64,000 nt of DNA, taken from assembly GCF_000761215.1 (NCBI RefSeq), contig NZ_CP009438.1, positions 4,729,501 to 4,793,500 on the forward strand, given 5' to 3'. The stretch's first letter is position 1, and each line of letters begins with the position of its first letter. The translations under genes were made by a program, and so were the position numbers. A model generated the notes under the pieces. That model ran no database searches, was not told where the DNA came from, and saw nothing but the letters and a program-made list of their open reading frames with translations. Positions 1 through 64,000 of the stretch are shown here, one piece after another. Source of the DNA: Streptomyces glaucescens (GTDB taxonomy: Bacteria > Actinomycetota > Actinomycetes > Streptomycetales > Streptomycetaceae).

Positions 1-597
1 GTCGGCTGGGCCCGCCGCACCGGCGGGCTGATCCTGGAGGACGACTACGACGGCGAGTTCCGCTACGACCGCCAGCCCGTCGGCGCCCTCCAGGACCTGG
101 ACCCCGGCCACGTCGTCTACCTGGGCACCGCGAGCAAGTCCCTCGCCCCCGGCCTCCGGCTCGGCTGGATGGTGCTGCCGCCGTCACTGGCGCACGAGGT
201 GCGCGGGCTCGGCAGCTCCTCCGTGGCCGTCCTCGACCAGCTCACCCTCGCCGAGTTCCTCACCTCGGGCGCCTACGACCGGCACGTCCGCGCCGCCCGG
301 CAGCGCTACCGGCGCCGCCGGGACGCCCTGGTCGCCGCGGTCGCCGCCCGCGCCCCCGAGGTGACCGTCACCGGTATCGCGGCCGGGCTGCACCTGCTGC
401 TCCAGCTCCCGCCCGGCTCGGAGGAGTCCGTGGTCCGCGCGGCCGCCTGGCAGACCCTCGCCGTGCACGGCCTCGCCCGCTACCGCCACCCCGAGGCCAC
501 CACCCGCCCCCTCGACGCCCTGGTCGTCGGCTACGGCACCCCGCCCGACCACGCCTGGGCGGGAGCCCTCGAAGCCCTGTGCAACGCCCTGCCCTAG
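1..597 (+). CDS. MocR-type (GntR/aminotransferase) regulator, C-terminal part only
   Basis: The gene is cut by the left window edge; the frame is open from base 1 and about 198 C-terminal residues are visible. They match the fold-type I aminotransferase domain of MocR/PdxR-like regulators: a DDYDGEFRY segment (PLP-contacting Asp/Tyr region), then the TASKSLAPGLRLGW block whose Lys is the expected PLP Schiff-base residue. In this family an N-terminal GntR winged helix, here outside the window, binds DNA and PLP acts as effector, often for vitamin B6 or amino-acid genes. The N-terminal helix cannot be confirmed, so a plain aminotransferase remains possible but less likely. Confidence 0.8.
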   Translation, partial: VGWARRTGGLILEDDYDGEFRYDRQPVGALQDLDPGHVVYLGTASKSLAPGLRLGWMVLPPSLAHEVRGLGSSSVAVLDQLTLAEFLTSGAYDRHVRAARQRYRRRRDALVAAVAARAPEVTVTGIAAGLHLLLQLPPGSEESVVRAAAWQTLAVHGLARYRHPEATTRPLDALVVGYGTPPDHAWAGALEALCNALP

Positions 598-749
598 GAG
601 GCACCCCGCCGATCACGCCGGCCTCCCGGCGCGCGGCGCCGCGCCTCCCCTAGAGTGACCGGCAAGTGTCCGGTCCCTGTCAGGCCCCGTATGATCGCGG
701 GCCGACGCCGCGGACACGGCAGCGCACGGACAACGGGGAGAAGAACGGC

Positions 750-1121
750 ATGGCAGAGAACCGGCGACGGCTGCGCTCCAGCACCGTCGTGCTCGGCGGG
801 ATGGGCGTGATCGCCGCGGCCCTCACCTCCTGCGGCTCCGATCCCGACCGCCGCTGCGTCGACCGCGACAGCTACGACTACGCCAACGGCTACAAGGTCA
901 TCGCGGACAAGAACTGCAAGTCGGGCTCCTCCTACGGCAGGGGCGGCAAGGGCACCCCGGGCAAGGGCAAGAAGACCGGCAAGACCGGCAGCGGTGACGC
1001 CGCCTGGTACTACGACGCCGAAGTCAGCGGCGGTTACGCCGACCGCGGCACCTTCAGCCGCGACGAGGCCGTCGACCGCGGTGGCTTCGGCTGCTCGGGC
1101 TCCGGCAGCGGCGGCGGCTGA
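750..1121 (+). CDS. small YgiB-like lipoprotein
   Basis: A 123-residue protein. It has a basic N-terminus, a hydrophobic stretch and a lipobox-like LTSC at about residues 28-31, so the mature protein should be a membrane-anchored lipoprotein. The mature part is rich in Gly, Lys, Ser and Tyr and ends with an RGGFG motif followed by a Gly/Ser tail. E. coli YgiB (DUF1190) also ends with an RGGFG block and sits beside ygiC. Here the next gene, 13 bases downstream, is a YgiC-type glutathionylspermidine-synthase-like protein, so the pair looks like a distant ygiBC equivalent. The ATG at 750 follows a GGGGAGAAG ribosome-binding region. Its function is unknown. Confidence 0.7.
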   Translation: MAENRRRLRSSTVVLGGMGVIAAALTSCGSDPDRRCVDRDSYDYANGYKVIADKNCKSGSSYGRGGKGTPGKGKKTGKTGSGDAAWYYDAEVSGGYADRGTFSRDEAVDRGGFGCSGSGSGGG

Positions 1122-1134
1122 GCGAGACGCCCCC

Positions 1135-2319
1135 ATGGAACGCCGCACCATCCAGCCCCGCCCCGGCTGGCAGCAGACCGTCGAGGAACAGGGCCTGATC
1201 TACCCGCTCACCCGCCACCCCGACGGCTCCCTGCGCCCCTACTGGGACGAGAGCGCCTACTACGTCTTCTCCCTGGAGGAGGTCGAGGCCCTCGAAGAGG
1301 TCGTCGAGGAACTGCACCGCATGTGCCTGGCGGCCGCCGGCCACATCGTCACCACGGGCCGCTTCGCCGACCTCGGCATCACCGACCCGCGCCTCGTCCG
1401 CGCCGTCGCCGAGTCCTGGGAGCGCCGCGCCGAACTCCCCTCCGTCTACGGCCGCTTCGACCTGCGCTACGACGGCCGCGGCCCCGCCAAGCTGCTTGAG
1501 TACAACGCCGACACCCCCACCTCCCTCGTCGAGGCCGCCTCCCCCCAGTGGTTCTGGATGGAGGAGCGCTTCCCCGGCGCCGACCAGTGGAACTCCCTCC
1601 ACGAACGCCTCGTCGACGCCTGGCGCGAGCAGGCCCGCCTCCTCCCGCCCGGCAGCCCCCTCTACTTCGCCCACTCCAGCGCCGACGAACTCGGCGAGGA
1701 CCTGATGACGGTCGCCTACCTCAAGGAGACCGCCGAGCAGGCCGGCCTCGACACCGGCTGGATCTCCATGGAGGAGATCGGCTGGGACCGGCTCTCCGGA
1801 CGCTTCGTCGACCAGCGGCTGCGCTTCATCCGCAGCTGCTTCAAGCTCTACCCCTGGGAATGGCTCACCACCGACCGCTTCGCCGAGCACGTCCTCGACA
1901 CCCTCGACAACGGCGGCGGCACCGGCACCACCCTGTGGATCGAGCCCGCCTGGAAGATGCTGCTCAGCAACAAGGCCCTGCTCGCCGTCCTCTGGGAACT
2001 CCACCCCGGCCACCCCAACCTCCTCCCCGCCTACCTGGACGGCCCCCGCGACCTGGCCACCACCGGCGGCTACGTCGCCAAGCCCCTGCTGGGCCGGGAA
2101 GGCGCCGGCGTCACCGTGCACGCTCCCGGCGCGGCCCCCGTCGTCCGCGACGAGCCCTGCTGCTACCAGCAGCTCGCCCCGCTGCCCGACTTCGACGGCA
2201 ACCACGCCGTCCTCGGCACGTGGGTCGTCGGCGGCGCGTCCGCGGGCCTCGGCATCCGCGAGTCCGCCGGACTGATCACGGACGAGTACGCCCGCTTCCT
2301 CCCGCACGTCATCCTCTAG
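1135..2319 (+). CDS. glutathionylspermidine synthase-like (YgiC-type) ATP-grasp protein
   Basis: 394 residues, matching the preATP-grasp/ATP-grasp ligase domain of the glutathionylspermidine synthase family (PF03738) without the N-terminal amidase domain of E. coli Gss. Visible family features include the acidic LLEYNADTPTSLVEA block (about residues 120-134), a WIEPAWKMLLSNKALL segment and the GGYVAKPLLGREGAGV nucleotide-binding loop. Actinobacteria lack glutathione, so the true substrate is probably another amine/carboxylate pair. It follows the lipoprotein gene by 13 bases and is likely co-transcribed with it. The ATG at 1135 was chosen because the homologous region starts there. Confidence 0.85.
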   Translation: MERRTIQPRPGWQQTVEEQGLIYPLTRHPDGSLRPYWDESAYYVFSLEEVEALEEVVEELHRMCLAAAGHIVTTGRFADLGITDPRLVRAVAESWERRAELPSVYGRFDLRYDGRGPAKLLEYNADTPTSLVEAASPQWFWMEERFPGADQWNSLHERLVDAWREQARLLPPGSPLYFAHSSADELGEDLMTVAYLKETAEQAGLDTGWISMEEIGWDRLSGRFVDQRLRFIRSCFKLYPWEWLTTDRFAEHVLDTLDNGGGTGTTLWIEPAWKMLLSNKALLAVLWELHPGHPNLLPAYLDGPRDLATTGGYVAKPLLGREGAGVTVHAPGAAPVVRDEPCCYQQLAPLPDFDGNHAVLGTWVVGGASAGLGIRESAGLITDEYARFLPHVIL

Positions 2320-2337
2320 GGGGCCCGCCGGCCGGTC

Positions 2338-3543
2338 TCAGGCGCCCAGCACCGCCCGCAGCTGCGCCAGGCCCCAGTCCAGGTCCTCCTCCGAGACGAC
2401 CAGCGGCGGCGCGATCCGCAGCGTCGTGCCGTGGGTTTCCTTCACCAGCACCCCCCGGTGCATCAGCTTCTCGCACAGCTCCCGGCCGGTGCCGTACCGC
2501 GGGTGCACGTCCACCCCCGCCCACAGCCCGCGCCCGCGCACCTGCGTCACCCGGCCCGTCCCGGCCAGCTCCGCCAGCTCCCGGTGCAGCCGCCCGCCCA
2601 GCTCCGCCGCCCGCGCCTGGTACTCGCCCGACCGCAGCATCGCGATCACCTCCAGCGCCACCGCGCACGCCAGCGGGTTCCCGCCGAACGTCGACCCGTG
2701 CTCACCGGGCCGGAACACCCCCAGCACCTCGGCCGACGACACCACCGCCGACACCGGCACGATCCCGCCGCCCAGCGCCTTGCCCAGCACGTACACGTCC
2801 GGCACCACCCCCTCGTGCTCACAGGCGAACGTCCGCCCCGTCCGGCCCAGCCCCGACTGGATCTCGTCCGCGACGAGCAGCACGTTCCGCTCCCGCGTCA
2901 GCTCCCGCACCCCCGGCAGGTAGCCGGCCGGCGGCACCACCACCCCCGCCTCGCCCTGGACCGGCTCGATCAGCACCGCGACCGTGTTCTCCGTCAGCGC
3001 CCGGCGCATAGCCGTCAGGTCCCCGTACGGAACGATCTCGAAGCCCGGGGTGTACGGGCCGTAGTCCGCCCGGGCCCGCGGGTCGGTGGAGAAGCTGATG
3101 ACGGTCGTCGTCCGCCCGTGGAAGTTGCCGCCCGCGACGACGATCTTCGCCATCTCCGCGGGCACCCCCTTCACCCGGTACCCCCACTTGCGGGCGGTCT
3201 TCACCGCCGTCTCCACCGCCTCCGCGCCGGTGTTCATCGGCAGCACCATCTCCATCCCGCACAGCCGCGCCAGCTCCGTGCAGAAGGCGCCGAACCGGTC
3301 GTGGTGGAACGCCCGCGACGTCAGCGTCACCCGGTCCAGCTGCGCCTTCGCCGCCTCGACCAGCCGCCGGTTGCCGTGCCCGAAGTTCAGCGCGGAGTAG
3401 CCGGCCAGCAGATCCAGGTACCGCCGGCCCTCCACGTCCGTCAGCCACGCTCCCTCGGCGCCGGCCACCACCACCGGCAGCGGGTGGTAGGTGTGCGCGC
3501 TGTGCTTCTCGGCGGCGGCGATCAGGTCGTCGGTGGTGGTCAC
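2338..3543 (-). CDS. rocD: ornithine aminotransferase
   Basis: A 401-residue class III PLP aminotransferase of normal family length. It converts ornithine and 2-oxoglutarate to glutamate 5-semialdehyde and glutamate in arginine/ornithine catabolism. Seen are the N-terminal LDLLAGYSALNFGHGN substrate region, the MNTGAEAVETAVK cofactor-phosphate motif, DEIQSGLGRTG (PLP-stacking Asp) and VLGKALGGG with the Schiff-base Lys. It starts at a GTG (3543) preceded by GGAGGT. It is convergent with the gene ending at 2319. No urea-cycle or proline genes are adjacent. RocD is more likely than other class III members because of the overall motif match. Confidence 0.9.
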   Translation of the reverse strand: MTTTDDLIAAAEKHSAHTYHPLPVVVAGAEGAWLTDVEGRRYLDLLAGYSALNFGHGNRRLVEAAKAQLDRVTLTSRAFHHDRFGAFCTELARLCGMEMVLPMNTGAEAVETAVKTARKWGYRVKGVPAEMAKIVVAGGNFHGRTTTVISFSTDPRARADYGPYTPGFEIVPYGDLTAMRRALTENTVAVLIEPVQGEAGVVVPPAGYLPGVRELTRERNVLLVADEIQSGLGRTGRTFACEHEGVVPDVYVLGKALGGGIVPVSAVVSSAEVLGVFRPGEHGSTFGGNPLACAVALEVIAMLRSGEYQARAAELGGRLHRELAELAGTGRVTQVRGRGLWAGVDVHPRYGTGRELCEKLMHRGVLVKETHGTTLRIAPPLVVSEEDLDWGLAQLRAVLGA

Positions 3544-3642
3544 GGCACCTCCAGAAGGTGAACCAGATGAGGCGCCCTCCTTCCTATCCCCGCCCGGATC
3601 CCGGACGCGGGATCTTCACTCCCCGGCGCGCCCGGTAGGCTG

Positions 3643-3728
3643 AGGGCCGGGTCGTGACTGGCGCGCTTGGGATGGGACCGACCATCGGGGAGCGGCCCGA
3701 AGGGAAACTGTGCCGTGCGCCTGGGCCG
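3643..3728 (+). ncRNA. ZTP riboswitch (pfl motif) upstream of glyA
   Basis: The leader contains both conserved blocks of the pfl RNA in the right order: GGGTCGTGACTGGCG at about 3649-3663, a variable stem with CCATCGGGGAGC at about 3682-3693, and GCCGTGCGCCTGGGC at 3712-3726. The pfl RNA senses ZTP/ZMP (AICAR) and commonly precedes glyA and other one-carbon genes. It lies 38-120 bases before the glyA start, so it can control glyA expression at the leader. The boundaries are approximate. Confidence 0.88.
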
Positions 3729-3765
3729 AACCGTGTACGCCGAACGCCACGTCCGGAGGTCCCTG

Positions 3766-6527
<2,762 letters not shown>

Positions 6528-6764
6528 ACCGGGGCACCTGGCCGGGTGCGCGGCGCGCGGTGCGCCGCGTACGAGGCGGAGTGCCGCGCCGCGTGCGGGG
6601 CGTGCGCGGATGGTCCGGTCCGGTCCGCGCCCCGCACAGCGCTGCACATCACTACGGCTGCGCCTGCCCACGGCCGGGCCGTGGCCGTACAGTCGATAGC
6701 CGGACGGCCGCACGCGCGGCCGTCCGCCCCTCGCAGACGTACCGACACGACGACAGGAGACGAC

Positions 6765-7340
6765 GTGGGGACCGTAACGATCGGTGTGTCGATCGCGGTC
6801 CCGGAGCCCCACGGCAGCCTGCTCCAGGAGCGGCGCGCGGGCTTCGGCGACGCCGCGGCTCACGGTATCCCCACGCATGTCACCCTGCTGCCGCCGACCG
6901 AGGTCGACGCCGCGCTGCTGCCCGCGATCGAGAAACACCTCGCGGAGGTCGCGGCGGCGGGACGGCCGTTCCCGATGCGGCTGTCCGGCACCGGGACGTT
7001 CCGTCCGCTGTCACCGGTCGTCTACGTCCGGGTGGCCGAGGGCGCCGAGGCGTGCACCTGGCTGCAGAAGCAGGTCCGCGACGCCTCCGGCCCGGTCGCC
7101 CGTGAGCTGCTGTTCCCGTACCACCCGCACGTCACCGTCGCGCACGGCATCGACGACGCGGCGATGGACCGGGCCTACGAGGAGCTGGCCGACTACGAGG
7201 CCGAGTGGCCGTGCACCGGCTTCGCGCTCTACGAGCAGGGCGCGGACGGGGTGTGGCGGAAGCTGCGGGAGTTCGCCTTCGGCACCACGGTCGTGCCGCC
7301 GCAGGCGTCGGCCCCGGCGGAGCACGGCACGCTGCACTGA
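6765..7340 (+). CDS. 2'-5' RNA ligase / cyclic phosphodiesterase family protein (2H, LigT-like)
   Basis: 191 residues from a GTG at 6765, four bases after AGGAGA. The two HxT motifs that define the 2H phosphoesterase superfamily are present: THVTLLPP near residue 44 and PHVTVAHG near residue 123, with the expected spacing. Family members open or close 2',3'-cyclic phosphates in RNA or nucleotide metabolism; the substrate here cannot be read from sequence. The gene faces dprE2 tail to tail, with 37 bases between stops. Confidence 0.82.
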   Translation: MGTVTIGVSIAVPEPHGSLLQERRAGFGDAAAHGIPTHVTLLPPTEVDAALLPAIEKHLAEVAAAGRPFPMRLSGTGTFRPLSPVVYVRVAEGAEACTWLQKQVRDASGPVARELLFPYHPHVTVAHGIDDAAMDRAYEELADYEAEWPCTGFALYEQGADGVWRKLREFAFGTTVVPPQASAPAEHGTLH

Positions 7341-7377
7341 GCGGTCCCCGCGCGGTCACCGGCCCCGGAGGGGCGGC

Positions 7378-8133
7378 TCAGACCGGCAGCCGGCGGAACA
7401 CCGCCCGCGGCACGTGCCGCATCGCCGACATGACCAGGCGCAGCGCCCCCGGCACCCACACCGTTTCCGCGCGGCGGCGCAGGCCCCCCTCGACGGCCGC
7501 CGCGACCGCCTCGGGCGTCGTCGCGAGCGGGGCCTCGTCCAGGCCCGCCGTCATCCTGGAGCGGACGAATCCGGGGCGTACGACCATGACGTGGACGCCC
7601 GTGCCGTGCAGCGCGTCGCCGAGGCCCTGGGCGAAGGCGTCCAGGCCCGCCTTGCTGGAGCCGTAAATGAAGTTCGAGCGGCGGGCGCGCTCACCGGCGA
7701 CCGAGGAGAGCACCACCAGCGAGCCGTGGCCCTGGGTCTGCAGCGCGCGGGCGCTGACCAGGCCGGCCGACACCGCGCCGGTGTAGTTGGTCTGCGCCAC
7801 GCGCACCGCGTTCGCCGGCTCCCGCTCGTCGCGGGCCTGGTCGCCGAGGATGCCGAAGGCGAGCAGCACCATGTCGACGTCGCCCTCGGCGAAGACCTTG
7901 CCGAGGACCGCCTCGTGCGACTCGGGATCGAGGGCGTCGAAGGCGACGGTGCGCACGTCGGCGCCCAGGGCGCGCAGGCCCTCGGCGGCCTGCTCCAGGC
8001 GGGGCGAGGGGCGGCCCGCCAGCCACACCGCGCGGGTCCGGCGGGTGATCAGCCGCCGGGCGGTGGCCAGGGCGATCTCCGACGTGCCACCGAGGATCAG
8101 CAGGGACTGGGGGAGGCCGAAGGCGTCCTTCAC
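7378..8133 (-). CDS. dprE2: decaprenylphosphoryl-2-keto-pentose reductase (DprE2-like SDR)
   Basis: A 251-residue short-chain dehydrogenase/reductase. Seen are the N-terminal ILGGTSEIALATAR dinucleotide-binding motif (a TSEI variant characteristic of DprE2), the catalytic Ser in VLSSVAGER, and YGSSKAG for the Tyr-x-x-x-Lys pair. In mycobacteria DprE2 reduces the keto-sugar lipid made by DprE1, completing C2' epimerisation of decaprenyl-phosphoryl ribose to arabinose. The GTG start at 8133 lies 8 bases after the dprE1 stop, and the AGGAG overlaps that stop, so the two are translationally linked. Confidence 0.88.
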   Translation of the reverse strand: MKDAFGLPQSLLILGGTSEIALATARRLITRRTRAVWLAGRPSPRLEQAAEGLRALGADVRTVAFDALDPESHEAVLGKVFAEGDVDMVLLAFGILGDQARDEREPANAVRVAQTNYTGAVSAGLVSARALQTQGHGSLVVLSSVAGERARRSNFIYGSSKAGLDAFAQGLGDALHGTGVHVMVVRPGFVRSRMTAGLDEAPLATTPEAVAAAVEGGLRRRAETVWVPGALRLVMSAMRHVPRAVFRRLPV

Positions 8134-8141
8134 GGCGGCTC

Positions 8142-9497
8142 CTAGAGGGTGAGTCGGCGGGCGAGATCGGACATGAACACCCCGCGCGGGTCGAGCTCCT
8201 GCCGCAGGGCGCGGAAGTCGGACAGCCGCGGGTACATCGCGGCGAGCAGGTCGGGCCGCATCCGGGAGTCCTTGGCGAGGTAGACCCGGCCGCCCGCGGC
8301 GGCGACCTCCTCGTCGAGTCCGTCGAGGAAGGCGTCGAGGCCGGGCAGCGCGGCCGGGATGTCCAGGGCCAGGGTCCAGCCGGGAGCGGGGAAGGACAGC
8401 CAGCCCGGGTCGGCGTCCCCGAAGCGTTTGAGGACGGCCAGGAAGGACGGGCAGCGGCGTTCGGAGATCCGGTGCACGATCCGGCGCAGGGTCTCCTCCC
8501 GGCCGTACCCGACGACGAACTGGTACTGCACGAAGCCGCTCCGCCCGTAGACGCGGTTCCAGTGCGGCACGCCGTCCAGGGGGTGGAAGAACGCGGGGAT
8601 CCTCTGCAGTTCACCGGCACGCGCGCGTGGTGCCCTGCGGTACCAGAGCGCGTTGAACAGGCCCACGGTCCGCCGGGTGAGCAGGCCCTCCGGGAGGAAG
8701 GCCGGGGCGGCCGGCAGCCGGGACGGGCGGAAGGCGAGCGGGTCCCGGCGCGCACGCGCGGCCTTCGGCAGTGCCTCCAGGGGCGCGTGGTCGCCGCGGG
8801 TGAGCACCGCGCGGCCGGTCGCCGCGCCGCGTGCCAGCAGGTCGATCCAGGCGACGGAGTAGCGGTAGCGGTGGTCGGTGGTGGTCAGCCGTGCCATCAG
8901 GTCGTCGAGATCGGCCGCGCGTTCGGTGTCGACCTGCATCAGCGCCGTCTCGACCGGGTGGAGCCGGATCGTCGCGGTGAGGATCACCCCGGTCAGGCCC
9001 ATGCCGCCCGTGGTCGCGTCGAACAGCGGGGTGTCACGTTCCACGGTGCGCACGCCGCCGTCGGCGGTGAGGAGTTCCAGGGACAGCACGTGGCGGGAGA
9101 ACGACCCGGAGACGTGGTGGTTCTTGCCGTGGATGTCGGCGCCGATCGCGCCGCCGACGGTCACGTAGCGGGTGCCGGGGGTCACCGGCACGAACCAGCC
9201 GAGCGGCAGCAGGACCTGCATCAGCCGGTGCAGGGAGACGCCCGCGTCGCACAGCACGGTGCCGTCCGCCGCGTCGATCGCGTGGATCCGGTCCAGGCCG
9301 GTCATGTCGAGCACCGCGCCGCCCGCGTTCTGCGCCGCGTCCCCGTACGCCCGTCCCAGGCCCCGGGGGATGCCTCCGCGGGCCCCGCAGCCCCGGACGG
9401 CCGCCACGGCCTCCTCGTACGTCCGTGGGCGGATGAGACGGGCGGTGGTGGGAGCGGTGCGGCCCCACCCCGTGACGGATACGGTCTCGGCAGGCAT
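8142..9497 (-). CDS. dprE1: decaprenylphosphoryl-ribose 2'-oxidase (DprE1-like FAD oxidoreductase)
   Basis: A 451-residue VAO/PCMH-type FAD enzyme. The FAD-binding segment RGLGRAYGDAAQN (about residues 45-58), GTRYVTVGGAIGADIHGKNHH and the C-terminal YLAKDSRM (active-site Lys) match DprE1. The position equivalent to Cys387 of M. tuberculosis DprE1, the benzothiazinone target, is Ala377 here (PGWTLALDIP; codon at 8367-8369). The ATG at 9497 gives a normal length; longer in-frame reading upstream lacks homology. It is co-directional with dprE2 and divergent from the phosphatase/prenyltransferase genes of the same pathway. Confidence 0.9.
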   Translation of the reverse strand: MPAETVSVTGWGRTAPTTARLIRPRTYEEAVAAVRGCGARGGIPRGLGRAYGDAAQNAGGAVLDMTGLDRIHAIDAADGTVLCDAGVSLHRLMQVLLPLGWFVPVTPGTRYVTVGGAIGADIHGKNHHVSGSFSRHVLSLELLTADGGVRTVERDTPLFDATTGGMGLTGVILTATIRLHPVETALMQVDTERAADLDDLMARLTTTDHRYRYSVAWIDLLARGAATGRAVLTRGDHAPLEALPKAARARRDPLAFRPSRLPAAPAFLPEGLLTRRTVGLFNALWYRRAPRARAGELQRIPAFFHPLDGVPHWNRVYGRSGFVQYQFVVGYGREETLRRIVHRISERRCPSFLAVLKRFGDADPGWLSFPAPGWTLALDIPAALPGLDAFLDGLDEEVAAAGGRVYLAKDSRMRPDLLAAMYPRLSDFRALRQELDPRGVFMSDLARRLTL

Positions 9498-9630
9498 GTC
9501 GGTGACCGTATCGCCCGTATGCACGCGATCGGTTCGGGAACATCCCGCCCCTCCCCGAAATGGGTGATTAATGGGATGTCGCTCAATATTGCCGTAGTTC
9601 CAGCCGGATCGGCGTGAACAGTGAGTCCAC

Positions 9631-10182
9631 ATGGACGACCTCGACGACATGGACCACCGAATCCTTTCGGCGCTCCGGGCCCACGGCTCCGACCCGCGCG
9701 TCGCGGCCGGCGCGCGCGCCCTGTCCCGGGCCGGTGAGCACGGGGCGCTGTGGCTCGCGGCGGGTCTCGTGGGAGCCGCCGCGGACCGGACGAGGCGCGG
9801 TGCCTGGCTGCGCGGAACCGCGCTCATCGCGGGCGCGCACCTCACCAGCATGGGGGTGAAGCGCATCGTGCGCCGTCCGCGCCCCGTACACGTCGAGCCC
9901 CTGGTGCGCACCGCGGGGCGGCACTCCTTCCCCAGCTCCCACGCCACCTCCGCCGCCGCCGCGGCCGTCGCCTACGGCACGCTCGGCGCCCTCGGCGCAC
10001 GGGCGGTCGCGCCGCTCGCCGCCGCGATGTGCCTGTCGCGCCTGGTCCTGGGCGTCCACTACCCCTCCGACGTGGCGGCCGGCGCGGCACTGGGCGCGCT
10101 GACGGCGTGCGCGGGGGCCCGCTGGGTCCGGCGGGGCGTGCGCGGTGCCGCGTGTGAGACGGCGGGAGGTGCCCATGACTGA
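9631..10182 (+). CDS. PAP2-family phosphatase, probable decaprenylphosphoryl-5-phosphoribose phosphatase
   Basis: A 183-residue membrane phosphatase with the three PAP2 signatures: KRIVRRPRP (about residue 75), PSSHA (about residue 100) and SRLVLGVHYPSD (about residue 132). In mycobacteria the Rv3807c-type PAP2 enzyme removes the 5-phosphate from decaprenylphosphoryl-phosphoribose made by the neighbouring UbiA protein. The same gene order here, with an 8-base overlap into the UbiA gene, supports that role. The first 60 residues are Asp-rich, then Ala-rich helical. The ATG at 9631 has only a weak GTGAG upstream. Confidence 0.85.
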   Translation: MDDLDDMDHRILSALRAHGSDPRVAAGARALSRAGEHGALWLAAGLVGAAADRTRRGAWLRGTALIAGAHLTSMGVKRIVRRPRPVHVEPLVRTAGRHSFPSSHATSAAAAAVAYGTLGALGARAVAPLAAAMCLSRLVLGVHYPSDVAAGAALGALTACAGARWVRRGVRGAACETAGGAHD

Positions 10183-11194
10183 GGCCGCGCCCATGACGAA
10201 CGGCACGCGCTCTGCGGGGACCGCCGCCCCGGCGCAGGGCGCACCCGCCCCGGACACCGCCCTGCGGGAGCGGCGCCCGCCCCGCCCCCGGCCCCCCGAA
10301 CGGCCGCGCAGGCGAAGCCTCCTCGGCGGCCTGGTCAGGACCGCGCGGCCCAAGCAGTGGATCAAGAACATCCTGGTCGTCGCCGCCCCCGCGGCCGCCG
10401 GCCGGCTCTTCTCCCCGCCCGCCCTGGCCGAACTGGCGGTGGTCTTCGCGCTGTTCACCGCGTGTGCCGCCGCGGTCTACCTGATCAACGACGCGCGCGA
10501 CGCGGACGCCGACCGCGCCCACCCGACCAAGCGGCACCGCCCGGTCGCCGCCGGGCAGGTCCCCGTGCCGGCCGCCTACGCGGTGGGCGGCACGCTCGCC
10601 GTCCTCGCCCCGGCCGCCGCGGCCTGGCTGACCTCGCCGTCGGTCGCGGCGCTGCTGACGGCGTACCTCGGCATGCAGCTGGCGTACTGCGTGAGCCTCA
10701 AGCACGTCCTTGTCGTCGATCTCGCCGTCGTCACGACCGGGTTCCTGATGCGGGCGATGGCCGGCGGGCTCGCGCTCGGCATCCCGCTCTCGCGGTGGTT
10801 CCTGATCACGACCGGGTTCGGGGCGCTGTTCATGGTCTCGGCGAAGCGGTACTCCGAGGCCGTGCAGATGGCCGGGAAGGGCGGCGCCACGCGCGCGTTG
10901 CTCACCGAGTACACCACCGGCTACCTCCGCTTCGTGTGGCAGCTCGCCGCCGGGGTCGCCGTGCTGGCGTACTGCCTGTGGGCGCTGGAGGAGGGCGGCG
11001 ACCCGCACACCGGGCTGCTGCCGTGGCGGCAGCTGTCGATGGTCGCCTTCATCCTGGCGGTCCTGCGCTACGCCGTGTTCGCCGACCGGGGCACGGCGGG
11101 CGAACCCGAGGAGGTGGTGCTGCGCGACCGCGCGCTCGCCGTCATCGGGCTGGTGTGGCTCGCCATGTACGGCCTGGCGGTGGCCGATTGGTGA
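10175..11194 (+). CDS. ubiA: decaprenyl-phosphate phosphoribosyltransferase (UbiA family)
   Basis: A 339-residue multi-pass prenyltransferase of the Rv3806c type. After a Pro/Arg-rich cytoplasmic N-terminus comes RPKQWIKNILV, then the aspartate-rich NDARDADADRAHPTKRHRP motif that binds the Mg-pyrophosphate group of PRPP. About nine hydrophobic segments follow. It would transfer phosphoribose to decaprenyl phosphate, the first committed step toward DprE1/DprE2 substrates. The ATG at 10175 follows GGAGGT and overlaps the upstream phosphatase gene. Its stop overlaps the next GTG start by 4 bases. Confidence 0.9.
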   Translation: MTEAAPMTNGTRSAGTAAPAQGAPAPDTALRERRPPRPRPPERPRRRSLLGGLVRTARPKQWIKNILVVAAPAAAGRLFSPPALAELAVVFALFTACAAAVYLINDARDADADRAHPTKRHRPVAAGQVPVPAAYAVGGTLAVLAPAAAAWLTSPSVAALLTAYLGMQLAYCVSLKHVLVVDLAVVTTGFLMRAMAGGLALGIPLSRWFLITTGFGALFMVSAKRYSEAVQMAGKGGATRALLTEYTTGYLRFVWQLAAGVAVLAYCLWALEEGGDPHTGLLPWRQLSMVAFILAVLRYAVFADRGTAGEPEEVVLRDRALAVIGLVWLAMYGLAVADW

Positions 11195-11688
11195 CCCGGG
11201 CGACCTCCCGCACGGGCGCCCGGCCCCCGCTCGCCACCCGCCGTGACGTCCGCTCCCGGGCCCCCCTCCGCTCCCGGGAACTGCTCTCCTTCGCCGCCGT
11301 GGGCCTGCTCGCCTACGCCACCGACCTGGCCCTGTTCAGCTGGCTGCGCGGCCCCGTGGCCACGGACCCCCTCACCGCAAAGGCGCTCTCCTTCCTGGCC
11401 GGCTGCACGGTGGCGTACGCGGGCAACGCGCTCGGCACCTACCGGGACCGCGCGGGCGGCACCCCCTGGCGCCGGTACGCGGCGTTCTTCGCGGTCAACG
11501 CGGCCGGCGCCCTCGTCCAGCTCCTCTGCCTCGCCGTCAGCCACTACGGCCTCGGTCTCACCTCCCAGCGCGCGGACACCGTCTCCGGCGCGGGAATCGG
11601 GATGGCGCTGGCCACCATCGTCCGGTTCTGGGGCACCCGGACATGGGTGTTCCGCAGCGAGGGCGGGGTCGGATCATGGACTGGCTGA
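11191..11688 (+). CDS. GtrA-family membrane protein
   Basis: 165 residues starting at a GTG in a GTGA overlap with the UbiA gene. It has four predicted membrane helices and the GtrA-family features: LSFAAVGLLAYATDLALF at the first helix, LSFLAGCTVAYAGNALGTYR in the middle, and a C-terminal FWGTRTWVFR. GtrA proteins assist movement or anchoring of polyprenyl-linked sugars. The mycobacterial homologue Rv3789 is encoded beside dprE1/dprE2, so a role with the lipid-linked pentose made here is reasonable. No clear Shine-Dalgarno is needed because of coupling. Confidence 0.85.
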   Translation: MTRATSRTGARPPLATRRDVRSRAPLRSRELLSFAAVGLLAYATDLALFSWLRGPVATDPLTAKALSFLAGCTVAYAGNALGTYRDRAGGTPWRRYAAFFAVNAAGALVQLLCLAVSHYGLGLTSQRADTVSGAGIGMALATIVRFWGTRTWVFRSEGGVGSWTG

Positions 11689-12581
11689 AGAACCTTCCGG
11701 TCGTCGGGCCGTGGGCCGCACGGCTGATGACCACGCACGCGTGGCGCTCCTACGAGCGGCTGGACCGCGTGCACTGGACCCGGCTTGCCGCGGCGATGAC
11801 GTTCACGAGCTTCGTGGCGCTGTTCCCGCTGCTGACCGTGGCGGCCGCGATCGCCGCCGCCACGCTCGGCACCGACCGGCAGAAGGAGCTGGAGGACCGG
11901 ATCGCCGAGCAGATCCCCGGCATCTCCGACCAGCTCGACATCGCCGGGCTGGTCCACAACGCGGGCACCGTCGGGATCATCGCCGGTGCCCTGCTGCTGT
12001 TCACCGGCATCGGGTGGGTCGGCTCGATGCGGGAGTGCCTGCGGGCGGTGTGGGAACTGCCCGACGACGAGGAGAACCCGATCCTGCGCAAGGTCAAGGA
12101 CGGCGGAGTCCTGGTCGGGCTCGGCGGCGCGGTCCTGGTCACCCTCGTCGCCTCCACGGTCGCCTCGGCGGCGGTCGGCTGGACCGCCCGCCACCTGGGC
12201 CTGGAGGAACAGGGCTGGGGCAGCGCGCTGTTGCGGATCGCCGCGTTCGCCGTGGCCGTCCTCGCCGACTTCCTGGTACTGCTGTACGTCCTGTCGCTGC
12301 TGCCCGGCGTCGAACCGAGCAGGCACCGGCTGCTGGTCGGCGCGCTGGTCGGGGCGATCGGCTTCGAGCTGCTGAAGCTGCTGCTGAGCGGCTATGTGCA
12401 GGGCGTGGCCGCGAAGAGCATGTACGGCGCCTTCGGCGTGCCGGTCGCCCTGCTGCTGTGGATCAACTTCACCTGCAAGCTGGTGCTGTTCTGCGCCGCC
12501 TGGACGGCGACGCCCGGCAAGCGGGCGGCCGGGATCACCGCCGGCGACGCACCAGGTCCGGCAGCGGCCAGCGGCGGTTGA
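11676..12581 (+). CDS. YihY/virulence factor BrkB family membrane protein
   Basis: 301 residues from the ATG at 11676, overlapping the GtrA gene by 13 bases. About six hydrophobic helices are seen, with the family's RLAAAMTFTSFVALFPLL opening and a GVPVALLLWINFTCKLVLF block near the C-terminus. YihY proteins, once misnamed RNase BN, have no settled function; several are linked to envelope processes. Its 3' end overlaps the convergent carboxypeptidase gene by 47 bases. Membership of the same operon as the prenyl-sugar genes is inferred from spacing only. Confidence 0.87.
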   Translation: MDWLKNLPVVGPWAARLMTTHAWRSYERLDRVHWTRLAAAMTFTSFVALFPLLTVAAAIAAATLGTDRQKELEDRIAEQIPGISDQLDIAGLVHNAGTVGIIAGALLLFTGIGWVGSMRECLRAVWELPDDEENPILRKVKDGGVLVGLGGAVLVTLVASTVASAAVGWTARHLGLEEQGWGSALLRIAAFAVAVLADFLVLLYVLSLLPGVEPSRHRLLVGALVGAIGFELLKLLLSGYVQGVAAKSMYGAFGVPVALLLWINFTCKLVLFCAAWTATPGKRAAGITAGDAPGPAAASGG

Positions 12582-13848
12582 CCAGGAACGTGCCCCCGAC
12601 GAGCAGCACCAGCAGCCCGCCCGCGATCCCCAGGGCGATCCCCATGCCGGTGGAGCCGCTCTCGGTCGCGGCGCTCGCCACCGGCGCCCTGGAGGTACCG
12701 CCGGCCGCGGCGCCGCCGGCCTCACCCGTGTCCGCGGGGGCGGTGGCCGTGGCACCCGGCCGGCCGTCGGACCGGACGGCGCCCCTGGGCGGCACCAGCT
12801 CGCCGACCGGCTCGACCTTCCCGGCCGCCTGGAAACCCCAGTCGAAGAGCCGCGCGGTCTCCTTGTAGACCTCGTTGTGCTCGTCCTTCTGCGGGTTCAT
12901 CACCGTGACGAGCAGCACCCTGCCGTCACGTTCGGCGACCCCGGTGAAGGTGGCGCCGGCGTTGGTGGTGTTGCCGTTCTTGACGCCCGCGATGCCCTGG
13001 TACTGGGTGATGTCGTAGTCGCCGGTGAGCAGCCGGTTGGTGTTCTGGATCTCGAAGGTCTCGCGGACCGTGCGGCCCTTCTTGTTCTTCTTCGTCTCGC
13101 CGGGGAACTTGGCGGTCAGCGTGGAGCAGTACTCCCGGAAGTCCTTCTTCTGCAGCCCGGAGCGGGCGATCAGGGTCAGGTCGTAGGCGGAGGAGACCTG
13201 TCCGGGTGCGTCGTAGCCGTCCGGGCTGACCACGTGGGTGTCGAGGGCCTGCAGCTCCTCGGCGTGCTCGTTCATCTCCCGGACGGTCTTGTCCAGACCG
13301 TCGTTCATCGCGGACAGCACGTGCACCGCGTCGTTGCCGGACCGCAGGAAGACGCCGAGCCACAGGTCGTGGACGGTGTAGGTCTCGTCCTCCTTTATGC
13401 CGACCAGGCTGGAGCCGGCGCCGACGTCCGCGAGGTCCTCGGGCGCGACCTTGTACGTCATGGAACTGGGGAACTTCGGCAGCAGGGTGTCGGCGAACAG
13501 CATCTTCAGCGTGCTGGCCGGGGCGAGCCGCCAGTGCGCGTTGTGCGCGGCCAGCACCTCGCCGGACTCGGCGTCGGCGACGATCCACGACCGCGCGGTG
13601 ACGTCCTTCGGCAGCACCGGCACCCCGCTCGCCAGGTTCACCTGGGTGCCCGGCTGCCCGAGCCGCGTCCCGCCGACGGTCGACATGTTCGCCGGGGGAG
13701 CGGCCGACCGGGCGGCGCCGGGGCTCGCGCTCGCCGACGGGCCGGGCGACGGGGCGGCGAGGGCGGCGGGAGCGGTCAGCGAGAGGGACAGCAGGGTCGC
13801 GGAAGCGACCAGCAGGGACCGCCTGACGGTCTTCTGGGGTGCGGGCAC
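12535..13848 (-). CDS. D-alanyl-D-alanine carboxypeptidase (S11 family), membrane anchored
   Basis: 437 residues from a GTG at 13848. A signal peptide ends near AALA (residue 31), followed by an Ala/Ser/Pro linker and the S11 penicillin-binding domain: S112-T-L-K115, S170-G-N172 and K290-N-G292 in place of the usual KTG. A Gly/Ala/Thr-rich linker and one C-terminal membrane helix with an Arg-rich tail anchor it. It trims the terminal D-Ala of peptidoglycan stem peptides outside the membrane. There is no clear ribosome-binding site at this GTG; frame continues upstream, but the signal peptide fixes the choice. Confidence 0.88.
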   Translation of the reverse strand: MPAPQKTVRRSLLVASATLLSLSLTAPAALAAPSPGPSASASPGAARSAAPPANMSTVGGTRLGQPGTQVNLASGVPVLPKDVTARSWIVADAESGEVLAAHNAHWRLAPASTLKMLFADTLLPKFPSSMTYKVAPEDLADVGAGSSLVGIKEDETYTVHDLWLGVFLRSGNDAVHVLSAMNDGLDKTVREMNEHAEELQALDTHVVSPDGYDAPGQVSSAYDLTLIARSGLQKKDFREYCSTLTAKFPGETKKNKKGRTVRETFEIQNTNRLLTGDYDITQYQGIAGVKNGNTTNAGATFTGVAERDGRVLLVTVMNPQKDEHNEVYKETARLFDWGFQAAGKVEPVGELVPPRGAVRSDGRPGATATAPADTGEAGGAAAGGTSRAPVASAATESGSTGMGIALGIAGGLLVLLVGGTFLVNRRWPLPDLVRRRR

Positions 13849-13939
13849 GAGCGAGAACGTACAGGGCCGCCGCGCGGAAGTCCCACCCCCCTCTCCACCC
13901 CGGCCGGGGAACCGGCCACCGGGCGGCGATACTGAACGC

Positions 13940-14179
13940 ATGAAACTCAGCCGCCCGATCTCCTGGTTCCTGCTCGCCTTCGGGGTGTGGAGCTGGGTCA
14001 TCTGGGTCACTTTCGTCAAAAACCTGATCAAGGACGGCAGTGGGCTCGCGTTCGACGACGGTCGCCCGACGGCGTACTTCTGGGTGCACCTGCTGCTCGC
14101 CGTCGTCTCCTTCCTCTTGGGGACGGCCATCGGGGTCATCGGGTTGCGCGGACTGCGCGCACTGCGCCGTACGTCATAG
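13940..14179 (+). CDS. small two-helix membrane protein (SCO4848-like)
   Basis: 79 residues. There are two hydrophobic helices (about 7-28 and 48-68) separated by a polar loop with KNLIKDGSGLAFDDGRPT, then an Arg-rich C-terminus. It is divergent from the carboxypeptidase gene, with about 90 bases between starts. I recognise it as a conserved Streptomyces membrane protein of the type named after SCO4848, from memory. No function is known. It lies 51 bases before the metallophosphoesterase gene and may be co-transcribed with it. Confidence 0.7.
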   Translation: MKLSRPISWFLLAFGVWSWVIWVTFVKNLIKDGSGLAFDDGRPTAYFWVHLLLAVVSFLLGTAIGVIGLRGLRALRRTS

Positions 14180-14230
14180 CGGCCGCCGGACCACGACCCC
14201 CCTCCCCGCCCTCCAGGAGAGAGCAACGGC

Positions 14231-15556
14231 ATGGTGATCGTCTTCCTGCTCGTCACGGTGAGCGTCCTCGTGGCGGGCAACTGGTACCTGTGGCGCCGCC
14301 TGTTCCGCGACACCACCCGCGCCCCGGGAGCGGTCCGCCGCGCGGGCGCGGCGCTGATCGCGGGCGGCTGGCTGCTGGCGGTGGGCGCGCTGGTCGCCGA
14401 ACGGGCCGGCGCCCCGTTCTGGCTCCAGCGCACCCTCGCCTGGCCGGGGTTCCTCTGGCTGGCCCTGTCGATGTACCTGCTGCTCGCCCTGCTGGCCGGT
14501 GAGGTGGTGCGGCCGGTGCTGCGCCGCCTCCTGGAACGCCGGGACCGCGCGCGCACGCCCGCGGCGGCCGGGGCCAGGCAGCCGGAGCCGATACCGACCG
14601 GCGCGCCCCCCGCACAGCCGGAGGCCGCCGGTACACCGGACGAGCCCGGGACGGCGCAGGGAACGGACGGGACCGCGGGCACGCGGAGCGCCGAGGCGAC
14701 CGAGGGGGCCCGGCCGCCCGCCCCCGCGGCTCCCTCCCGCCGGCTCTTCGTCTCCCGGGTGGTGGCCGGTGCCGCCGCCGCGGCGGCCGTCGGCACGGTC
14801 GGCTACGGCTCCTACGGAGTGCTGCGCGGCCCGCGGGTGAAGCGGGTCACCGTCCCGCTCGCCAAGCTCCCGCGCGGGGCGCACGGTTTCCGGATCGCGG
14901 TGGTCAGCGACATCCACCTGGGTCCGGTGCTCGGCCGCGGCTTCGCCCAGAAGGTCGTCGACACGATCAACTCCACCCAGCCCGACCTGATCGCGGTCGT
15001 CGGCGACCTCGTCGACGGCAGCGTGAAGGACCTCGGGCCCGCCGCGGCCCCCCTGGCCGAGCTGAGGGCCCGTCACGGGGCGTACTTCGTCACCGGCAAC
15101 CACGAGTACTTCTCCGGCGCCGAGCAGTGGGTCGAGGAGGTGCGGCGGCTGGGCCTGCGCCCGCTGGAGAACGACCGCACCGAGCTGCCCTTCTTCGACC
15201 TCGCGGGCGTCAACGACGTGGCCGGCGAGAGCGAGGGGCAGGGCCCCGACTTCGGCAGGGCGCTCGGCGACCGGGACACCGCACGCGCGTGCGTGCTGCT
15301 CGCCCACCAGCCGGTGCAGATCCACGACGCCGTGGAGCACGGCGTCGACCTCCAGCTCTCCGGCCACACCCACGGCGGCCAGCTCTGGCCCGGCAGCCTG
15401 CTGGCGTCCGCCGCCAACCCCACCGTGGCGGGCCTGGAGCGGTACGGCGACACCCAGCTGTACGTCAGCCGCGGCGCGGGGGCGTGGGGGCCGCCGACCC
15501 GGGTGGGAGCCCCCTCGGACATCACCGTGGTGGAGCTGGCGTCCCGCCGGGCGTGA
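14231..15556 (+). CDS. membrane-anchored metallophosphoesterase (YkuE-like)
   Basis: 441 residues. The first 100 carry about three membrane helices, then a low-complexity Pro/Ala/Gly/Thr linker (about 110-170), a further hydrophobic segment, and a calcineurin-like phosphoesterase domain facing outside. All metal-binding motifs are present in order: VVSDIHLGP, VGDLVDGS, TGNHEYF and LSGHTHGGQ. YkuE-type enzymes hydrolyse phosphate bonds outside the membrane, possibly on lipid-linked or UDP-sugar substrates. The ATG at 14231 follows GGAGAGAGC. Confidence 0.88.
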   Translation: MVIVFLLVTVSVLVAGNWYLWRRLFRDTTRAPGAVRRAGAALIAGGWLLAVGALVAERAGAPFWLQRTLAWPGFLWLALSMYLLLALLAGEVVRPVLRRLLERRDRARTPAAAGARQPEPIPTGAPPAQPEAAGTPDEPGTAQGTDGTAGTRSAEATEGARPPAPAAPSRRLFVSRVVAGAAAAAAVGTVGYGSYGVLRGPRVKRVTVPLAKLPRGAHGFRIAVVSDIHLGPVLGRGFAQKVVDTINSTQPDLIAVVGDLVDGSVKDLGPAAAPLAELRARHGAYFVTGNHEYFSGAEQWVEEVRRLGLRPLENDRTELPFFDLAGVNDVAGESEGQGPDFGRALGDRDTARACVLLAHQPVQIHDAVEHGVDLQLSGHTHGGQLWPGSLLASAANPTVAGLERYGDTQLYVSRGAGAWGPPTRVGAPSDITVVELASRRA

Positions 15557-15694
15557 CCGCGCGCTCCGAGCGAACCATGGCCTGATCTCGATGGCACACC
15601 CGACCACCGCACCGCCGCATCCGCCCAACCCGCACCGGGCGACCGCCCGGCACCGCACCATGTGTCAGAGGTGTGAGGGGGGTGAGGAGCGGCA

Positions 15695-16099
15695 GTGATG
15701 AGGCGCTACGCGTTCCGGCTGCCCCGGCACCCGGGTTCCGTCGGCCTCGCCCGGCGCCGGGTGCGGGACCACCTGGCCGCCTGGGGGCACGGCCCGGACG
15801 ACCCCGCGCTCGGCGACGCCGCGCTGCTGGTGTCCGAACTCGCCACCAACGCCCTGCGCCACGGGCCCCACGCGCAGGGCGAGTTCGAGGTCGCGGTCAC
15901 CGCGCTGGCCGACGGCTCCTGTCTCCTGGAGGTCTCCGACGAGGGCCGGGCGGCCCCCCGGATGCGGACGCCGGAGCCCTGGGAGGAGAGCGGCCGGGGC
16001 CTGCACCTGGTGGAGCACGTCGCCGCCGCCTGGGGCGTGTGGAGCCGGGGCGGCCACGGGAAGACCGTGTGGGCCCTGATCGCCCCCGCCCACTCCTGA
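15695..16099 (+). CDS. ATP-binding anti-sigma-factor-type kinase (HATPase_c_2)
   Basis: 134 residues with a single GHKL-type ATPase domain. Seen are the N box LLVSELATNALRHG, the G1 box VSDEGRAAP, and GRGLHLVEHVAAAWG with the G2 region. Streptomyces encode many such single-domain RsbW/SpoIIAB-like proteins, which bind and phosphorylate STAS antagonists or sequester sigma factors. No partner gene is adjacent. The start is GTG 15695, directly followed by an in-frame ATG (15698), behind GAGGAG. Confidence 0.85.
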   Translation: MMRRYAFRLPRHPGSVGLARRRVRDHLAAWGHGPDDPALGDAALLVSELATNALRHGPHAQGEFEVAVTALADGSCLLEVSDEGRAAPRMRTPEPWEESGRGLHLVEHVAAAWGVWSRGGHGKTVWALIAPAHS

Positions 16100-16130
16100 G
16101 CGCGAACCGGTGTGCGCGGGCGTGCGCCGG

Positions 16131-16865
16131 TCAGGAACCCGCCGTCTTGCGGCCGGGGTCGGGCAGCGCCCGGGTCATGCCCGGCAGGAAGTCGGTGAAC
16201 AGCTCGTGGACCTCCCGCACCAGCGGGCGCAGCACCCGGAACCGGGCCAGCGACACGCCCCGCGCGGTGAGCCGGGCCCCGCGCTCGGCGAGCCGGTAGC
16301 TGCGCTCCCGGCCCTCGGTGCGGTCGAAGATCCAGTACAGGCACAGGCCCATCTGGGACAGCCACATCAGCTCGGGCAGGGCATCCCTCAGTTCCTCGGG
16401 CACCTTGGTCTTCGTCGCGCCCGCCAGCACGTCCCGGTGGACGCTGATGGCCTCCTCGCGCGCGTGCTCCGACTCGGGGGAGAACGGGCTGAGCGGGCTG
16501 TCGGGGTCGGCGGCGTTCTTGAAGAACTGCACCGCGAACTCGTGGTAGGGCGACGCCACGTCCAGCCAGGCCTTCAGCACGCCCGCCAGCCGCGCCTCCA
16601 GGTCGCTCTCCCGGGCCAGGATCTCCCGGACCGCCGCCTGGTGATCGGCGGCGATCCGGTCGTAGAAGCCCTGGATCAGGTGCTCCTTGCCGGCGAAGTA
16701 GTAGTAGGCGTTGCCGACCGAGACCCCGGCCTCCTGGGCGATGGCCCGCATGGTCGTCTTGTCGTAGCCGCGCTCCTGGAACAGCCGCATTGCCGTCTCC
16801 AGGATCAGCGCACGGGTCTGCTCGGACTTGCTGGGCGGGTCGCCCGCACCGGGCGTGTCGTTCAT
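16131..16865 (-). CDS. TetR-family repressor, probable autoregulator
   Basis: 244 residues. The N-terminal helix-turn-helix reads TTMRAIAQEAGVSVGNAYYYFAGKE (about residues 36-60), a clear TetR DNA-binding domain; the C-terminal ligand domain is not matched to a known effector. It is the last gene of a minus-strand group after a membrane protein gene and a DCC thiol-oxidoreductase gene. Two palindromes TTGAAC(G)nGTTCAA in the shared promoter are likely its operators. An in-frame GTG at 16874 is an alternative start; ATG 16865 is preferred because homology begins after it. Confidence 0.87.
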   Translation of the reverse strand: MNDTPGAGDPPSKSEQTRALILETAMRLFQERGYDKTTMRAIAQEAGVSVGNAYYYFAGKEHLIQGFYDRIAADHQAAVREILARESDLEARLAGVLKAWLDVASPYHEFAVQFFKNAADPDSPLSPFSPESEHAREEAISVHRDVLAGATKTKVPEELRDALPELMWLSQMGLCLYWIFDRTEGRERSYRLAERGARLTARGVSLARFRVLRPLVREVHELFTDFLPGMTRALPDPGRKTAGS

Positions 16866-16905
16866 GGCAGGCACGGTAGGAGAGCCTAGTCAGTGCCCGG
16901 GCGGC

Positions 16906-17427
16906 CTACCGACCGGTGGGGCAGGCCCCGCCGGCGCAGCCGGGCGGGTGGTGCCTCCAGCCGGAGCCGGGGTCGTACACCCACCCGTCCGCGCGGCGGT
17001 AGGCCTCCCCGCCCCACCGCGCACCCCGCCACTTCGCCGCCGCCAGCACCGCGCCCCTGGCCAGCAGCGCCCCCGTCGGGGTGCTGAGGCGATGCGCGAG
17101 TCCCCTGTGCTCGCGCAGCGCCCACAACGTCACGATCCACGCGGCCGTCCCCTGATACACCTGTCCGGCGTCCCCGACGACGGTGATCTCGTCGAGGGTG
17201 GCGCCGTGGTCCAGGCCGGGGAAGCGCCGCCGGGCCTCGGCGGAGGCCGCGGGCAGCGGCTCCAGCGGGACCAGCTGCGGCTGCCGCACCAGCCAGTCGC
17301 GCAGGAAGGCGCACAGACCGCACTCGGCGTCGTACAGGACGGTGAGCCGGCGGACCGGGACGCGCGAGGCGTCCCGGTCCGCGGCGGTGGTCACGGCTCC
17401 CCCCGCGGCGGTGGTCACCGCGCTCAC
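16906..17427 (-). CDS. DCC-family thiol-disulfide oxidoreductase
   Basis: 173 residues. The DUF393/DCC family signature is at LTVLYDAECGLCAFLRDWL (about residues 28-46), with a CxxC thioredoxin-like pair. A second Cys pair is near the extreme C-terminus (PPGCAGGACP). Family members are thought to be thiol-disulfide exchange proteins. The GTG at 17427 overlaps the stop of the preceding membrane protein gene by 4 bases (GTGA), so the two are coupled. The TetR gene follows 40 bases on. Confidence 0.8.
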   Translation of the reverse strand: MSAVTTAAGGAVTTAADRDASRVPVRRLTVLYDAECGLCAFLRDWLVRQPQLVPLEPLPAASAEARRRFPGLDHGATLDEITVVGDAGQVYQGTAAWIVTLWALREHRGLAHRLSTPTGALLARGAVLAAAKWRGARWGGEAYRRADGWVYDPGSGWRHHPPGCAGGACPTGR

Positions 17428-17831
17428 GCCCCGGCCGTGGGGGCGGCCCAGCCCTGCGGCGGGACCGGCGGGAGCTGCTCGCGCTCCATCACCCCGCGCC
17501 GCCGGATGCGGTTGAGCACGTACACGTTGCCCAGGTGCATGACGCCCAGCACCAGCAGCACCACGCCCAGCTTGGTCGACAGCGCCTCGAAGATCCCGCG
17601 CGTGTCGGTGACGGTCTCCTCGTCGCCCAGGTAGAGGGCCACGAAGCCCAGGTTGACCAGGTAGAAGCCGACCACGAGGAGGTGGTTGACGGCGTCGGCG
17701 AGCTTTTCGTTGCCGTGCAGCACATCGGCGAGGAAGACCCGCCCGTTGCGGCTCAGCGTGCGGGCCACCCAGACGGTCAGGGCGATGCTCACCAGCAGGT
17801 AGATGACGTAGGCGACGACCGTACGGTCCAT
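17424..17831 (-). CDS. three-helix integral membrane protein of unknown function
   Basis: 135 residues. Hydrophobic helices are at about 6-26, 53-72 and 90-108, with an Arg-rich segment after the last and a Pro-rich tail. No family is recognised with confidence. ATG 17831 was chosen because GGTGGGGG lies just upstream; a GTG at 17840 is possible. It is the first gene of the TetR-controlled operon: the promoter and two operator palindromes lie at 17847-17905. Coupling to the DCC protein suggests a membrane redox or stress function, by inference only. Confidence 0.7.
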   Translation of the reverse strand: MDRTVVAYVIYLLVSIALTVWVARTLSRNGRVFLADVLHGNEKLADAVNHLLVVGFYLVNLGFVALYLGDEETVTDTRGIFEALSTKLGVVLLVLGVMHLGNVYVLNRIRRRGVMEREQLPPVPPQGWAAPTAGA

Positions 17832-17846
17832 GTCCCCCACCCTTTC

Positions 17847-17860
17847 TTGAACGCGTTCAA
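17847..17860. promoter_or_regulatory. TetR operator candidate O1
   Basis: A perfect 14-base palindrome TTGAACGCGTTCAA, 15 bases before the start of the first gene of the TetR operon and downstream of the proposed -10 element. A near-identical copy lies 45 bases away (centre to centre). Confidence 0.75.
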
Positions 17861-17876
17861 AACGCTGACAGGGCAG

Positions 17877-17905
17877 ACTCTAGACCTGTTTTTGAACGTG
17901 TTCAA
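17877..17905 (-). promoter_or_regulatory. housekeeping-type promoter overlapping operator O2
   Basis: On the minus strand a -35 TTGAAC (17905-17900), a 17-base spacer and a -10 TAGAGT (17882-17877) form a good primary-sigma promoter. The -35 hexamer is the left half of the second palindrome TTGAACGTGTTCAA in plus-strand terms (17892-17905), one mismatch from perfect. Repressor bound there would block RNA polymerase. Confidence 0.7.
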
Positions 17906-17962
17906 CCAAGGGGGGCCGCACCGTCGGTGTGACCCGCGCCGCACCGGTGCCGTGCGGACCGC

Positions 17963-18373
17963 TCAGGGCCGGCGCCCCAGTTCCGGCCGCTTGCCGTAGT
18001 CCGTGAACCCGAGGACGTTGCCCCATGGGTCGGCGATCTCCACCGTCCAGCCGGTGGCTACGGGGGCGGGCTCCTCCAGCGGCGTGATGCCCGCGTGGGC
18101 CAGTGCCCGCGCGGCGGCCCGGGCGTCCGGCACCTCCAGCCACACCCGCGGGGACGGCCACGGCGGCGGCCGGTGCCCGAACCCCTCCTCCCTGCGCAGC
18201 AGCAGGCCCGGGGTCTCGCCCCCCACCTTCAGCAGGGCGATGCCGGCCTCGTCGAGCCGGAAGGCGGTCGTGAACCCGGCGCGTTCGTAGAACGTCACCG
18301 CCTCGGCGAGGTCGCCGACGGGCAGCAGCACGTTGTCGAAGCCGAGCAGCTCGTACGACTGGTCGTCTGACAT
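17963..18373 (-). CDS. VOC-superfamily (glyoxalase/bleomycin-resistance-like) protein
   Basis: 136 residues with one beta-alpha-beta-beta-beta repeat pair typical of the vicinal oxygen chelate fold: DNVLLPVGDLAEAVTFYERAGF at the N-terminus and EIADPWGNVLGFTDYG at the C-terminus. The final Glu-containing EIADPWGN is the usual metal-side strand. The first metal ligand, often His or Gln near the N-terminus, is Asn here, so enzymatic activity is uncertain. The ATG at 18373 precedes MSDDQSYE; the remaining upstream frame is not supported. It stands alone between two operons. Confidence 0.8.
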   Translation of the reverse strand: MSDDQSYELLGFDNVLLPVGDLAEAVTFYERAGFTTAFRLDEAGIALLKVGGETPGLLLRREEGFGHRPPPWPSPRVWLEVPDARAAARALAHAGITPLEEPAPVATGWTVEIADPWGNVLGFTDYGKRPELGRRP

Positions 18374-18570
18374 ACCGTCAGAATAGGGCGGAAGGCGGCC
18401 GGATCCCGGCATTGCCGGTGGCGGCCCGCACCGACGCCCGCCCGGCAGCGGTGACGTTCGCCGAGACGGCGCCCGCGCGAAGCCGCGAGAACGGCCCCGG
18501 GCGCACCGCGCGGCGCCCCTGCGGCTGCCCGCTCCGGCGGAGCCCGGCCGGGGCCGGCCCGGGGACGACG

Positions 18571-18604
18571 CGGGCCCCGCCTCCCCAGGGGGAGACGGGG
18601 CCCG
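18571..18604 (-). terminator. terminator of the sdh operon
   Basis: A 15-bp GC-only stem with one mismatch and a 4-base loop, 20 bases after the sdhB stop codon on the minus strand. No coding gene is seen in 18374-18623. Confidence 0.7.
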
Positions 18605-18623
18605 GAAAGGGTCGACCCGAGGA

Positions 18624-19385
18624 TCAGTAGCGGCGCGTGATCAGCGCCCGCTTCACTTCCTGGATCGCCTTGGTGACCTCGATACCGCGCGGGCAGGCGT
18701 CCGTGCAGTTGAACGTCGTGCGGCAGCGCCAGACGCCGTCCTTGTCGTTGAGGATCTCCAGGCGCTGCTCGCCCGCCTCGTCACGCGAGTCGAAGATGAA
18801 GCGGTGCGCGTTGACGATGGCGGCCGGGCCGAAGTACTGGCCGTCGTTCCAGAACACCGGGCACGAGGTGGTGCAGGCGGCGCACAGGATGCACTTCGTG
18901 GTGTCGTCGAAGCGCTCGCGGTCCTCGGCCGACTGGAGCCGCTCACGGGTCGGCTCGTTGGTGTCCTTCGTGATCAGGAAGGGCATCACGTCCCGGTACG
19001 CCTGGAAGAACGGCTCCATGTCGACGACCAGGTCCTTCAGGACCGTCAGGCCCTTTATGGGCTCGACCGTGATCGGCTTCTCCGGGTTGATGTCCTTGAT
19101 CAGCGTCTTGCAGGCCAGACGGTTCTTGCCGTTGATCCGCATGGCGTCCGAGCCGCAGATGCCGTGGGCGCAGGAGCGGCGGAAGGTCAGCGTGCCGTCC
19201 AGGTCCCACTTGATCTTGTGCAGCCCGTCGAGGACGCGCTCCTTGGGGTCGATCTCCAGCTGAAAGTCTTCCCAGGTCGCCTCCGCCGAGATCTCCGGGT
19301 TGAACCGGCGGACCCGGAAGGTGACGGTGATGTACGGGGAGGCGGCGGAGTCCGCCCCGACCTTGTCCAGAACAGGGGTAGCCAT
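18624..19385 (-). CDS. sdhB: succinate dehydrogenase iron-sulfur subunit
   Basis: 253 residues. The [2Fe-2S] cluster site is in CAHGICGSDAMRINGKNRLAC (split here; Cys near residues 71-91), and the [4Fe-4S]/[3Fe-4S] sites are in CILCAACTTSCPVFW and CTDACPRGIEV. It passes electrons from SdhA to the quinone site of the membrane anchor in complex II. The ATG overlaps the sdhA stop by one base (TGATG), so translation is coupled. It is the last gene of the operon, followed by a hairpin. Confidence 0.96.
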   Translation of the reverse strand: MATPVLDKVGADSAASPYITVTFRVRRFNPEISAEATWEDFQLEIDPKERVLDGLHKIKWDLDGTLTFRRSCAHGICGSDAMRINGKNRLACKTLIKDINPEKPITVEPIKGLTVLKDLVVDMEPFFQAYRDVMPFLITKDTNEPTRERLQSAEDRERFDDTTKCILCAACTTSCPVFWNDGQYFGPAAIVNAHRFIFDSRDEAGEQRLEILNDKDGVWRCRTTFNCTDACPRGIEVTKAIQEVKRALITRRY

Positions 19386-21139
19386 CAGTACTTACGCTCC
19401 ATCGGCTGGTAGCGGGTCTGGACGACCGGCTTGTAGTCGAGACGGACGGTTTCGGACCCGTCGGCGCCGACCTCGCGGTACGCCATGGTGTGGCGCATGA
19501 AGTTGACGTCGTCACGGTTCGGGTAGTCCTCGCGGTAGTGACCGCCGCGGGACTCCTTGCGGGCCAGGGCGGAGACCGCCATGACCTCGGCCAGGTCGAG
19601 CAGGTTGCCCAGCTCGATGGCCTCCAGCAGGTCCGTGTTGAACCGCTTGCCCTTGTCCTGGATCGCCACGTTCTTGTAGCGCTCGCGCAGCTCGGCGATC
19701 TTCTCGACCGCCGTCTTGATCGTCTGCTCGGTGCGGAACACCATGACGTTGGCGTCCATGGTCTCCTGCAGCTCGCGGCGCAGCTCGGCCACCCGCTCGT
19801 TGCCGGTGGAGCTGCGCAGCCGCTCGATCTGCTCGACGACGAACGCCTCCGGGTTCTCCGGCAGCTCGACGAAGTCCGCCTTCTGCGAGTACTCCGCCGC
19901 CGCGATGCCGGCCCGCTTGCCGAACACGTTGATGTCCAGCAGCGAGTTGGTGCCCAGGCGGTTGGCGCCGTGCACCGAGACGCAGGCGACCTCGCCGGCC
20001 GCGTACAGGCCCGGGACGACGGTGGTGTTGTCCGCCAGGACCTCACCCTCGACGTTGGTCGGGATACCGCCCATGGCGTAGTGCGCGGTCGGCTGGATCG
20101 GGATCGGGTCCGTGTACGGCTCGATGCCCAGGTAGGTCCGCGCGAACTCGGTGATGTCCGGGAGCTTGGCGTCCAGCTGCTCCGGCGGCAGGTGGGTGAG
20201 GTCCAGGTAGACGTGGTCGCCCTCGGGACCGCAGCCGCGGCCCTCCCGGATCTCGGTGTAGATGGAGCGGGACACGACGTCACGGGACGCCAGGTCCTTC
20301 ATGACGGGCGCGTACTTCTCCATGAAGCGCTCGCCGTCCTTGTTGCGGAGGATGCCGCCCTCACCGCGGGCGCCCTCCGTCAGCAGGATGCCCATGCGCC
20401 AGATGCCGGTCGGGTGGAACTGGAAGAACTCCATGTCCTCCAGCGGGATGCCCCGCCGGTACACGGCCGCCTGGCCGTCACCGGTCAGCGTGTGCGCGTT
20501 GGAGGTCACCTTGAAGAACTTGCCGCAGCCGCCGGAGGCGTAGATCACGGACTTCGCCTGGAAGACGTGGATCTCACCGGTCGCCAGCTCGTACGCGACG
20601 ACACCGGCGGACTTCTTGACGCCGCCCACCTCGGTGATCAGCTGGTCCAGGACGTAGAACTCGTTGAAGAACTCCACGCCGTGCTTGACGCAGTTCTGGT
20701 ACAGCGTCTGGAGGATCATGTGGCCGGTGCGGTCGGCCGCGTAGCAGGACCGGCGGACCGGGGCCTCGCCGTGGTTGCGGCTGTGACCGCCGAAGCGGCG
20801 CTGGTCGATGGTGCCGTTCGGGGTCCGGTTGAACGGCAGGCCCATCTTCTCCAGGTCGAGGACGGAGTCGATGGCCTCCTTCGCGAGGATCTCGGCGGCG
20901 TCCTGGTCGACCAGGTAGTCACCGCCCTTGACCGTGTCGAAGGTGTGCCACTCCCAGTTGTCCTCCTCCACGTTGGCCAGCGCGGCGGCCATGCCGCCCT
21001 GCGCGGCGCCCGTGTGGGAGCGGGTGGGGTAGAGCTTGGTGAGCACGGCGGTGCGGCTGCGCTTCGTCGACTCGATGGCCGCGCGCATACCGGCGCCACC
21101 GGCGCCGACGATGACGGTGTCGTACTTGTGGATCTTCAT
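19385..21139 (-). CDS. sdhA: succinate dehydrogenase flavoprotein subunit
   Basis: 584 residues, normal for the family. The N-terminal FAD motif [16 protein letters not shown], the covalent-FAD His region [11 protein letters not shown], the active-site QFHPTG and [13 protein letters not shown] motifs are all present. It oxidises succinate to fumarate on the cytoplasmic face. It lies between sdhD (19 bases upstream) and sdhB (1-base overlap). Confidence 0.97.
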
Positions 21140-21158
21140 GATTCTCGCAGCCCCGTGC

Positions 21159-21635
21159 CTAGCGGATGTTCGGGTCGAAGGTGAAGATCACCAGCGTGCC
21201 CAGCAGGATGGTGAACACCGTGGCGGTGTAGAGCAGGCCCTTGAGCCACAGCCGGGTGTTCGCGCGTTCCGCGTAGTCGTTGATGACCGTGCGCAGGCCG
21301 TTGGCGCCGTGCAGCATCGCCAGCCACAGCATCAGCAGGTCCCAGACCTGCCAGAACGGGGAGGCCCAGCGGCCGGCCACGAAGGCGAAACCGATCTTGG
21401 AGACGCCGCCGTCGAGCACGAGCTGGATCAGCAGGTGGCCGAGGACCAGGACGACCAGCACCACGCCGGACAGGCGCATGAAGAGCCAGGCCGCCATCTC
21501 GAAGTTGCCCCGGGTCGACCTCGGGGTCTTCTTGGTGCGCTTGCGCGGCGCCTCGATGTAGGGCGCGGGGTTGTCGACGCTGTGGCCGCCCTCGACGGGG
21601 CCGACGCCGGAAGCGGTGGTCTCAGTGGTGGACAT
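21159..21635 (-). CDS. sdhD: succinate dehydrogenase membrane anchor subunit
   Basis: 158 residues with three membrane helices after a polar N-terminus. The first helix region [20 protein letters not shown] carries a His expected to ligate heme, and [15 protein letters not shown] is the family signature of the hydrophobic subunit. It anchors SdhAB with SdhC. Spacing to sdhC (5 bases) and sdhA is tight. Confidence 0.92.
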
Positions 21636-21640
21636 GGGCG

Positions 21641-22021
21641 TCAGCTCCCGAACAGTTCACGAGCGGCGTGGCCGAGGACGGGGTAGATCGCCCCGAGCAT
21701 CAGCACGACCCAGATGCCGACGACGGCCCAGAGCATCTGCTTCTGGTAGCGCGTTCCCTTCGACCAGAAGTCGACGGCGATGACGCGGAGGCCGTTGAGC
21801 GCGTGGAAGAGGATGGCGGCGACGAGGCCGTACTCCAGCACGGCGACGATCGGCGTCTTGTAGGTGGCTACGACCTTGTCGTACGCCTCGGGGGAGACAC
21901 GGACGAGTGCGGTGTCCAGCACGTGCACGAACAGGAAGAAGAAGATGAGGACGCCGGTGACTCGGTGAGCCACCCAGGACCACATTCCTTCCCGTCCGCG
22001 GTACAGCGTTCCAGCCGGCAC
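21641..22021 (-). CDS. sdhC: succinate dehydrogenase cytochrome b556 subunit
   Basis: 126 residues from a GTG at 22021, chosen because GGAGGG precedes it and the family N-terminus (PAGTLYRGREGMWSWVAHR) begins there; the frame is open further upstream but without homology. There are three membrane helices, with HRVTGVLIFFFLFVHVLDT and LFHALNGLRVIAVDF as heme and quinone-site landmarks. It is the first gene of the operon; about 250 bases separate it from the next gene upstream, leaving room for the operon promoter, which I could not assign firmly. Confidence 0.93.
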   Translation of the reverse strand: MPAGTLYRGREGMWSWVAHRVTGVLIFFFLFVHVLDTALVRVSPEAYDKVVATYKTPIVAVLEYGLVAAILFHALNGLRVIAVDFWSKGTRYQKQMLWAVVGIWVVLMLGAIYPVLGHAARELFGS

Positions 22022-22271
22022 GGAAGAACCCTCCGGGAGCGGGATTGGGGCCTGCCGGCTTCGGTGTCGGACGGGCCCGGCCGGGTACGGTCCACCGGCC
22101 CCCAGCATCGTAGCGACGCTTGCCTGTGGCGCTTACACGGGGCCTGTCGGTGTGATCAAACTGGCACGCGTACGGGTGAGGTTTGCGGCATTTGCGGTGA
22201 GCTGCCCGCCGTGCGCAGGGCGGGTGCCGTTGTGCCTGGTCGGGCGCGGTACGGCGGCAGCCGCACGCCGG

Positions 22272-22796
22272 TCACGGCCCCGCGTGCGCGACCAGCTCCA
22301 CCAGGCGCCCCTTCGCCAGGCGCCGGAGTTCCTCCGCCGTCACCTGGCGCTCGTCCTCCGGATCGTTGGCCAATCGTGACCGGATCGCCGTCAGGACGTG
22401 GTCGAGGGCCTCGCCGGGCGACACGCCCTTCACGGAGATGACGAAGACATGCCCGAACTTCGCCTCGTAGGCGGCGCAGGCCGCGTTCAGCGCGGTGTGG
22501 GCGGCCTCGTACGTTCCGGGCGGGAGGTGCGGCAGGGACTCCCTCGCCAGCGCCTGCGCCACCTCCCGCGGTGTCAGGTCGTAGGCCGCCTCGTCGGCGG
22601 CGGCCAGGAGGGAGGGCAGGTCCGGGTAGGGGCGGTGGGCGGTGACGCGGTCGGCCCAGCGGGGGCTGTGCAGGCAGGTGAGGAGCGCGCGCCGGGCGGA
22701 TTCGGCGGGGGCGGTGTTGAAGGCGTCCAGCGGGGCACAGGTGCCGCGGGACTGTCCGGGTATGGCGAGCCGGTCGGGGAGACGGTGCGCGGGCAG
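22272..22796 (-). CDS. OHCU decarboxylase (2-oxo-4-hydroxy-4-carboxy-5-ureidoimidazoline), CTG start proposed
   Basis: The enzyme decarboxylates OHCU to S-allantoin in urate degradation. Family sequence LDAFNTAPAES, LLTCLHSPRWADRVTAHRPYPD and the terminal KGRLVELV are present in one open frame. There is no in-frame ATG, GTG or TTG ahead of residue 80; the first GTG (22562) would delete the His-containing half of the active site. The best start is a CTG at 22796, six bases after GAGGA. That gives 174 residues, the family length. A sequencing error near the N-terminus is the alternative. No other urate gene is adjacent. Confidence 0.75.
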   Translation of the reverse strand: MPAHRLPDRLAIPGQSRGTCAPLDAFNTAPAESARRALLTCLHSPRWADRVTAHRPYPDLPSLLAAADEAAYDLTPREVAQALARESLPHLPPGTYEAAHTALNAACAAYEAKFGHVFVISVKGVSPGEALDHVLTAIRSRLANDPEDERQVTAEELRRLAKGRLVELVAHAGP

Positions 22797-22910
22797 CGTG
22801 AGTCCTCGAAGGAAGGTGTGAAAGTTGTGCCCTCACGTTATCGAGAGTGGTCCCGGTGTGTCCGACGCATGCCCGAATTTCACTCGGACGGGGAGGTTTG
22901 AGGACCTCTC

Positions 22911-24602
22911 GTGGACGCCCGTCGTCCGCTTCGGGCGTACGTTGGCGTCGTGAGCCAGCACAGGCGCCGCGTGTCGGCGACTCGGGCGAGGCGGAGGCGG
23001 GTGGCGGCGATGGCCACCGGGGCCGCCGCCGTGGTGGTCGCGGCCGGAGCGGGCCTCGGACTGTGGGCCGGCGGGGGCGACGGGGGCGGCGGCGAGCCGG
23101 CGGGCTCCGCGCGGCGGACCTCGGCCGGGGAACCGGCGCGCCGGGCCCCCGGCACCCCGGAACCGAGCCCGACCCACCCCCTCTCCTCCGCGCCGCGCAC
23201 CATCCCGGCCGTGGGGGCGCACACCCCCGCGCGCGGACCCGGGTGGCGGCCCGAGCGCGGGCACCGGGTGGTGGTCGGCGATCCGGACCTCGCCGACGAG
23301 GGCCGGCTGATCGCCGGTGAGCTGGGGATGACGTACGGCGGGCAGAACGGGGAGGTGCGGGCCGGGGACGTCCGGCTGGCGCTGGGTGACGACGAGGGCG
23401 CGGACCCGGAGGCGTACACCATGACCGTGCGCGGCGGCCGGGTCACCATCACCGCCGCCGACGACGCGGGCGTCTTCTACGGCACCCGCACCCTGAAGCA
23501 GGCCGTGCGCGCCGGGGGCAGCGCCCCGGAGGGCGTGGTCCGCGACGACCCGGCCAAGCCCCAGCGCGGCTTCATGCTGGACATCGCGCGCAAGCACTTC
23601 GACGCGGGCTGGATCGAGGACCGGGTGCGGGAGCTGGGGGACCTGAAGTTCAACCAGCTCGGCCTGCACTTCTCCGACGACCAGGGGTTCCGGATCGAGT
23701 CCGGCACGCATCCGGAGGTCGTGTCGAAGGACCACCTGACCAAGGCGCAGGTGCGGCGGATCGTCGAGCTGGCCGAGAGCCGGCACATCACCGTCGTACC
23801 GGAGATCGACTCGCCCGGGCACCTCGGGGCCGTCATCGCCGCCCACCCCGACCTCCAGCTCCGGGACGCGCAGGGCGTCGCGGCGAGCGGCGCGGTCGAC
23901 ATCTCCGACCCGGACGCCGCCGGGATCGTCGACGACCTGCTGAACGAGTACGCCGACCTCTTCCCCGGCGCGCCCTGGCACCTGGGCGGCGACGAGTACC
24001 GGGCGCTCACCGCCTCCGACCCCGAGGCGTCCTACCCGCAGCTCGCCGCCGCCGCGCGGGAGGCGTACGGCGCGGACGGGACCGTCGCCGACCTCGCCAC
24101 CGACTGGCTCAACGACCGGGCGGAGACCGTCCGTGCGCAGCGCAAGACGCCGCGCGCCTGGAACGACGGGTTCTACCGGGACGCCTCGGTCGCCGCCGAC
24201 GAGCGGATCCAGGTCGCCTACTGGACCGGCAAGGAGATCGGGGCCCGGCAGCCGGCGGAGTACCTGAGCGCCGGCCGCCAGGTGATCAACTACAACGACG
24301 AGTTCCTCTACTACGTGCTCGGCGAGCCGCAGACCTTCGTCTACCCGACCGGGCAGCGGATCTACGAGCAGTGGAACCCGCGGGTGCTGCGCGGGACCGA
24401 GGCCGTGCCCGCCCGGTACGACGGGCAGATACTCGGCGGAACGTTCGCCGTCTGGTGCGACCTGGCCGGCGCGCAGACCCAGCAGCAGGTCGCGGAGGGC
24501 ATCCGCATGCCCCTGCGTGCCACCGTCCAGAAACTCTGGGACCCGGGCGAACCCCCGCTCGACTGGCCCGAGTTCAAGGCACTGGCGGACAGGCTGGGCT
24601 GA
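22911..24602 (+). CDS. secreted beta-N-acetylhexosaminidase (GH20)
   Basis: 563 residues. An Arg-rich N-terminus leads into one hydrophobic segment (about residues 33-55), a signal anchor or signal peptide, then a Pro/Gly/Ser linker. The GH20 N-terminal domain ends near FYGTRTLKQAVR and the catalytic barrel contains GFMLDIARKHF, HFSDDQGFRIE and the D-E catalytic pair in HLGGDEY. It should release N-acetylglucosamine or N-acetylgalactosamine from chitin or wall fragments outside the cell. The GTG at 22911 has GAGGA six bases upstream; a GTG at 22950 is possible but lacks one. Confidence 0.9.
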   Translation: MDARRPLRAYVGVVSQHRRRVSATRARRRRVAAMATGAAAVVVAAGAGLGLWAGGGDGGGGEPAGSARRTSAGEPARRAPGTPEPSPTHPLSSAPRTIPAVGAHTPARGPGWRPERGHRVVVGDPDLADEGRLIAGELGMTYGGQNGEVRAGDVRLALGDDEGADPEAYTMTVRGGRVTITAADDAGVFYGTRTLKQAVRAGGSAPEGVVRDDPAKPQRGFMLDIARKHFDAGWIEDRVRELGDLKFNQLGLHFSDDQGFRIESGTHPEVVSKDHLTKAQVRRIVELAESRHITVVPEIDSPGHLGAVIAAHPDLQLRDAQGVAASGAVDISDPDAAGIVDDLLNEYADLFPGAPWHLGGDEYRALTASDPEASYPQLAAAAREAYGADGTVADLATDWLNDRAETVRAQRKTPRAWNDGFYRDASVAADERIQVAYWTGKEIGARQPAEYLSAGRQVINYNDEFLYYVLGEPQTFVYPTGQRIYEQWNPRVLRGTEAVPARYDGQILGGTFAVWCDLAGAQTQQQVAEGIRMPLRATVQKLWDPGEPPLDWPEFKALADRLG

Positions 24603-24789
24603 CCCGGGACCGGGCTGCGGCCGCCCCCGGTCCGCTGGCCGAAAACCTCCGCCTCCGCACCCCCGTCCGGCCGGGTGACGCACCGCTGTGACAGAACGCG
24701 CCCGTCGCACGCAGTAAGGGGAAGTGCGGGCTCCGTAGAGGTCGGCGCCCATGGCAGGCCTCGGAACGGGCCCGGACGGGGAGATGCGG

Positions 24790-25359
24790 ATGAGCCTGGT
24801 GGAACTGATCGCGCAGGCCGACGAACGCGGACTGGCCGCCAGCGGACTGGCTTGTCTTGATCGGTGCGTGCCGCTGCTCGGCGGTGACGACGACGAGGTG
24901 CTGCGCCCCCTCTGGGCGAACCTCGTGGACGGCGGTGACGCCGGAGCCTGGGGCGCCCTGCTCGACGAGGCGCGTGCCCGGCTGGGCGTCGCCGACGTCA
25001 TGGCCGCCGAGGACGTCGAGGACGAGGCCGCCCTGCTCGTCCGCCGGATGCTCGCCGCCGCCCCGGCCGTCCGCTCCGCCCCCGAGGCGCGGGTGTGGGC
25101 CGACGCCTGCTCCGTCGCCGCGCTCCAGGTGCACCGGCTGCTCGACCTCGCCGACGACCCCGACTCCGTCGAGGCCCACCGCACCGGCCGCACCGAGGGC
25201 ATGTCCCCGCTGGTCGCCGCCGAACTGCGCCGCCAGATCACCGTCCTGGAACTCCTCGCCGAGCACGGCACCGGCGGCCTGCGCCGCGCCCTCGACGTCT
25301 CCACCGAGGGCCGCCGGGTGCTGCGCGCGGTGGTGTCCCGGCGCGCCCGGCACGGCTAG
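24790..25359 (+). CDS. conserved hypothetical protein, all-helical
   Basis: 189 residues of alternating Leu/Ala and Asp/Glu/Arg, predicted mainly helical; no membrane segment and no family recognised. I started it at ATG 24790 (SLVELIAQADERGL) because GGGGAG lies six bases upstream; in-frame ATGs at 24784 and 24751 are alternatives. Strong codon bias shows it is a real gene. It stands alone between the hexosaminidase and a pair of paralogous genes. Confidence 0.6.
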   Translation: MSLVELIAQADERGLAASGLACLDRCVPLLGGDDDEVLRPLWANLVDGGDAGAWGALLDEARARLGVADVMAAEDVEDEAALLVRRMLAAAPAVRSAPEARVWADACSVAALQVHRLLDLADDPDSVEAHRTGRTEGMSPLVAAELRRQITVLELLAEHGTGGLRRALDVSTEGRRVLRAVVSRRARHG

Positions 25360-25572
25360 GGCCTTTCGTCTGGATCAGCCCGGCTTGAGGTCCGGAGCCT
25401 CTCGACCGACCCGAGCCCCGCGACGCCGGGGTGATCCGAACGGCAGGCCCCAAACCCCCGGCGGCGGGGACATCCTGTGACCGTTCCGGGACGAGTGGGG
25501 CGGTCCTGCGCCGGTTGCGGGAAGCCGCCGGATCCGGGTGACGCATCGCCCGCCCGGAGCGCTCTTCCCCAT

Positions 25573-25971
25573 GTGACGACGACACATCAGGAGATCAGGC
25601 CCTCCGCCGCGGCCAAGCCCGCGCGATGGGCGGCGGACGCGGTGGCGGCGGTACGGGAGGGGGCGCGGATACGCCTCGACTACTCCGCGCAGAGCCTGTG
25701 GCGCGTCGACCGGTTCATCGACGAGCTGCGCCGCGAGGGCACCCCGTACGCCGCCGCCCGGACGGTGCTGCGCGGCTTCGGGGCGTACGCCGGTGAGGTG
25801 ATCGTCCGGCAGACCGGCGCCGAGTGGTGGGCGACCGGCGGCGACCACTGGGTGCGCACCCCGGACGGCCGCCTCTGGGACCCCGTCGACGAGGCCCGCC
25901 GCTGCTTCGCGGGCGACGGCTCGCTGCGGCTGCTCTGCCGGGACGCGACCACGGGCCGGCCACCGCGCTAG
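25573..25971 (+). CDS. uncharacterised protein, paralogue of the gene at 26190
   Basis: 132 residues from GTG 25573; a GTG at 25477 would add 32 residues outside the conserved part. The conserved core has RLDYSAQSLWRVDRFIDELR, GFGAYAGEVIVRQTGAEWW and RTPDGRLWDPVDEARRCF. The neighbour at 26190 has the matching blocks LDFSVASLRVVDFLIDGLR, GLGAYVGEVLVRRAGAEW and RMPDGRVWNPLGKVHNRF, so the two arose by duplication. No function is known to me. Confidence 0.65.
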   Translation: MTTTHQEIRPSAAAKPARWAADAVAAVREGARIRLDYSAQSLWRVDRFIDELRREGTPYAAARTVLRGFGAYAGEVIVRQTGAEWWATGGDHWVRTPDGRLWDPVDEARRCFAGDGSLRLLCRDATTGRPPR

Positions 25972-26189
25972 ACACCCCGTCCGGCCGGAAGCCGCTCCGG
26001 GCCGTGGCGCGGTGGGCCCCCGCCGGACGCCGCGCGACGCGCGAGAGGCCGAAAGGTTGTACGAGGGACATGAGGTGTCCGTGTGCGAATGGACACGTCC
26101 ACCACCCGTGATGTTCGCGAAGGACCGTCCGCTTGATCATCCGGGAGAACCGGAGGGGGACTCTCCCGCGCGACCGAAGGGACGGGCTC

Positions 26190-26624
26190 ATGAACCGGGT
26201 GGACCACACCGCAAGGCCGGCTGCGAGGGAGATGCGCCCGTACACCCGGGCCTTCGTCGCCCGCGTCACCGCCCGCAACCGGCTGCCGCTTGACTTCTCC
26301 GTGGCCAGCCTGCGGGTGGTCGACTTCCTCATCGACGGGCTGCGCAAGGGCGGCGCCGAACGGGAGCGGGTGGGCGAGACGCTGTTCGGGCTCGGCGCGT
26401 ACGTCGGCGAGGTCCTGGTGCGCCGCGCGGGTGCCGAGTGGGTGGACTTCGACGCCCAGCAGAGCGCCTACTTCGGCCAGCACGTCGGAGTCCGGATGCC
26501 GGACGGCCGGGTCTGGAACCCGCTCGGCAAGGTGCACAACCGCTTCGACAGCGGAAGCCCGGAGGAGTCCCTGCGGACCTTCTACCTGACGCTGCACGGG
26601 AGGCCGCGCAGGGCGGTGGCGTGA
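26190..26624 (+). CDS. uncharacterised protein, paralogue of the gene at 25573
   Basis: 144 residues from ATG 26190, seven bases after GAAGGGA. It shares three blocks with its upstream neighbour (LDFSVASL..., GAYVGEVLVRRAGAEW, MPDGRVWNP), about 40 percent identity by eye. The gap between the genes (218 bases) holds a short inverted repeat GTGTCC...GGACAC at about 26075-26096 but no coding gene. The EESLRTFYLTLHG C-terminus resembles small soluble DUF families that bind peptides; this is weak. Confidence 0.7.
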   Translation: MNRVDHTARPAAREMRPYTRAFVARVTARNRLPLDFSVASLRVVDFLIDGLRKGGAERERVGETLFGLGAYVGEVLVRRAGAEWVDFDAQQSAYFGQHVGVRMPDGRVWNPLGKVHNRFDSGSPEESLRTFYLTLHGRPRRAVA

Positions 26625-26761
26625 TCCCGGGCCGGCCGCCGGCCGCCGTTCCCTGTGACATTTCTGTGCGGACCGGCGCTGATGAGCGTGGGGGACGTGG
26701 GCAAGGGCGGTCGTGTCCCCGGTTCGGATCCGCCACAGACCGGTTAGGGCGAGGACAGTTC

Positions 26762-27379
26762 TTGGGCCAGGGAGGGGAACCCCGCCGCGCGCAGGCGTAC
26801 GACGGGGAACTGGGCGCGGCCGTCGCGCGGGCCCAGGAAGGTGACGAGGCCGCCTTCGCGGTCGCCTACCGGCTCGTGCAGCCCGGGCTGCTCGGCTATG
26901 TGCGCGGACTCGTCGGCGACGACGCCGAGGACGTGACCTCCGACGCCTGGCTGGAGATCGCCCGCGACCTCGGGCGGTTCAAGGGGGACGGGGCGGGCTT
27001 CCGGGGCTGGACCGCCACCATCGCCCGCCACCGGGCGCTGGACCACCTGCGCCGGCAGCGGGTACGGCCCCGCTCGTCGGCGCTGGAGCAGGACGTGCTC
27101 GACCTGCCGGGCCGGCACACCACACACGACCAGGCCCTGGAGTCCATCTCCACCGAGCAGGCCCTGGAACTCGTGCGGGCACTGCCCCGGGACCAGGCCG
27201 AGGCGGTGCTGCTGAGGGTCGTCGTCGGTCTCGACGGCCCGGCCGCCGCCCGGGTGCTCGGCAAGCGGCCCGGTGCGGTGCGCACCGCCGCCTACCGGGG
27301 GCTGAGACGGCTGGCCCGGCAGCTCGGCGACCGGGGTGTGACGGATGGCGGGCCCAGGACGCTGGGGGAGTCGAAATGA
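26762..27379 (+). CDS. ECF-type RNA polymerase sigma factor (first of a tandem pair)
   Basis: 205 residues. Region 2: AYRLVQPGLLGYVRGLVGD, AEDVTSDAWLEIARDLGRF and GWTATIARHRALDHLRRQ. Region 4: ALPRDQAEAVLLRVVVGL and AARVLGKRPGAVRTAAYRGLRRL. No ATG or GTG fits; a TTG at 26762, six bases after GAGGA, gives the N-terminus expected from the paralogue at 28725. The gene is followed by a membrane protein that is probably its regulator, and the whole pair is duplicated downstream. Confidence 0.88.
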   Translation: MGQGGEPRRAQAYDGELGAAVARAQEGDEAAFAVAYRLVQPGLLGYVRGLVGDDAEDVTSDAWLEIARDLGRFKGDGAGFRGWTATIARHRALDHLRRQRVRPRSSALEQDVLDLPGRHTTHDQALESISTEQALELVRALPRDQAEAVLLRVVVGLDGPAAARVLGKRPGAVRTAAYRGLRRLARQLGDRGVTDGGPRTLGESK

Positions 27380-27449
27380 ACGTCGGCGGGCACGTCGGCA
27401 CGGACGTGTGAGAAGAACGGCGAAATGAACGATGCACGCCGAAATGAAC
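27372..27449 (+). repeat. three direct copies of CGAAATGAAC at the sigma/partner junction
   Basis: The decamer CGAAATGAAC occurs at 27372-27381 (over the sigma stop codon), 27421-27430 and 27440-27449. Each contains ATGA. The first would begin an 11-codon reading frame ending at 27411 and the second a 9-codon one ending at 27454; neither looks like a gene. Confidence 0.7.
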
Positions 27450-27521
27450 AGTGACGACGACAGCGAGGACGACAGACCCGGCCGTGTGCGGGGCACTGGT
27501 CGGACAGGACGGGAAGCGGAC

Positions 27522-28382
27522 ATGGGTGAACGGCTGAACGGCGACGGTGCGCCGGCCCGCCGCCCGGCCCACCCCGGCGTGCCGGCTCCGGACGGTGCCG
27601 TCCCCCCGCCTCCCGCCCCCTTCGCCCCGGCCGGGGGCCTCGACGAAGCCGGGGTACGGGCGCTGCTCGCCGCCGCGGTGCGCGCCGAGCGGGTGGACGC
27701 CGAGGGCGAACTGCGTGCCGTGGCCGCCTTCCGGGCCGCCCGGGAGACCGGCGCGCACCGGGCCCGCACCCGCCGCCGGGACGACTGGCGGCCCCGCGGG
27801 CGGCGACGCTGGTCGGCCCGCTCGATGAGGACCGCGTTCTCGCTGTTCGCGGCGAGTCTCACCCTGGGCGGCGTCGCGGTCGCCGGGATCGGCTCGGGCG
27901 GCTCCGCCCCGCAGGAGCCCGCCGAGGACCGCCGCCGCACCGCTCCCTCCGGCGACACCCCGGCCCCGCGCACCGACCGGCCGGCCGGGCGCACGCCCGG
28001 CACCGGCCCGGCGCGGCAGGACCACCCGCCGACCGCGGCGGACACCGAGGCCCACTGCCGTGCCTACGAGCGGGTCGAGGGCCGCGGCCGGGCGATGGCG
28101 GCGGAGGCCTGGCAGCGGCTGGTCGCCGCGGCGGGCGGCCCGGAGCAGGTCCCCGGGTACTGCGCGCGGCGGCAGACGGACGAGCGGGCGAACGGAAAGC
28201 AGCCGGCGCGTCCCACCGACGCCCCGGCGAGTCCCGCGACCCCCGCGGACCCCGGCGGCTCCGGGCACCGGGGGAAGCCGGCCGCGCCGGTCACCCCGAC
28301 GGCCCGCCCGGCGGACCCCGGAGGCCGGGCCGAGGAGCACGGGCCGGACCGGGACACCGGGAAGCAGCAGGGCCGGGACTGA
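27522..28382 (+). CDS. single-pass membrane protein, probable anti-sigma partner of the upstream ECF factor
   Basis: 286 residues from ATG 27522, behind GGGAAG; the frame is open to an ATG at 27432, but third positions between them are much less G/C-rich, arguing against it. Cytoplasmic part about 1-100 contains LDEAGVRALLAAAVRAER and ELRAVAAFRAARE. One membrane helix is near 105-125. The Pro/Thr-rich outside part holds two cysteines 31 residues apart (HCRAYERVEG ... VPGYCARR). The paralogue at 29447 has the same layout. No zinc-binding anti-sigma motif is seen. Confidence 0.7.
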   Translation: MGERLNGDGAPARRPAHPGVPAPDGAVPPPPAPFAPAGGLDEAGVRALLAAAVRAERVDAEGELRAVAAFRAARETGAHRARTRRRDDWRPRGRRRWSARSMRTAFSLFAASLTLGGVAVAGIGSGGSAPQEPAEDRRRTAPSGDTPAPRTDRPAGRTPGTGPARQDHPPTAADTEAHCRAYERVEGRGRAMAAEAWQRLVAAAGGPEQVPGYCARRQTDERANGKQPARPTDAPASPATPADPGGSGHRGKPAAPVTPTARPADPGGRAEEHGPDRDTGKQQGRD

Positions 28383-28724
28383 GGGATCGGCGGGCCGTCG
28401 GCGGGCGGGTCTCCCCGGCCCGCGGACACTCTCCAGGGCCGCCAAGGCAACGGCCGGGGCCGCCACCCCCCACAGGAGAGGCCCCGGCCGTCGCGCGGCA
28501 CGGGCCGCGCGGCGACCCGTACTTCCTACAGCGCCAAGCGGGCGTTTCGTGTCACACCCCGGCTTTCGCGCCCGCACGGACCCCGCCAGGACCCGGTCCG
28601 GGCAAGGTCGCGTCACGAGTTAGTTGCATCTTCTACGTATCTCCCGTGGACATGGACGGGGAACGGTTTCAGGTCGTAACGTGCCATTCGCACCGGACCG
28701 CGGCCAGGGGAAGACAGAGCGATC
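28383..28724 (+). promoter_or_regulatory. intergenic region between the two sigma loci with terminator and candidate ECF promoter
   Basis: No gene is seen in these 342 bases. A perfect 12-bp inverted repeat (28450-28461 with 28480-28491, 18-base loop) probably ends the first locus. Near the second sigma gene, GGAAC (28660-28664) and CGT (28680-28682), 15 bases apart, resemble an ECF-type -35/-10 pair and could allow autoregulation; the spacing is short for this class, so this is tentative. Confidence 0.4.
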
Positions 28725-29446
28725 GTGGCAGACGCCCGCGCGAAAGCGGCGCCGGTGAGGCGCAGAGGGAGTGCGGTGCTGGGGGACGACGCCGAGCTGA
28801 CGGCAGCGGTGCTTGCGGCACAGGACGGGGACGAGACCGCGTTCCGTACCGTGTACCGCGCCGTGCACCCGCGGCTGCTCGGGTACGTGCGGACACTGGT
28901 CGGGGAACCCGACGCCGAGGACGTGGCGTCCGAGGCCTGGCTCCAGATAGCCAGGGACCTCGAACGGTTCAGCGGCGACGCGGACCGCTTCCGCGGCTGG
29001 GCCGCCCGGATCGCCCGCAACCGCGCCCTCGACCACATACGCATGCGCGGCCGCCGCCCCGCCATCGGCGGCGACGAGACCGAACTGAGCGGCAAGCCCG
29101 CCGAGTCCGACACCGCCGGCGAGGCCATCGAGGCGCTGGCCACCGACCGCACCCTCTCCCTGATCGCCGGGCTGCCGCAGGACCAGGCCGAGGCCGTCGT
29201 ACTGCGCGTGGTCGTCGGCCTCGACGCCAAGACCGCCGCCGAGACGCTGGGCAAGCGGGCCGGCGCGGTCCGCACGGCGGCGCACCGCGGGCTGAAGCGG
29301 CTGGCCGAGCTGCTGGGCGAGCCCGGCGGCGATCCGGAATCGACCGGGGTGCTCGACGCCCTGCCCCCACAGCGAGAACCGCGCGGGCGCGCGGTGACGT
29401 CCGCGAGTGTGACGCATATGCGCGCGCGGACGCAGAAGGACATGTG

Positions 29447-29447
<1 letters not shown>
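28725..29447 (+). CDS. ECF-type RNA polymerase sigma factor (second of a tandem pair)
   Basis: 240 residues from GTG 28725. Region 2 (TVYRAVHPRLLGYVRTLVG, AEDVASEAWLQIARDLERF, GWAARIARNRALDHIRMRG) and region 4 (GLPQDQAEAVVLRVVVGLD, AETLGKRAGAVRTAAHRGLKRL) closely match the sigma factor at 26762. The C-terminal 40 residues after region 4 are extra and poorly conserved. Its stop overlaps the partner gene by one base (TGATG), so the two are translationally coupled, a common sign of a sigma/anti-sigma pair. Confidence 0.9.
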
Positions 29448-30697
<1,250 letters not shown>

Positions 30698-30847
30698 CGC
30701 TCTGACCTGCGGTTCTTCCTGCCTTCCAAGATTTTTCCGCAGGGGTGTGACGTTTTTGGCCGGCGGGGCGCAGTACTGAGTGAGCCGACTGGTCATCGGC
30801 CGTCGCACGGAGCCGGGGTTCCCCCCGTACCCACGGCTCGTGCACAC

Positions 30848-30886
30848 GGCGCGGGCGGGACACGTTCCCCCGGTCCCGCCCGCGCC
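30848..30886. terminator. bidirectional terminator
   Basis: A 14-bp perfect GC-rich stem (30848-30861 with 30873-30886) and 11-base loop between two convergent genes, the second anti-sigma-like gene and the L,D-transpeptidase gene. Confidence 0.75.
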
Positions 30887-30921
30887 CCGCAATCTCCTCG
30901 CCCAGTCCACCGTCGTGCGCC

Positions 30922-31869
30922 TCACCAGTGGACGACGACCTTGTCACCGGTCCGCACCTGGGCGAACACCTCCGCGATCGCCGTCTCGTCCCGCACGTTG
31001 ACACAGCCGTGCGAGGCGCCCGCGTAGCCGCGCGCGGCGAAGTCCGCGGAGTAGTGCACCGCCTGGCCGCCGCTGAAGAACATCGCGTACGGCATCGGCG
31101 CGTCGTAGAGCGTGGAGTGGTGGTGGCGCGACTTCCAGTAGACCTCGAACTCGCCCTCGCGGGTCGGGGTGTACTCCGAGCCGAAGCGGACCGGGAGGGC
31201 CGTCACCGTCCGCCCGTCGATCATCCAGCGCAGCGTCCGGCTCGACTTGCTGATGCACAGCACCCGCCCGGTCAGACAGCGCGGGTCGGGCGCGTCGGCG
31301 GGCTGCCCGCCCATCAGATACAGCTCCCACCGTCCCGGTTCCCGGGTCATGTCCAGCAGCCGCTGCCAGGTCACGGTGTCCGTCTCGCCCGTCGGCGGCA
31401 GCCCGCGCTTGCCCTGGAAGCCGCGGACGGCCCGCTCGGTCAGATCGTCGTACGTCCCGGTGGGCCCGTCGAACAGCCAGGCCACCTGCCGCAGCCGGGC
31501 CTGGAGTTCGCGGACGCCCGGGCCGGTGTCGCCGCGGGACCACAGGACGAGCGGCGGCACGCCCGGCTTGCCGTCCGCCGTCGCGGGGGGAGCCGCCGCG
31601 GAGGCGGCCGGGGCGGCGGACGGGGGCGGGGCGGAGGACGCCGGGGCGGCCGGAGCCCGGGTGGCGGGCGGGGCGGCCGGTGCGGTGCCGGTGATGTCGA
31701 TGTGCACCGGCCCGCGCGGCTCGCCGTCCGCGTCGACCGCCTGGGCGGTGCAGCCGCACACCGCCGCCGTGGCCACCAGTCCGGCCAGCACGGCCCGGAC
31801 CGCCGGTCCGGCGCCCGCCCGTGCCGTCGTCGCCCCGTTCGTCCGTCCCGCGTCCGTCCGCGTCCGCAT
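30922..31869 (-). CDS. L,D-transpeptidase with peptidoglycan-binding domain
   Basis: 315 residues from ATG 31869 behind GAGGGGG. A hydrophobic N-terminus ends in VCGC, a possible lipobox, followed by an Ala/Pro-rich linker. A PG_binding_1 repeat (SRGDTGPGVRELQARLRQ ... AVRGFQGKRGLPPTGE) precedes the YkuD catalytic domain with its HYSADFAARGYAGASHGCVN signature (catalytic Cys in SHGC). It would form 3-3 crosslinks in peptidoglycan outside the membrane. Intergenic sequence separates it from neighbours on both sides. Confidence 0.9.
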   Translation of the reverse strand: MRTRTDAGRTNGATTARAGAGPAVRAVLAGLVATAAVCGCTAQAVDADGEPRGPVHIDITGTAPAAPPATRAPAAPASSAPPPSAAPAASAAAPPATADGKPGVPPLVLWSRGDTGPGVRELQARLRQVAWLFDGPTGTYDDLTERAVRGFQGKRGLPPTGETDTVTWQRLLDMTREPGRWELYLMGGQPADAPDPRCLTGRVLCISKSSRTLRWMIDGRTVTALPVRFGSEYTPTREGEFEVYWKSRHHHSTLYDAPMPYAMFFSGGQAVHYSADFAARGYAGASHGCVNVRDETAIAEVFAQVRTGDKVVVHW

Positions 31870-32078
31870 GACCGCCCCCTCGTCGCCGCACCGCGGTGCC
31901 GCGCACCGCGCCGGTCTCCTTTGTGAGTGTTCCCCGCGCGTGACGGGTCGCGAACGGCGCGGCATCGTTGTGAGGAAGGTCCCAGCGTGGGGGCCTCCAC
32001 CGGGCGCACGGCCGTCGCTACAGTCCGTGGCGAGGGTTGGTTGTACTGGCGAGTAACGAAGTAGTGCGGAGGCACACC

Positions 32079-33659
32079 ATGGCACGCGAGTCGGAGTCCG
32101 GACTGCCCATCGAGCCGGTGTACGGGCCGGAGGCGCTGGAGGGCTGGGACCCGGCGGAGAAGCTGGGTGAGCCGGGCGCGTATCCGTTCACGCGAGGCGT
32201 GTACCCGACGATGTACACCGGCCGCCCCTGGACCATGCGCCAGTACGCCGGCTTCGGCACGGCCACCGAGTCCAACGCCCGCTACAAGCAGCTGATCGCC
32301 AACGGCACCATGGGCCTGTCGGTCGCCTTCGACCTGCCCACCCAGATGGGCCACGACTCGGACGCGCCGATCGCGCACGGCGAGGTCGGCAAGGTCGGCG
32401 TGGCCATCGACTCGGTCGACGACATGCGGGTGCTGTTCGGCGGCATCCCGCTGGACAAGGTGTCGACGTCGATGACGATCAACGCCCCGGCCGCCCTGCT
32501 TCTGCTGCTCTACCAGCTCGTCGCCGAGGAGCAGGGCGTCAGCGCCGAGAAGCTCACGGGCACGATCCAGAACGACGTGCTGAAGGAGTACATCGCGCGC
32601 GGGACGTACATCTTCCCGCCGAAGCCCTCGCTGCGCCTGATCGCCGACATCTTCAAGTACTGCAAGGCCGAGATCCCGAAGTGGAACACCATCTCGATCT
32701 CCGGCTACCACATGGCGGAGGCGGGCGCGTCCCCCGCGCAGGAGATCGCCTTCACCCTCGCCGACGGCATCGAGTACGTCCGTACGGCCGTCGCGGCCGG
32801 CATGGACGTCGACGACTTCGCCCCCCGCCTGTCCTTCTTCTTCGTGGCCCGGACGACGATCCTGGAGGAGGTCGCCAAGTTCCGCGCCGCCCGCCGGATC
32901 TGGGCGCGGGTGATGAAGGAGGAGTTCGGCGCGAAGAACCCCAAGTCGCTCATGCTGCGCTTCCACACGCAGACCGCGGGCGTGCAGCTGACGGCCCAGC
33001 AGCCGGAGGTGAACCTGGTCCGCGTCGCCGTCCAGGGCCTCGCGGCCGTCCTCGGCGGCACCCAGTCCCTGCACACCAACTCCTTCGACGAGGCGATCGC
33101 CCTGCCGACGGACAAGTCGGCCCGGCTCGCCCTGCGCACCCAGCAGGTGCTGGCGTACGAGACGGACGTGACCGCCACCGTGGACCCCTTCGCGGGCTCC
33201 TACGTCATCGAGAAGATGACCGACGAGGTGGAGGCGGCGGCCGTCGAGCTGATGCGCAAGGTCGAGGACCTCGGCGGCGCGGTCTCCGCGATCGAGCGCG
33301 GCTTCCAGAAGAACGAGATCGAGCGCAACGCCTACCGGATCGCCCAGGAGACCGACTCCGGCGAGCGGGTCGTGGTCGGCGTCAACCGCTTCCAGCTCGA
33401 CGAGGAGGAGCCGTACGAGCCGCTGCGCGTCGACCCCTCGATCGAGGCCCAGCAGGCCGAGCGCCTGGCCCGGCTGCGCGCGGAGCGCGACCAGGCGGCG
33501 GTGGACTCGGCGCTGGCCGCCCTGAAGAAGGCCGCCGAGGGCGAGGACAACGTCCTGTACCCGATGAAGGACGCGCTGCGGGCCCGGGCCACGGTCGGCG
33601 AGGTGTGCAACGCGCTGCGCGAGGTGTGGGGGACGTACGTCCCGTCGGACGCGTTCTGA
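32079..33659 (+). CDS. acyl-CoA mutase large subunit (methylmalonyl-CoA mutase family), no B12 domain
   Basis: 526 residues, covering only the substrate-binding TIM barrel. Seen are [85 protein letters not shown] and [14 protein letters not shown]. The Tyr after PTM and the Arg in YIARGTY agree with methylmalonyl-CoA mutase, whereas isobutyryl-CoA mutase has Gln at the latter. The cobalamin-binding domain with DxHxxG is absent, so a separate small subunit must exist elsewhere. It starts at ATG 32079 behind GCGGAGG. Ethylmalonyl- or hydroxyacyl-CoA substrates are not excluded. Confidence 0.88.
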
Positions 33660-33710
33660 CGTCCGGGACGCCCGTGAGGAGTGCCGTACCCCCGTGCGAC
33701 ACTCCTGTCC

Positions 33711-34367
33711 ATGTTCGGCGTCATCGACCTCCCCACCTACCTGGCAGGCCTCCTCCTGATCGTCCTGCTCCCCGGCCCCAACTCGCTCTACGTGCTGTCC
33801 GTGGCCGCCCGCAAGGGCGTCCGCACCGGGTACGCGGCCGCGGCCGGGGTCTTCACCGGCGACACGGTCCTGATGACGCTGGCCGCGCTCGGCGCGGCCA
33901 GCGTGCTGACCACGACCCCGCTGCTGTTCCTCGTGGTGAAGTACGCCGGTGCCGCGTACCTCGCGTGGATGGCGTACGGCATGCTGCGCTCGGCCGTGGC
34001 CCTGTGGAAGGCGCGCGGCGAAGAACGGACGGCGGCGGCCGAACCGGCCGTCCCGCGGTCCGCGCAGGAGCGCCCCTACCGCCGGGCCCTGGTGGTCTCC
34101 CTGCTCAACCCGAAGGCGATCCTGTTCCTGATCTCCTTCTTCGTGCAGTTCGTCGACCCCGGCTACGCCTACCCGGCGCTCTCCTTCCTCGTCCTGGGCG
34201 CCCTGCTGCAGACGGCGAGCTTCCTCTACCTGTCGCTGCTGATATTCGGCGGCACCCGCCTCGCCGACGCGTTCCGCCGCAGGCGGCGGCTGGCCGCGGG
34301 CGCCACGTCGGCGGCGGGGGCGCTGTTCCTCGGCTTCGCCGTGAAACTGTCACTGGCCGGCGCCTGA
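33711..34367 (+). CDS. LysE/LeuE-family amino-acid exporter
   Basis: 218 residues, six hydrophobic helices. The family opening LIVLLPGPNSLYVLSVAARKGVRTGY is present, as is LLNPKAILFLISFFVQFV in the second half. The hydrophilic loop after helix three (about 105-130) is Ala/Glu/Arg-rich. These proteins export leucine, lysine, threonine or homoserine lactones by proton antiport; the substrate cannot be read here, though the leucine-export branch fits best. It follows the mutase gene by 51 bases. Confidence 0.87.
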   Translation: MFGVIDLPTYLAGLLLIVLLPGPNSLYVLSVAARKGVRTGYAAAAGVFTGDTVLMTLAALGAASVLTTTPLLFLVVKYAGAAYLAWMAYGMLRSAVALWKARGEERTAAAEPAVPRSAQERPYRRALVVSLLNPKAILFLISFFVQFVDPGYAYPALSFLVLGALLQTASFLYLSLLIFGGTRLADAFRRRRRLAAGATSAAGALFLGFAVKLSLAGA

Positions 34368-34486
34368 AGCGCTGCGGCGTGCGCCCTGAGGGGCCGGGTC
34401 CCCCGGCTTCGGGCCCGCCTGCCGGGGCAGCCCGCCCCCGCGGCGTACGCCGCCCGGCCCGTCGCCGGGGCGCCCGCCCGGCGGCG

Positions 34487-35602
34487 TCAGCCCAGTGACC
34501 GGCGCAGCAGCGGCGTCGCCCACCGCTCCACGTACCGGTTGAACAGCCGCGCCAGCACCAGCATCGCCACCAGCGTGGCGGCCAGCGTCAGCCACGACGG
34601 CAGCGCCAGCTCCTGGTGGAAGACCTCGACGGCGACCCAGCCCAGGTGCTCGTGGACGAGGTAGAAGGGGTACGTCAGCGCGCCCGCGGTGGTCAGCCAC
34701 GGCCAGTCGGCCCGGCGCAGCCAGCCCAGGGCCACCGCCAGCACGGCGAGGAAGCCCGCGGTGACGATCAGGATGATCACCGAGGCCGAGCGGTAGGAGA
34801 AGTGGCCGGGGCCGGGGCTGTGCCACAGGTCCGCCACCGCGTAGTGCTGGCCGGTCAGCCAGCTCACCCCGACGATGCCCCACGCGGTGGCGTCCCGCCG
34901 GTCACGGTGCAGCAGGTACAGGCCGATGCCGCCGATGAAGAACGGCGCGTACTCGGGCATCAGCACCAGGTCGAGCAGCGGTTCGTCGGCGGCGTCGGCG
35001 ATCGCCGCGGCCAGCGTCCACACCCCGCAGAACAGCACCACCCGGCGCCGGCTCGCCCCCGGCAGCACGACACACAGGGCGAACAGCGCGTAGAAGCGGA
35101 CCTCCACCCACAGCGTCCAGCACACGCCGAGCACCCGGTCGGCGCCCAGCGGCTGCTGAAGCAGCGTCAGGTTTACCAGCGCGTCGCTCGGCGAGACCGC
35201 CGCGAACGCCACGCCCGGCAGCGCGAACACCGCCGTCACCAGCACCACGGCCACCCAGTACGAGGGCATCAGCCGCGCCGCGCGGGAGGCGAAGAACGAG
35301 CGCAGCGGCCGCCCCCAGCCGCTCATGCAGATGACGAATCCGCTGATCACGAAGAACACCTGGACGCCGAGGCAGCCATAGGCGAACCACGAGTGCAGCG
35401 TGGGGAACTGCTGTTTCGGCGAGGAACCCCAGGCATCGGTGATCTCGCCGCCCCGGCCGCCGTAGTGATAGAGCGCCACCATCAGCGCGGCCACCAGCCG
35501 CAGCCCGTCCAGGGCGCGCAGCCGCCCCGCCCCGGCGGCGGCGGGCGGTTTCTCAACCGCCTTGTCCGATCGGCGAGTCGGGCTGACGAACGTTTCGACC
35601 AC
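34487..35602 (-). CDS. acyltransferase 3 family membrane protein
   Basis: 371 residues from a GTG at 35602. About ten membrane helices are visible, with the family motifs LRALDGLRLVAALMVALYHYG at the N-terminus (catalytic-type His), GVQVFFVISGFVI, and SRAARLMPSYWVAV with the conserved Arg. Members O-acylate surface sugars using acyl-CoA. It is divergent from the GT29-like gene with 166 bases between starts, at the edge of the nonulosonic-acid cluster, so acetylation of that polymer is a fair guess. Confidence 0.85.
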   Translation of the reverse strand: MVETFVSPTRRSDKAVEKPPAAAGAGRLRALDGLRLVAALMVALYHYGGRGGEITDAWGSSPKQQFPTLHSWFAYGCLGVQVFFVISGFVICMSGWGRPLRSFFASRAARLMPSYWVAVVLVTAVFALPGVAFAAVSPSDALVNLTLLQQPLGADRVLGVCWTLWVEVRFYALFALCVVLPGASRRRVVLFCGVWTLAAAIADAADEPLLDLVLMPEYAPFFIGGIGLYLLHRDRRDATAWGIVGVSWLTGQHYAVADLWHSPGPGHFSYRSASVIILIVTAGFLAVLAVALGWLRRADWPWLTTAGALTYPFYLVHEHLGWVAVEVFHQELALPSWLTLAATLVAMLVLARLFNRYVERWATPLLRRSLG

Positions 35603-35768
35603 GGCGCCACCCTAAGCCGTGCTCCTCGGCAATTCCGTTCGGGGCAAACACGATTTGCCTGCATGACCCGAACGGTTCACCTGTGCTTCTTCTTGGTTTC
35701 TTAGCGTTCCCCAACCTTCCCCATTTTCCTTGGCAGATCCTTGCCTTTCTTTTTCCAGCAGGAGCACC

Positions 35769-37277
35769 ATGACAAGGGTTCGCAGCAGATGGTCACGTCC
35801 CCGGACGGGGGATCCGGCCTCCGCGCCGACGGACGGCGGACCACCCACCGCCCAGGTCACCCCGGCCGAGCTGGAGGACTGCCTGCGGGCCTGTGCCGTG
35901 CACAGCGGCAAGCTGGTCGGCAGCCTCGACAACCGCCGGATCGCGCTGGCCGAACAGCTGCGCAGGCTGCTCGCCCGGTGGGCGCAGGAGCAGCCGCAGC
36001 CCGCCCCGGCGGGCGGCACCGGCGGCCTGATCCGCCGGGGCGCCAGGCCGGCCGCGGGCGGCGGACTGAGCAACGACCTGCTGGACGACCTCCTCGCGGT
36101 CGGCAACAAGTCCCTGGACTGCGGCTACGACGACGAGCTGAACCTGGCCCTGCTGATCAGCGACACCGTGCTCACCCAGCGCAGGAACTCCCGCGCGGGC
36201 TGGCGGCTGCGCGGCCGGCTGCTGGAGGCGATGGGCCGCCCGGCCGCCGCCGTCGACGCCTACGAGCGCTACCTCGCCCTCACCCAGGAGGACGGCTTCG
36301 GGGTGAGCGCCAAGGTCGCCGGACTGCGCACCGCTACCGAGCGCCGCGCCGAACTCCTCGACCTGCTCCGGCGCACCGTCCCCGACGCCGCCCGGCACGC
36401 CGGCTCCCCCGCGACCGACGTGTGGGCCGACGGCCTCGCCGCGCACGCCGAAGGCGACGGGGAACGGGCGCAGGCCCTGCTGGTCGGCGCCCTGGTCGCC
36501 CTGGACCGCGCCGAGGCGCCGGAGCAGGAGTTCCAGGAGGCGCTCAGCCACTACCTGGACCTGTGCACCGGTTCCCGGGCCCGCCCCACCGCCGAACTGA
36601 CCGAGATCATCGCGCTCTTCGCCGAGCAGCGCCGCAACCGGATGCGCGGCCCGCTGCCCGACCCGCTCTTCGGCGGGGTGCAGTGGATCGGCCTGGGCGA
36701 GTTCCGCAACCGGATCGCGGGCAAGTCGGTCTGCCTGATCGCCAACTCCGGCAAGGTCGGCGAGAGCGGCATGGGCGCCGAGATCGACGGCTACGACCTG
36801 GTGGTCCGCTTCAACTCGTACCGGATCGACCCCGCGCACACCGGCCGGCGCACCGACATCCACGCCACCATCCACAAGCACGGCTTCAACTGGGACCAGC
36901 CCGTCGACACCCGCCTGGTCTTCGGCGGCATATCCGGCGACTGGAAGTACTCCCTGCGCAACCGGCTGGTGCCGGGCGCCCAGCAGTACCTCGGCGACGA
37001 GTCGCTGCGCTGGCCGGTGCGCAACATCGGCAAGTGGGGCACCGACCGCTGGCCGTCGATCCCCACCTCCGGCTTCAACATGCTCTTCCTGCTCGACTTC
37101 CTCGACGTCAGCCCGGTCCTCGACCTGATCGGCTTCGACTTCTACGAGTCCGGCGCCTACCGCCTCGCCGAGGCGATGAAGATGCCCATCACGTCCGTGC
37201 ACGAATACACCAGCGAGAAGGCGTGGGTCATGGAACGGGCCCAGAGCGTCTCCGGCATGAGGATTTCCCTGCGATGA
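35769..37277 (+). CDS. GT29-type sialyltransferase-like glycosyltransferase with helical N-terminal domain
   Basis: 502 residues. The N-terminal 300 are helical and TPR-like (AVDAYERYLAL). The C-terminal 190 carry the animal-type sialyl motifs: motif L as CLIANSGKVGESGMGAEID / GYDLVVRFNSYRI (about 321-352), motif S as PTSGFNMLFLLDFL ... LDLIGFDFY (about 432-458), and motif VS as HEYTSE (H-x4-E, about 478). It would transfer a CMP-activated nonulosonic acid. ATG 35769 follows AGGAG. Its stop overlaps the next gene by 4 bases. The leader is unusually T-rich. Confidence 0.82.
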   Translation: MTRVRSRWSRPRTGDPASAPTDGGPPTAQVTPAELEDCLRACAVHSGKLVGSLDNRRIALAEQLRRLLARWAQEQPQPAPAGGTGGLIRRGARPAAGGGLSNDLLDDLLAVGNKSLDCGYDDELNLALLISDTVLTQRRNSRAGWRLRGRLLEAMGRPAAAVDAYERYLALTQEDGFGVSAKVAGLRTATERRAELLDLLRRTVPDAARHAGSPATDVWADGLAAHAEGDGERAQALLVGALVALDRAEAPEQEFQEALSHYLDLCTGSRARPTAELTEIIALFAEQRRNRMRGPLPDPLFGGVQWIGLGEFRNRIAGKSVCLIANSGKVGESGMGAEIDGYDLVVRFNSYRIDPAHTGRRTDIHATIHKHGFNWDQPVDTRLVFGGISGDWKYSLRNRLVPGAQQYLGDESLRWPVRNIGKWGTDRWPSIPTSGFNMLFLLDFLDVSPVLDLIGFDFYESGAYRLAEAMKMPITSVHEYTSEKAWVMERAQSVSGMRISLR

Positions 37278-39607
37278 CCCCTGCACCCGCCGTCACGGCC
37301 CCGGCCACCGCGGCCCCGGCCACCGACGCCCGCGCCCTCACCGGCAAGCGCCGGATCGCCTTCGCCAGCTTCGTCGACGAGAACTACCTGCCCGGCTTCC
37401 TCGCCCTGCTGCGCTCCCTCGCCCTGACCAACCCGGGCGTCTGCGAGGACTTCATCGTCCTCCACGACGACCTGCGCCCGGCCTCCGTCGCCAGGATCCG
37501 CGCCCTGCACCCGCGGGTCACCTTCCGCCGCGTCGACGCCGGCCACTACGACTCCTACGTCAAGGGCGACCAGGACAACTACCTGGTCCGCAAGGCGTAC
37601 TTCATCCTCGACGTCTTCAGGATCCGCGACTACGACACCGTGATCACCCTGGACACCGACATGGTGGTCCTCGGCTCGATCGCCGAACTGCTCTCCCTGC
37701 GCGAGGGACTGGCCGCCGTACCGCAGTTCTTCTACGGCCAGCACAAGCTCAACAGCGGTCTGCTCGTCATCCAGAAGGAGTACCTGACCGACGAGTTCTG
37801 CGCCCGCATCGACGAGATCGGCCGCTCCGGCGCCTACGAGCTGGACAAGCACGACCAGGGCATCCTGAACGCCCTCCTCGACGGTGACTTCGTCCGCCTC
37901 GACGCGAAGTACAACTTCGTCAAGCGGCGCCTGTCCGGTGACCTCCCGGTCCCCGACGACACCGCGATCCTGCACTTCACCGGCCGGCACAAGCCCTGGC
38001 AAGGCGGCGAGTCCGGCTACGAGCAGGCGCAGGAGCGCTGGCGCGAGTACCGGATGAGCGACGCCGACCTCCAGGCCGCGTTCGTCGCCCGCGGCGGCTC
38101 CCCGCACCGCGACCTGCTGGTCCACTTCGGCACCCCGCACGTGGAGCGCACCGGCGACGTCGACACCGCCCGCAAGGTCGCCCTCGCTCACATCGGCAAC
38201 GGCGACTACCAGGCCGCCGTCGACATCATGGAGCGCGTCCACATCCCCGTGGACGAGGCCTGGCCGCACGAGGTGTACGGGCACGCCCTGATGAGCGTCT
38301 CCCGCTACGAGGAGGCCCGCGCCCAGCTGCTGCTGGCCACCGCCGCGCCCAACCGGGCCGCCACCGCCTTCGCCCGGCTCGCCCAGATCGCCTGGGTGCA
38401 CGGCGACGACGCCACCGCGCGGAAGTACGCCCTCCAGGGCCTCACCGTCGACCCCACGCACCGGGCCGCCCGCATCTGGCACCAGCGCACCCTCTCCATG
38501 CCCGAGCAGGCGCAGGGCAGCCCCGACCAGCAGCTCGCGCACGTCGCGTTCTACATGGACCGGCAGGGCAACGCGGGCGACAAGCTGCTCCCGGAGTCCG
38601 TCCGGCTCGCCTTCGACCCGGACACCACCGGCCGCCGCTGGCTCTCGGTGCACGCCCACCGGCTGTTCGACGAGGCGGCCCTGGAACGGGTCAACGCCCG
38701 GCGCGGCCTGGTCATCGGCGGCGGCGGCCTGTTCATCCCGGACACCATGCCCAACGGCAACAGCGCCTGGCAGTGGAACGTCCCGGACGAGCTGCTGGAA
38801 CGCATCGAGGTGCCGATCGCGGTGTACGCCGTCGGCTTCAACGCCTTCGACGGCCAGTCCTACCGCGCCGTCCGGTTCCGCGAGTCGCTGCGCAAGCTGG
38901 TGGAGAGGTCCGCCTTCTTCGGGCTGCGCAACCACGGCTCGATCGAGAAGGTCCGCGCGATGCTCCCGGCCCATCTGCACGACAAGGTGCGCTTCCAGCC
39001 CTGCCCGACCACGGTCACCCGGCAGCTCGTCGCGGACTGGCGGGACCCGGTGACCCGCGACGACACCATCCTGATCAACGCCGCCTACGACCGCGCGGGC
39101 CTGCGCTTCGGCCACGACTACGGCTACTTCCTGGCCCAGATGGCGCAGGCGGTGCGGGAGCTCGGCGAGCTGGCCGAGGTGCAGTGCGTGGCCCACTCGC
39201 TGGACGACGAGCGGATCGCCTTCGACCTGCGGCGCGAGCACGGCATCTCGCTGCCGGTCATCCCGATGTACGACTTCGGCAACGACGCGATCCGCGAGCT
39301 GTACGCGCGCACCAAGCTGGTCATCGGCATGCGCGGCCACGCGGGAATGATCCCGTTCGGCTGCGGCACGCCCATCATCAGCCTGATCTCGCACCCGAAG
39401 ATGGCGTACTTCCTGCGCGACATCGAGCGCCCCGAGTGGGGCGTCTCCGTCCACGACCGCAACCTGGCGGCGGTCCTGGTGGAGCGCTCCCGCGAGCTGC
39501 TCGCCGACCACGCGAAGACGGTGGCGGACGTGCACGGCCGTCAGCAGGAGCTGTGGAGGATCACCCAGGCGAACGCGGCGGAGCTGCGGACCGTCCTGGG
39601 GAGCTGA
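37274..39607 (+). CDS. GT8 glycosyltransferase / TPR / polysaccharide pyruvyltransferase fusion
   Basis: 777 residues. Residues about 20-290 are a GT8-like domain: FASFVDENYLPGFLALLRSL, the DxD in VITLDTDMVVLG, LNSGLLVIQKEY and HFTGRHKPW. Residues about 290-410 are helical repeats (GDYQAAVDIMERVHIP, YEEARAQLLLA). Residues about 420-777 match the WcaK/CsaB polysaccharide pyruvyltransferase family: NAGDKLLPESV, VIGGGGLFI, LINAAYDRAGLRFGHDYGYF, TKLVIGMRGHAGMIPFGCGTPII. One polypeptide would thus both add a hexose and ketal-pyruvylate a sugar. Coupled by ATGA to the sialyltransferase-like gene. Confidence 0.85.
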   Translation: MTPAPAVTAPATAAPATDARALTGKRRIAFASFVDENYLPGFLALLRSLALTNPGVCEDFIVLHDDLRPASVARIRALHPRVTFRRVDAGHYDSYVKGDQDNYLVRKAYFILDVFRIRDYDTVITLDTDMVVLGSIAELLSLREGLAAVPQFFYGQHKLNSGLLVIQKEYLTDEFCARIDEIGRSGAYELDKHDQGILNALLDGDFVRLDAKYNFVKRRLSGDLPVPDDTAILHFTGRHKPWQGGESGYEQAQERWREYRMSDADLQAAFVARGGSPHRDLLVHFGTPHVERTGDVDTARKVALAHIGNGDYQAAVDIMERVHIPVDEAWPHEVYGHALMSVSRYEEARAQLLLATAAPNRAATAFARLAQIAWVHGDDATARKYALQGLTVDPTHRAARIWHQRTLSMPEQAQGSPDQQLAHVAFYMDRQGNAGDKLLPESVRLAFDPDTTGRRWLSVHAHRLFDEAALERVNARRGLVIGGGGLFIPDTMPNGNSAWQWNVPDELLERIEVPIAVYAVGFNAFDGQSYRAVRFRESLRKLVERSAFFGLRNHGSIEKVRAMLPAHLHDKVRFQPCPTTVTRQLVADWRDPVTRDDTILINAAYDRAGLRFGHDYGYFLAQMAQAVRELGELAEVQCVAHSLDDERIAFDLRREHGISLPVIPMYDFGNDAIRELYARTKLVIGMRGHAGMIPFGCGTPIISLISHPKMAYFLRDIERPEWGVSVHDRNLAAVLVERSRELLADHAKTVADVHGRQQELWRITQANAAELRTVLGS

Positions 39608-39613
39608 CCCGGG

Positions 39614-39643
39614 GCCGGGCCCCCGCGCCGACGGGGGCCCGGC
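39614..39643. terminator. bidirectional terminator inside the polysaccharide cluster
   Basis: An 11-bp perfect stem (39614-39624 with 39633-39643) with an 8-base loop, exactly filling the space between convergent stop codons. Confidence 0.75.
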
Positions 39644-40612
39644 TCAGCGTCCGACGGCGCGGCGCACCAGCTTCGCCAGTGGCGAGCCCTCCTTGTCGTA
39701 CGCCGTCCGCAGCTGTGTGAAGTGGTCGGCGCGGGTGCGGGCGAGGTACTCGTCACCGGTCAGCCTGCGCGCGATCGACCAGGCCTGCCGGTGCCGGCCG
39801 TCGTAGTGGGCGACGTACGCCTTGGCCAGCTCCAGCACCGACTTGAACGGGATGCCGCCGGTGTGGTCGCGGTCGATCCGCTCCTGCACGGCCGAGATCA
39901 GCTCCAGTTTCCGCTCGTAGGGGAAGGAGTCCTCGGCGACGGCGGTCAGCACCTCCTCGGGGATCGGCCGGGTCACCTCGAAGGCGAGGGTGGAGCGGAC
40001 GGGCGGCCCGGCGATCTCGATGTACGGCAGCAGCGCGCCGGTGCTGTAGTGCAGCCAGGGCAGCCGCGGTCCGGCGAAGTCCTGGTGCAGCACGACGGAT
40101 CCGGGCCGCAGCCGGGTGAGGAACCGCTCGGCGACACAGCGGAAGACCCGGGCCGTCTTGGCTATGTCGATGTGCAGGAACTCGACGGGGGAGTGGTCGT
40201 CCGGGTCGGAGGTCTGCCACAGGTCGCCCGCGTGGATCTCCAGGAACGGCAGGAACGGCAGCAGGCGGCTCTTGAAGTCGTTCAGGAAGGAGTTGTCGCC
40301 CGCGGGCTTGGTCCCGCCGGTGAAGAACTTCTCGGTGGCGAAGGTGCCCTTGCCGACGCGGAAGAAGTCGTAGGCGTGCAGCCGTCCCGTCTTCTCGTCG
40401 AACACCGGCGACTCGTGCAGTCCGAGCGCGAGTGCGTACGTCGATCCGCCGCCGCCCGAGCCCAGTTCGACGATCCGGTCGTCTCCCGTGAGGACGTGGC
40501 GGCCGACCAGGTACAGGAACTGCAGCTCCCAGGTGCTCACCTGGGTGTAGGGCAGGTTGTCCGGCAGCGTGACGGTGTCGAGCATCGGGTAGAGCCGGCC
40601 GAGCTGGGTCAT
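39644..40612 (-). CDS. class I SAM-dependent methyltransferase-like protein
   Basis: 322 residues. A Rossmann-type methyltransferase segment starts with DDRIVELGSGGGGSTYALALG (SAM-binding motif I) and continues with HAYDFFRV, LEIHAGDLW and EFLHIDIAKTARVF; it resembles TylF/Methyltransf_24 and related sugar O-methyltransferases. The C-terminal 100 residues are helical. It is the last gene of a minus-strand group after a polysialyltransferase-like gene (122-base gap). O-methylation of the surface glycan is inferred. Confidence 0.75.
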   Translation of the reverse strand: MTQLGRLYPMLDTVTLPDNLPYTQVSTWELQFLYLVGRHVLTGDDRIVELGSGGGGSTYALALGLHESPVFDEKTGRLHAYDFFRVGKGTFATEKFFTGGTKPAGDNSFLNDFKSRLLPFLPFLEIHAGDLWQTSDPDDHSPVEFLHIDIAKTARVFRCVAERFLTRLRPGSVVLHQDFAGPRLPWLHYSTGALLPYIEIAGPPVRSTLAFEVTRPIPEEVLTAVAEDSFPYERKLELISAVQERIDRDHTGGIPFKSVLELAKAYVAHYDGRHRQAWSIARRLTGDEYLARTRADHFTQLRTAYDKEGSPLAKLVRRAVGR

Positions 40613-40734
40613 GAGAGCCTCACGGGGATCGGTGGGACGGCGTCCCGATCCTAGGGACAGGCACGCCGTCTCACCATGGAATCAAGGGAGTAAACCGGCT
40701 GTTCGCCGTTGTTTCCCACCCCTTGACCCGTCGT

Positions 40735-42075
40735 TCACCTCTGATTCGCTTGGCGGCGTACGGCCTTCCTCAGGGCCCGCGCCCGGCGCACCATCCGCCG
40801 CGCGGCCGCGTTGTCCGGCAGGAACGACAGCCGCTGCGGGATACCGCCCGGCAGACCCAGCGAGGTGAGCCGCCTGCGCTTGAAGTACCGCTGCACGTCC
40901 GGCCCGTAGTGCGCCGCGAGGAACCGTTCCGCCGCCGGCCGCAGCCCCGCCTGGATCTGCGGCTGCATGGTGAAGCCGACGGCCGTGACCAGCCCCGTCA
41001 GCAGCTCGCCGGCCGGCCCGCCCGGCTCGCCCGCCAGCGGCGGCAGCAGCGCGTCGGCCAGCGTCACCGGCACCCGGTTGCTGTTCTGGTACGGCGTGAG
41101 CCGGTCCAGCAGCCGCTCGGTGCCGATCCGGGCCACCGGCAGGCCGTAGAACGTGGCGGCCGTGAACAGCGCGGTCGAGAAACAGCCCACCACCAGCGCC
41201 GGCGCCGCCCTCTCGAACAGCACCTCCGCCAGCACCGGCGTGTCCAGCACGGTCAGCGCCACGCCCAGCCGCCCGGCCTCGGTCTCCAGCGCGCGGCCGT
41301 AGCTCGCCGGGGCCGTCGGGTGCGGCTTGAAGACGACCGTCCGGTGTCCGCGCGCCACCGCGCCGCGCAGCATCCGCACATGCAGGTCCTCCTCCTCCTC
41401 GGGGGAGAGGATCTTCAGCGCGGACAGGTACTGTCCGAGCAGCAGCGCCGCGCCCGACGGCACCCCCGGCAGCTCCGGCACGGTGCCGGTGAGCCGGCTC
41501 AGCACCTTCAGGAACGCCTGCGTCGGCACCACCTGCGCGGGCACGCCGAACTCGGTCAGCAGCAGCGGTTCCAGGCCCGGCACCAGATCCAGGTGGAGCA
41601 GCCGCCGCACCCGGGTGCCGACCAGCGGATCGAGCTTGTTGCGGGTCGGGCCGTAGCTCATCAGGCCGTCGGCGTACACGTCGATCGGGGCGCCGGTGAA
41701 GATCTGCGCCACCGTGAGCGCCGGGCTGACCTGGATCGACTCCAGGACCAGCGCCACCCGGTCCTCGCCCAGCCCCCACCGCAGCCGCAGATAGCGCTCG
41801 AACAGCGGCAGGTCGTCCGGGCGGGGCTGCCAGGCGCCCGGGTGGAACGGGCTGATCGCCTCGTTGAACGACACCACGTCGTCGAAGTGCTCACGCAACT
41901 GCTCGAAGCCGGGCATCCCGTCGACCGCCGGAGTGGTCTCCGGGGTCAGGGCGTTGTTGAACACCAGCAGGATCCGGCGGTCCGCGGGGCCGAAGCAGTC
42001 CGACTCGATCGCGGCGGCCAGGGTGGCCGCGCCGTACAGGGTGGAGACGCAGAAGATCCGGGTGGTCCGGGACAT
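40735..42075 (-). CDS. polysialyltransferase-like glycosyltransferase
   Basis: 446 residues, GT-B fold. It has an Asp-Gly element in VYADGLMSYGP, the HP motif in VVFKPHPTAP (about 255) and the following GCFSTALFTA serine/threonine element, as in bacterial alpha-2,8/2,9-polysialyltransferases (PF07388). It should extend chains of CMP-activated nonulosonic acid at the cytoplasmic face. The ATG overlaps the upstream GT2 stop by one base. The C-terminus is strongly basic, consistent with membrane association. Confidence 0.82.
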   Translation of the reverse strand: MSRTTRIFCVSTLYGAATLAAAIESDCFGPADRRILLVFNNALTPETTPAVDGMPGFEQLREHFDDVVSFNEAISPFHPGAWQPRPDDLPLFERYLRLRWGLGEDRVALVLESIQVSPALTVAQIFTGAPIDVYADGLMSYGPTRNKLDPLVGTRVRRLLHLDLVPGLEPLLLTEFGVPAQVVPTQAFLKVLSRLTGTVPELPGVPSGAALLLGQYLSALKILSPEEEEDLHVRMLRGAVARGHRTVVFKPHPTAPASYGRALETEAGRLGVALTVLDTPVLAEVLFERAAPALVVGCFSTALFTAATFYGLPVARIGTERLLDRLTPYQNSNRVPVTLADALLPPLAGEPGGPAGELLTGLVTAVGFTMQPQIQAGLRPAAERFLAAHYGPDVQRYFKRRRLTSLGLPGGIPQRLSFLPDNAAARRMVRRARALRKAVRRQANQR

Positions 42076-43061
42076 CAGGCGGCCGCCTTCGCTGTGGTGA
42101 CCCGGCGCCGCAGCCGCCGCAGCGTGGCGGCCCGGCGCAGGTCCATGGTGTCGAGCACGTCGCCGAGCGCGTCCTGCGGCATCCGCCTGACCGCGGCCGC
42201 GCTCATCGCGCGCAGCCGCTTGGCCACCTGCGGCTCGAACTTGTCGATCTCCGACAGGTGGTGGGCGATGATCGCGCAGTAGGTGCGCACCGCCTTCGGC
42301 AGCAGCCGGTCCGCGTCCCGGTCCGCCGCGGTCTCACCTATCACCTGGTCGAAGGCGCGAATGAAGTCGAGCTGGCGGACATCACCGATCTGGGTGAGGG
42401 AACCGGCGACACCGCGCCGGTAGAAGACGCCGAGCAGGCCCACCACGGCGAACGACTCCGCCTCCCGGTGCAGCTTCCAGATCCACGGCCGGTCCTCGGC
42501 GGTGCGCAGCCCGTCGGTGAAGTGCAGCAGCCCCCGCTCCAGCAGCCGCCGGTGGAAGACACCGGCCCACGCGTAGGGGTAGTCCACCGAGGTGGAGCGG
42601 TCGGCGGGGAGGATCGCCCCGCGCGGGTCCAGCACCTCCCCGCGCAGCCCGACCGGCACCCGGTGCACGGAGCGGGCCCGCGCGGTGGCCTGCACGTGGT
42701 CGGTGCGCACGAAGTCGCAGCCCAGCTCCTCGGCGGCCGCGACCAGCTCGCTCAGATAGCCGGGCGCGAGCCAGTCGTCGCCGTCCAGGAAGGCCACGTA
42801 CTCGCCGGTCGCCGCGTCGAGCCCAGTGTTGCGCGCGGTGGCGAGGCCGCCGTTCTCCTCCCGGTGGATCAGACGCACCCGCGCGACCTCGGAAAGGTCC
42901 TCCGCCGCGCGTTCCAGAATGGCCGGTGTCTCATCCTTCGATTTGTCGTCGACCAGGATGAACTCGAAGTCGGCACGGGCATTCGCGCGAAGACTCCTGA
43001 GGTTGTCCGGGGCGTATTGCTGAACGTTGTAGAACGGCACGATCACGGAAAGCTTTGGCAC
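42075..43061 (-). CDS. GT2-family glycosyltransferase
   Basis: 328 residues from GTG 43061. The GT-A nucleotide-binding start PKLSVIVPFYNVQQYA, the ARNTGLDAATGEYVAFLDGDDWL block with the DxD and the later TAEDRPWIWKLHR acceptor region are standard GT2. Its frame runs open far upstream, but homology begins at the GTG, and the 198-base space before the divergent gene holds the promoters. It is first in the minus-strand group GT2, polysialyltransferase-like, methyltransferase. Confidence 0.87.
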   Translation of the reverse strand: MPKLSVIVPFYNVQQYAPDNLRSLRANARADFEFILVDDKSKDETPAILERAAEDLSEVARVRLIHREENGGLATARNTGLDAATGEYVAFLDGDDWLAPGYLSELVAAAEELGCDFVRTDHVQATARARSVHRVPVGLRGEVLDPRGAILPADRSTSVDYPYAWAGVFHRRLLERGLLHFTDGLRTAEDRPWIWKLHREAESFAVVGLLGVFYRRGVAGSLTQIGDVRQLDFIRAFDQVIGETAADRDADRLLPKAVRTYCAIIAHHLSEIDKFEPQVAKRLRAMSAAAVRRMPQDALGDVLDTMDLRRAATLRRLRRRVTTAKAAA

Positions 43062-43259
43062 CCGAGAAATCCTAGGAGGCGGCCCGGCTGCGGAACTTTC
43101 CGCCGCCGGTACACCGGGTGAACTCCATATGTCGGAACAGTGCATGCCGCATACCTTCCGGCCCGGGGCGGGCCGGTTCGGCTCCCGGTGGCGCGCTGTT
43201 AACTTTTTGTTGAGTCCCGGTTGGGCCATAACTCGATATCGCTTCCTAGCGTCTTCGGC
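43062..43259. promoter_or_regulatory. divergent promoter region of the nonulosonic-acid cluster
   Basis: A 198-base, relatively A/T-rich gap between two divergent operons. A T-rich stretch near 43204-43212 and GATATC near 43235 could belong to a plus-strand promoter; the sequence CTTCCTAGCGT just before the start also resembles the leader at about 35696 (TTTCTTAGCGT). No gene is seen. Confidence 0.45.
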
Positions 43260-44603
43260 GTGCCACCACGTACAACGAAGCCCCCACGCGTCGCCGTACT
43301 CGCGGACTCCGACACCCGCTGGAAATGGGGTGCGCTGACCGCGGACCGCATCGTCCCGGGCCCGACCACGGAGACCGCCCCCGCGCAGGGGCCCCGAGCC
43401 GCATCCGTCCTGGACGGCTTCCTGCTGCGCGGCCGGTCCACCCCCACCCCGCGCCAGCTCGCCGAGGTGGGCGTGCGCGCCGACTCCCTGCGCGAGGTCA
43501 CGGCCGTCGAGTTCCTGCACACCATGGCGCGGGAGCCCTACGACGTGCTCGTCCTCGCCCTGGTCGGCGGCGGCGTGCAGGCGATGCTGCACGGGCTGAA
43601 GCGGGTCTGGGAGGACCGGCCCGCCCGGCCCGTCGTCGTCACCGGCTACGTCGGCGTCGTCTACGAGAAGCTCGCCGACGGACTGCTGCTGCGGCACGGC
43701 GCGGACCTCGTCCTCGCCAACTCCCGCCAGGACGCCGAACGCTTCAGGGCCGTGTACGACGGGGTCGGCGCCGACTCCTCCGCCGTGACCGAGGTGGCAC
43801 TCCCGTTCCTCGGCGGAACCCCGTACACCGGCGGACACGACCCCTGCACGGTCGTCTTCGCCGCCCAGCCGTCCGTCCCGGACAACCGCAAGGACCGCGC
43901 CTACCTGCTCGACCGGCTCGTCCGGCACGCCCGGCTGCACCCCGAACGCGAGGTGCTGCTCAAACTCCGCTCCAAGCCCGGCGAACACACCACCCACATC
44001 GAGGAACTGCCCTACCAGAAGCTCGCCCAGCGCCTCGACCTGCCGCCCAACCTCCGGCTCGTCTACGGCCACATGGGCGAGGTCCTGGACCGCACCGACC
44101 TGCTGGTCACGGTCAGCTCCACCGCCGCCCTGGAGTCCCTGCACCGCCGGATCCCCACCGCCGTCCTCACCGACCTCGGCGTGCGCGAGGTGCTCGGCAA
44201 CCACCACTTCGTGGGATCCGGCTGCCTCGCCTCCTGGGACCAGCTCGACGCGGGGCACCGGCCGGAGCCGGACGGGGAGTGGGTGGCCCGGCAGGGCGTC
44301 CGGGCGGACGGCTCGTACCGAACCGCCTTCGACGCGGCCCGTGAACGCATCGCCGGGCTGCTCGCCGGCGCCGCGCTGCCGCCGCTCACCCCCTACTACA
44401 CCCCCGCGACCGCCCCCGGCTACCTGCCGGGCATCCTCGCCCGCCACCACCTCGGCCCCGACGGCACCCCGCTGCCCGGCGCCCCCGCCCACGACAGGGA
44501 GCCCGGCCCGGTCCGGCAGATCGTGCGCCGGGCGGCACGCGGCGCCTACCGGCACGGCGTCCAGCGCGTGGCCCCCGTCATCCGCCGGATGGGCGAGCTG
44601 TGA
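43260..44603 (+). CDS. putative glycosyltransferase (DUF6716-like), GT-B type
   Basis: 447 residues from GTG 43260. It starts RVAVLADSDTRWKWGA, contains VVTGYVGVVYEKLADGLLLRHGADLVLANS, then VLLKLRSKPGEHTTHIEELPY and VTVSSTAALESLHRRIPTAVL, which parallel the KPHP and SSTAL elements of polysialyl- and capsule glycosyltransferases. I recall the family name DUF6716 from Streptomyces annotation, without certainty. It opens the operon with the CMP-sugar synthetase, NeuB-type synthase and GT52 genes, so it probably handles the same nonulosonic acid. Confidence 0.7.
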   Translation: MPPRTTKPPRVAVLADSDTRWKWGALTADRIVPGPTTETAPAQGPRAASVLDGFLLRGRSTPTPRQLAEVGVRADSLREVTAVEFLHTMAREPYDVLVLALVGGGVQAMLHGLKRVWEDRPARPVVVTGYVGVVYEKLADGLLLRHGADLVLANSRQDAERFRAVYDGVGADSSAVTEVALPFLGGTPYTGGHDPCTVVFAAQPSVPDNRKDRAYLLDRLVRHARLHPEREVLLKLRSKPGEHTTHIEELPYQKLAQRLDLPPNLRLVYGHMGEVLDRTDLLVTVSSTAALESLHRRIPTAVLTDLGVREVLGNHHFVGSGCLASWDQLDAGHRPEPDGEWVARQGVRADGSYRTAFDAARERIAGLLAGAALPPLTPYYTPATAPGYLPGILARHHLGPDGTPLPGAPAHDREPGPVRQIVRRAARGAYRHGVQRVAPVIRRMGEL

Positions 44604-44635
44604 ACCGCGCGACACCACCCCGAGGAGCAGAACCC

Positions 44636-45883
44636 ATGTCCCACCCGCAGACGGGCCAGGGCGCCACCGTGCGCCGGGTGCTCGCGGTGATCCCCGCGCG
44701 CGGCGGCTCCAAGGGCGTGCCCGCGAAGAACCTCGCCCCGGTCGGCGGCATCCCGCTGGTCGCCCGCGCGGTCCGCGCCTGCCGGGCCGGCCGGCTCGTC
44801 ACCGACGTCGTGGTCTCCACGGACGACCAGGCCATCGCCGCCGCCGCCCGCGCGGCCGGCGCCGAGGTCGTGCTGCGCCCCGCCGACCTCGCCGGCGACA
44901 CCGCGACCTCCGAGGCGGCCGTCCTGCACGCCATGGACACCCACGAGGCGCTGCACGGCGCCCCGGTCGACGTGGTGCTGCTCGTCCAGTGCACCAGCCC
45001 CTTCCTGACCCGCGAGGACGTCGACGGGGTCGCCGCGGCGGTCGTGGAGAACGGCGCGGACACCGCCGTCACCGTGGCGCCCTTCCACGGCTTCGTCTGG
45101 CGGGACGGCGACGGCACGGGCGCGCGGGAGGACGGCGGCCACGGCGTCAACCACGACAAGTCCCACCGCCCCCGCCGCCAGGACCGCCCCCAGGACCTGC
45201 TGGAGACGGGCGCCGCCTACGCCATGGACGCGCCCGGCTTCCGCAAGCACCAGCACCGCTTCTTCGGCCGCACGGAACTCGTGCGCACCGACCCCGCGCG
45301 CGTGCTGGAGATCGACGACCCGCACGACCTCGCCCGGGCCCGCGCCCTCGCCCCGCTTCTCGACGCGGAGCGGCCCGGCGCCCTCCCGACCGCCGCCGAC
45401 ATCGACGCGGTCGTCCTCGACTTCGACGGCACCCAGACCGACGACCGGGTGCTGATCGACTCCGACGGACGGGAGTTCGTCTCCGTGCACCGCGGCGACG
45501 GACTCGGCATCGCGGCCCTGCGCAAGGCGGGCCTCGAACTGCTGATCCTGTCCACGGAACAGAACCCGGTCGTCGCCGCCCGCGCCCGGAAGCTGAGGCT
45601 CCCGGTGCTGCACGGCATCGACCGCAAGGACCTCGCGCTCAAGCAGTGGTGCGAGGAACAGGGCATCGCGCCGGAGCGCGTGCTCTACGTCGGCAACGAC
45701 GTCAACGATCTGGGCTGCTTCTCGCTCGTCGGCTGGCCGGTCGCGGTCGCGAGCGCCCACGACGTCGTACGCGGCGCCGCACGCGCGGTCACCACCCTCC
45801 CCGGTGGCGACGGCGCGATCCGAGAGATCGCCGGCTGGATCCTCGGACCCTCTCTCGACTCTCCCGCCCCCCTCACGAAGTAA
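44636..45883 (+). CDS. neuA: CMP-nonulosonic acid synthetase fused to a HAD phosphatase
   Basis: 415 residues. The N-terminal domain (about 10-235) is a cytidylyltransferase: VIPARGGSKGVPAKNLAPVGG, VSTDDQAIAAAA, LVQCTSPFL, NHDKSHRPRRQDRPQD and ETGAAYAMD. The C-terminal 165 residues are a KdsC-like HAD phosphatase with intact motifs: DFDGTQTDDR, LILSTEQN, HGIDRKDLALKQW and YVGNDVNDLG. It could dephosphorylate a nonulosonate-9-phosphate and then make the CMP-sugar. ATG 44636 is eight bases after GAGGAG; a GTG at 44600 overlapping the previous stop is the alternative. Confidence 0.9.
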   Translation: MSHPQTGQGATVRRVLAVIPARGGSKGVPAKNLAPVGGIPLVARAVRACRAGRLVTDVVVSTDDQAIAAAARAAGAEVVLRPADLAGDTATSEAAVLHAMDTHEALHGAPVDVVLLVQCTSPFLTREDVDGVAAAVVENGADTAVTVAPFHGFVWRDGDGTGAREDGGHGVNHDKSHRPRRQDRPQDLLETGAAYAMDAPGFRKHQHRFFGRTELVRTDPARVLEIDDPHDLARARALAPLLDAERPGALPTAADIDAVVLDFDGTQTDDRVLIDSDGREFVSVHRGDGLGIAALRKAGLELLILSTEQNPVVAARARKLRLPVLHGIDRKDLALKQWCEEQGIAPERVLYVGNDVNDLGCFSLVGWPVAVASAHDVVRGAARAVTTLPGGDGAIREIAGWILGPSLDSPAPLTK

Positions 45884-45897
45884 GGAACGTTCCTGCC

Positions 45898-46836
45898 ATG
45901 AGCACCAACTCCCGCCTGCGCACCCTCGGCTCCCGCGAGGTCGGCCCCGGCCGCCCCGTCTACATCACCGGCGAGATCGGCATCAACCACAACGGCGACC
46001 TCGACAACGCCTTCAAGCTGATCGACGCCGCCGCCGAGGCCGGCTGCGACGCGGTCAAGTTCCAGAAGCGCACGCCGGAGATCTGCACCCCGCGCGACCA
46101 GTGGGACATCGAGCGCGACACCCCCTGGGGCCGGATGACCTACATCGACTACCGCCACCGCGTGGAGTTCGGCGAGGACGAGTACCGGCAGATCGACGAG
46201 TACTGCAAGGCCCGGAACATCGACTGGTTCGCCTCCCCGTGGGACACCGAGGCCGTCGCCTTCCTGGAGAAGTTCGACGTCCCCGCCCACAAGGTGGCCT
46301 CCGCCTCCCTCACCGACGACGAGCTGCTGCGCGAGCTGCGCGCCACCGGCCGCACGGTCATCCTCTCCACCGGCATGTCCACCCCGAAGCAGATCCGCCA
46401 CGCCGTCGAGGTCCTGGGCAGCGACAACATCCTGCTCTGCCACGCCACCTCCACCTACCCGGCCAAGGCCGAGGAGCTGAACCTCCGCGTGATCAACACG
46501 CTGGAGAAGGAGTACCCGAACGTCCCGATCGGCTACTCCGGCCACGAGACCGGCCTGCAGACCACCCTCGCGGCCGTCGCCCTCGGCGCCGTCTTCGTCG
46601 AGCGCCACATCACCCTCGACCGCGCCATGTGGGGCTCCGACCAGGCCGCCTCCGTCGAGCCCCAGGGCCTCCAGCGCCTGGTCCGCGACATCCGCACCAT
46701 CGAGGCCTCCCTCGGCGACGGCGTGAAGAAGGTGTACGACTCCGAACTGGCCCCGATGAAGAAGCTGCGCCGCGTCACCGGCGTGATCGCCGAGGCGGAG
46801 ATCGCCGCGGCGGCGGGCGAGCCGGTGACCGTCTGA
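45898..46836 (+). CDS. neuB: NeuB-type nonulosonic acid synthase, SAF domain missing
   Basis: 312 residues; sialic acid synthases are usually about 345. The PEP-condensing barrel is complete: YITGEIGINHNGD, DAVKFQKRTP, ILSTGMSTPKQIRHAVE, LLCHATSTYPA, GYSGHETGL and VERHITLDRAMWGSDQAAS. The second metal-ligand His of the family's GPDH motif is Gln249 here. The C-terminal antifreeze-like SAF domain is absent. It condenses PEP with a mannose-type sugar or sugar phosphate. ATG 45898 lies 14 bases after the synthetase stop. Confidence 0.88.
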   Translation: MSTNSRLRTLGSREVGPGRPVYITGEIGINHNGDLDNAFKLIDAAAEAGCDAVKFQKRTPEICTPRDQWDIERDTPWGRMTYIDYRHRVEFGEDEYRQIDEYCKARNIDWFASPWDTEAVAFLEKFDVPAHKVASASLTDDELLRELRATGRTVILSTGMSTPKQIRHAVEVLGSDNILLCHATSTYPAKAEELNLRVINTLEKEYPNVPIGYSGHETGLQTTLAAVALGAVFVERHITLDRAMWGSDQAASVEPQGLQRLVRDIRTIEASLGDGVKKVYDSELAPMKKLRRVTGVIAEAEIAAAAGEPVTV

Positions 46837-46880
46837 CCCGCCACCCCTGCCACCCCTTACGACGGGACGGTCGTACGCCG

Positions 46881-47966
46881 ATGAGCCCCCGCGCCGGGAG
46901 AACCGGCCACACCGCCGGTCCGCACGCTCCCGACACCCTCGCCTTCGTCGAGAGCCCGGTACAGCTGCTGAACGTGCTGGAGTGGGCGCACGCCCACGCA
47001 CCCGGCGCGGGGCTCACCCTGGTGGTCCTGTCGCCCGTCGACCCCATGACCCGCGGCCAGCTCCGCCGGATGTCCGAGCTGGCCCGGCGGGAGGGCCACC
47101 AGGTCCGCTGGGAGGAGGCGCGCGGCGGCGCGCTGGCCCCCTTCCAGACGGTCGGCGCCCTCACCGGGCCGCTGCGCCGCGCCCGGCGGATCGTCATGGG
47201 GGACCCCTTCTCCCGCTACGTCCAGCTGCTGCTGACCATCACCCGCGCCCGTGACCTGGTCGTCGTCGACGACGGAACGGCCACGATGGAGTTCGTCACC
47301 CAGCTGGCCCGCGGCGAACGCCTGGTCCGCTGGCACCGCAAGGGCACCCGCCGCGGCCCGCGCGACCTCGTCCTCGCCCCGGTCTCCTCCTCGGCCCGCC
47401 GCCGCCTCACCCCGGCCGGGGACCGCCGGGTGGAGATCTTCTCCTCCATGCCCATCGAGGAGGCCCCGGGCGGCGTGACCGTCCGCGCCAACGACTTCTC
47501 CTGGACCCGGGCCCGCTTCGGCCCGCCCCGCCTCACCCGGGGCGCCGACATGGTGGGCACCTCCCTCGTGGAGACCGGCGTCGTCGACGGCGACCGCTAC
47601 CTGGCCGCCGTGCACGCCCTCGCCCGCACCCACGGCGCCCTGCGCTACTTCGCCCACCGCCGCGAGAGCGCCGAGAAACTCCACCGGCTGGCCGTGGAGA
47701 CCGGACTGGAGGTGGTCCGCCCCGACCTCCCGCTGGAGCTGACCGCCCGCAGGGGCCCGATCGGCCGTACGGTCCTCAGCTTTCCCTCCACGGTCGTCCA
47801 CACCCTGCCGCTCGCCCTCGCCGGCACCGAGGTCCGGGTCGCGGTCTGCGACATCGACCCCGCCTGGCTCACCCGCACCGCCTCCCCGCGTGCCCAGGGC
47901 TTTCTGGACGGCGTCACCGGCACGGCCCGCGACGTGCACCGGCTGTCGGCGATACGGGCCGGGTAG
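46881..47966 (+). CDS. GT52-like sialyltransferase
   Basis: 361 residues. It starts TLAFVESPVQLLNVLEWAHA, has VMGDPFSRYVQLLL and the VVVDDGTATMEF motif typical of family GT52 (lipooligosaccharide sialyltransferases, PF07922), and later ALRYFAHRRESAEKL and the VLSFPSTVVHTLPLAL serine element. It is the last gene of the nonulosonic-acid operon, 44 bases after the synthase. It would use the CMP-sugar made by its neighbours. The acceptor is unknown. Confidence 0.78.
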   Translation: MSPRAGRTGHTAGPHAPDTLAFVESPVQLLNVLEWAHAHAPGAGLTLVVLSPVDPMTRGQLRRMSELARREGHQVRWEEARGGALAPFQTVGALTGPLRRARRIVMGDPFSRYVQLLLTITRARDLVVVDDGTATMEFVTQLARGERLVRWHRKGTRRGPRDLVLAPVSSSARRRLTPAGDRRVEIFSSMPIEEAPGGVTVRANDFSWTRARFGPPRLTRGADMVGTSLVETGVVDGDRYLAAVHALARTHGALRYFAHRRESAEKLHRLAVETGLEVVRPDLPLELTARRGPIGRTVLSFPSTVVHTLPLALAGTEVRVAVCDIDPAWLTRTASPRAQGFLDGVTGTARDVHRLSAIRAG

Positions 47967-48058
47967 GGCGGAGGGCCGCTTACCTCCGGGGTAATCGCGG
48001 TGCCGCGGCTCCCCGGTTACGTTCGGCCCGACCACCCGTTCGGACGAAGGAGGCGCCC

Positions 48059-48400
48059 GTGCCCGCCTACGGTCTCGCCCATCTGCGCAGCCGCCGGCAC
48101 CACCCGGACGTCCTGGAGTACCTGCGCCGCATCCAGGACACCCTCGACCCGTTCCGGGGCCGTTTCGTCCTCCACGGCCCGCCGGCGGAGGTGCTGGAGG
48201 GCAGCTGGCCCGGCAGCGTGGTGCTGATCGAGTTCCCGGACCTCGACACGGCCCGCGCCTGGTACGCCTCCCCGGCCTACCAGGCGATCCTCCGGCTGCG
48301 CACCGACCACATCCAGGGCGACGTCGTCCTGGCCGACGGTGTCGGACCGGACTACGACCCCGCCGCGCGGGCGGAGAAGCTGCGCGCGGAGCTGCCGTAG
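48059..48400 (+). CDS. DUF1330-family protein
   Basis: 113 residues from GTG 48059 behind AAGGAGG. The core VVLIEFPDLDTARAWYASPAYQAILRLR is the signature of this small ferredoxin-like (dimeric alpha-beta barrel) family, whose function is unsettled; some members may be mono-oxygenase-like. It stands alone between the polysaccharide cluster and the amidohydrolase gene. Confidence 0.85.
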   Translation: MPAYGLAHLRSRRHHPDVLEYLRRIQDTLDPFRGRFVLHGPPAEVLEGSWPGSVVLIEFPDLDTARAWYASPAYQAILRLRTDHIQGDVVLADGVGPDYDPAARAEKLRAELP

Positions 48401-48634
48401 TCGTGTTCCGGCAGACGAACGGATAAGCGTGGGTGGGGGAGGGCGTGGTATCCGTGGAGAGGTGGGTGGGACTTGCACCGGCCCGGAGGCCCGGCACGGG
48501 TCGCCGAGCCGCGCGAGTTTACCCACCCCGACCGATACCTACTCGCTCGGCGGCCAGGATTTTCTTCCCCTAAGGGGTGGAACTTTTGTTGATCTCGGGA
48601 CAGGCGGCCGCCCGGGCGTCCTACCCTTCAGAGG

Positions 48635-49882
48635 GTGAAGCAACTGATGTCACTGGAGTCCGAGGCCGATCTCTCCGAGGAAGCGATGCTCCCCGGCACC
48701 CTGCCGGAGCCGCTGCGCGCGGAACTCGTCGCGTTCCGCCGGGACCTGCACATGCACCCCGAGCTGGGCTTCCAGGAGTTCCGCACGACCAAGGCGATCA
48801 AGACCCGGCTGGAGCGCGCCGGCCTCAAGCCCCGGGTGCTCCCGAACGGCACCGGACTCGTCTGTGACATCGGCGCCGACGGCGGCGAGTGGAGCGGCGG
48901 CCCCGAGATGCTCGCCATGCGCGCCGACATCGACGCGCTGCCCATCCCCGACGCCAAGACCGAGTGCGCCTACCGCTCCACCGTGCCCGACCGCTGCCAC
49001 GCCTGTGGCCACGACGTCCACACCACGGTGGTCCTCGGCGCCGGCCTGGTCCTCGCCGACCTGCACCGGCAGGGCCTGCTGCCGCGCCCCGTCCGGCTGC
49101 TCTTCCAGCCCGCCGAGGAGGTCCTGCCCGGCGGTGCCGCCGACGCCATCGAGAACGGCGGCGTCCTGGAGGGCGTGGCCCGGATCATCGCCGTGCACTG
49201 CGACCCCCGGGTCGACGCCGGACGCATCGGGCTGCGGCAGGGGCCCATCACGTCCGCCTGCGACCGGCTGGAGATCGCCCTCGACGGCCCCGGCGGCCAC
49301 ACCGCCCGCCCGCACCTGACGACCGACCTGGTCACCGCCGCGGCCCGGGTCGTCACCGACGTCCCGGCCATCGTCGCCCGGCGCGTCGACGCGCGCAGCG
49401 GCCTCTCGGTCACCTGGGGCCGCATCGAATCCGGCCACGCCCCGAACGTCATCCCCCAGCACGCCGAGCTGTCCGGCACCGTCCGCTGCCTCGACCTGGA
49501 GGCCTGGCGGCTCGCCCCGGACATCGTGCACGCCGCGATCGACGAGGTCGCCGGGCTGCACCGGGCCAAGTCCGAGATCAACTACGTCCGGGGCGTCCCG
49601 CCCGTCGTCAACGACCCGGACGTGACCGAACTCCTCCGCGACGCCATGACCGTCCGCCGCGGCCTGCACTCCGTCGAGGGCACCGAGCAGAGCCTCGGCG
49701 GCGAGGACTTCTCGTGGTACCTGGAACACGTCCCCGGCGCCATGGCCCGCCTGGGCGTGCGCACCCCCGGCGAGCGCACCGTCCGTGACCTGCACCAGGG
49801 CGACTTCGACGTCGACGAGCACGCCATCACGGTCGGCGTGGAACTCTTCACGGCGGCGGCACTCCTCAACACCGGCACCTGA
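48635..49882 (+). CDS. M20-family amidohydrolase
   Basis: 415 residues. The N-acyl-amino-acid hydrolase motifs are present: RRDLHMHPELGFQEFRT, MRADIDALPI, CHACGHDVHT (metal Cys/His), LFQPAEEVLPGGA, the lid-domain GPGGHTARPH and the C-terminal GGEDFSWYLEHVPGAMARLG. It probably removes acyl groups from amino acids or indole conjugates in the cytoplasm. The start may be GTG 48635 or ATG 48647; neither has ideal spacing to the GAGGG at 48631. A 37-base hairpin follows the stop. Confidence 0.88.
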   Translation: MKQLMSLESEADLSEEAMLPGTLPEPLRAELVAFRRDLHMHPELGFQEFRTTKAIKTRLERAGLKPRVLPNGTGLVCDIGADGGEWSGGPEMLAMRADIDALPIPDAKTECAYRSTVPDRCHACGHDVHTTVVLGAGLVLADLHRQGLLPRPVRLLFQPAEEVLPGGAADAIENGGVLEGVARIIAVHCDPRVDAGRIGLRQGPITSACDRLEIALDGPGGHTARPHLTTDLVTAAARVVTDVPAIVARRVDARSGLSVTWGRIESGHAPNVIPQHAELSGTVRCLDLEAWRLAPDIVHAAIDEVAGLHRAKSEINYVRGVPPVVNDPDVTELLRDAMTVRRGLHSVEGTEQSLGGEDFSWYLEHVPGAMARLGVRTPGERTVRDLHQGDFDVDEHAITVGVELFTAAALLNTGT

Positions 49883-49932
49883 CCGGCCCCGCCGCCGACG
49901 ACCACCCCTCGCCGGCGGGCGCCGGGGGCGCC

Positions 49933-49969
49933 GTACGGTCTCGGCCGCCGCCGGCGGCAGAGACCGTGC
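49933..49969 (+). terminator. terminator after the amidohydrolase gene
   Basis: A 17-bp stem (49933-49949 with 49953-49969) with one wobble and one mismatch and a 3-base loop, 51 bases after the stop codon. Confidence 0.7.
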
Positions 49970-50318
49970 GCACGGCCGGACGGCCACCCGGGGACGGCGG
50001 CGAAGCCGAGGGCGGTGGCAGTCGCGGCGGCGGTGGCCGACGCGGCGTCACTGCCGTCCCCGGCTGAGGCGGACGGCCAGCCGCCGGCGCCGGACGCGCC
50101 CCACCGGAACCACGCACCCGCCCACGCCCCCGCACCCGAGCCGGGGCAGCGCCCACACCGCACCCTCCGGTACGGCGGTTAACCGGTACGTAACCGACCA
50201 CCGGCACGAATGGATAACAGCCACGCGGAACCCCGTTCCCTGGAGTTTCTACGCGCGTTAATGTGCGCCGAAACCGAGCACCCACTGCGAAGCAGCTTTG
50301 AAGAATGGGGAACCTCAG
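49970..50318 (+). promoter_or_regulatory. long leader of the first Bmp lipoprotein gene with CTACGCGCGT motif
   Basis: No gene is seen here. The first 200 bases are extremely GC-rich; the last 140 are less so and hold the promoter region. The motif CTACGCGCGTTA lies at 50249-50260, 58 bases before the start. It recurs as CTACGCGCGTTA at 51591 and CTACGCGCGTAG at 52840. A GGATAACA element precedes it here (about 50212) and at the second Bmp gene (about 51554). Confidence 0.6.
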
Positions 50319-51371
50319 ATGCGTCGGATTTCCAGCCTGACCCGCGTCGCGGTGGGGGTCGCGTCGCTCGCGCTCGCCGCCACGGCCTGCGGTAGTACCA
50401 GCAGCGACGCCGGCAACGGCGACGGCGACGACAAGAACCTCGGCCTCGCCATCGCGTACGACATCGGCGGCAAGGGCGACCAGTCCTTCAACGACGCCGC
50501 GTTCGCCGGCCTGCAGAAGGCCAAGGACGAGTTCGGTTACGAGACCGCCGACATCGAGCCCACCGAGGGTGAGACGGACGCCGACAAGGAGCAGCGCCTG
50601 GCGTCGCTCGCCAAGCAGGGCTACAACCCGGTGATCGGCGTGGGCTTCGCCTACGGCCCGGCGATGGAGGCCGTGGCCAAGGACTACCCGGACACGACCT
50701 TCGGCATCGTGGACTCGGTCGTCGAGGGCGACAACGTCGCCTCCCTGGTCTTCGCCGAGGAGCAGGCCTCCTACCTGGCCGGCGTGGCCGCCGCGAAGGC
50801 CACGAAGACGAACACCGTCGGTTTCGTGGGCGGTGTGGACATCCCGCTGATCCACAAGTTCGAGGCCGGCTACAAGCAGGGTGTCGAGGACACCAGCGGT
50901 GGCAAGGTCAAGGTCCTCTCGCAGTACCTGACCCAGACGGCCGAGGAGGGCGGCTTCTCCAGCCCGGACAAGGGCAAGGCCGCCGCCGAGGGCCAGATCG
51001 AGAAGAAGGCGGACGTCGTCTACCAGGCGGCAGGCCTGTCCGGCCAGGGCGTGATCGAGGCCGCCGCGAAGGCGAAGGTCTTCGCGATCGGCGTCGACTC
51101 CGACCAGTACAAGCAGGAAGCCCTCGCCGCGTACAAGGAGTACATCCTCACCTCGGCCCTGAAGGACGTCGGCGGCGCGGTCTACGCCCTCGCCAAGTCG
51201 GTGGAGGACGGCAAGCCGCTGGCCGGCACGCAGACCTTCGACCTGAAGGTGAACGGTGTCGGACTGTCGGAGAGCAACCCGCAGTACGCCAAGATCGCCG
51301 GCCTGAAGGACGCGGTGGAGAAGGCCAAGGAGGGCATCACCGGCGGCCGGATCAAGGTCCGGACGGAGTAA
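50319..51371 (+). CDS. Bmp-family nucleoside-binding lipoprotein, copy 1
   Basis: 350 residues. A signal peptide ends in AATAC, so Cys24 is likely lipidated. The mature protein is a PnrA/Bmp-type periplasmic-binding fold: LAIAYDIGGKGDQSFNDAAFAGL, TVGFVGGVDIPLIHKFEAGY, LSQYLTQTAEEGGFSSPDKG and the C-terminal GGRIKV. Such proteins capture purine or pyrimidine nucleosides for ABC import. The close paralogue at 51670 and the ATPase/permease operon at 52880 belong to the same system. A hairpin (51429-51466) separates the copies, so they are expressed separately. Confidence 0.92.
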   Translation: MRRISSLTRVAVGVASLALAATACGSTSSDAGNGDGDDKNLGLAIAYDIGGKGDQSFNDAAFAGLQKAKDEFGYETADIEPTEGETDADKEQRLASLAKQGYNPVIGVGFAYGPAMEAVAKDYPDTTFGIVDSVVEGDNVASLVFAEEQASYLAGVAAAKATKTNTVGFVGGVDIPLIHKFEAGYKQGVEDTSGGKVKVLSQYLTQTAEEGGFSSPDKGKAAAEGQIEKKADVVYQAAGLSGQGVIEAAAKAKVFAIGVDSDQYKQEALAAYKEYILTSALKDVGGAVYALAKSVEDGKPLAGTQTFDLKVNGVGLSESNPQYAKIAGLKDAVEKAKEGITGGRIKVRTE

Positions 51372-51428
51372 CGGCACACGTCACGGCCGTACCGCCCACC
51401 TGAACGGGCGAACCCGGCCGTACCGGCT

Positions 51429-51466
51429 CGAAGCGGGCGGGCGCCTCATGCGCCCCGCCCGCTTCG
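51429..51466 (+). terminator. terminator after Bmp copy 1
   Basis: A GC-rich stem of about 16 bp with a single-base bulge and a 5-base loop, 57 bases after the stop codon. Confidence 0.7.
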
Positions 51467-51590
51467 TCGTCTCCCGCGCAGGTCACCCACCGCCACCCCT
51501 CGTTTGCGGTCGGCAAGCCTGCGGCCGGGCGGCCGGTGGCGTTGGCCACGGGCGGATAACAAGGTGGACAGAAGGGGTTTTCAGGCAGGT

Positions 51591-51602
51591 CTACGCGCGT
51601 TA
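51591..51602. promoter_or_regulatory. CTACGCGCGT motif before Bmp copy 2
   Basis: CTACGCGCGTTA, 67 bases before the start of the second Bmp gene, followed by ATCTGCGGCGAAGCC, which is nearly the same as the sequence after the motif of copy 1. TTAATC at its right edge could be a -10 element, with TTTTCA 16 bases upstream. Confidence 0.6.
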
Positions 51603-51669
51603 ATCTGCGGCGAAGCCAGCGCCGATGCTGAACCTCTCGCGGCGCTTTGTACGACAGGAGCACCACACC

Positions 51670-52716
51670 ATGCGCCGGGTTTCCCGCATCGCGGTCGCAG
51701 GCGCAGCGACCGCCTCCCTCGCCCTCGCCCTGTCCGCCTGTGGCGGCACCTCGACCGAGGGCGGCTCGTCCTCCGACAGCGACAAGGGTCTCGCCATCGC
51801 CTACGACGTGGGCGGCAAGGGCGACCAGTCCTTCAACGACGCCGCGTACGCGGGCCTGGAGCAGGCGAAGAAGGAGTTCGGTTACGAGACGGCCGACATC
51901 GAGCCCACCGAGGGCGAGACGGACGCCGACAAGCAGCAGCGCCTGGAGTCGCTGGCCAAGCAGGGCTACAACCCGGTCGTGGGTGTCGGCTACGCGTACG
52001 CCGCCGCCGTCAAGGGCGCCGCGGAGAAGTACCCGGACACCACCTTCGGCATCGTCGACGACTCCACGGTCCAGGCGAAGAACGTCGCCGACCTGGTCTT
52101 CTCCGAGGAGGAGGCCTCGTACCTGGCCGGTGTCGCCGCCGCCAAGAGCACCAAGAGCAACGTCGTCGGCTTCGTCGGCGGTGTGGACATCCCGCTGATC
52201 CACAAGTTCCAGGCGGGCTTCGAGCAGGGCGTCAAGGACACCAACCCCAAGGCCAAGGTGCTCTCGCAGTACCTGACCCAGACGGCCGAGGAGGGCGGCT
52301 TCTCCAGCCCGGACAAGGGCAAGACGGCCGCCGAGGGCCAGATCGAGAAGAAGGCGGACGTCGTCTACGCGGCCGCCGGCCTGTCCGGCCAGGGCGTGAT
52401 CGAGGCCGCCGCCGCCAACAAGGTGTGGGCGATCGGTGTCGACTCCGACCAGTACAAGCAGGAAGCCCTCGCCAAGTACAAGGACTTCATCCTCACCTCG
52501 GCGATGAAGGACGTCGCCAAGGCGGTCTACAACCTGGCGAAGTCCGTCGAGGACGGCAAGCCGCAGACCGGTATCGTTCGTGGCGATCTGAAGTCCGGCG
52601 AGGTGAGCCTGTCGAACTCCAACCCGAAGTTCGCGGACGACGCCGACGTCCAGAAAGCCGTCGAAACCGCCAAGGAGAAGATCATCAGCGGCGAGATCAA
52701 GGTCAAGAGCAGCTGA
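51670..52716 (+). CDS. Bmp-family nucleoside-binding lipoprotein, copy 2
   Basis: 348 residues, signal peptide ending in a good lipobox LSAC. Sequence runs parallel to copy 1 throughout: IAYDVGGKGDQSFNDAAYAGL, VGFVGGVDIPLIHKFQAGFEQG, LSQYLTQTAEEGGFSSPDKGK and AAAANKVWAIGVDSDQYKQEAL. A 63-base stretch (52261-52323) is identical in DNA to 50916-50978. It should feed the same nucleoside ABC importer. A 17-bp hairpin follows at 52764. Copies may differ in ligand preference or expression. Confidence 0.92.
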   Translation: MRRVSRIAVAGAATASLALALSACGGTSTEGGSSSDSDKGLAIAYDVGGKGDQSFNDAAYAGLEQAKKEFGYETADIEPTEGETDADKQQRLESLAKQGYNPVVGVGYAYAAAVKGAAEKYPDTTFGIVDDSTVQAKNVADLVFSEEEASYLAGVAAAKSTKSNVVGFVGGVDIPLIHKFQAGFEQGVKDTNPKAKVLSQYLTQTAEEGGFSSPDKGKTAAEGQIEKKADVVYAAAGLSGQGVIEAAAANKVWAIGVDSDQYKQEALAKYKDFILTSAMKDVAKAVYNLAKSVEDGKPQTGIVRGDLKSGEVSLSNSNPKFADDADVQKAVETAKEKIISGEIKVKSS

Positions 52717-52763
52717 TCTCCGCAACACCCTGAGCAGCGTGTAACCACGGGGTTACGTCCGCT

Positions 52764-52802
52764 CGACGGGGTACGGGGAGTCCGGCTCCCCGTACCCCGT
52801 CG
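52764..52802 (+). terminator. terminator after Bmp copy 2
   Basis: A perfect 17-bp stem (52764-52780 with 52786-52802) and 5-base loop, 47 bases after the stop; the strongest hairpin in this region. Confidence 0.85.
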
Positions 52803-52839
52803 TCGCGGTGCGTCGGCCCCTTTGTATGCCGTAGGGGCG

Positions 52840-52851
52840 CTACGCGCGTAG
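52840..52851. promoter_or_regulatory. palindromic CTACGCGCGTAG motif before the ABC operon
   Basis: A perfect 12-base palindrome, 28 bases before the proposed start of the ATPase gene and just after the upstream terminator. It matches the motifs before both Bmp genes and could be the operator of a common repressor. Confidence 0.65.
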
Positions 52852-52879
52852 ACGACCCCCGTCCCCAGGAGAGTGCGCC

Positions 52880-54492
<1,613 letters not shown>

Positions 54493-54493
<1 letters not shown>

Positions 54494-55614
54494 TGAAGAA
54501 GTTCGACAAGGAGCGCGTGCTCCTCGCGGTGGCCGGACCGGTCATCGCGCTCGCCGTGGCCTTCGCGCTCAGCGCCATCGTGCTGATCGCCTCCGGCAAG
54601 AACCCGGTCGAGCCGTTCTCCGTGATGTTCGAGCAGCTCGGCTTCTCGGACATCCAGGTCCGGATCATCAACCAGGCCACGCTGTACTACATCGCGGCCC
54701 TCGCGGTGGCCATCGGCTTCCGGATGAACCTGTTCAACATCGGTGTCGACGGCCAGTACCAGCTCGCCGCCATGATGGCCGCCATCGTCGGCGCGCACGC
54801 CGACCTGCCGGCCGCCGTCCAGGTGCCGCTGCTGCTGCTCACCGCGATCCTCACCGGCGCCTTCTGGTCCGGCATCGCCGGTGTCCTGAAGGTCACCCGG
54901 GGCGTCAGCGAGGTGGTGGCGACGATCATGCTCAACGCCATCGCCACCTCCGTCATCGCCTACCTGTGGCTGCCGGACGTCTTCGGCGTCAAGGTCGGCA
55001 ACAACAACACCACCGGCGAGATGTACGAGTCCGGCTGGATCCCCGGCATCGACCTCGGCAAGTCCGGCGAGGTCTACGGCCTGGTCGTCCTCGCCGTCCT
55101 CCTCGGCATCGGCTACTGGATCGTCCTCAACCGCACCCGCTTCGGCTTCGACCTGCGCGCCTCCGGCGCCTCCGAGAGCGCCGCGGCGGCCAGCGGCGTC
55201 GACCCCAAGCGCATGGTCCTCACCGCGATGCTGATCTCCGGCGGCCTCGCCGGCCTCGCCGGTCTGCCCATCCTCATGGGCGACACCCACACGTACAGCC
55301 TGAACTTCCCCACCGGCATCGGCTTCCTCGGCATCGGCATCGCCCTGCTCGGCCGCAACAGCCCCATCGGCATCGCCTTCGCCGCCCTGCTGTGGGCCTG
55401 GCTCGACAAGGCCTCGCCCGAGCTGGACTTCTACGGCTACGACAAGGAGATCGCGGTCATCATGCAGGGCCTGATCGTCCTCTCGGTCGTCGTCTCCTAC
55501 GAGGCCGTCCGCGAGTGGGGCCTGCGCCGCCAGCAGCGCCGGGTCGGCGCGGAACTGGCCGCCGGTCACGTCCTCGGCGCCGACAACAACACGAAGGAGG
55601 CGGCAGGCCGATGA
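54493..55614 (+). CDS. nucleoside ABC transporter permease 1
   Basis: 373 residues, BPD_transp_2 family (ribose/nucleoside-type permease). About nine helices are seen, with IGFRMNLFNIGVDGQYQLAAMMAA, GVSEVVATIMLNAIATS and the coupling segment LRASGASESAAAASGVDPKRM. The ATG overlaps the ATPase stop by one base. It ends in an Arg-rich tail with a TKEAAGR terminus, and its stop overlaps permease 2. Confidence 0.93.
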
Positions 55615-56876
55615 CCACCGCGACCGACGTCAACCAGCCCACCCTCCAGCCCGCGGCGCCGACCGGCCGCCGGATGTCGTGGCCCGTCCTCCTCCTGGTC
55701 ATCGCCGGAGCCCTGGCGCTGACCTCCCTCGTCCGGATCATCACCGGCGCCGACGGCATCACCAACGTCAGCCAGATGTCCACCGCGCTCCAGCTCGCCG
55801 TGCCGATCGGCCTCGCCGGTCTGGGCGGCCTGTGGGCCGAGCGCGCGGGCGTGGTGAACATCGGCCTCGAAGGCATGATGATCCTCGGCACCTGGTTCGG
55901 TGCCTGGGCCGGCTTCCAGTGGGGCCCGTGGACCGGTGTCCTGGTCGGCATCATCGGCGGCTGCCTCGGCGGCCTGCTGCACGCCTTCGTCACCGTCACC
56001 TTCAACGTGAACCACATCGTCTCCGGTGTGGCGATCAACATCCTCGCCCTCGGCGCCACCCGCTACCTGGCCCCCCTCGCCTTCGTGGGCCACCAGGGCG
56101 GCTCCGCCAAGCAGTCCCCGGCGGTCGAGCCCCTCGGCCACTTCACCGTGCCGGGCCTGTCCGACGGCCTCAGGGACCTCAACGACAAGGGCTGGTTCCT
56201 GATCTCCGACATCGCCGGCCTGCTCGGCGGCCTGGTCACCAACGTGTCCTGGCTGACCCTGATCGCCGTCGCCCTGGTCCCCGCCACCTGGTGGATCCTG
56301 TGGCGTACCGCGTTCGGCCTGCGGCTGCGCTCCTGCGGCGAGAACCCGGTCGCGGCCGAGTCCCTCGGCGTGAACGTCTACAAGTACAAGTACCTCGCGG
56401 TGATCATCTCCGGCGGCCTGGCCGGCCTCGGCGGCGCCTTCCTCTCCATCGTGGCCAACCCCTTCTACCTGGAGGGCCAGGTCTCCGGCCGCGGCTTCAT
56501 CGGCCTCGCGGCGATGATCTTCGGCAACTGGATGCCGGGCGGCCTCGCCCTCGGCGCCGGACTGTTCGGCTACACCGACAGCCTCAACCTGCGCGGTGGC
56601 TCCGAGAACGTCCACGCGCTGCTGCTGCTCGGCGCGATCCTGCTGGTCGTCGGCGCGATCTGGCTGGCGGTCCGCAAGAAGTACGTGCACGCCGTGATCA
56701 CCCTGGTGGTCGGCGCTCTCGTCTTCGCCTGGTACGCCGGCACCAACGAGGTCCCCAACCAGGTCGTCTCCGCCACGCCGTACGTCATCACGCTGGTCGT
56801 GCTCGCGCTGTCGGCGCAGCGGCTGCGGATGCCGAAGGCGGACGGACTGCCGTACCGGAAGGGACAGGGCAAGTGA
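55611..56876 (+). CDS. nucleoside ABC transporter permease 2
   Basis: 421 residues, same permease family. Signature segments: LWAERAGVVNIGLEGMMILGTWFGA, NVNHIVSGVAINILALGATRYLA, the coupling helix LRSCGENPVAAESLGVNV and GRGFIGLAAMIFGNW. It pairs with permease 1 to form the channel. ATGA overlap at the start and GTGA overlap into cdd show tight coupling from importer to salvage enzyme. Confidence 0.93.
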   Translation: MTTATDVNQPTLQPAAPTGRRMSWPVLLLVIAGALALTSLVRIITGADGITNVSQMSTALQLAVPIGLAGLGGLWAERAGVVNIGLEGMMILGTWFGAWAGFQWGPWTGVLVGIIGGCLGGLLHAFVTVTFNVNHIVSGVAINILALGATRYLAPLAFVGHQGGSAKQSPAVEPLGHFTVPGLSDGLRDLNDKGWFLISDIAGLLGGLVTNVSWLTLIAVALVPATWWILWRTAFGLRLRSCGENPVAAESLGVNVYKYKYLAVIISGGLAGLGGAFLSIVANPFYLEGQVSGRGFIGLAAMIFGNWMPGGLALGAGLFGYTDSLNLRGGSENVHALLLLGAILLVVGAIWLAVRKKYVHAVITLVVGALVFAWYAGTNEVPNQVVSATPYVITLVVLALSAQRLRMPKADGLPYRKGQGK

Positions 56877-57262
56877 CCGTCGACTGGGAGGCCCTGCGGG
56901 AGCTGGCACGGGAGGCCATGTCCCACGCCTACGCCCCGTACTCGGGCTACCCGGTCGGTGTCGCCGCCCTCGTCGACGACGGCCGCACGGTCTCCGGCTG
57001 CAACGTGGAGAACGCCTCCTACGGCATCGGCCTGTGCGCCGAGTGCGGCCTCGTCTCCGAGCTGCAGCGCACCGGCGGCGGCCGGCTGACCCACTTCACC
57101 TGCGTCGACGGCAACGGCGACATCCTGGTCCCGTGCGGCCGGTGCCGGCAGCTGCTGTACGAGTTCGGCGGCCCCGACCTCCTGCTGGAGACCCCGGCCG
57201 GAATCCTCCGCCTCTCGCAGATGCTGCCCCAGGCCTTCGGCCCGGACCACCTCACCAAGTAA
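56873..57262 (+). CDS. cdd: cytidine deaminase
   Basis: 129 residues, the small homotetrameric type. Zinc-site motifs are present: the Cys-Ala-Glu in GLCAECGLVSEL (proton-shuttling Glu) and PCGRCRQLL; AYAPYSGYPVGVA and CNVENASYG are the nucleoside-binding segments. It deaminates imported cytidine and deoxycytidine. GTG start in a 4-base overlap with the permease gene. A hairpin before deoA may reduce read-through. Confidence 0.95.
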   Translation: MTVDWEALRELAREAMSHAYAPYSGYPVGVAALVDDGRTVSGCNVENASYGIGLCAECGLVSELQRTGGGRLTHFTCVDGNGDILVPCGRCRQLLYEFGGPDLLLETPAGILRLSQMLPQAFGPDHLTK

Positions 57263-57276
57263 TCCCCCTCCGCCGC

Positions 57277-57310
57277 GGCCCCTCTGACCCGACCCCCGAT
57301 CAGAGGGGCC
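57277..57310 (+). terminator. hairpin between cdd and deoA
   Basis: An 11-bp perfect stem (57277-57287 with 57300-57310) and 12-base loop. It may be a partial terminator; no separate promoter for deoA is evident in the 46 bases that follow. Confidence 0.6.
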
Positions 57311-57356
57311 GCGCACTTCCCGGACACGTCCCATCCCACCGGAAGGAAAGCCAGGC

Positions 57357-58634
57357 ATGGACGTCATCTCCGTCATCCGCACCAAGCGGGACCGCGGTGA
57401 GCTCAGCGACGAGCAGATCGACTGGGTCATCGACGCGTACACCCGCGGGGAGGTCGCCGACGAGCAGATGTCCGCGCTCGCCATGGCGATCCTGCTCAAC
57501 GGCATGAACCGCCGGGAGATCGCCCGCTGGACCGCCGCGATGATCGCGTCCGGCGAGCGCATGGACTTCTCCTCGCTGTCCCGCCCGACCGCCGACAAGC
57601 ACTCGACGGGCGGCGTCGGCGACAAGATCACCCTGCCGCTGGCGCCCCTGGTCGCGGCCTGTGGCGCGGCCGTCCCGCAGCTCTCGGGCCGCGGCCTCGG
57701 CCACACCGGCGGCACCCTCGACAAGCTGGAGTCGATCCCCGGCTGGCGGGCCCTGCTCTCCAACGAGGAGATGCTGCACGTCCTGGACACCACGGGCGCG
57801 GTGATCTGCGCGGCGGGCGACGGCCTGGCCCCCGCGGACAAGAAGCTCTACGCCCTGCGCGACGTCACCGGCACGGTCGAGGCGATCCCGCTCATCGCCT
57901 CCTCGATCATGTCGAAGAAGATCGCCGAGGGCACCGGCTCCCTGGTCCTGGACGTGAAGGTCGGCTCCGGCGCCTTCATGAAGACGATCGAGGACGCGCG
58001 CGAGCTGGCCTCCACCATGGTGGGTCTCGGCACGGACAGCGGCGTGAGGACGGTCGCCCTCCTGACCGACATGTCCACCCCGCTCGGCCTCACCGCGGGC
58101 AACGCCCTGGAGGTCCGCGAGTCGGTCGAGGTCCTGGCCGGCGGCGGCCCCGCGGACGTCGTGGAGCTGACCATCGCCCTGGCCCGCGAGATGCTCGACG
58201 CGGCGGGGGTGAAGGACGCCGACCCGGCGAAGGCCCTGGCCGACGGCTCGGCGATGGACGTCTGGCGCCGGATGATCGCGGCCCAGGGCGGCGACCCGGA
58301 CGCGCCCCTGCCGACCTCCCGCGAACAGCACGTCGTCAAGGCCCCGTCCGCCGGCGTCCTGACCCGCCTCGACGCCTACGACATCGGCATCGCCGCCTGG
58401 CGCCTCGGCGCGGGCCGCGCCCGCAAGGAGGACCCGGTGCAGGCGGCGGCGGGCGTCGAGATGCACGCCAAGCCGGGCGACACGGTCACCGAGGGCCAGC
58501 CCCTCCTGACCCTCCACACGGACACCCCGGAGCGCTTCGAGTACGCCCTGGAGGCGGTCCGCGGCTCCTTCGACATCGCCGCCCCCGGCACGGACTTCAC
58601 CCCGTCCCCGGTGGTGCTGGAACGTATCGCCTGA
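57357..58634 (+). CDS. deoA: thymidine phosphorylase
   Basis: 425 residues, normal pyrimidine-nucleoside phosphorylase length. The phosphate/nucleoside motif KHSTGGVGDKITLPLAPL, the family signature GRGLGHTGGTLDKLESIPG and LVLDVKVGSGAFMK are present. It cleaves thymidine or deoxyuridine to base and deoxyribose-1-phosphate, following cdd in salvage. The ATG at 57357 is behind GGAAGGAAAG. A 14-15 bp terminator follows. Confidence 0.95.
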   Translation: MDVISVIRTKRDRGELSDEQIDWVIDAYTRGEVADEQMSALAMAILLNGMNRREIARWTAAMIASGERMDFSSLSRPTADKHSTGGVGDKITLPLAPLVAACGAAVPQLSGRGLGHTGGTLDKLESIPGWRALLSNEEMLHVLDTTGAVICAAGDGLAPADKKLYALRDVTGTVEAIPLIASSIMSKKIAEGTGSLVLDVKVGSGAFMKTIEDARELASTMVGLGTDSGVRTVALLTDMSTPLGLTAGNALEVRESVEVLAGGGPADVVELTIALAREMLDAAGVKDADPAKALADGSAMDVWRRMIAAQGGDPDAPLPTSREQHVVKAPSAGVLTRLDAYDIGIAAWRLGAGRARKEDPVQAAAGVEMHAKPGDTVTEGQPLLTLHTDTPERFEYALEAVRGSFDIAAPGTDFTPSPVVLERIA

Positions 58635-58656
58635 CCTGCGGTTTCCTCGTACGGGT

Positions 58657-58690
58657 GAACGGGACCGGTGGACCACCACCGGTCCCGTTC
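58657..58690 (+). terminator. terminator after deoA
   Basis: A perfect 14-bp stem (58657-58670 with 58677-58690) that can gain one more pair, with a 4-6 base loop, 22 bases after the stop. The intron insertion site is 40 bases further on. Confidence 0.82.
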
Positions 58691-58701
58691 GGCATGCTGG
58701 G

Positions 58702-58723
58702 ATCGGTGACGCACCGATAGGAG
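58702..58723 (+). promoter_or_regulatory. hairpin and ribosome-binding site of the intron-interrupted Uma2 gene
   Basis: ATCGGTG-ACG-CACCGAT (58702-58718) forms a small stem directly followed by AGGAG (58719-58723). AGGAG is six bases before the A at 58730, the first base of the split start codon. Confidence 0.7.
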
Positions 58724-59383
58724 ACCGCCAGTGCGACACGAAGTCGCTCCACCCAAGTAGATGACCTGCAAGGGGAAGAAGATCATGAGCAGGTCATCCC
58801 GGACCAGTGTCCAAGGTCCGTCCCCACTTCCGCATGCGTCGCTGGTAACGGCGGGGTGTGAAGCCGGAAGGGAAAGCTCAAGAGCAGTCCGGCCATCGGG
58901 TCGCAACAAGCGAGGGGAAGACCGGACGGGCTAATGAAAATGAACCCTTGAAGAAGTCCCGTAACTCCTGTGCCGCGTCGATGGTGAGCTGTCGGCGGCA
59001 GACAGGCCCTGGCGTGGAAGAGCGCACGACGACCCCTGAGGATTGGGGCTGAAGGGGGAGGACACCGTCGGGCCCGGGATTAAGAGGGAGCCCACCCCGG
59101 TCGCATCTTGTGGGAGCGGAACGTGGAAACCCCGTTGGAGTCCGGGCGTTGATCCCGGTAATCCGGAGGTAACGAAGGACCAAGCCTCCAGCGGGACAGG
59201 ATGATCCGAGAAGCGAACGCCGACAGGGCGAAAGCCCAGAGGAAAAGGACGCGGTGCCCCCAGCCGTGTCCCATAACTCGTCGGATACGAGGCACCGTGC
59301 CCCGGCCCGAAAGGGAGCCCACGCGGATCAGGTAGGCCCGTGAAGAAGAACTGTGAAGAACCCCGAACCGAAGGGCAAGTTGG

Positions 59384-61168
59384 ATGCCGAAGGCAGGTGT
59401 GGCAGTGACCGCTACGGCGGCGCTGCCTCCTACGACGGCGAACGGACCGGAGGACTACGCCCAGACCTGGCACAGCATCGACTGGGCCAAGGCGGAGGCG
59501 TCGGTACGGCGACTGAGGCAGCGCATCTTCACAGCCGCGCAGGGAGGGGACCTGAAGAAGGTCCGCAACTTGCAGAAGCTCATGCTGCGGTCCCACTCGA
59601 ACACGCTCGTGAGCGTGAAGCGGGTAACGCAGCAGAGCGCAGGCCGTCGGACGGCCGGGATCGATCAGGAACGCGCGCTCACTCCGATCGCGCGAGGACG
59701 GCTGGCTGCTGAGATCACAGCGGAACGCTCGCCTGGAAAACCCCTGCCCGTCCGGCGCGTGTACATTCCCAAGACCAACGGAAAGCAGCGACCCTTGGGT
59801 ATTCCAGTCATCCGTGACCGGGTCCGCCAGGCCCGCGTCAAGAACGCACTGGAACCCGAGTGGGAAGCCCGGTTCGAACAACGAAGCTACGGCTTCCGCC
59901 CCGGCCGGGGTTGTCATGACGCTATCGGCGCTATCTACATCGTCGCAGGCCAGAAACGGGCCAAGCGGTTATGGGTGCTCGATGCGGACCTGACGGCGGC
60001 ATTCGACCGCATCTCACACGACCACTTGATGAACCTCATCGGGGCCTTCCCCGCACGGGATGCAATCCGAGGGTGGCTCAAAGCGGGAGTGATGGACTGC
60101 GGACGGCTCTCGCCCACTGGGGAGGGAACTCCTCAGGGCGGTGTCATCAGCCCACTGCTGCTCAACGTGGCCTTGCACGGCATGGAAACGGCAGCCGGGC
60201 ACCTCGCAGAGGGACGCTCCAACAAGTCCCGAAGAGATGCCCCGGTGCTGGTCCGGTACGCAGACGACTTCGCTGTGTTCTGTCACAGTGAAGAAGAGGC
60301 GCGCCGGGTCAAGGAGCAATTGTCTCAATGGATGGTCCCACGAGGGGTCGCCTTCAACGAGGAGAAGACGTCTGTCATCCACCTTGAAGAAGGTTTCGAC
60401 TTCCTCGGGTTCAATATCAGGAGATACAACGGCACCCTGCTGATCAAGCCGAGTAAGGCGGCCGTAAGGAGGGTCCGGGAACGGCTCCGCAGTGAAGTGA
60501 TCGGCCTGAGAGGGGCGAACGCTGCGGCTGTGGTGAGAAAGCTCAACCCGATCATCAAGGGTTGGGCCACCTACTACCGGACGGTGGTGTCCAAGGAGAC
60601 CTTCAAGTCCCTGGACTTTTACGTGTGGACGCTCACGCAGAAGTGGGTCAAACACTCCCACCCGAACAAGCCGAAGAGCTGGCGCCTGGCCAAGCACTAC
60701 GGCGTTTTCAACTCGACCCGGAAGGACCAGTGGGTATTCGGTGACCGGGATACCGGCACCTATCTCTACAAGTTCAACTGGACCAGGATCGTCCGGCACG
60801 TGATCGTCAAGGAGGGTAACTCTCCTGACGACCCCTCGCTGGCCGACTACTGGGTGAGCCGCCGTCGCAAGAGGATGCCCGGGACCGCCGACAGGTGGAC
60901 CATCACCCTCGCATCCCGCCAGAAGGGGATCTGTCCGCTGTGCAAACAGCCATTGATCCCCGACGCCGAGTACACACCGGACAACCCTCGCGAGTGGGCC
61001 GCGTGGTTCTCGGCATCGATGAAGCCGCTGCACAAGCACCACTTCATCTACCGGCGCGACGGCGGCACGGACGAGCGGACGAACCTTCGCCTCGTACACG
61101 CCGACTGCCATCGCCAGCACCACGCCGGCGACCACAGAAGGGCCAAGCAAGATGACCGACCCGCGTGA
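59384..61168 (+). CDS. ltrA: group II intron-encoded reverse transcriptase/maturase with HNH endonuclease
   Basis: 594 residues. RT blocks: RRVYIPKTNGKQRPLGIP, QRSYGFRPGRGCHDA, VLDADLTAAFDRISH, GTPQGGVISPLLLN and the catalytic VRYADDFAVF (about residue 291). The maturase X domain follows (GFDFLGFNIRRYN, LNPIIKGWATYYR). The C-terminal HNH endonuclease is complete: CPLCKQPL, HKHHFIYRRDGGTDERTNLRLVHADCHRQHH with both Cys pairs. It should assist splicing, cut target DNA and copy the intron. Leu196 is a TTA codon (59969-59971), the bldA-dependent codon of Streptomyces. Confidence 0.95.
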   Translation: MPKAGVAVTATAALPPTTANGPEDYAQTWHSIDWAKAEASVRRLRQRIFTAAQGGDLKKVRNLQKLMLRSHSNTLVSVKRVTQQSAGRRTAGIDQERALTPIARGRLAAEITAERSPGKPLPVRRVYIPKTNGKQRPLGIPVIRDRVRQARVKNALEPEWEARFEQRSYGFRPGRGCHDAIGAIYIVAGQKRAKRLWVLDADLTAAFDRISHDHLMNLIGAFPARDAIRGWLKAGVMDCGRLSPTGEGTPQGGVISPLLLNVALHGMETAAGHLAEGRSNKSRRDAPVLVRYADDFAVFCHSEEEARRVKEQLSQWMVPRGVAFNEEKTSVIHLEEGFDFLGFNIRRYNGTLLIKPSKAAVRRVRERLRSEVIGLRGANAAAVVRKLNPIIKGWATYYRTVVSKETFKSLDFYVWTLTQKWVKHSHPNKPKSWRLAKHYGVFNSTRKDQWVFGDRDTGTYLYKFNWTRIVRHVIVKEGNSPDDPSLADYWVSRRRKRMPGTADRWTITLASRQKGICPLCKQPLIPDAEYTPDNPREWAAWFSASMKPLHKHHFIYRRDGGTDERTNLRLVHADCHRQHHAGDHRRAKQDDRPA

Positions 61169-61184
61169 CTCCAGGGGCCCGCTT

Positions 61185-61219
61185 GAGCCGGATGCGGTGA
61201 ACAGCCGCACGTCCGGTTC
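61185..61219 (+). ncRNA. group II intron domain V
   Basis: GAGCCGGATGC at the 5' side pairs with GCACGTCCGGTTC at the 3' side, with the two-base bulge expected before the distal helix. The terminal loop reads GAACA (35 bases in total), one base longer than the common GAAA tetraloop. Confidence 0.9.
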
Positions 61220-61222
61220 TGA

Positions 61223-61260
61223 GGGGGCCGGGGGGCGGCAACGCCCTCCGGCTACCCGAC
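61223..61260 (+). ncRNA. group II intron domain VI with branch-point A
   Basis: An 11-bp helix (61227-61237 with 61242-61252, one G-U) capped by a GCAA tetraloop. Below it GGG (61224-61226) can pair with CCC (61255-61257), bulging A61254, seven positions from the 3' splice site, where the branch A should be. Confidence 0.8.
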
Positions 61261-61844
61261 TGAGCGCACTCACCGTCAGCCACGACCCCGAGCAGGGCTG
61301 GGACGACCTGGTCCGGTTCTGGGAGGAGATGGAATGGCCTGAGGGCAGCAAGGTGGAGATCATCGAGGGGATCGTCACCGTGTCACCTGCTCCCGCGTCC
61401 CGCCACAACGTCATCGCGGAACGTATCCAGCGTCGCCTCTACTCCGTGATCCCCGAGGACTTGGGCATCTTCCAGACGCAGGCCATCGCTGTGCCCTCAC
61501 GGCTGGGCATGCTCATCCCGGACCTGCTGGTGGCGCCGGTGCAGGAATGTGCGGAGACGGATTCGCACCTCCCTGCCGCCCTCGCGGAACTCGTCGTCGA
61601 GGTGACCTCGAAGTCGAACGCCCGCCACGACCGCGTCAGCAAACCTGCCGCGTACGCCACGGCCGGCATCCCGCTCTACCTCCTCGTCGACCGCTGGGCC
61701 CCCGGCGGCCCCACCGTGACGCTCTACGGCGAGCCGAAGGGTGACGTCTACCGTGTCCTGAGCGCGGTGAAGTCCGGCGACCCGATCAAGCTGCCCGAGC
61801 CGTTCGGCCTGACCCTCGACACCGGCGAGTTCCCCACCGAGTGA
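61261..61844 (+). CDS. Uma2-family endonuclease-like protein; start codon split by the group II intron
   Basis: After exact intron removal the gene is A58730 joined to 61261-61844: 195 codons including stop, 194 residues beginning MSALTVSHDPEQGW. The Uma2 (PF05685, PD-(D/E)XK-like) core is intact: KVEIIEGIVTVSPAP, LIPDLLVAP, LVVEVTSKSN, HDRVSKPAAYATAGIPLYLLVDR. Uma2 proteins are nuclease-like and abundant in Streptomyces; their role is unsettled. Without splicing, the frame is also open from an ATG at 61152 inside the intron, which would add 35 residues. It is 7 bases from the convergent transporter gene stop. Confidence 0.88.
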
Positions 61845-61851
61845 CCCGGAC

Positions 61852-62772
61852 TCACCCCAGCACCGCCGCCACCACCACCAGCCCCGGCACCGACACCACC
61901 GTCGACAGCAGGATCGCCTCCCGTGCCAGCACCTCGCCCACCCGGTAGGTGCTCGCGTACGTGTACAGGTTCTGCGCGGCGGGCAGGGCCGACGTCACCA
62001 CCACGTCCAGCAGCGCGGCCCCCCGCAGCCCGAACACCCCGGCCGCCAGTGCCCAGGCGACCAGCGGCTGGGCGACGGTCTTGAGGGCCACGGCCAGCAC
62101 CACCGGGGCCTGCTCGCCGCCCCGCAGCGGCAGCGTGCTGCCGCGCAGCGAGATGCCGAAGGCGAGCAGCACCGCCGGGACCGACATGTTGCCGATCAGG
62201 GTCAGCGGGTCCATCACCGGCCCGGGCAGGCGCAGCCCCGCCGCCGACACCGCCACGCCCGCCAGCGAGCCCAGCGCGATGGGGTTGCGCAACGGGGTGA
62301 CCAGCCGCTGCCACAGCGGCCGTTTCGACCCGCCCGTCGTCAGGTCCAGGATCGTCACCGCGACCGGCGTCACCCCGACGAGCTGGAACAGCAGCACCGG
62401 CGCCACGAGTGAGGCATCGCCGAGGACGTACACCGCGATCGGGATGCCGAGGTTGCCGGAGTTGACGTAACCGGCGCACAGCGCGCCGATCGTCGTACGG
62501 CCCACGCCCCAGCGGCGGACCACGCCGACCGCGACGAACACCCCGGCCACCGCGGCCGTGGCGAGCGCGGTGACGAGCAGCCGGGTCGAGAACACCACGG
62601 ACAGGTCGGCTCCCGCGAGCGTGGTGAACAGCAGGGCGGGGGACGCCACGTGGAAGGCGAGCTTGGTCAGCACCTCGCGGCCCTGTCCGCCGAGGTAGCC
62701 GCGCCGCCCGATGGCGTAGCCGACGCCGATCACCACCGCGATCACCGCGAAGCCGCTCAGCACCCCCTGCAC
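61852..62772 (-). CDS. AEC-family transporter (auxin efflux carrier-like)
   Basis: 306 residues from GTG 62772 behind AGGGGA. Ten hydrophobic helices in two halves, with GYVNSGNLGIPIAVYVLGDASL at the broken helix of the first half and TSALPAAQNLYTYASTYRV near the end, both family hallmarks. AEC proteins export organic acids or related anions. The frame is open 41 codons further upstream, but that part is Pro/Arg-rich and unlike the family. Confidence 0.87.
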   Translation of the reverse strand: MQGVLSGFAVIAVVIGVGYAIGRRGYLGGQGREVLTKLAFHVASPALLFTTLAGADLSVVFSTRLLVTALATAAVAGVFVAVGVVRRWGVGRTTIGALCAGYVNSGNLGIPIAVYVLGDASLVAPVLLFQLVGVTPVAVTILDLTTGGSKRPLWQRLVTPLRNPIALGSLAGVAVSAAGLRLPGPVMDPLTLIGNMSVPAVLLAFGISLRGSTLPLRGGEQAPVVLAVALKTVAQPLVAWALAAGVFGLRGAALLDVVVTSALPAAQNLYTYASTYRVGEVLAREAILLSTVVSVPGLVVVAAVLG

Positions 62773-62910
62773 GGCGTCCCCTGGACGAGGCGGGACCGCC
62801 GCGGCACGCGGGCGGGGAGGACGGACGGCGATGATCGATGGGGCATGCACGGAACCCTGCTGGCGGGGCCGCCCGCGGGTCAATGTGATCCCCATGACGC
62901 GGGGCCCGCG

Positions 62911-63297
62911 ATGAGTTCCGCCCGCCTGCCCGGTCTACCGCACGTGGACGCCATGACACCCGCGGAACTCGTGCTGGCCGGACCCGTCACCCGGGACGGG
63001 GTGAGGGGCCTGTGCGAGGAGGTGCGCGTCCTGCTGGAGGGGGGTGGCGCGACGGTGGTGGTGTGCGACGTGGGCGGGCTCGGGCCGCCGGGGCTCGGCG
63101 TGGTCGATCTGCTGGCCCGGCTCCAGCTGGCCGCCCGGCGCGCCGGGGGCCGGATCCGGCTGCGGGACCCGGATCCGGCGCTGCCCGCCCTACTCGACCT
63201 GGTCGGCCTCCGCTTCGAGGTGGAGGGGCAGCCCGAACAGCGGGAACCACCGCTTGGTGTCCAGGAAGAAGTGGAACCCGGTGATCCGGCCGTCTGA
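62911..63297 (+). CDS. STAS-domain protein (anti-sigma antagonist-like)
   Basis: 128 residues from ATG 62911. The STAS fold is suggested by LVLAGPVTRDGVRGLCEEVRVLLEGGG, VVVCDVGGLGPPGLGVVDLLARLQLAARRAGG and RIRLRDPDPALPALLDLVGL. The usual phosphorylatable Ser/Thr after the Asp of strand 3 is replaced by Gly/Pro, so phosphorylation control is doubtful. The last 36 codons overlap, on the opposite strand, the end of the sigma factor gene. No good ribosome-binding site is seen. Confidence 0.7.
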   Translation: MSSARLPGLPHVDAMTPAELVLAGPVTRDGVRGLCEEVRVLLEGGGATVVVCDVGGLGPPGLGVVDLLARLQLAARRAGGRIRLRDPDPALPALLDLVGLRFEVEGQPEQREPPLGVQEEVEPGDPAV

Positions 63298-64000
63298 GAT
63301 CTCCAGCACCTGCACCGCCCACGGGACGAAGCCGCCGCCGTCCGGGTCCGGCTTGTAGTGCGCGAAGCCCGGCAGGCCGTTGACCTCGACGGGACGCAGC
63401 GTGGAGCCCGCGCACGCGGAGCCGAGGGTGGTCATGAAGCCGGTGATGTCGCCGGGGCCGCGCAGCCACAGGTCGAACGGCGGCATCGTCATGACGGCGT
63501 CCTCGTGCAGCAACGCCGTCAGCGCCGTCATGTCATAGCCCTCGAAGGCCGCGACGTAGCGCTCCAGGAGCTTCTGCTGCTCCGGGTCCAGCGGGTCGGA
63601 CACCGCGGCGTCCGCGCCCGATTCGGCCCGCTCGGCGAGGGTCGCGCGGGCCCGCTGGAGGGCGCTGTTGACGGACGCGACCGAGGTGCCGAGCAGCTCG
63701 GCGACCTCGCTCGCCTTCCAGGCCAGCACCTCGCGCAGGATGAGCACGGCCCGCTGCTTGGCGGGCAGCCGCTGGAGCGCCGCCATGAACGCGAGCCGCA
63801 CCGACTCCTTGGCGACCGCGGCCTCCGCGGGGTCGGCGGTGGACGGCAGCACACGCGAGTCCGGCATCGGCTCCAGCCAGGTGTGGTCCGGGCGGGGGGA
63901 GAGGGCGGCCTGGGCGAGCGGGGTCGCCTCGGTGAGGTCCATCGGCCGCGCCCGCTTGTTGCCGGCCGTCAGCATGTCCAGGCAGACGTTGGTCGCGATC
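63190..64000 (-). CDS. ECF sigma factor with C-terminal SnoaL-like domain (SigJ type), 5' end cut
   Basis: The frame continues past the right edge; about 270 residues are visible. IATNVCLDMLT at the edge is the end of region 2.4. Region 4 is at LAFMAALQRLPAKQRAVLILREVLAWKASEVAELLGTSVASVNSALQRAR. Then comes a SnoaL-like extension (LERYVAAFEGYDMTALTALLHEDAVMTMPPFDLWLRG, PWAVQVLEISDGRITGFHFFLDTKRW). This layout is that of the SigJ/ECF41-like group, whose C-terminal domain modulates its own activity in place of an anti-sigma factor. Confidence 0.9.
   Translation of the reverse strand, partial: IATNVCLDMLTAGNKRARPMDLTEATPLAQAALSPRPDHTWLEPMPDSRVLPSTADPAEAAVAKESVRLAFMAALQRLPAKQRAVLILREVLAWKASEVAELLGTSVASVNSALQRARATLAERAESGADAAVSDPLDPEQQKLLERYVAAFEGYDMTALTALLHEDAVMTMPPFDLWLRGPGDITGFMTTLGSACAGSTLRPVEVNGLPGFAHYKPDPDGGGFVPWAVQVLEISDGRITGFHFFLDTKRWFPLFGLPLHLEAEADQVE

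Follow-up and report, generated by a model that had tools for sequence, protein, structure and literature searches.

A group II intron in the start codon of a Streptomyces Uma2 gene and a probable lineage specialised on translation starts

The start codon of a Uma2 gene in Streptomyces glaucescens is split by a group II intron, such that A58730 is parted from T61261-G61262 (coordinates refer to the window, the whole 64,000-nucleotide stretch analysed here; all features lie on its forward strand). From comparison of sequences, we consider it probable that this element represents a mobile actinobacterial group II intron lineage that is specialised on translation starts and combines splicing with an internal restart of translation.

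The intron and its empty sites

The intron (2530 nt, positions 58731–61260, matched by Rfam models RF02012 and RF00029) has a 5′ terminus, GTGCG, starting at 58731 and a 3′ terminus, CCCGAC, ending at 61260; these ends follow the group II pattern (GUGYG at the 5′ end, AY at the 3′ end, here as GAC) and agree with the 29 intron-free loci that set the boundaries. The Rfam match to domains V–VI spans 61183–61260 (RF00029, 55.5 bits against a gathering score of 40) and that to domain I spans 58799–58885 (41.1 bits, gathering score 34). The predicted fold of domains V and VI (z −5.85) leaves A61254 unpaired, 7 nt from the 3′ end, as the putative branch point.

Upstream of the intron lies AGGAG (58719–58723, exon positions −12 to −8), which is both the Shine-Dalgarno motif of Uma2 and the intron binding site IBS2, with six bases between it and A58730. 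IBS1 (CCGCCA, 58725–58730, exon −6 to −1) directly adjoins the GTGCG end, its last base being the first of the start codon. The second exon (61261–61844, stop codon 61842–61844) supplies TG and the rest of the gene, and its frame matches Uma2 (PF05685, E 9.5e-21). Further upstream is a thymidine/pyrimidine nucleoside phosphorylase gene (57357–58634; Pfam PF00591, PF07831, PF02885), which we read as deoA-like.

Within the intron, a 594-residue protein (59384–61168, stop codon 61166–61168) carries RVT_N, RVT_1, maturase (GIIM) and HNH domains; it matches TIGR04416 at 324 bits (cut-off 300), identifying it as a reverse transcriptase/maturase, and finds one match only in its source genome. Splicing in the group II intron family is dependent on maturases.

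An initial annotation, made on the window alone, had placed the intron between A and TG of the start codon, and had proposed that the joined exons give an ATG six bases after AGGAG and a full-length 194-residue Uma2 protein. Both claims hold on the window sequence, and the uninterrupted loci that it suggested looking for bear them out: the flanks join at that same bond with no extra or missing base in 29/29 intron-free loci, always in the same gene, to give ATG in 25 and GTG in 4 (the joined-flank search fetched 30 loci, one being the window's own genome, and as the best-scoring of a longer list these are, from the way they were selected, close relatives). Of the 29 loci, 21 have AGGAG, and intron-free alleles are the common state of the Uma2 locus.

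Target reading and the start-codon lineage

A permutation scan over 33 non-redundant sites picks out one column each for EBS2 (CUCCU, 58965–58969, z 9.0), EBS1 (UUGGGGC region, 59043–59049, z 8.8) and EBS3 (A59082, z 7.5), these z-values being blind to relatedness among sites and not to be read as probabilities. The 33 are what remained of 42 sites once those with different exon ends were kept; L081, L082, L103, L090, L089 and L018 were removed by hand, L094 and L106 for want of the 5′ motif and L108 for its short flank. EBS2 pairs with AGGAG at 5/5 positions in the window, and its CUCCU resembles the anti-Shine-Dalgarno core of 16S rRNA. The EBS3 column is complementary to exon position +1 in 94% of the 33 sites (in the window A59082 faces the second start-codon base, T61261), and this single-base pairing places the intron in subgroup IIB (EBS3-IBS3 type). 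Covariation across the sites thus shows a targeting rule, at the level of predicted pairing, in which EBS2 reads AGGAG, EBS1 reads the spacer and EBS3 reads the U of AUG. A hairpin near 58995, whose GGCGG matches CCGCC, was considered for EBS1 and rejected for its weak covariation (z 3.3 at 58990, against 8.8 at 59043–59049).

For the window copy itself, two EBS1-IBS1 registers tie with 4/6 pairs each, and both are mismatched at −4; unlike this copy, L004, L005 and L013 carry UGGCG, which gives an unbroken EBS1 pairing. The window copy may therefore splice less well.

The same intron occupies the Uma2 site in 9 other genomes, and related introns split the start codons of genes for DUF6243 (L006), TctB (L008, a GTG overlapping the TctC stop codon), DUF397 (L009), DUF6879 (L198, in another genus) and a GNAT protein (G148, a locus joined across contig ends by elimination); an intron in the start codon of an SDR gene (L095) forms a separate lineage outside the main group. 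Seven different genes are thus hit at the same start-codon bond, six of them within one group. In a tree of 43 intron proteins, a branch supported at 100/97 separates 12 rows from the rest, and all but one of these 12 (11) are start-codon insertions; as the tree is unrooted and has no cyanobacterial outgroup, this group is to be read as a split (L101 and L175, with no intact protein, and L026, too short, were left out). The pattern of GGAG, spacer and intron end occurs at nine places in 394 genomes, seven of them start-codon sites; of the other two, G574 is not such a site and G670 resembles the site of L099. These numbers come from a census in which the contig scan kept 80 of 255 relatives and another search scored four candidates per genome. 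Matches were present in 108 plasmid records, and none was found in the phage records searched.

Two further loci are not counted as start-codon sites. L096 lies one base before the ATG of an SPDY/DUF317 gene and is classed with other sites; at L007, a member of the lineage, the left flank falls within an LPMO_10 reading frame and the right flank has no Pfam match, so that it is either a site away from start codons or has chimeric flanks.

That one chance insertion happened to fall in a start codon is scarcely credible: most relatives outside the main group do lie elsewhere, many of them inside open reading frames, as such an accident would lead one to expect, but the recurrence in seven genes at one bond already contradicts it. 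The initial annotation had also called the location unusual, which stands for group II introns at large; in this lineage, however, start codons are the rule.

An internal start and the state of interrupted genes

The unspliced RNA carries its own in-frame start. ATG61152, behind a possible Shine-Dalgarno motif (AAGGG, 61138–61142), overlaps the 3′ end of the maturase coding sequence and opens a frame that runs through domains V–VI into Uma2 (61152–61844, 230 residues: 36 intron codons, a hybrid codon C|TG, and then Uma2); the N-terminal extension includes MTDPRDSRGPLEPD. An internal ATG behind a Shine-Dalgarno-like motif and in frame with the host gene is found in 13/13 start-codon introns as against 3/35 others, the frame of L006 being set by its DUF6243 match (an automatic frame rule would give 12/13). 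This count leaves aside same-site or duplicate loci (L084, L092, L104, L107, L109, L174, L177, L200, L081), the incomplete L082 and L018, the tandem L090, L179 at a contig end, L199 (maturase deleted, although the ATG is there) and the ambiguous site of L007. In L009, L198 and L095 the internal ATG overlaps the maturase stop as ATGA, and in L001, L008, L009 and L198 it keeps its place and phase despite different bases following it. Since L095 lies outside the main group, the internal start amounts to about two independent events, not five.

These observations bear on the proposal, made in the initial annotation, that splicing or its failure acts as a translation switch. The part that stands is that normal initiation needs excision, the flanks joining only then as ATG; however, ATG61152 is in frame with Uma2 in the unspliced RNA, so that protein might still be made when splicing fails, as a Uma2 lengthened at its N-terminus by 36 intron codons. 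A regulatory form of the proposal, in which controlled splicing of the intron is what turns Uma2 on, has a group I precedent in Clostridium difficile, where both splicing and the position of the ribosome-binding site are steered by a c-di-GMP aptamer (PMC3984707). We judge it improbable here, given the internal starts of all 13 start-codon introns, interrupted host genes that share no common function, and the prevalence of intron-free alleles. Nor is there a sign of regulation beside the Uma2 intron, where an Rfam scan of 57500–62500 (E ≤ 1) returns intron models only, with no riboswitch, aptamer or other RNA family, although an undescribed aptamer would escape such a scan.

Identity between the window and other carriers is higher in the intron than in its surroundings for S. 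tibetensis (intron 98.3%, left flank 90.6%, Uma2 85.0%) and S. seoulensis (97.2, 88.3 and 83.8%), which speaks for mobility. In S. ipomoeae (92.7% against 90.0% in the left flank) and in G172 (90.8% against 90.0%) the intron barely exceeds the left flank in identity, and recent transfer is therefore not evident for these two.

Might the intron instead be a plain parasite that silences a dispensable Uma2, leaving the gene to decay and the internal ATG without function? Consistent with decay, Uma2 is frameshifted in 2/10 intron-bearing loci (L004, L199) and in 0/29 empty loci, the latter set having been picked by similarity, a criterion biased towards intact genes; moreover, most of the maturase gene is lost in G582, G297 has no intact one, the G172 intron is interrupted by an insertion with integrase-core (rve) domains, and the window copy has its EBS1 mismatch. 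Against this, Uma2 is open in 8/10 carriers, and the internal ATG is held in place and phase across the four loci named above and arises again in L095. On balance we find the parasite account unlikely.

The favoured explanation, a lineage specialised on translation starts, would work as follows. By the guide pairings, a good target is a suitably spaced ribosome-binding site and start codon, and the intron comes to lie between A (or G) and UG. The start codon would not itself be recognised; it would be hit by way of the Shine-Dalgarno-like motif that the RNA guides read. As family knowledge suggests, the intron-encoded protein would help the RNA to splice and to reinsert, and splicing would restore AUG, so that native 194-residue Uma2 is made. 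The anatomy of the unspliced RNA suggests that ribosomes finishing the maturase gene may restart at the adjoining ATG, to give Uma2 with 36 intron codons and one hybrid codon at its N-terminus. With native or extended protein from either RNA, insertion would be tolerated both ways.

Against this explanation stand the EBS1 mismatch of the window copy, the site of L007, the position of L095 outside the group, the Uma2 frameshifts, and the similarity values of S. ipomoeae and G172.

A more far-reaching version, which we put forward tentatively as somewhat short of an even chance, is that the retroelement lineage reads initiation sites with an RNA copy of the ribosome's anti-Shine-Dalgarno, carries a substitute start, and draws two proteins from each host gene. 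The substitute, an internal Shine-Dalgarno motif with its ATG, would be linked to the stop codon of the maturase gene and, read across the catalytic domains V–VI, would fall in phase with whichever gene has its start codon broken behind the first base. Spliced RNA would give the native protein and unspliced RNA the N-terminally extended one, maturase level would set their ratio, and ribosomes crossing domains V–VI would themselves oppose splicing.

Implications and comparison with known systems

A mobile ribozyme that finds gene starts by imitating the ribosome would hold a portable address before many genes. Two questions become directly testable: by what means a retroelement that lives in start codons escapes purging, and whether ribosomes translating the unspliced intron RNA compete with its splicing. 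For laboratory Streptomyces, the guide rule offers a possible way of directing such introns to start codons.

By title or abstract we recognised no account of a bacterial group II intron lying in an initiation codon. The original papers behind the Azotobacter vinelandii groEL intron are those of Ferat et al. (2003) and Michel et al. (2007), and the latter, the likeliest earlier source, may bear on whether a start-codon lineage has already been described.

The closest solved intron protein by sequence is the TeI4-type maturase of PDB 6me0 (E 1.6e-114). The layout of reverse transcriptase, maturase and HNH domains, and target reading by EBS1, EBS2 and EBS3, are shared with the TeI4-type introns of Thermosynechococcus elongatus; unlike the sites of the start-codon lineage, those of the TeI4 type do not usually fall in start codons. 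One ORF-less T. elongatus family lies between two closely spaced start codons in the ORF of another intron (PMC2882425). The groEL intron of A. vinelandii is reported to lie at the termination codon of its host gene, so that it and the Uma2 intron both interrupt a codon needed for translation, stop in one case and start in the other; its lineage is said to have a large 5′ insertion (PMC4465626). That IBS1 of the Uma2 intron directly adjoins the GTGCG end tends to speak against membership of that lineage. In Clostridium tetani, C.te.I1 has start codons of downstream ORFs within domains V–VI, which makes its unspliced RNA translatable, but it serves alternative splicing of surface-layer genes, has no intron-encoded protein and is not placed in a start codon (PMC3919590). 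The C. difficile system resembles the Uma2 intron in that splicing decides how start codon and ribosome-binding site meet, and differs in being a ligand-controlled group I ribozyme (PMC3984707), where the Uma2 element is a group II intron.

The intron and the start codon it divides

A complete group II intron spans 58731–61260, beginning with GTGCG, and parts A58730 from T61261-G61262 of the Uma2 start codon, with AGGAG lying six bases 5' of that A; the coordinates that the initial annotation gave for the split codon are correct throughout. A domain I signature and domains V–VI are recognised by Rfam, and A61254 is unpaired in the folded hairpin VI. The intron-encoded protein (594 residues, a single copy in the 7.62 Mb genome) carries RVT_N, RVT_1, maturase and HNH domains, and the solved structure closest to it is 6me0, a maturase of T. 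elongatus (E 1.6e-114).

The expectation that uninterrupted flanks would join as a start codon is borne out by the empty sites. The two flanks were joined into a 734-base query and compared with 295 genomes of the same genus; of the best 30 loci, one belongs to the window's own genome and the other 29 lack the intron. Each of these is colinear across the junction with no added base, reading ATG in 25 and GTG in four, and AGGAG is found near the junction in 21. The base 5' of TGAGC is C at the intron end versus A or G in empty sites, and the base 3' of CCA is G in the intron versus T in empty sites, so that the junction is fixed, without possible sliding. Uma2 is full length (194–196 residues) in every empty locus, although this set is skewed toward intact genes because loci were chosen as best-scoring matches.

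Reading of the target and other start codons

To locate the guides, 33 introns that differ in their exon ends were aligned over their first 680 bases, and each column was compared for complementarity to its own versus the others' exons. Exon positions −1 to −6 mapped to columns 59043–59044 (EBS1, z 8.8; next unrelated column 3.5), −8 to −13 to columns 58964–58965 (EBS2, z 9.0; next 3.3), and +1 to column 59082 (EBS3, z 7.5, 94% complementary; next 3.5). In the window, EBS2 is CUCCU and pairs with AGGAG at all five positions, EBS3 is an A paired to the U of AUG, and EBS1 has two alternative registers, each pairing four of six positions and mismatched at −4; L004, L005 and L013 (same-site copies with UGGCG at EBS1) lack this mismatch. 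For the IIB intron RmInt1, it is reported that IBS1 weighs most in excision, that single changes give values between 86% and 12% of the wild-type level, and that IBS2 is required for homing, not for excision (PMC3123198). By analogy, the window copy should still be able to splice, with uncertain efficiency.

Inspection of the flanks of relatives revealed further insertions between start-codon bases 1 and 2 of six other genes, each backed by Pfam: DUF6243 (L006, S. ipomoeae), TctB (L008, a GTG start that overlaps, as GTGA, the stop of TctC), DUF397 (L009), DUF6879 (L198, in a genus other than that of the window), a short-chain dehydrogenase (L095) and a GNAT acetyltransferase (genome G148, left flank on contig 47 and right flank on contig 25, matched by elimination since that genome holds two intron copies). 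EBS2 is pyrimidine-rich in all start-codon introns (CUCCU; AGCUCC in L008; UCCCC in L009; ACUCC in L095; ACUUCC in L198, its pairing assigned by eye), so that the distal 5' exon is read by an anti-Shine-Dalgarno guide, whose spacing from the splice site puts the cut inside the start codon.

A tree of 43 intron proteins separates 12 of them on a branch supported at 100/97: 11 come from start-codon insertions, and the twelfth is the exception L007, in which an LPMO_10 reading frame forms the left flank and the right flank lacks a Pfam match. L095 falls outside this group; introns beyond it are inserted at other places, many within open frames.

In L096 (G201:C656), an intron stands one base 5' of a SPDY/DUF317 gene's ATG and so separates any ribosome-binding site from the start codon. 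The L090 intron end CCCGAC (G183:C503) directly abuts another intron start, GTGCGACGTGAGG, as a head-to-tail pair or an assembly artefact, and the introns of L016, L026 and L100 seemingly lie, twintron-like, inside frames resembling other group II reverse transcriptases (e.g., a PQGG motif, by eye). Recurrent targets (^, insertion point) are CACTGGGA(G/A)GG(T/C)GACC^T(C/G)ATCATCGG in L097, L099 and L101, resembling by eye an IS30-type transposase, and CAACTGAAG(C/T)GCTCAGT^CA in L083, L147, L158, L168 and L172.

Copies at the same bond

The intron also occupies this bond in S. tibetensis (L002), S. seoulensis A01 (L003), S. olivaceoviridis (L004), S. ipomoeae (L005), Streptomyces sp. SolWspMP-5a-2 (L013) and genomes G172, G148 (known from two contig ends), G297 and G582. 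Relative to the window, identity in S. tibetensis is 98.3% for the intron, 90.6% for the left flank and 85.0% for Uma2, and in S. seoulensis 97.2, 88.3 and 83.8%; these introns, more alike than their flanks, bear the signature of a recent arrival at this site. The gap between intron and left flank is small in S. ipomoeae (92.7 against 90.0%) and G172 (90.8 against 90.0%), where an older presence is therefore possible.

These copies vary from intact to decayed. That of G297 has no intact intron protein, and that of G582 (L199, G582:C4) lacks intron positions 1007–2390, leaving ~1.15 kb with most of the maturase gene gone, domains V–VI and an internal ATG retained, and Uma2 frameshifted. In the G172 copy (L180, G172:C1:4977000-4984000), an insertion of 1308 bases, carrying integrase-core (rve) and HTH_21 domains, splits the intron itself. 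Uma2 is open in eight of ten carriers, the frameshifts being those of L004 and L199.

An internal start in the unspliced RNA

The initial annotation proposed a translation switch, in which no excision would mean no normal start; this misses an internal in-frame start. In unspliced RNA, ATG61152 begins a 230-codon frame that crosses domains V and VI and enters Uma2 in phase, with the AAGG of an AAGGG motif 10 bases 5' of it. Scored as an ATG 103–109 bases 5' of the junction, preceded by a Shine-Dalgarno-like motif and open to the junction, such a start is present in each of the 13 start-codon introns examined (12 by automatic count, 13 once L006 is read in the frame matching DUF6243) versus 3 of 35 others (L017, L027 and L094). 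As most start-codon introns share descent, this represents about two independent origins; the ATG and its phase are conserved while the following bases differ.

The internal ATG overlaps the maturase gene end by 17 bases in the window and the maturase stop as ATGA in L009, L198 and L095; in L008 the maturase frame continues past it. Proteins of relatives at other sites (L010, L011, L083, L085 and L086) end nearby, with no internal ATG there. Coupled re-initiation at the internal ATG would yield an N-terminally extended host protein. Regulation of Uma2 through splicing may occur; nothing was found in its favor.

The literature searched, which did not cover Michel et al (2007), the work likeliest to anticipate this arrangement, contained no account of a bacterial group II intron placed in an initiation codon. 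Neighboring cases are known: start codons within group II domains V–VI in C. tetani (PMC3919590), a group I intron controlling a ribosome-binding site (PMC3984707), and a group II intron at groEL (PMC4465626), which sits at the stop codon, whereas that of the window lies in the start codon.
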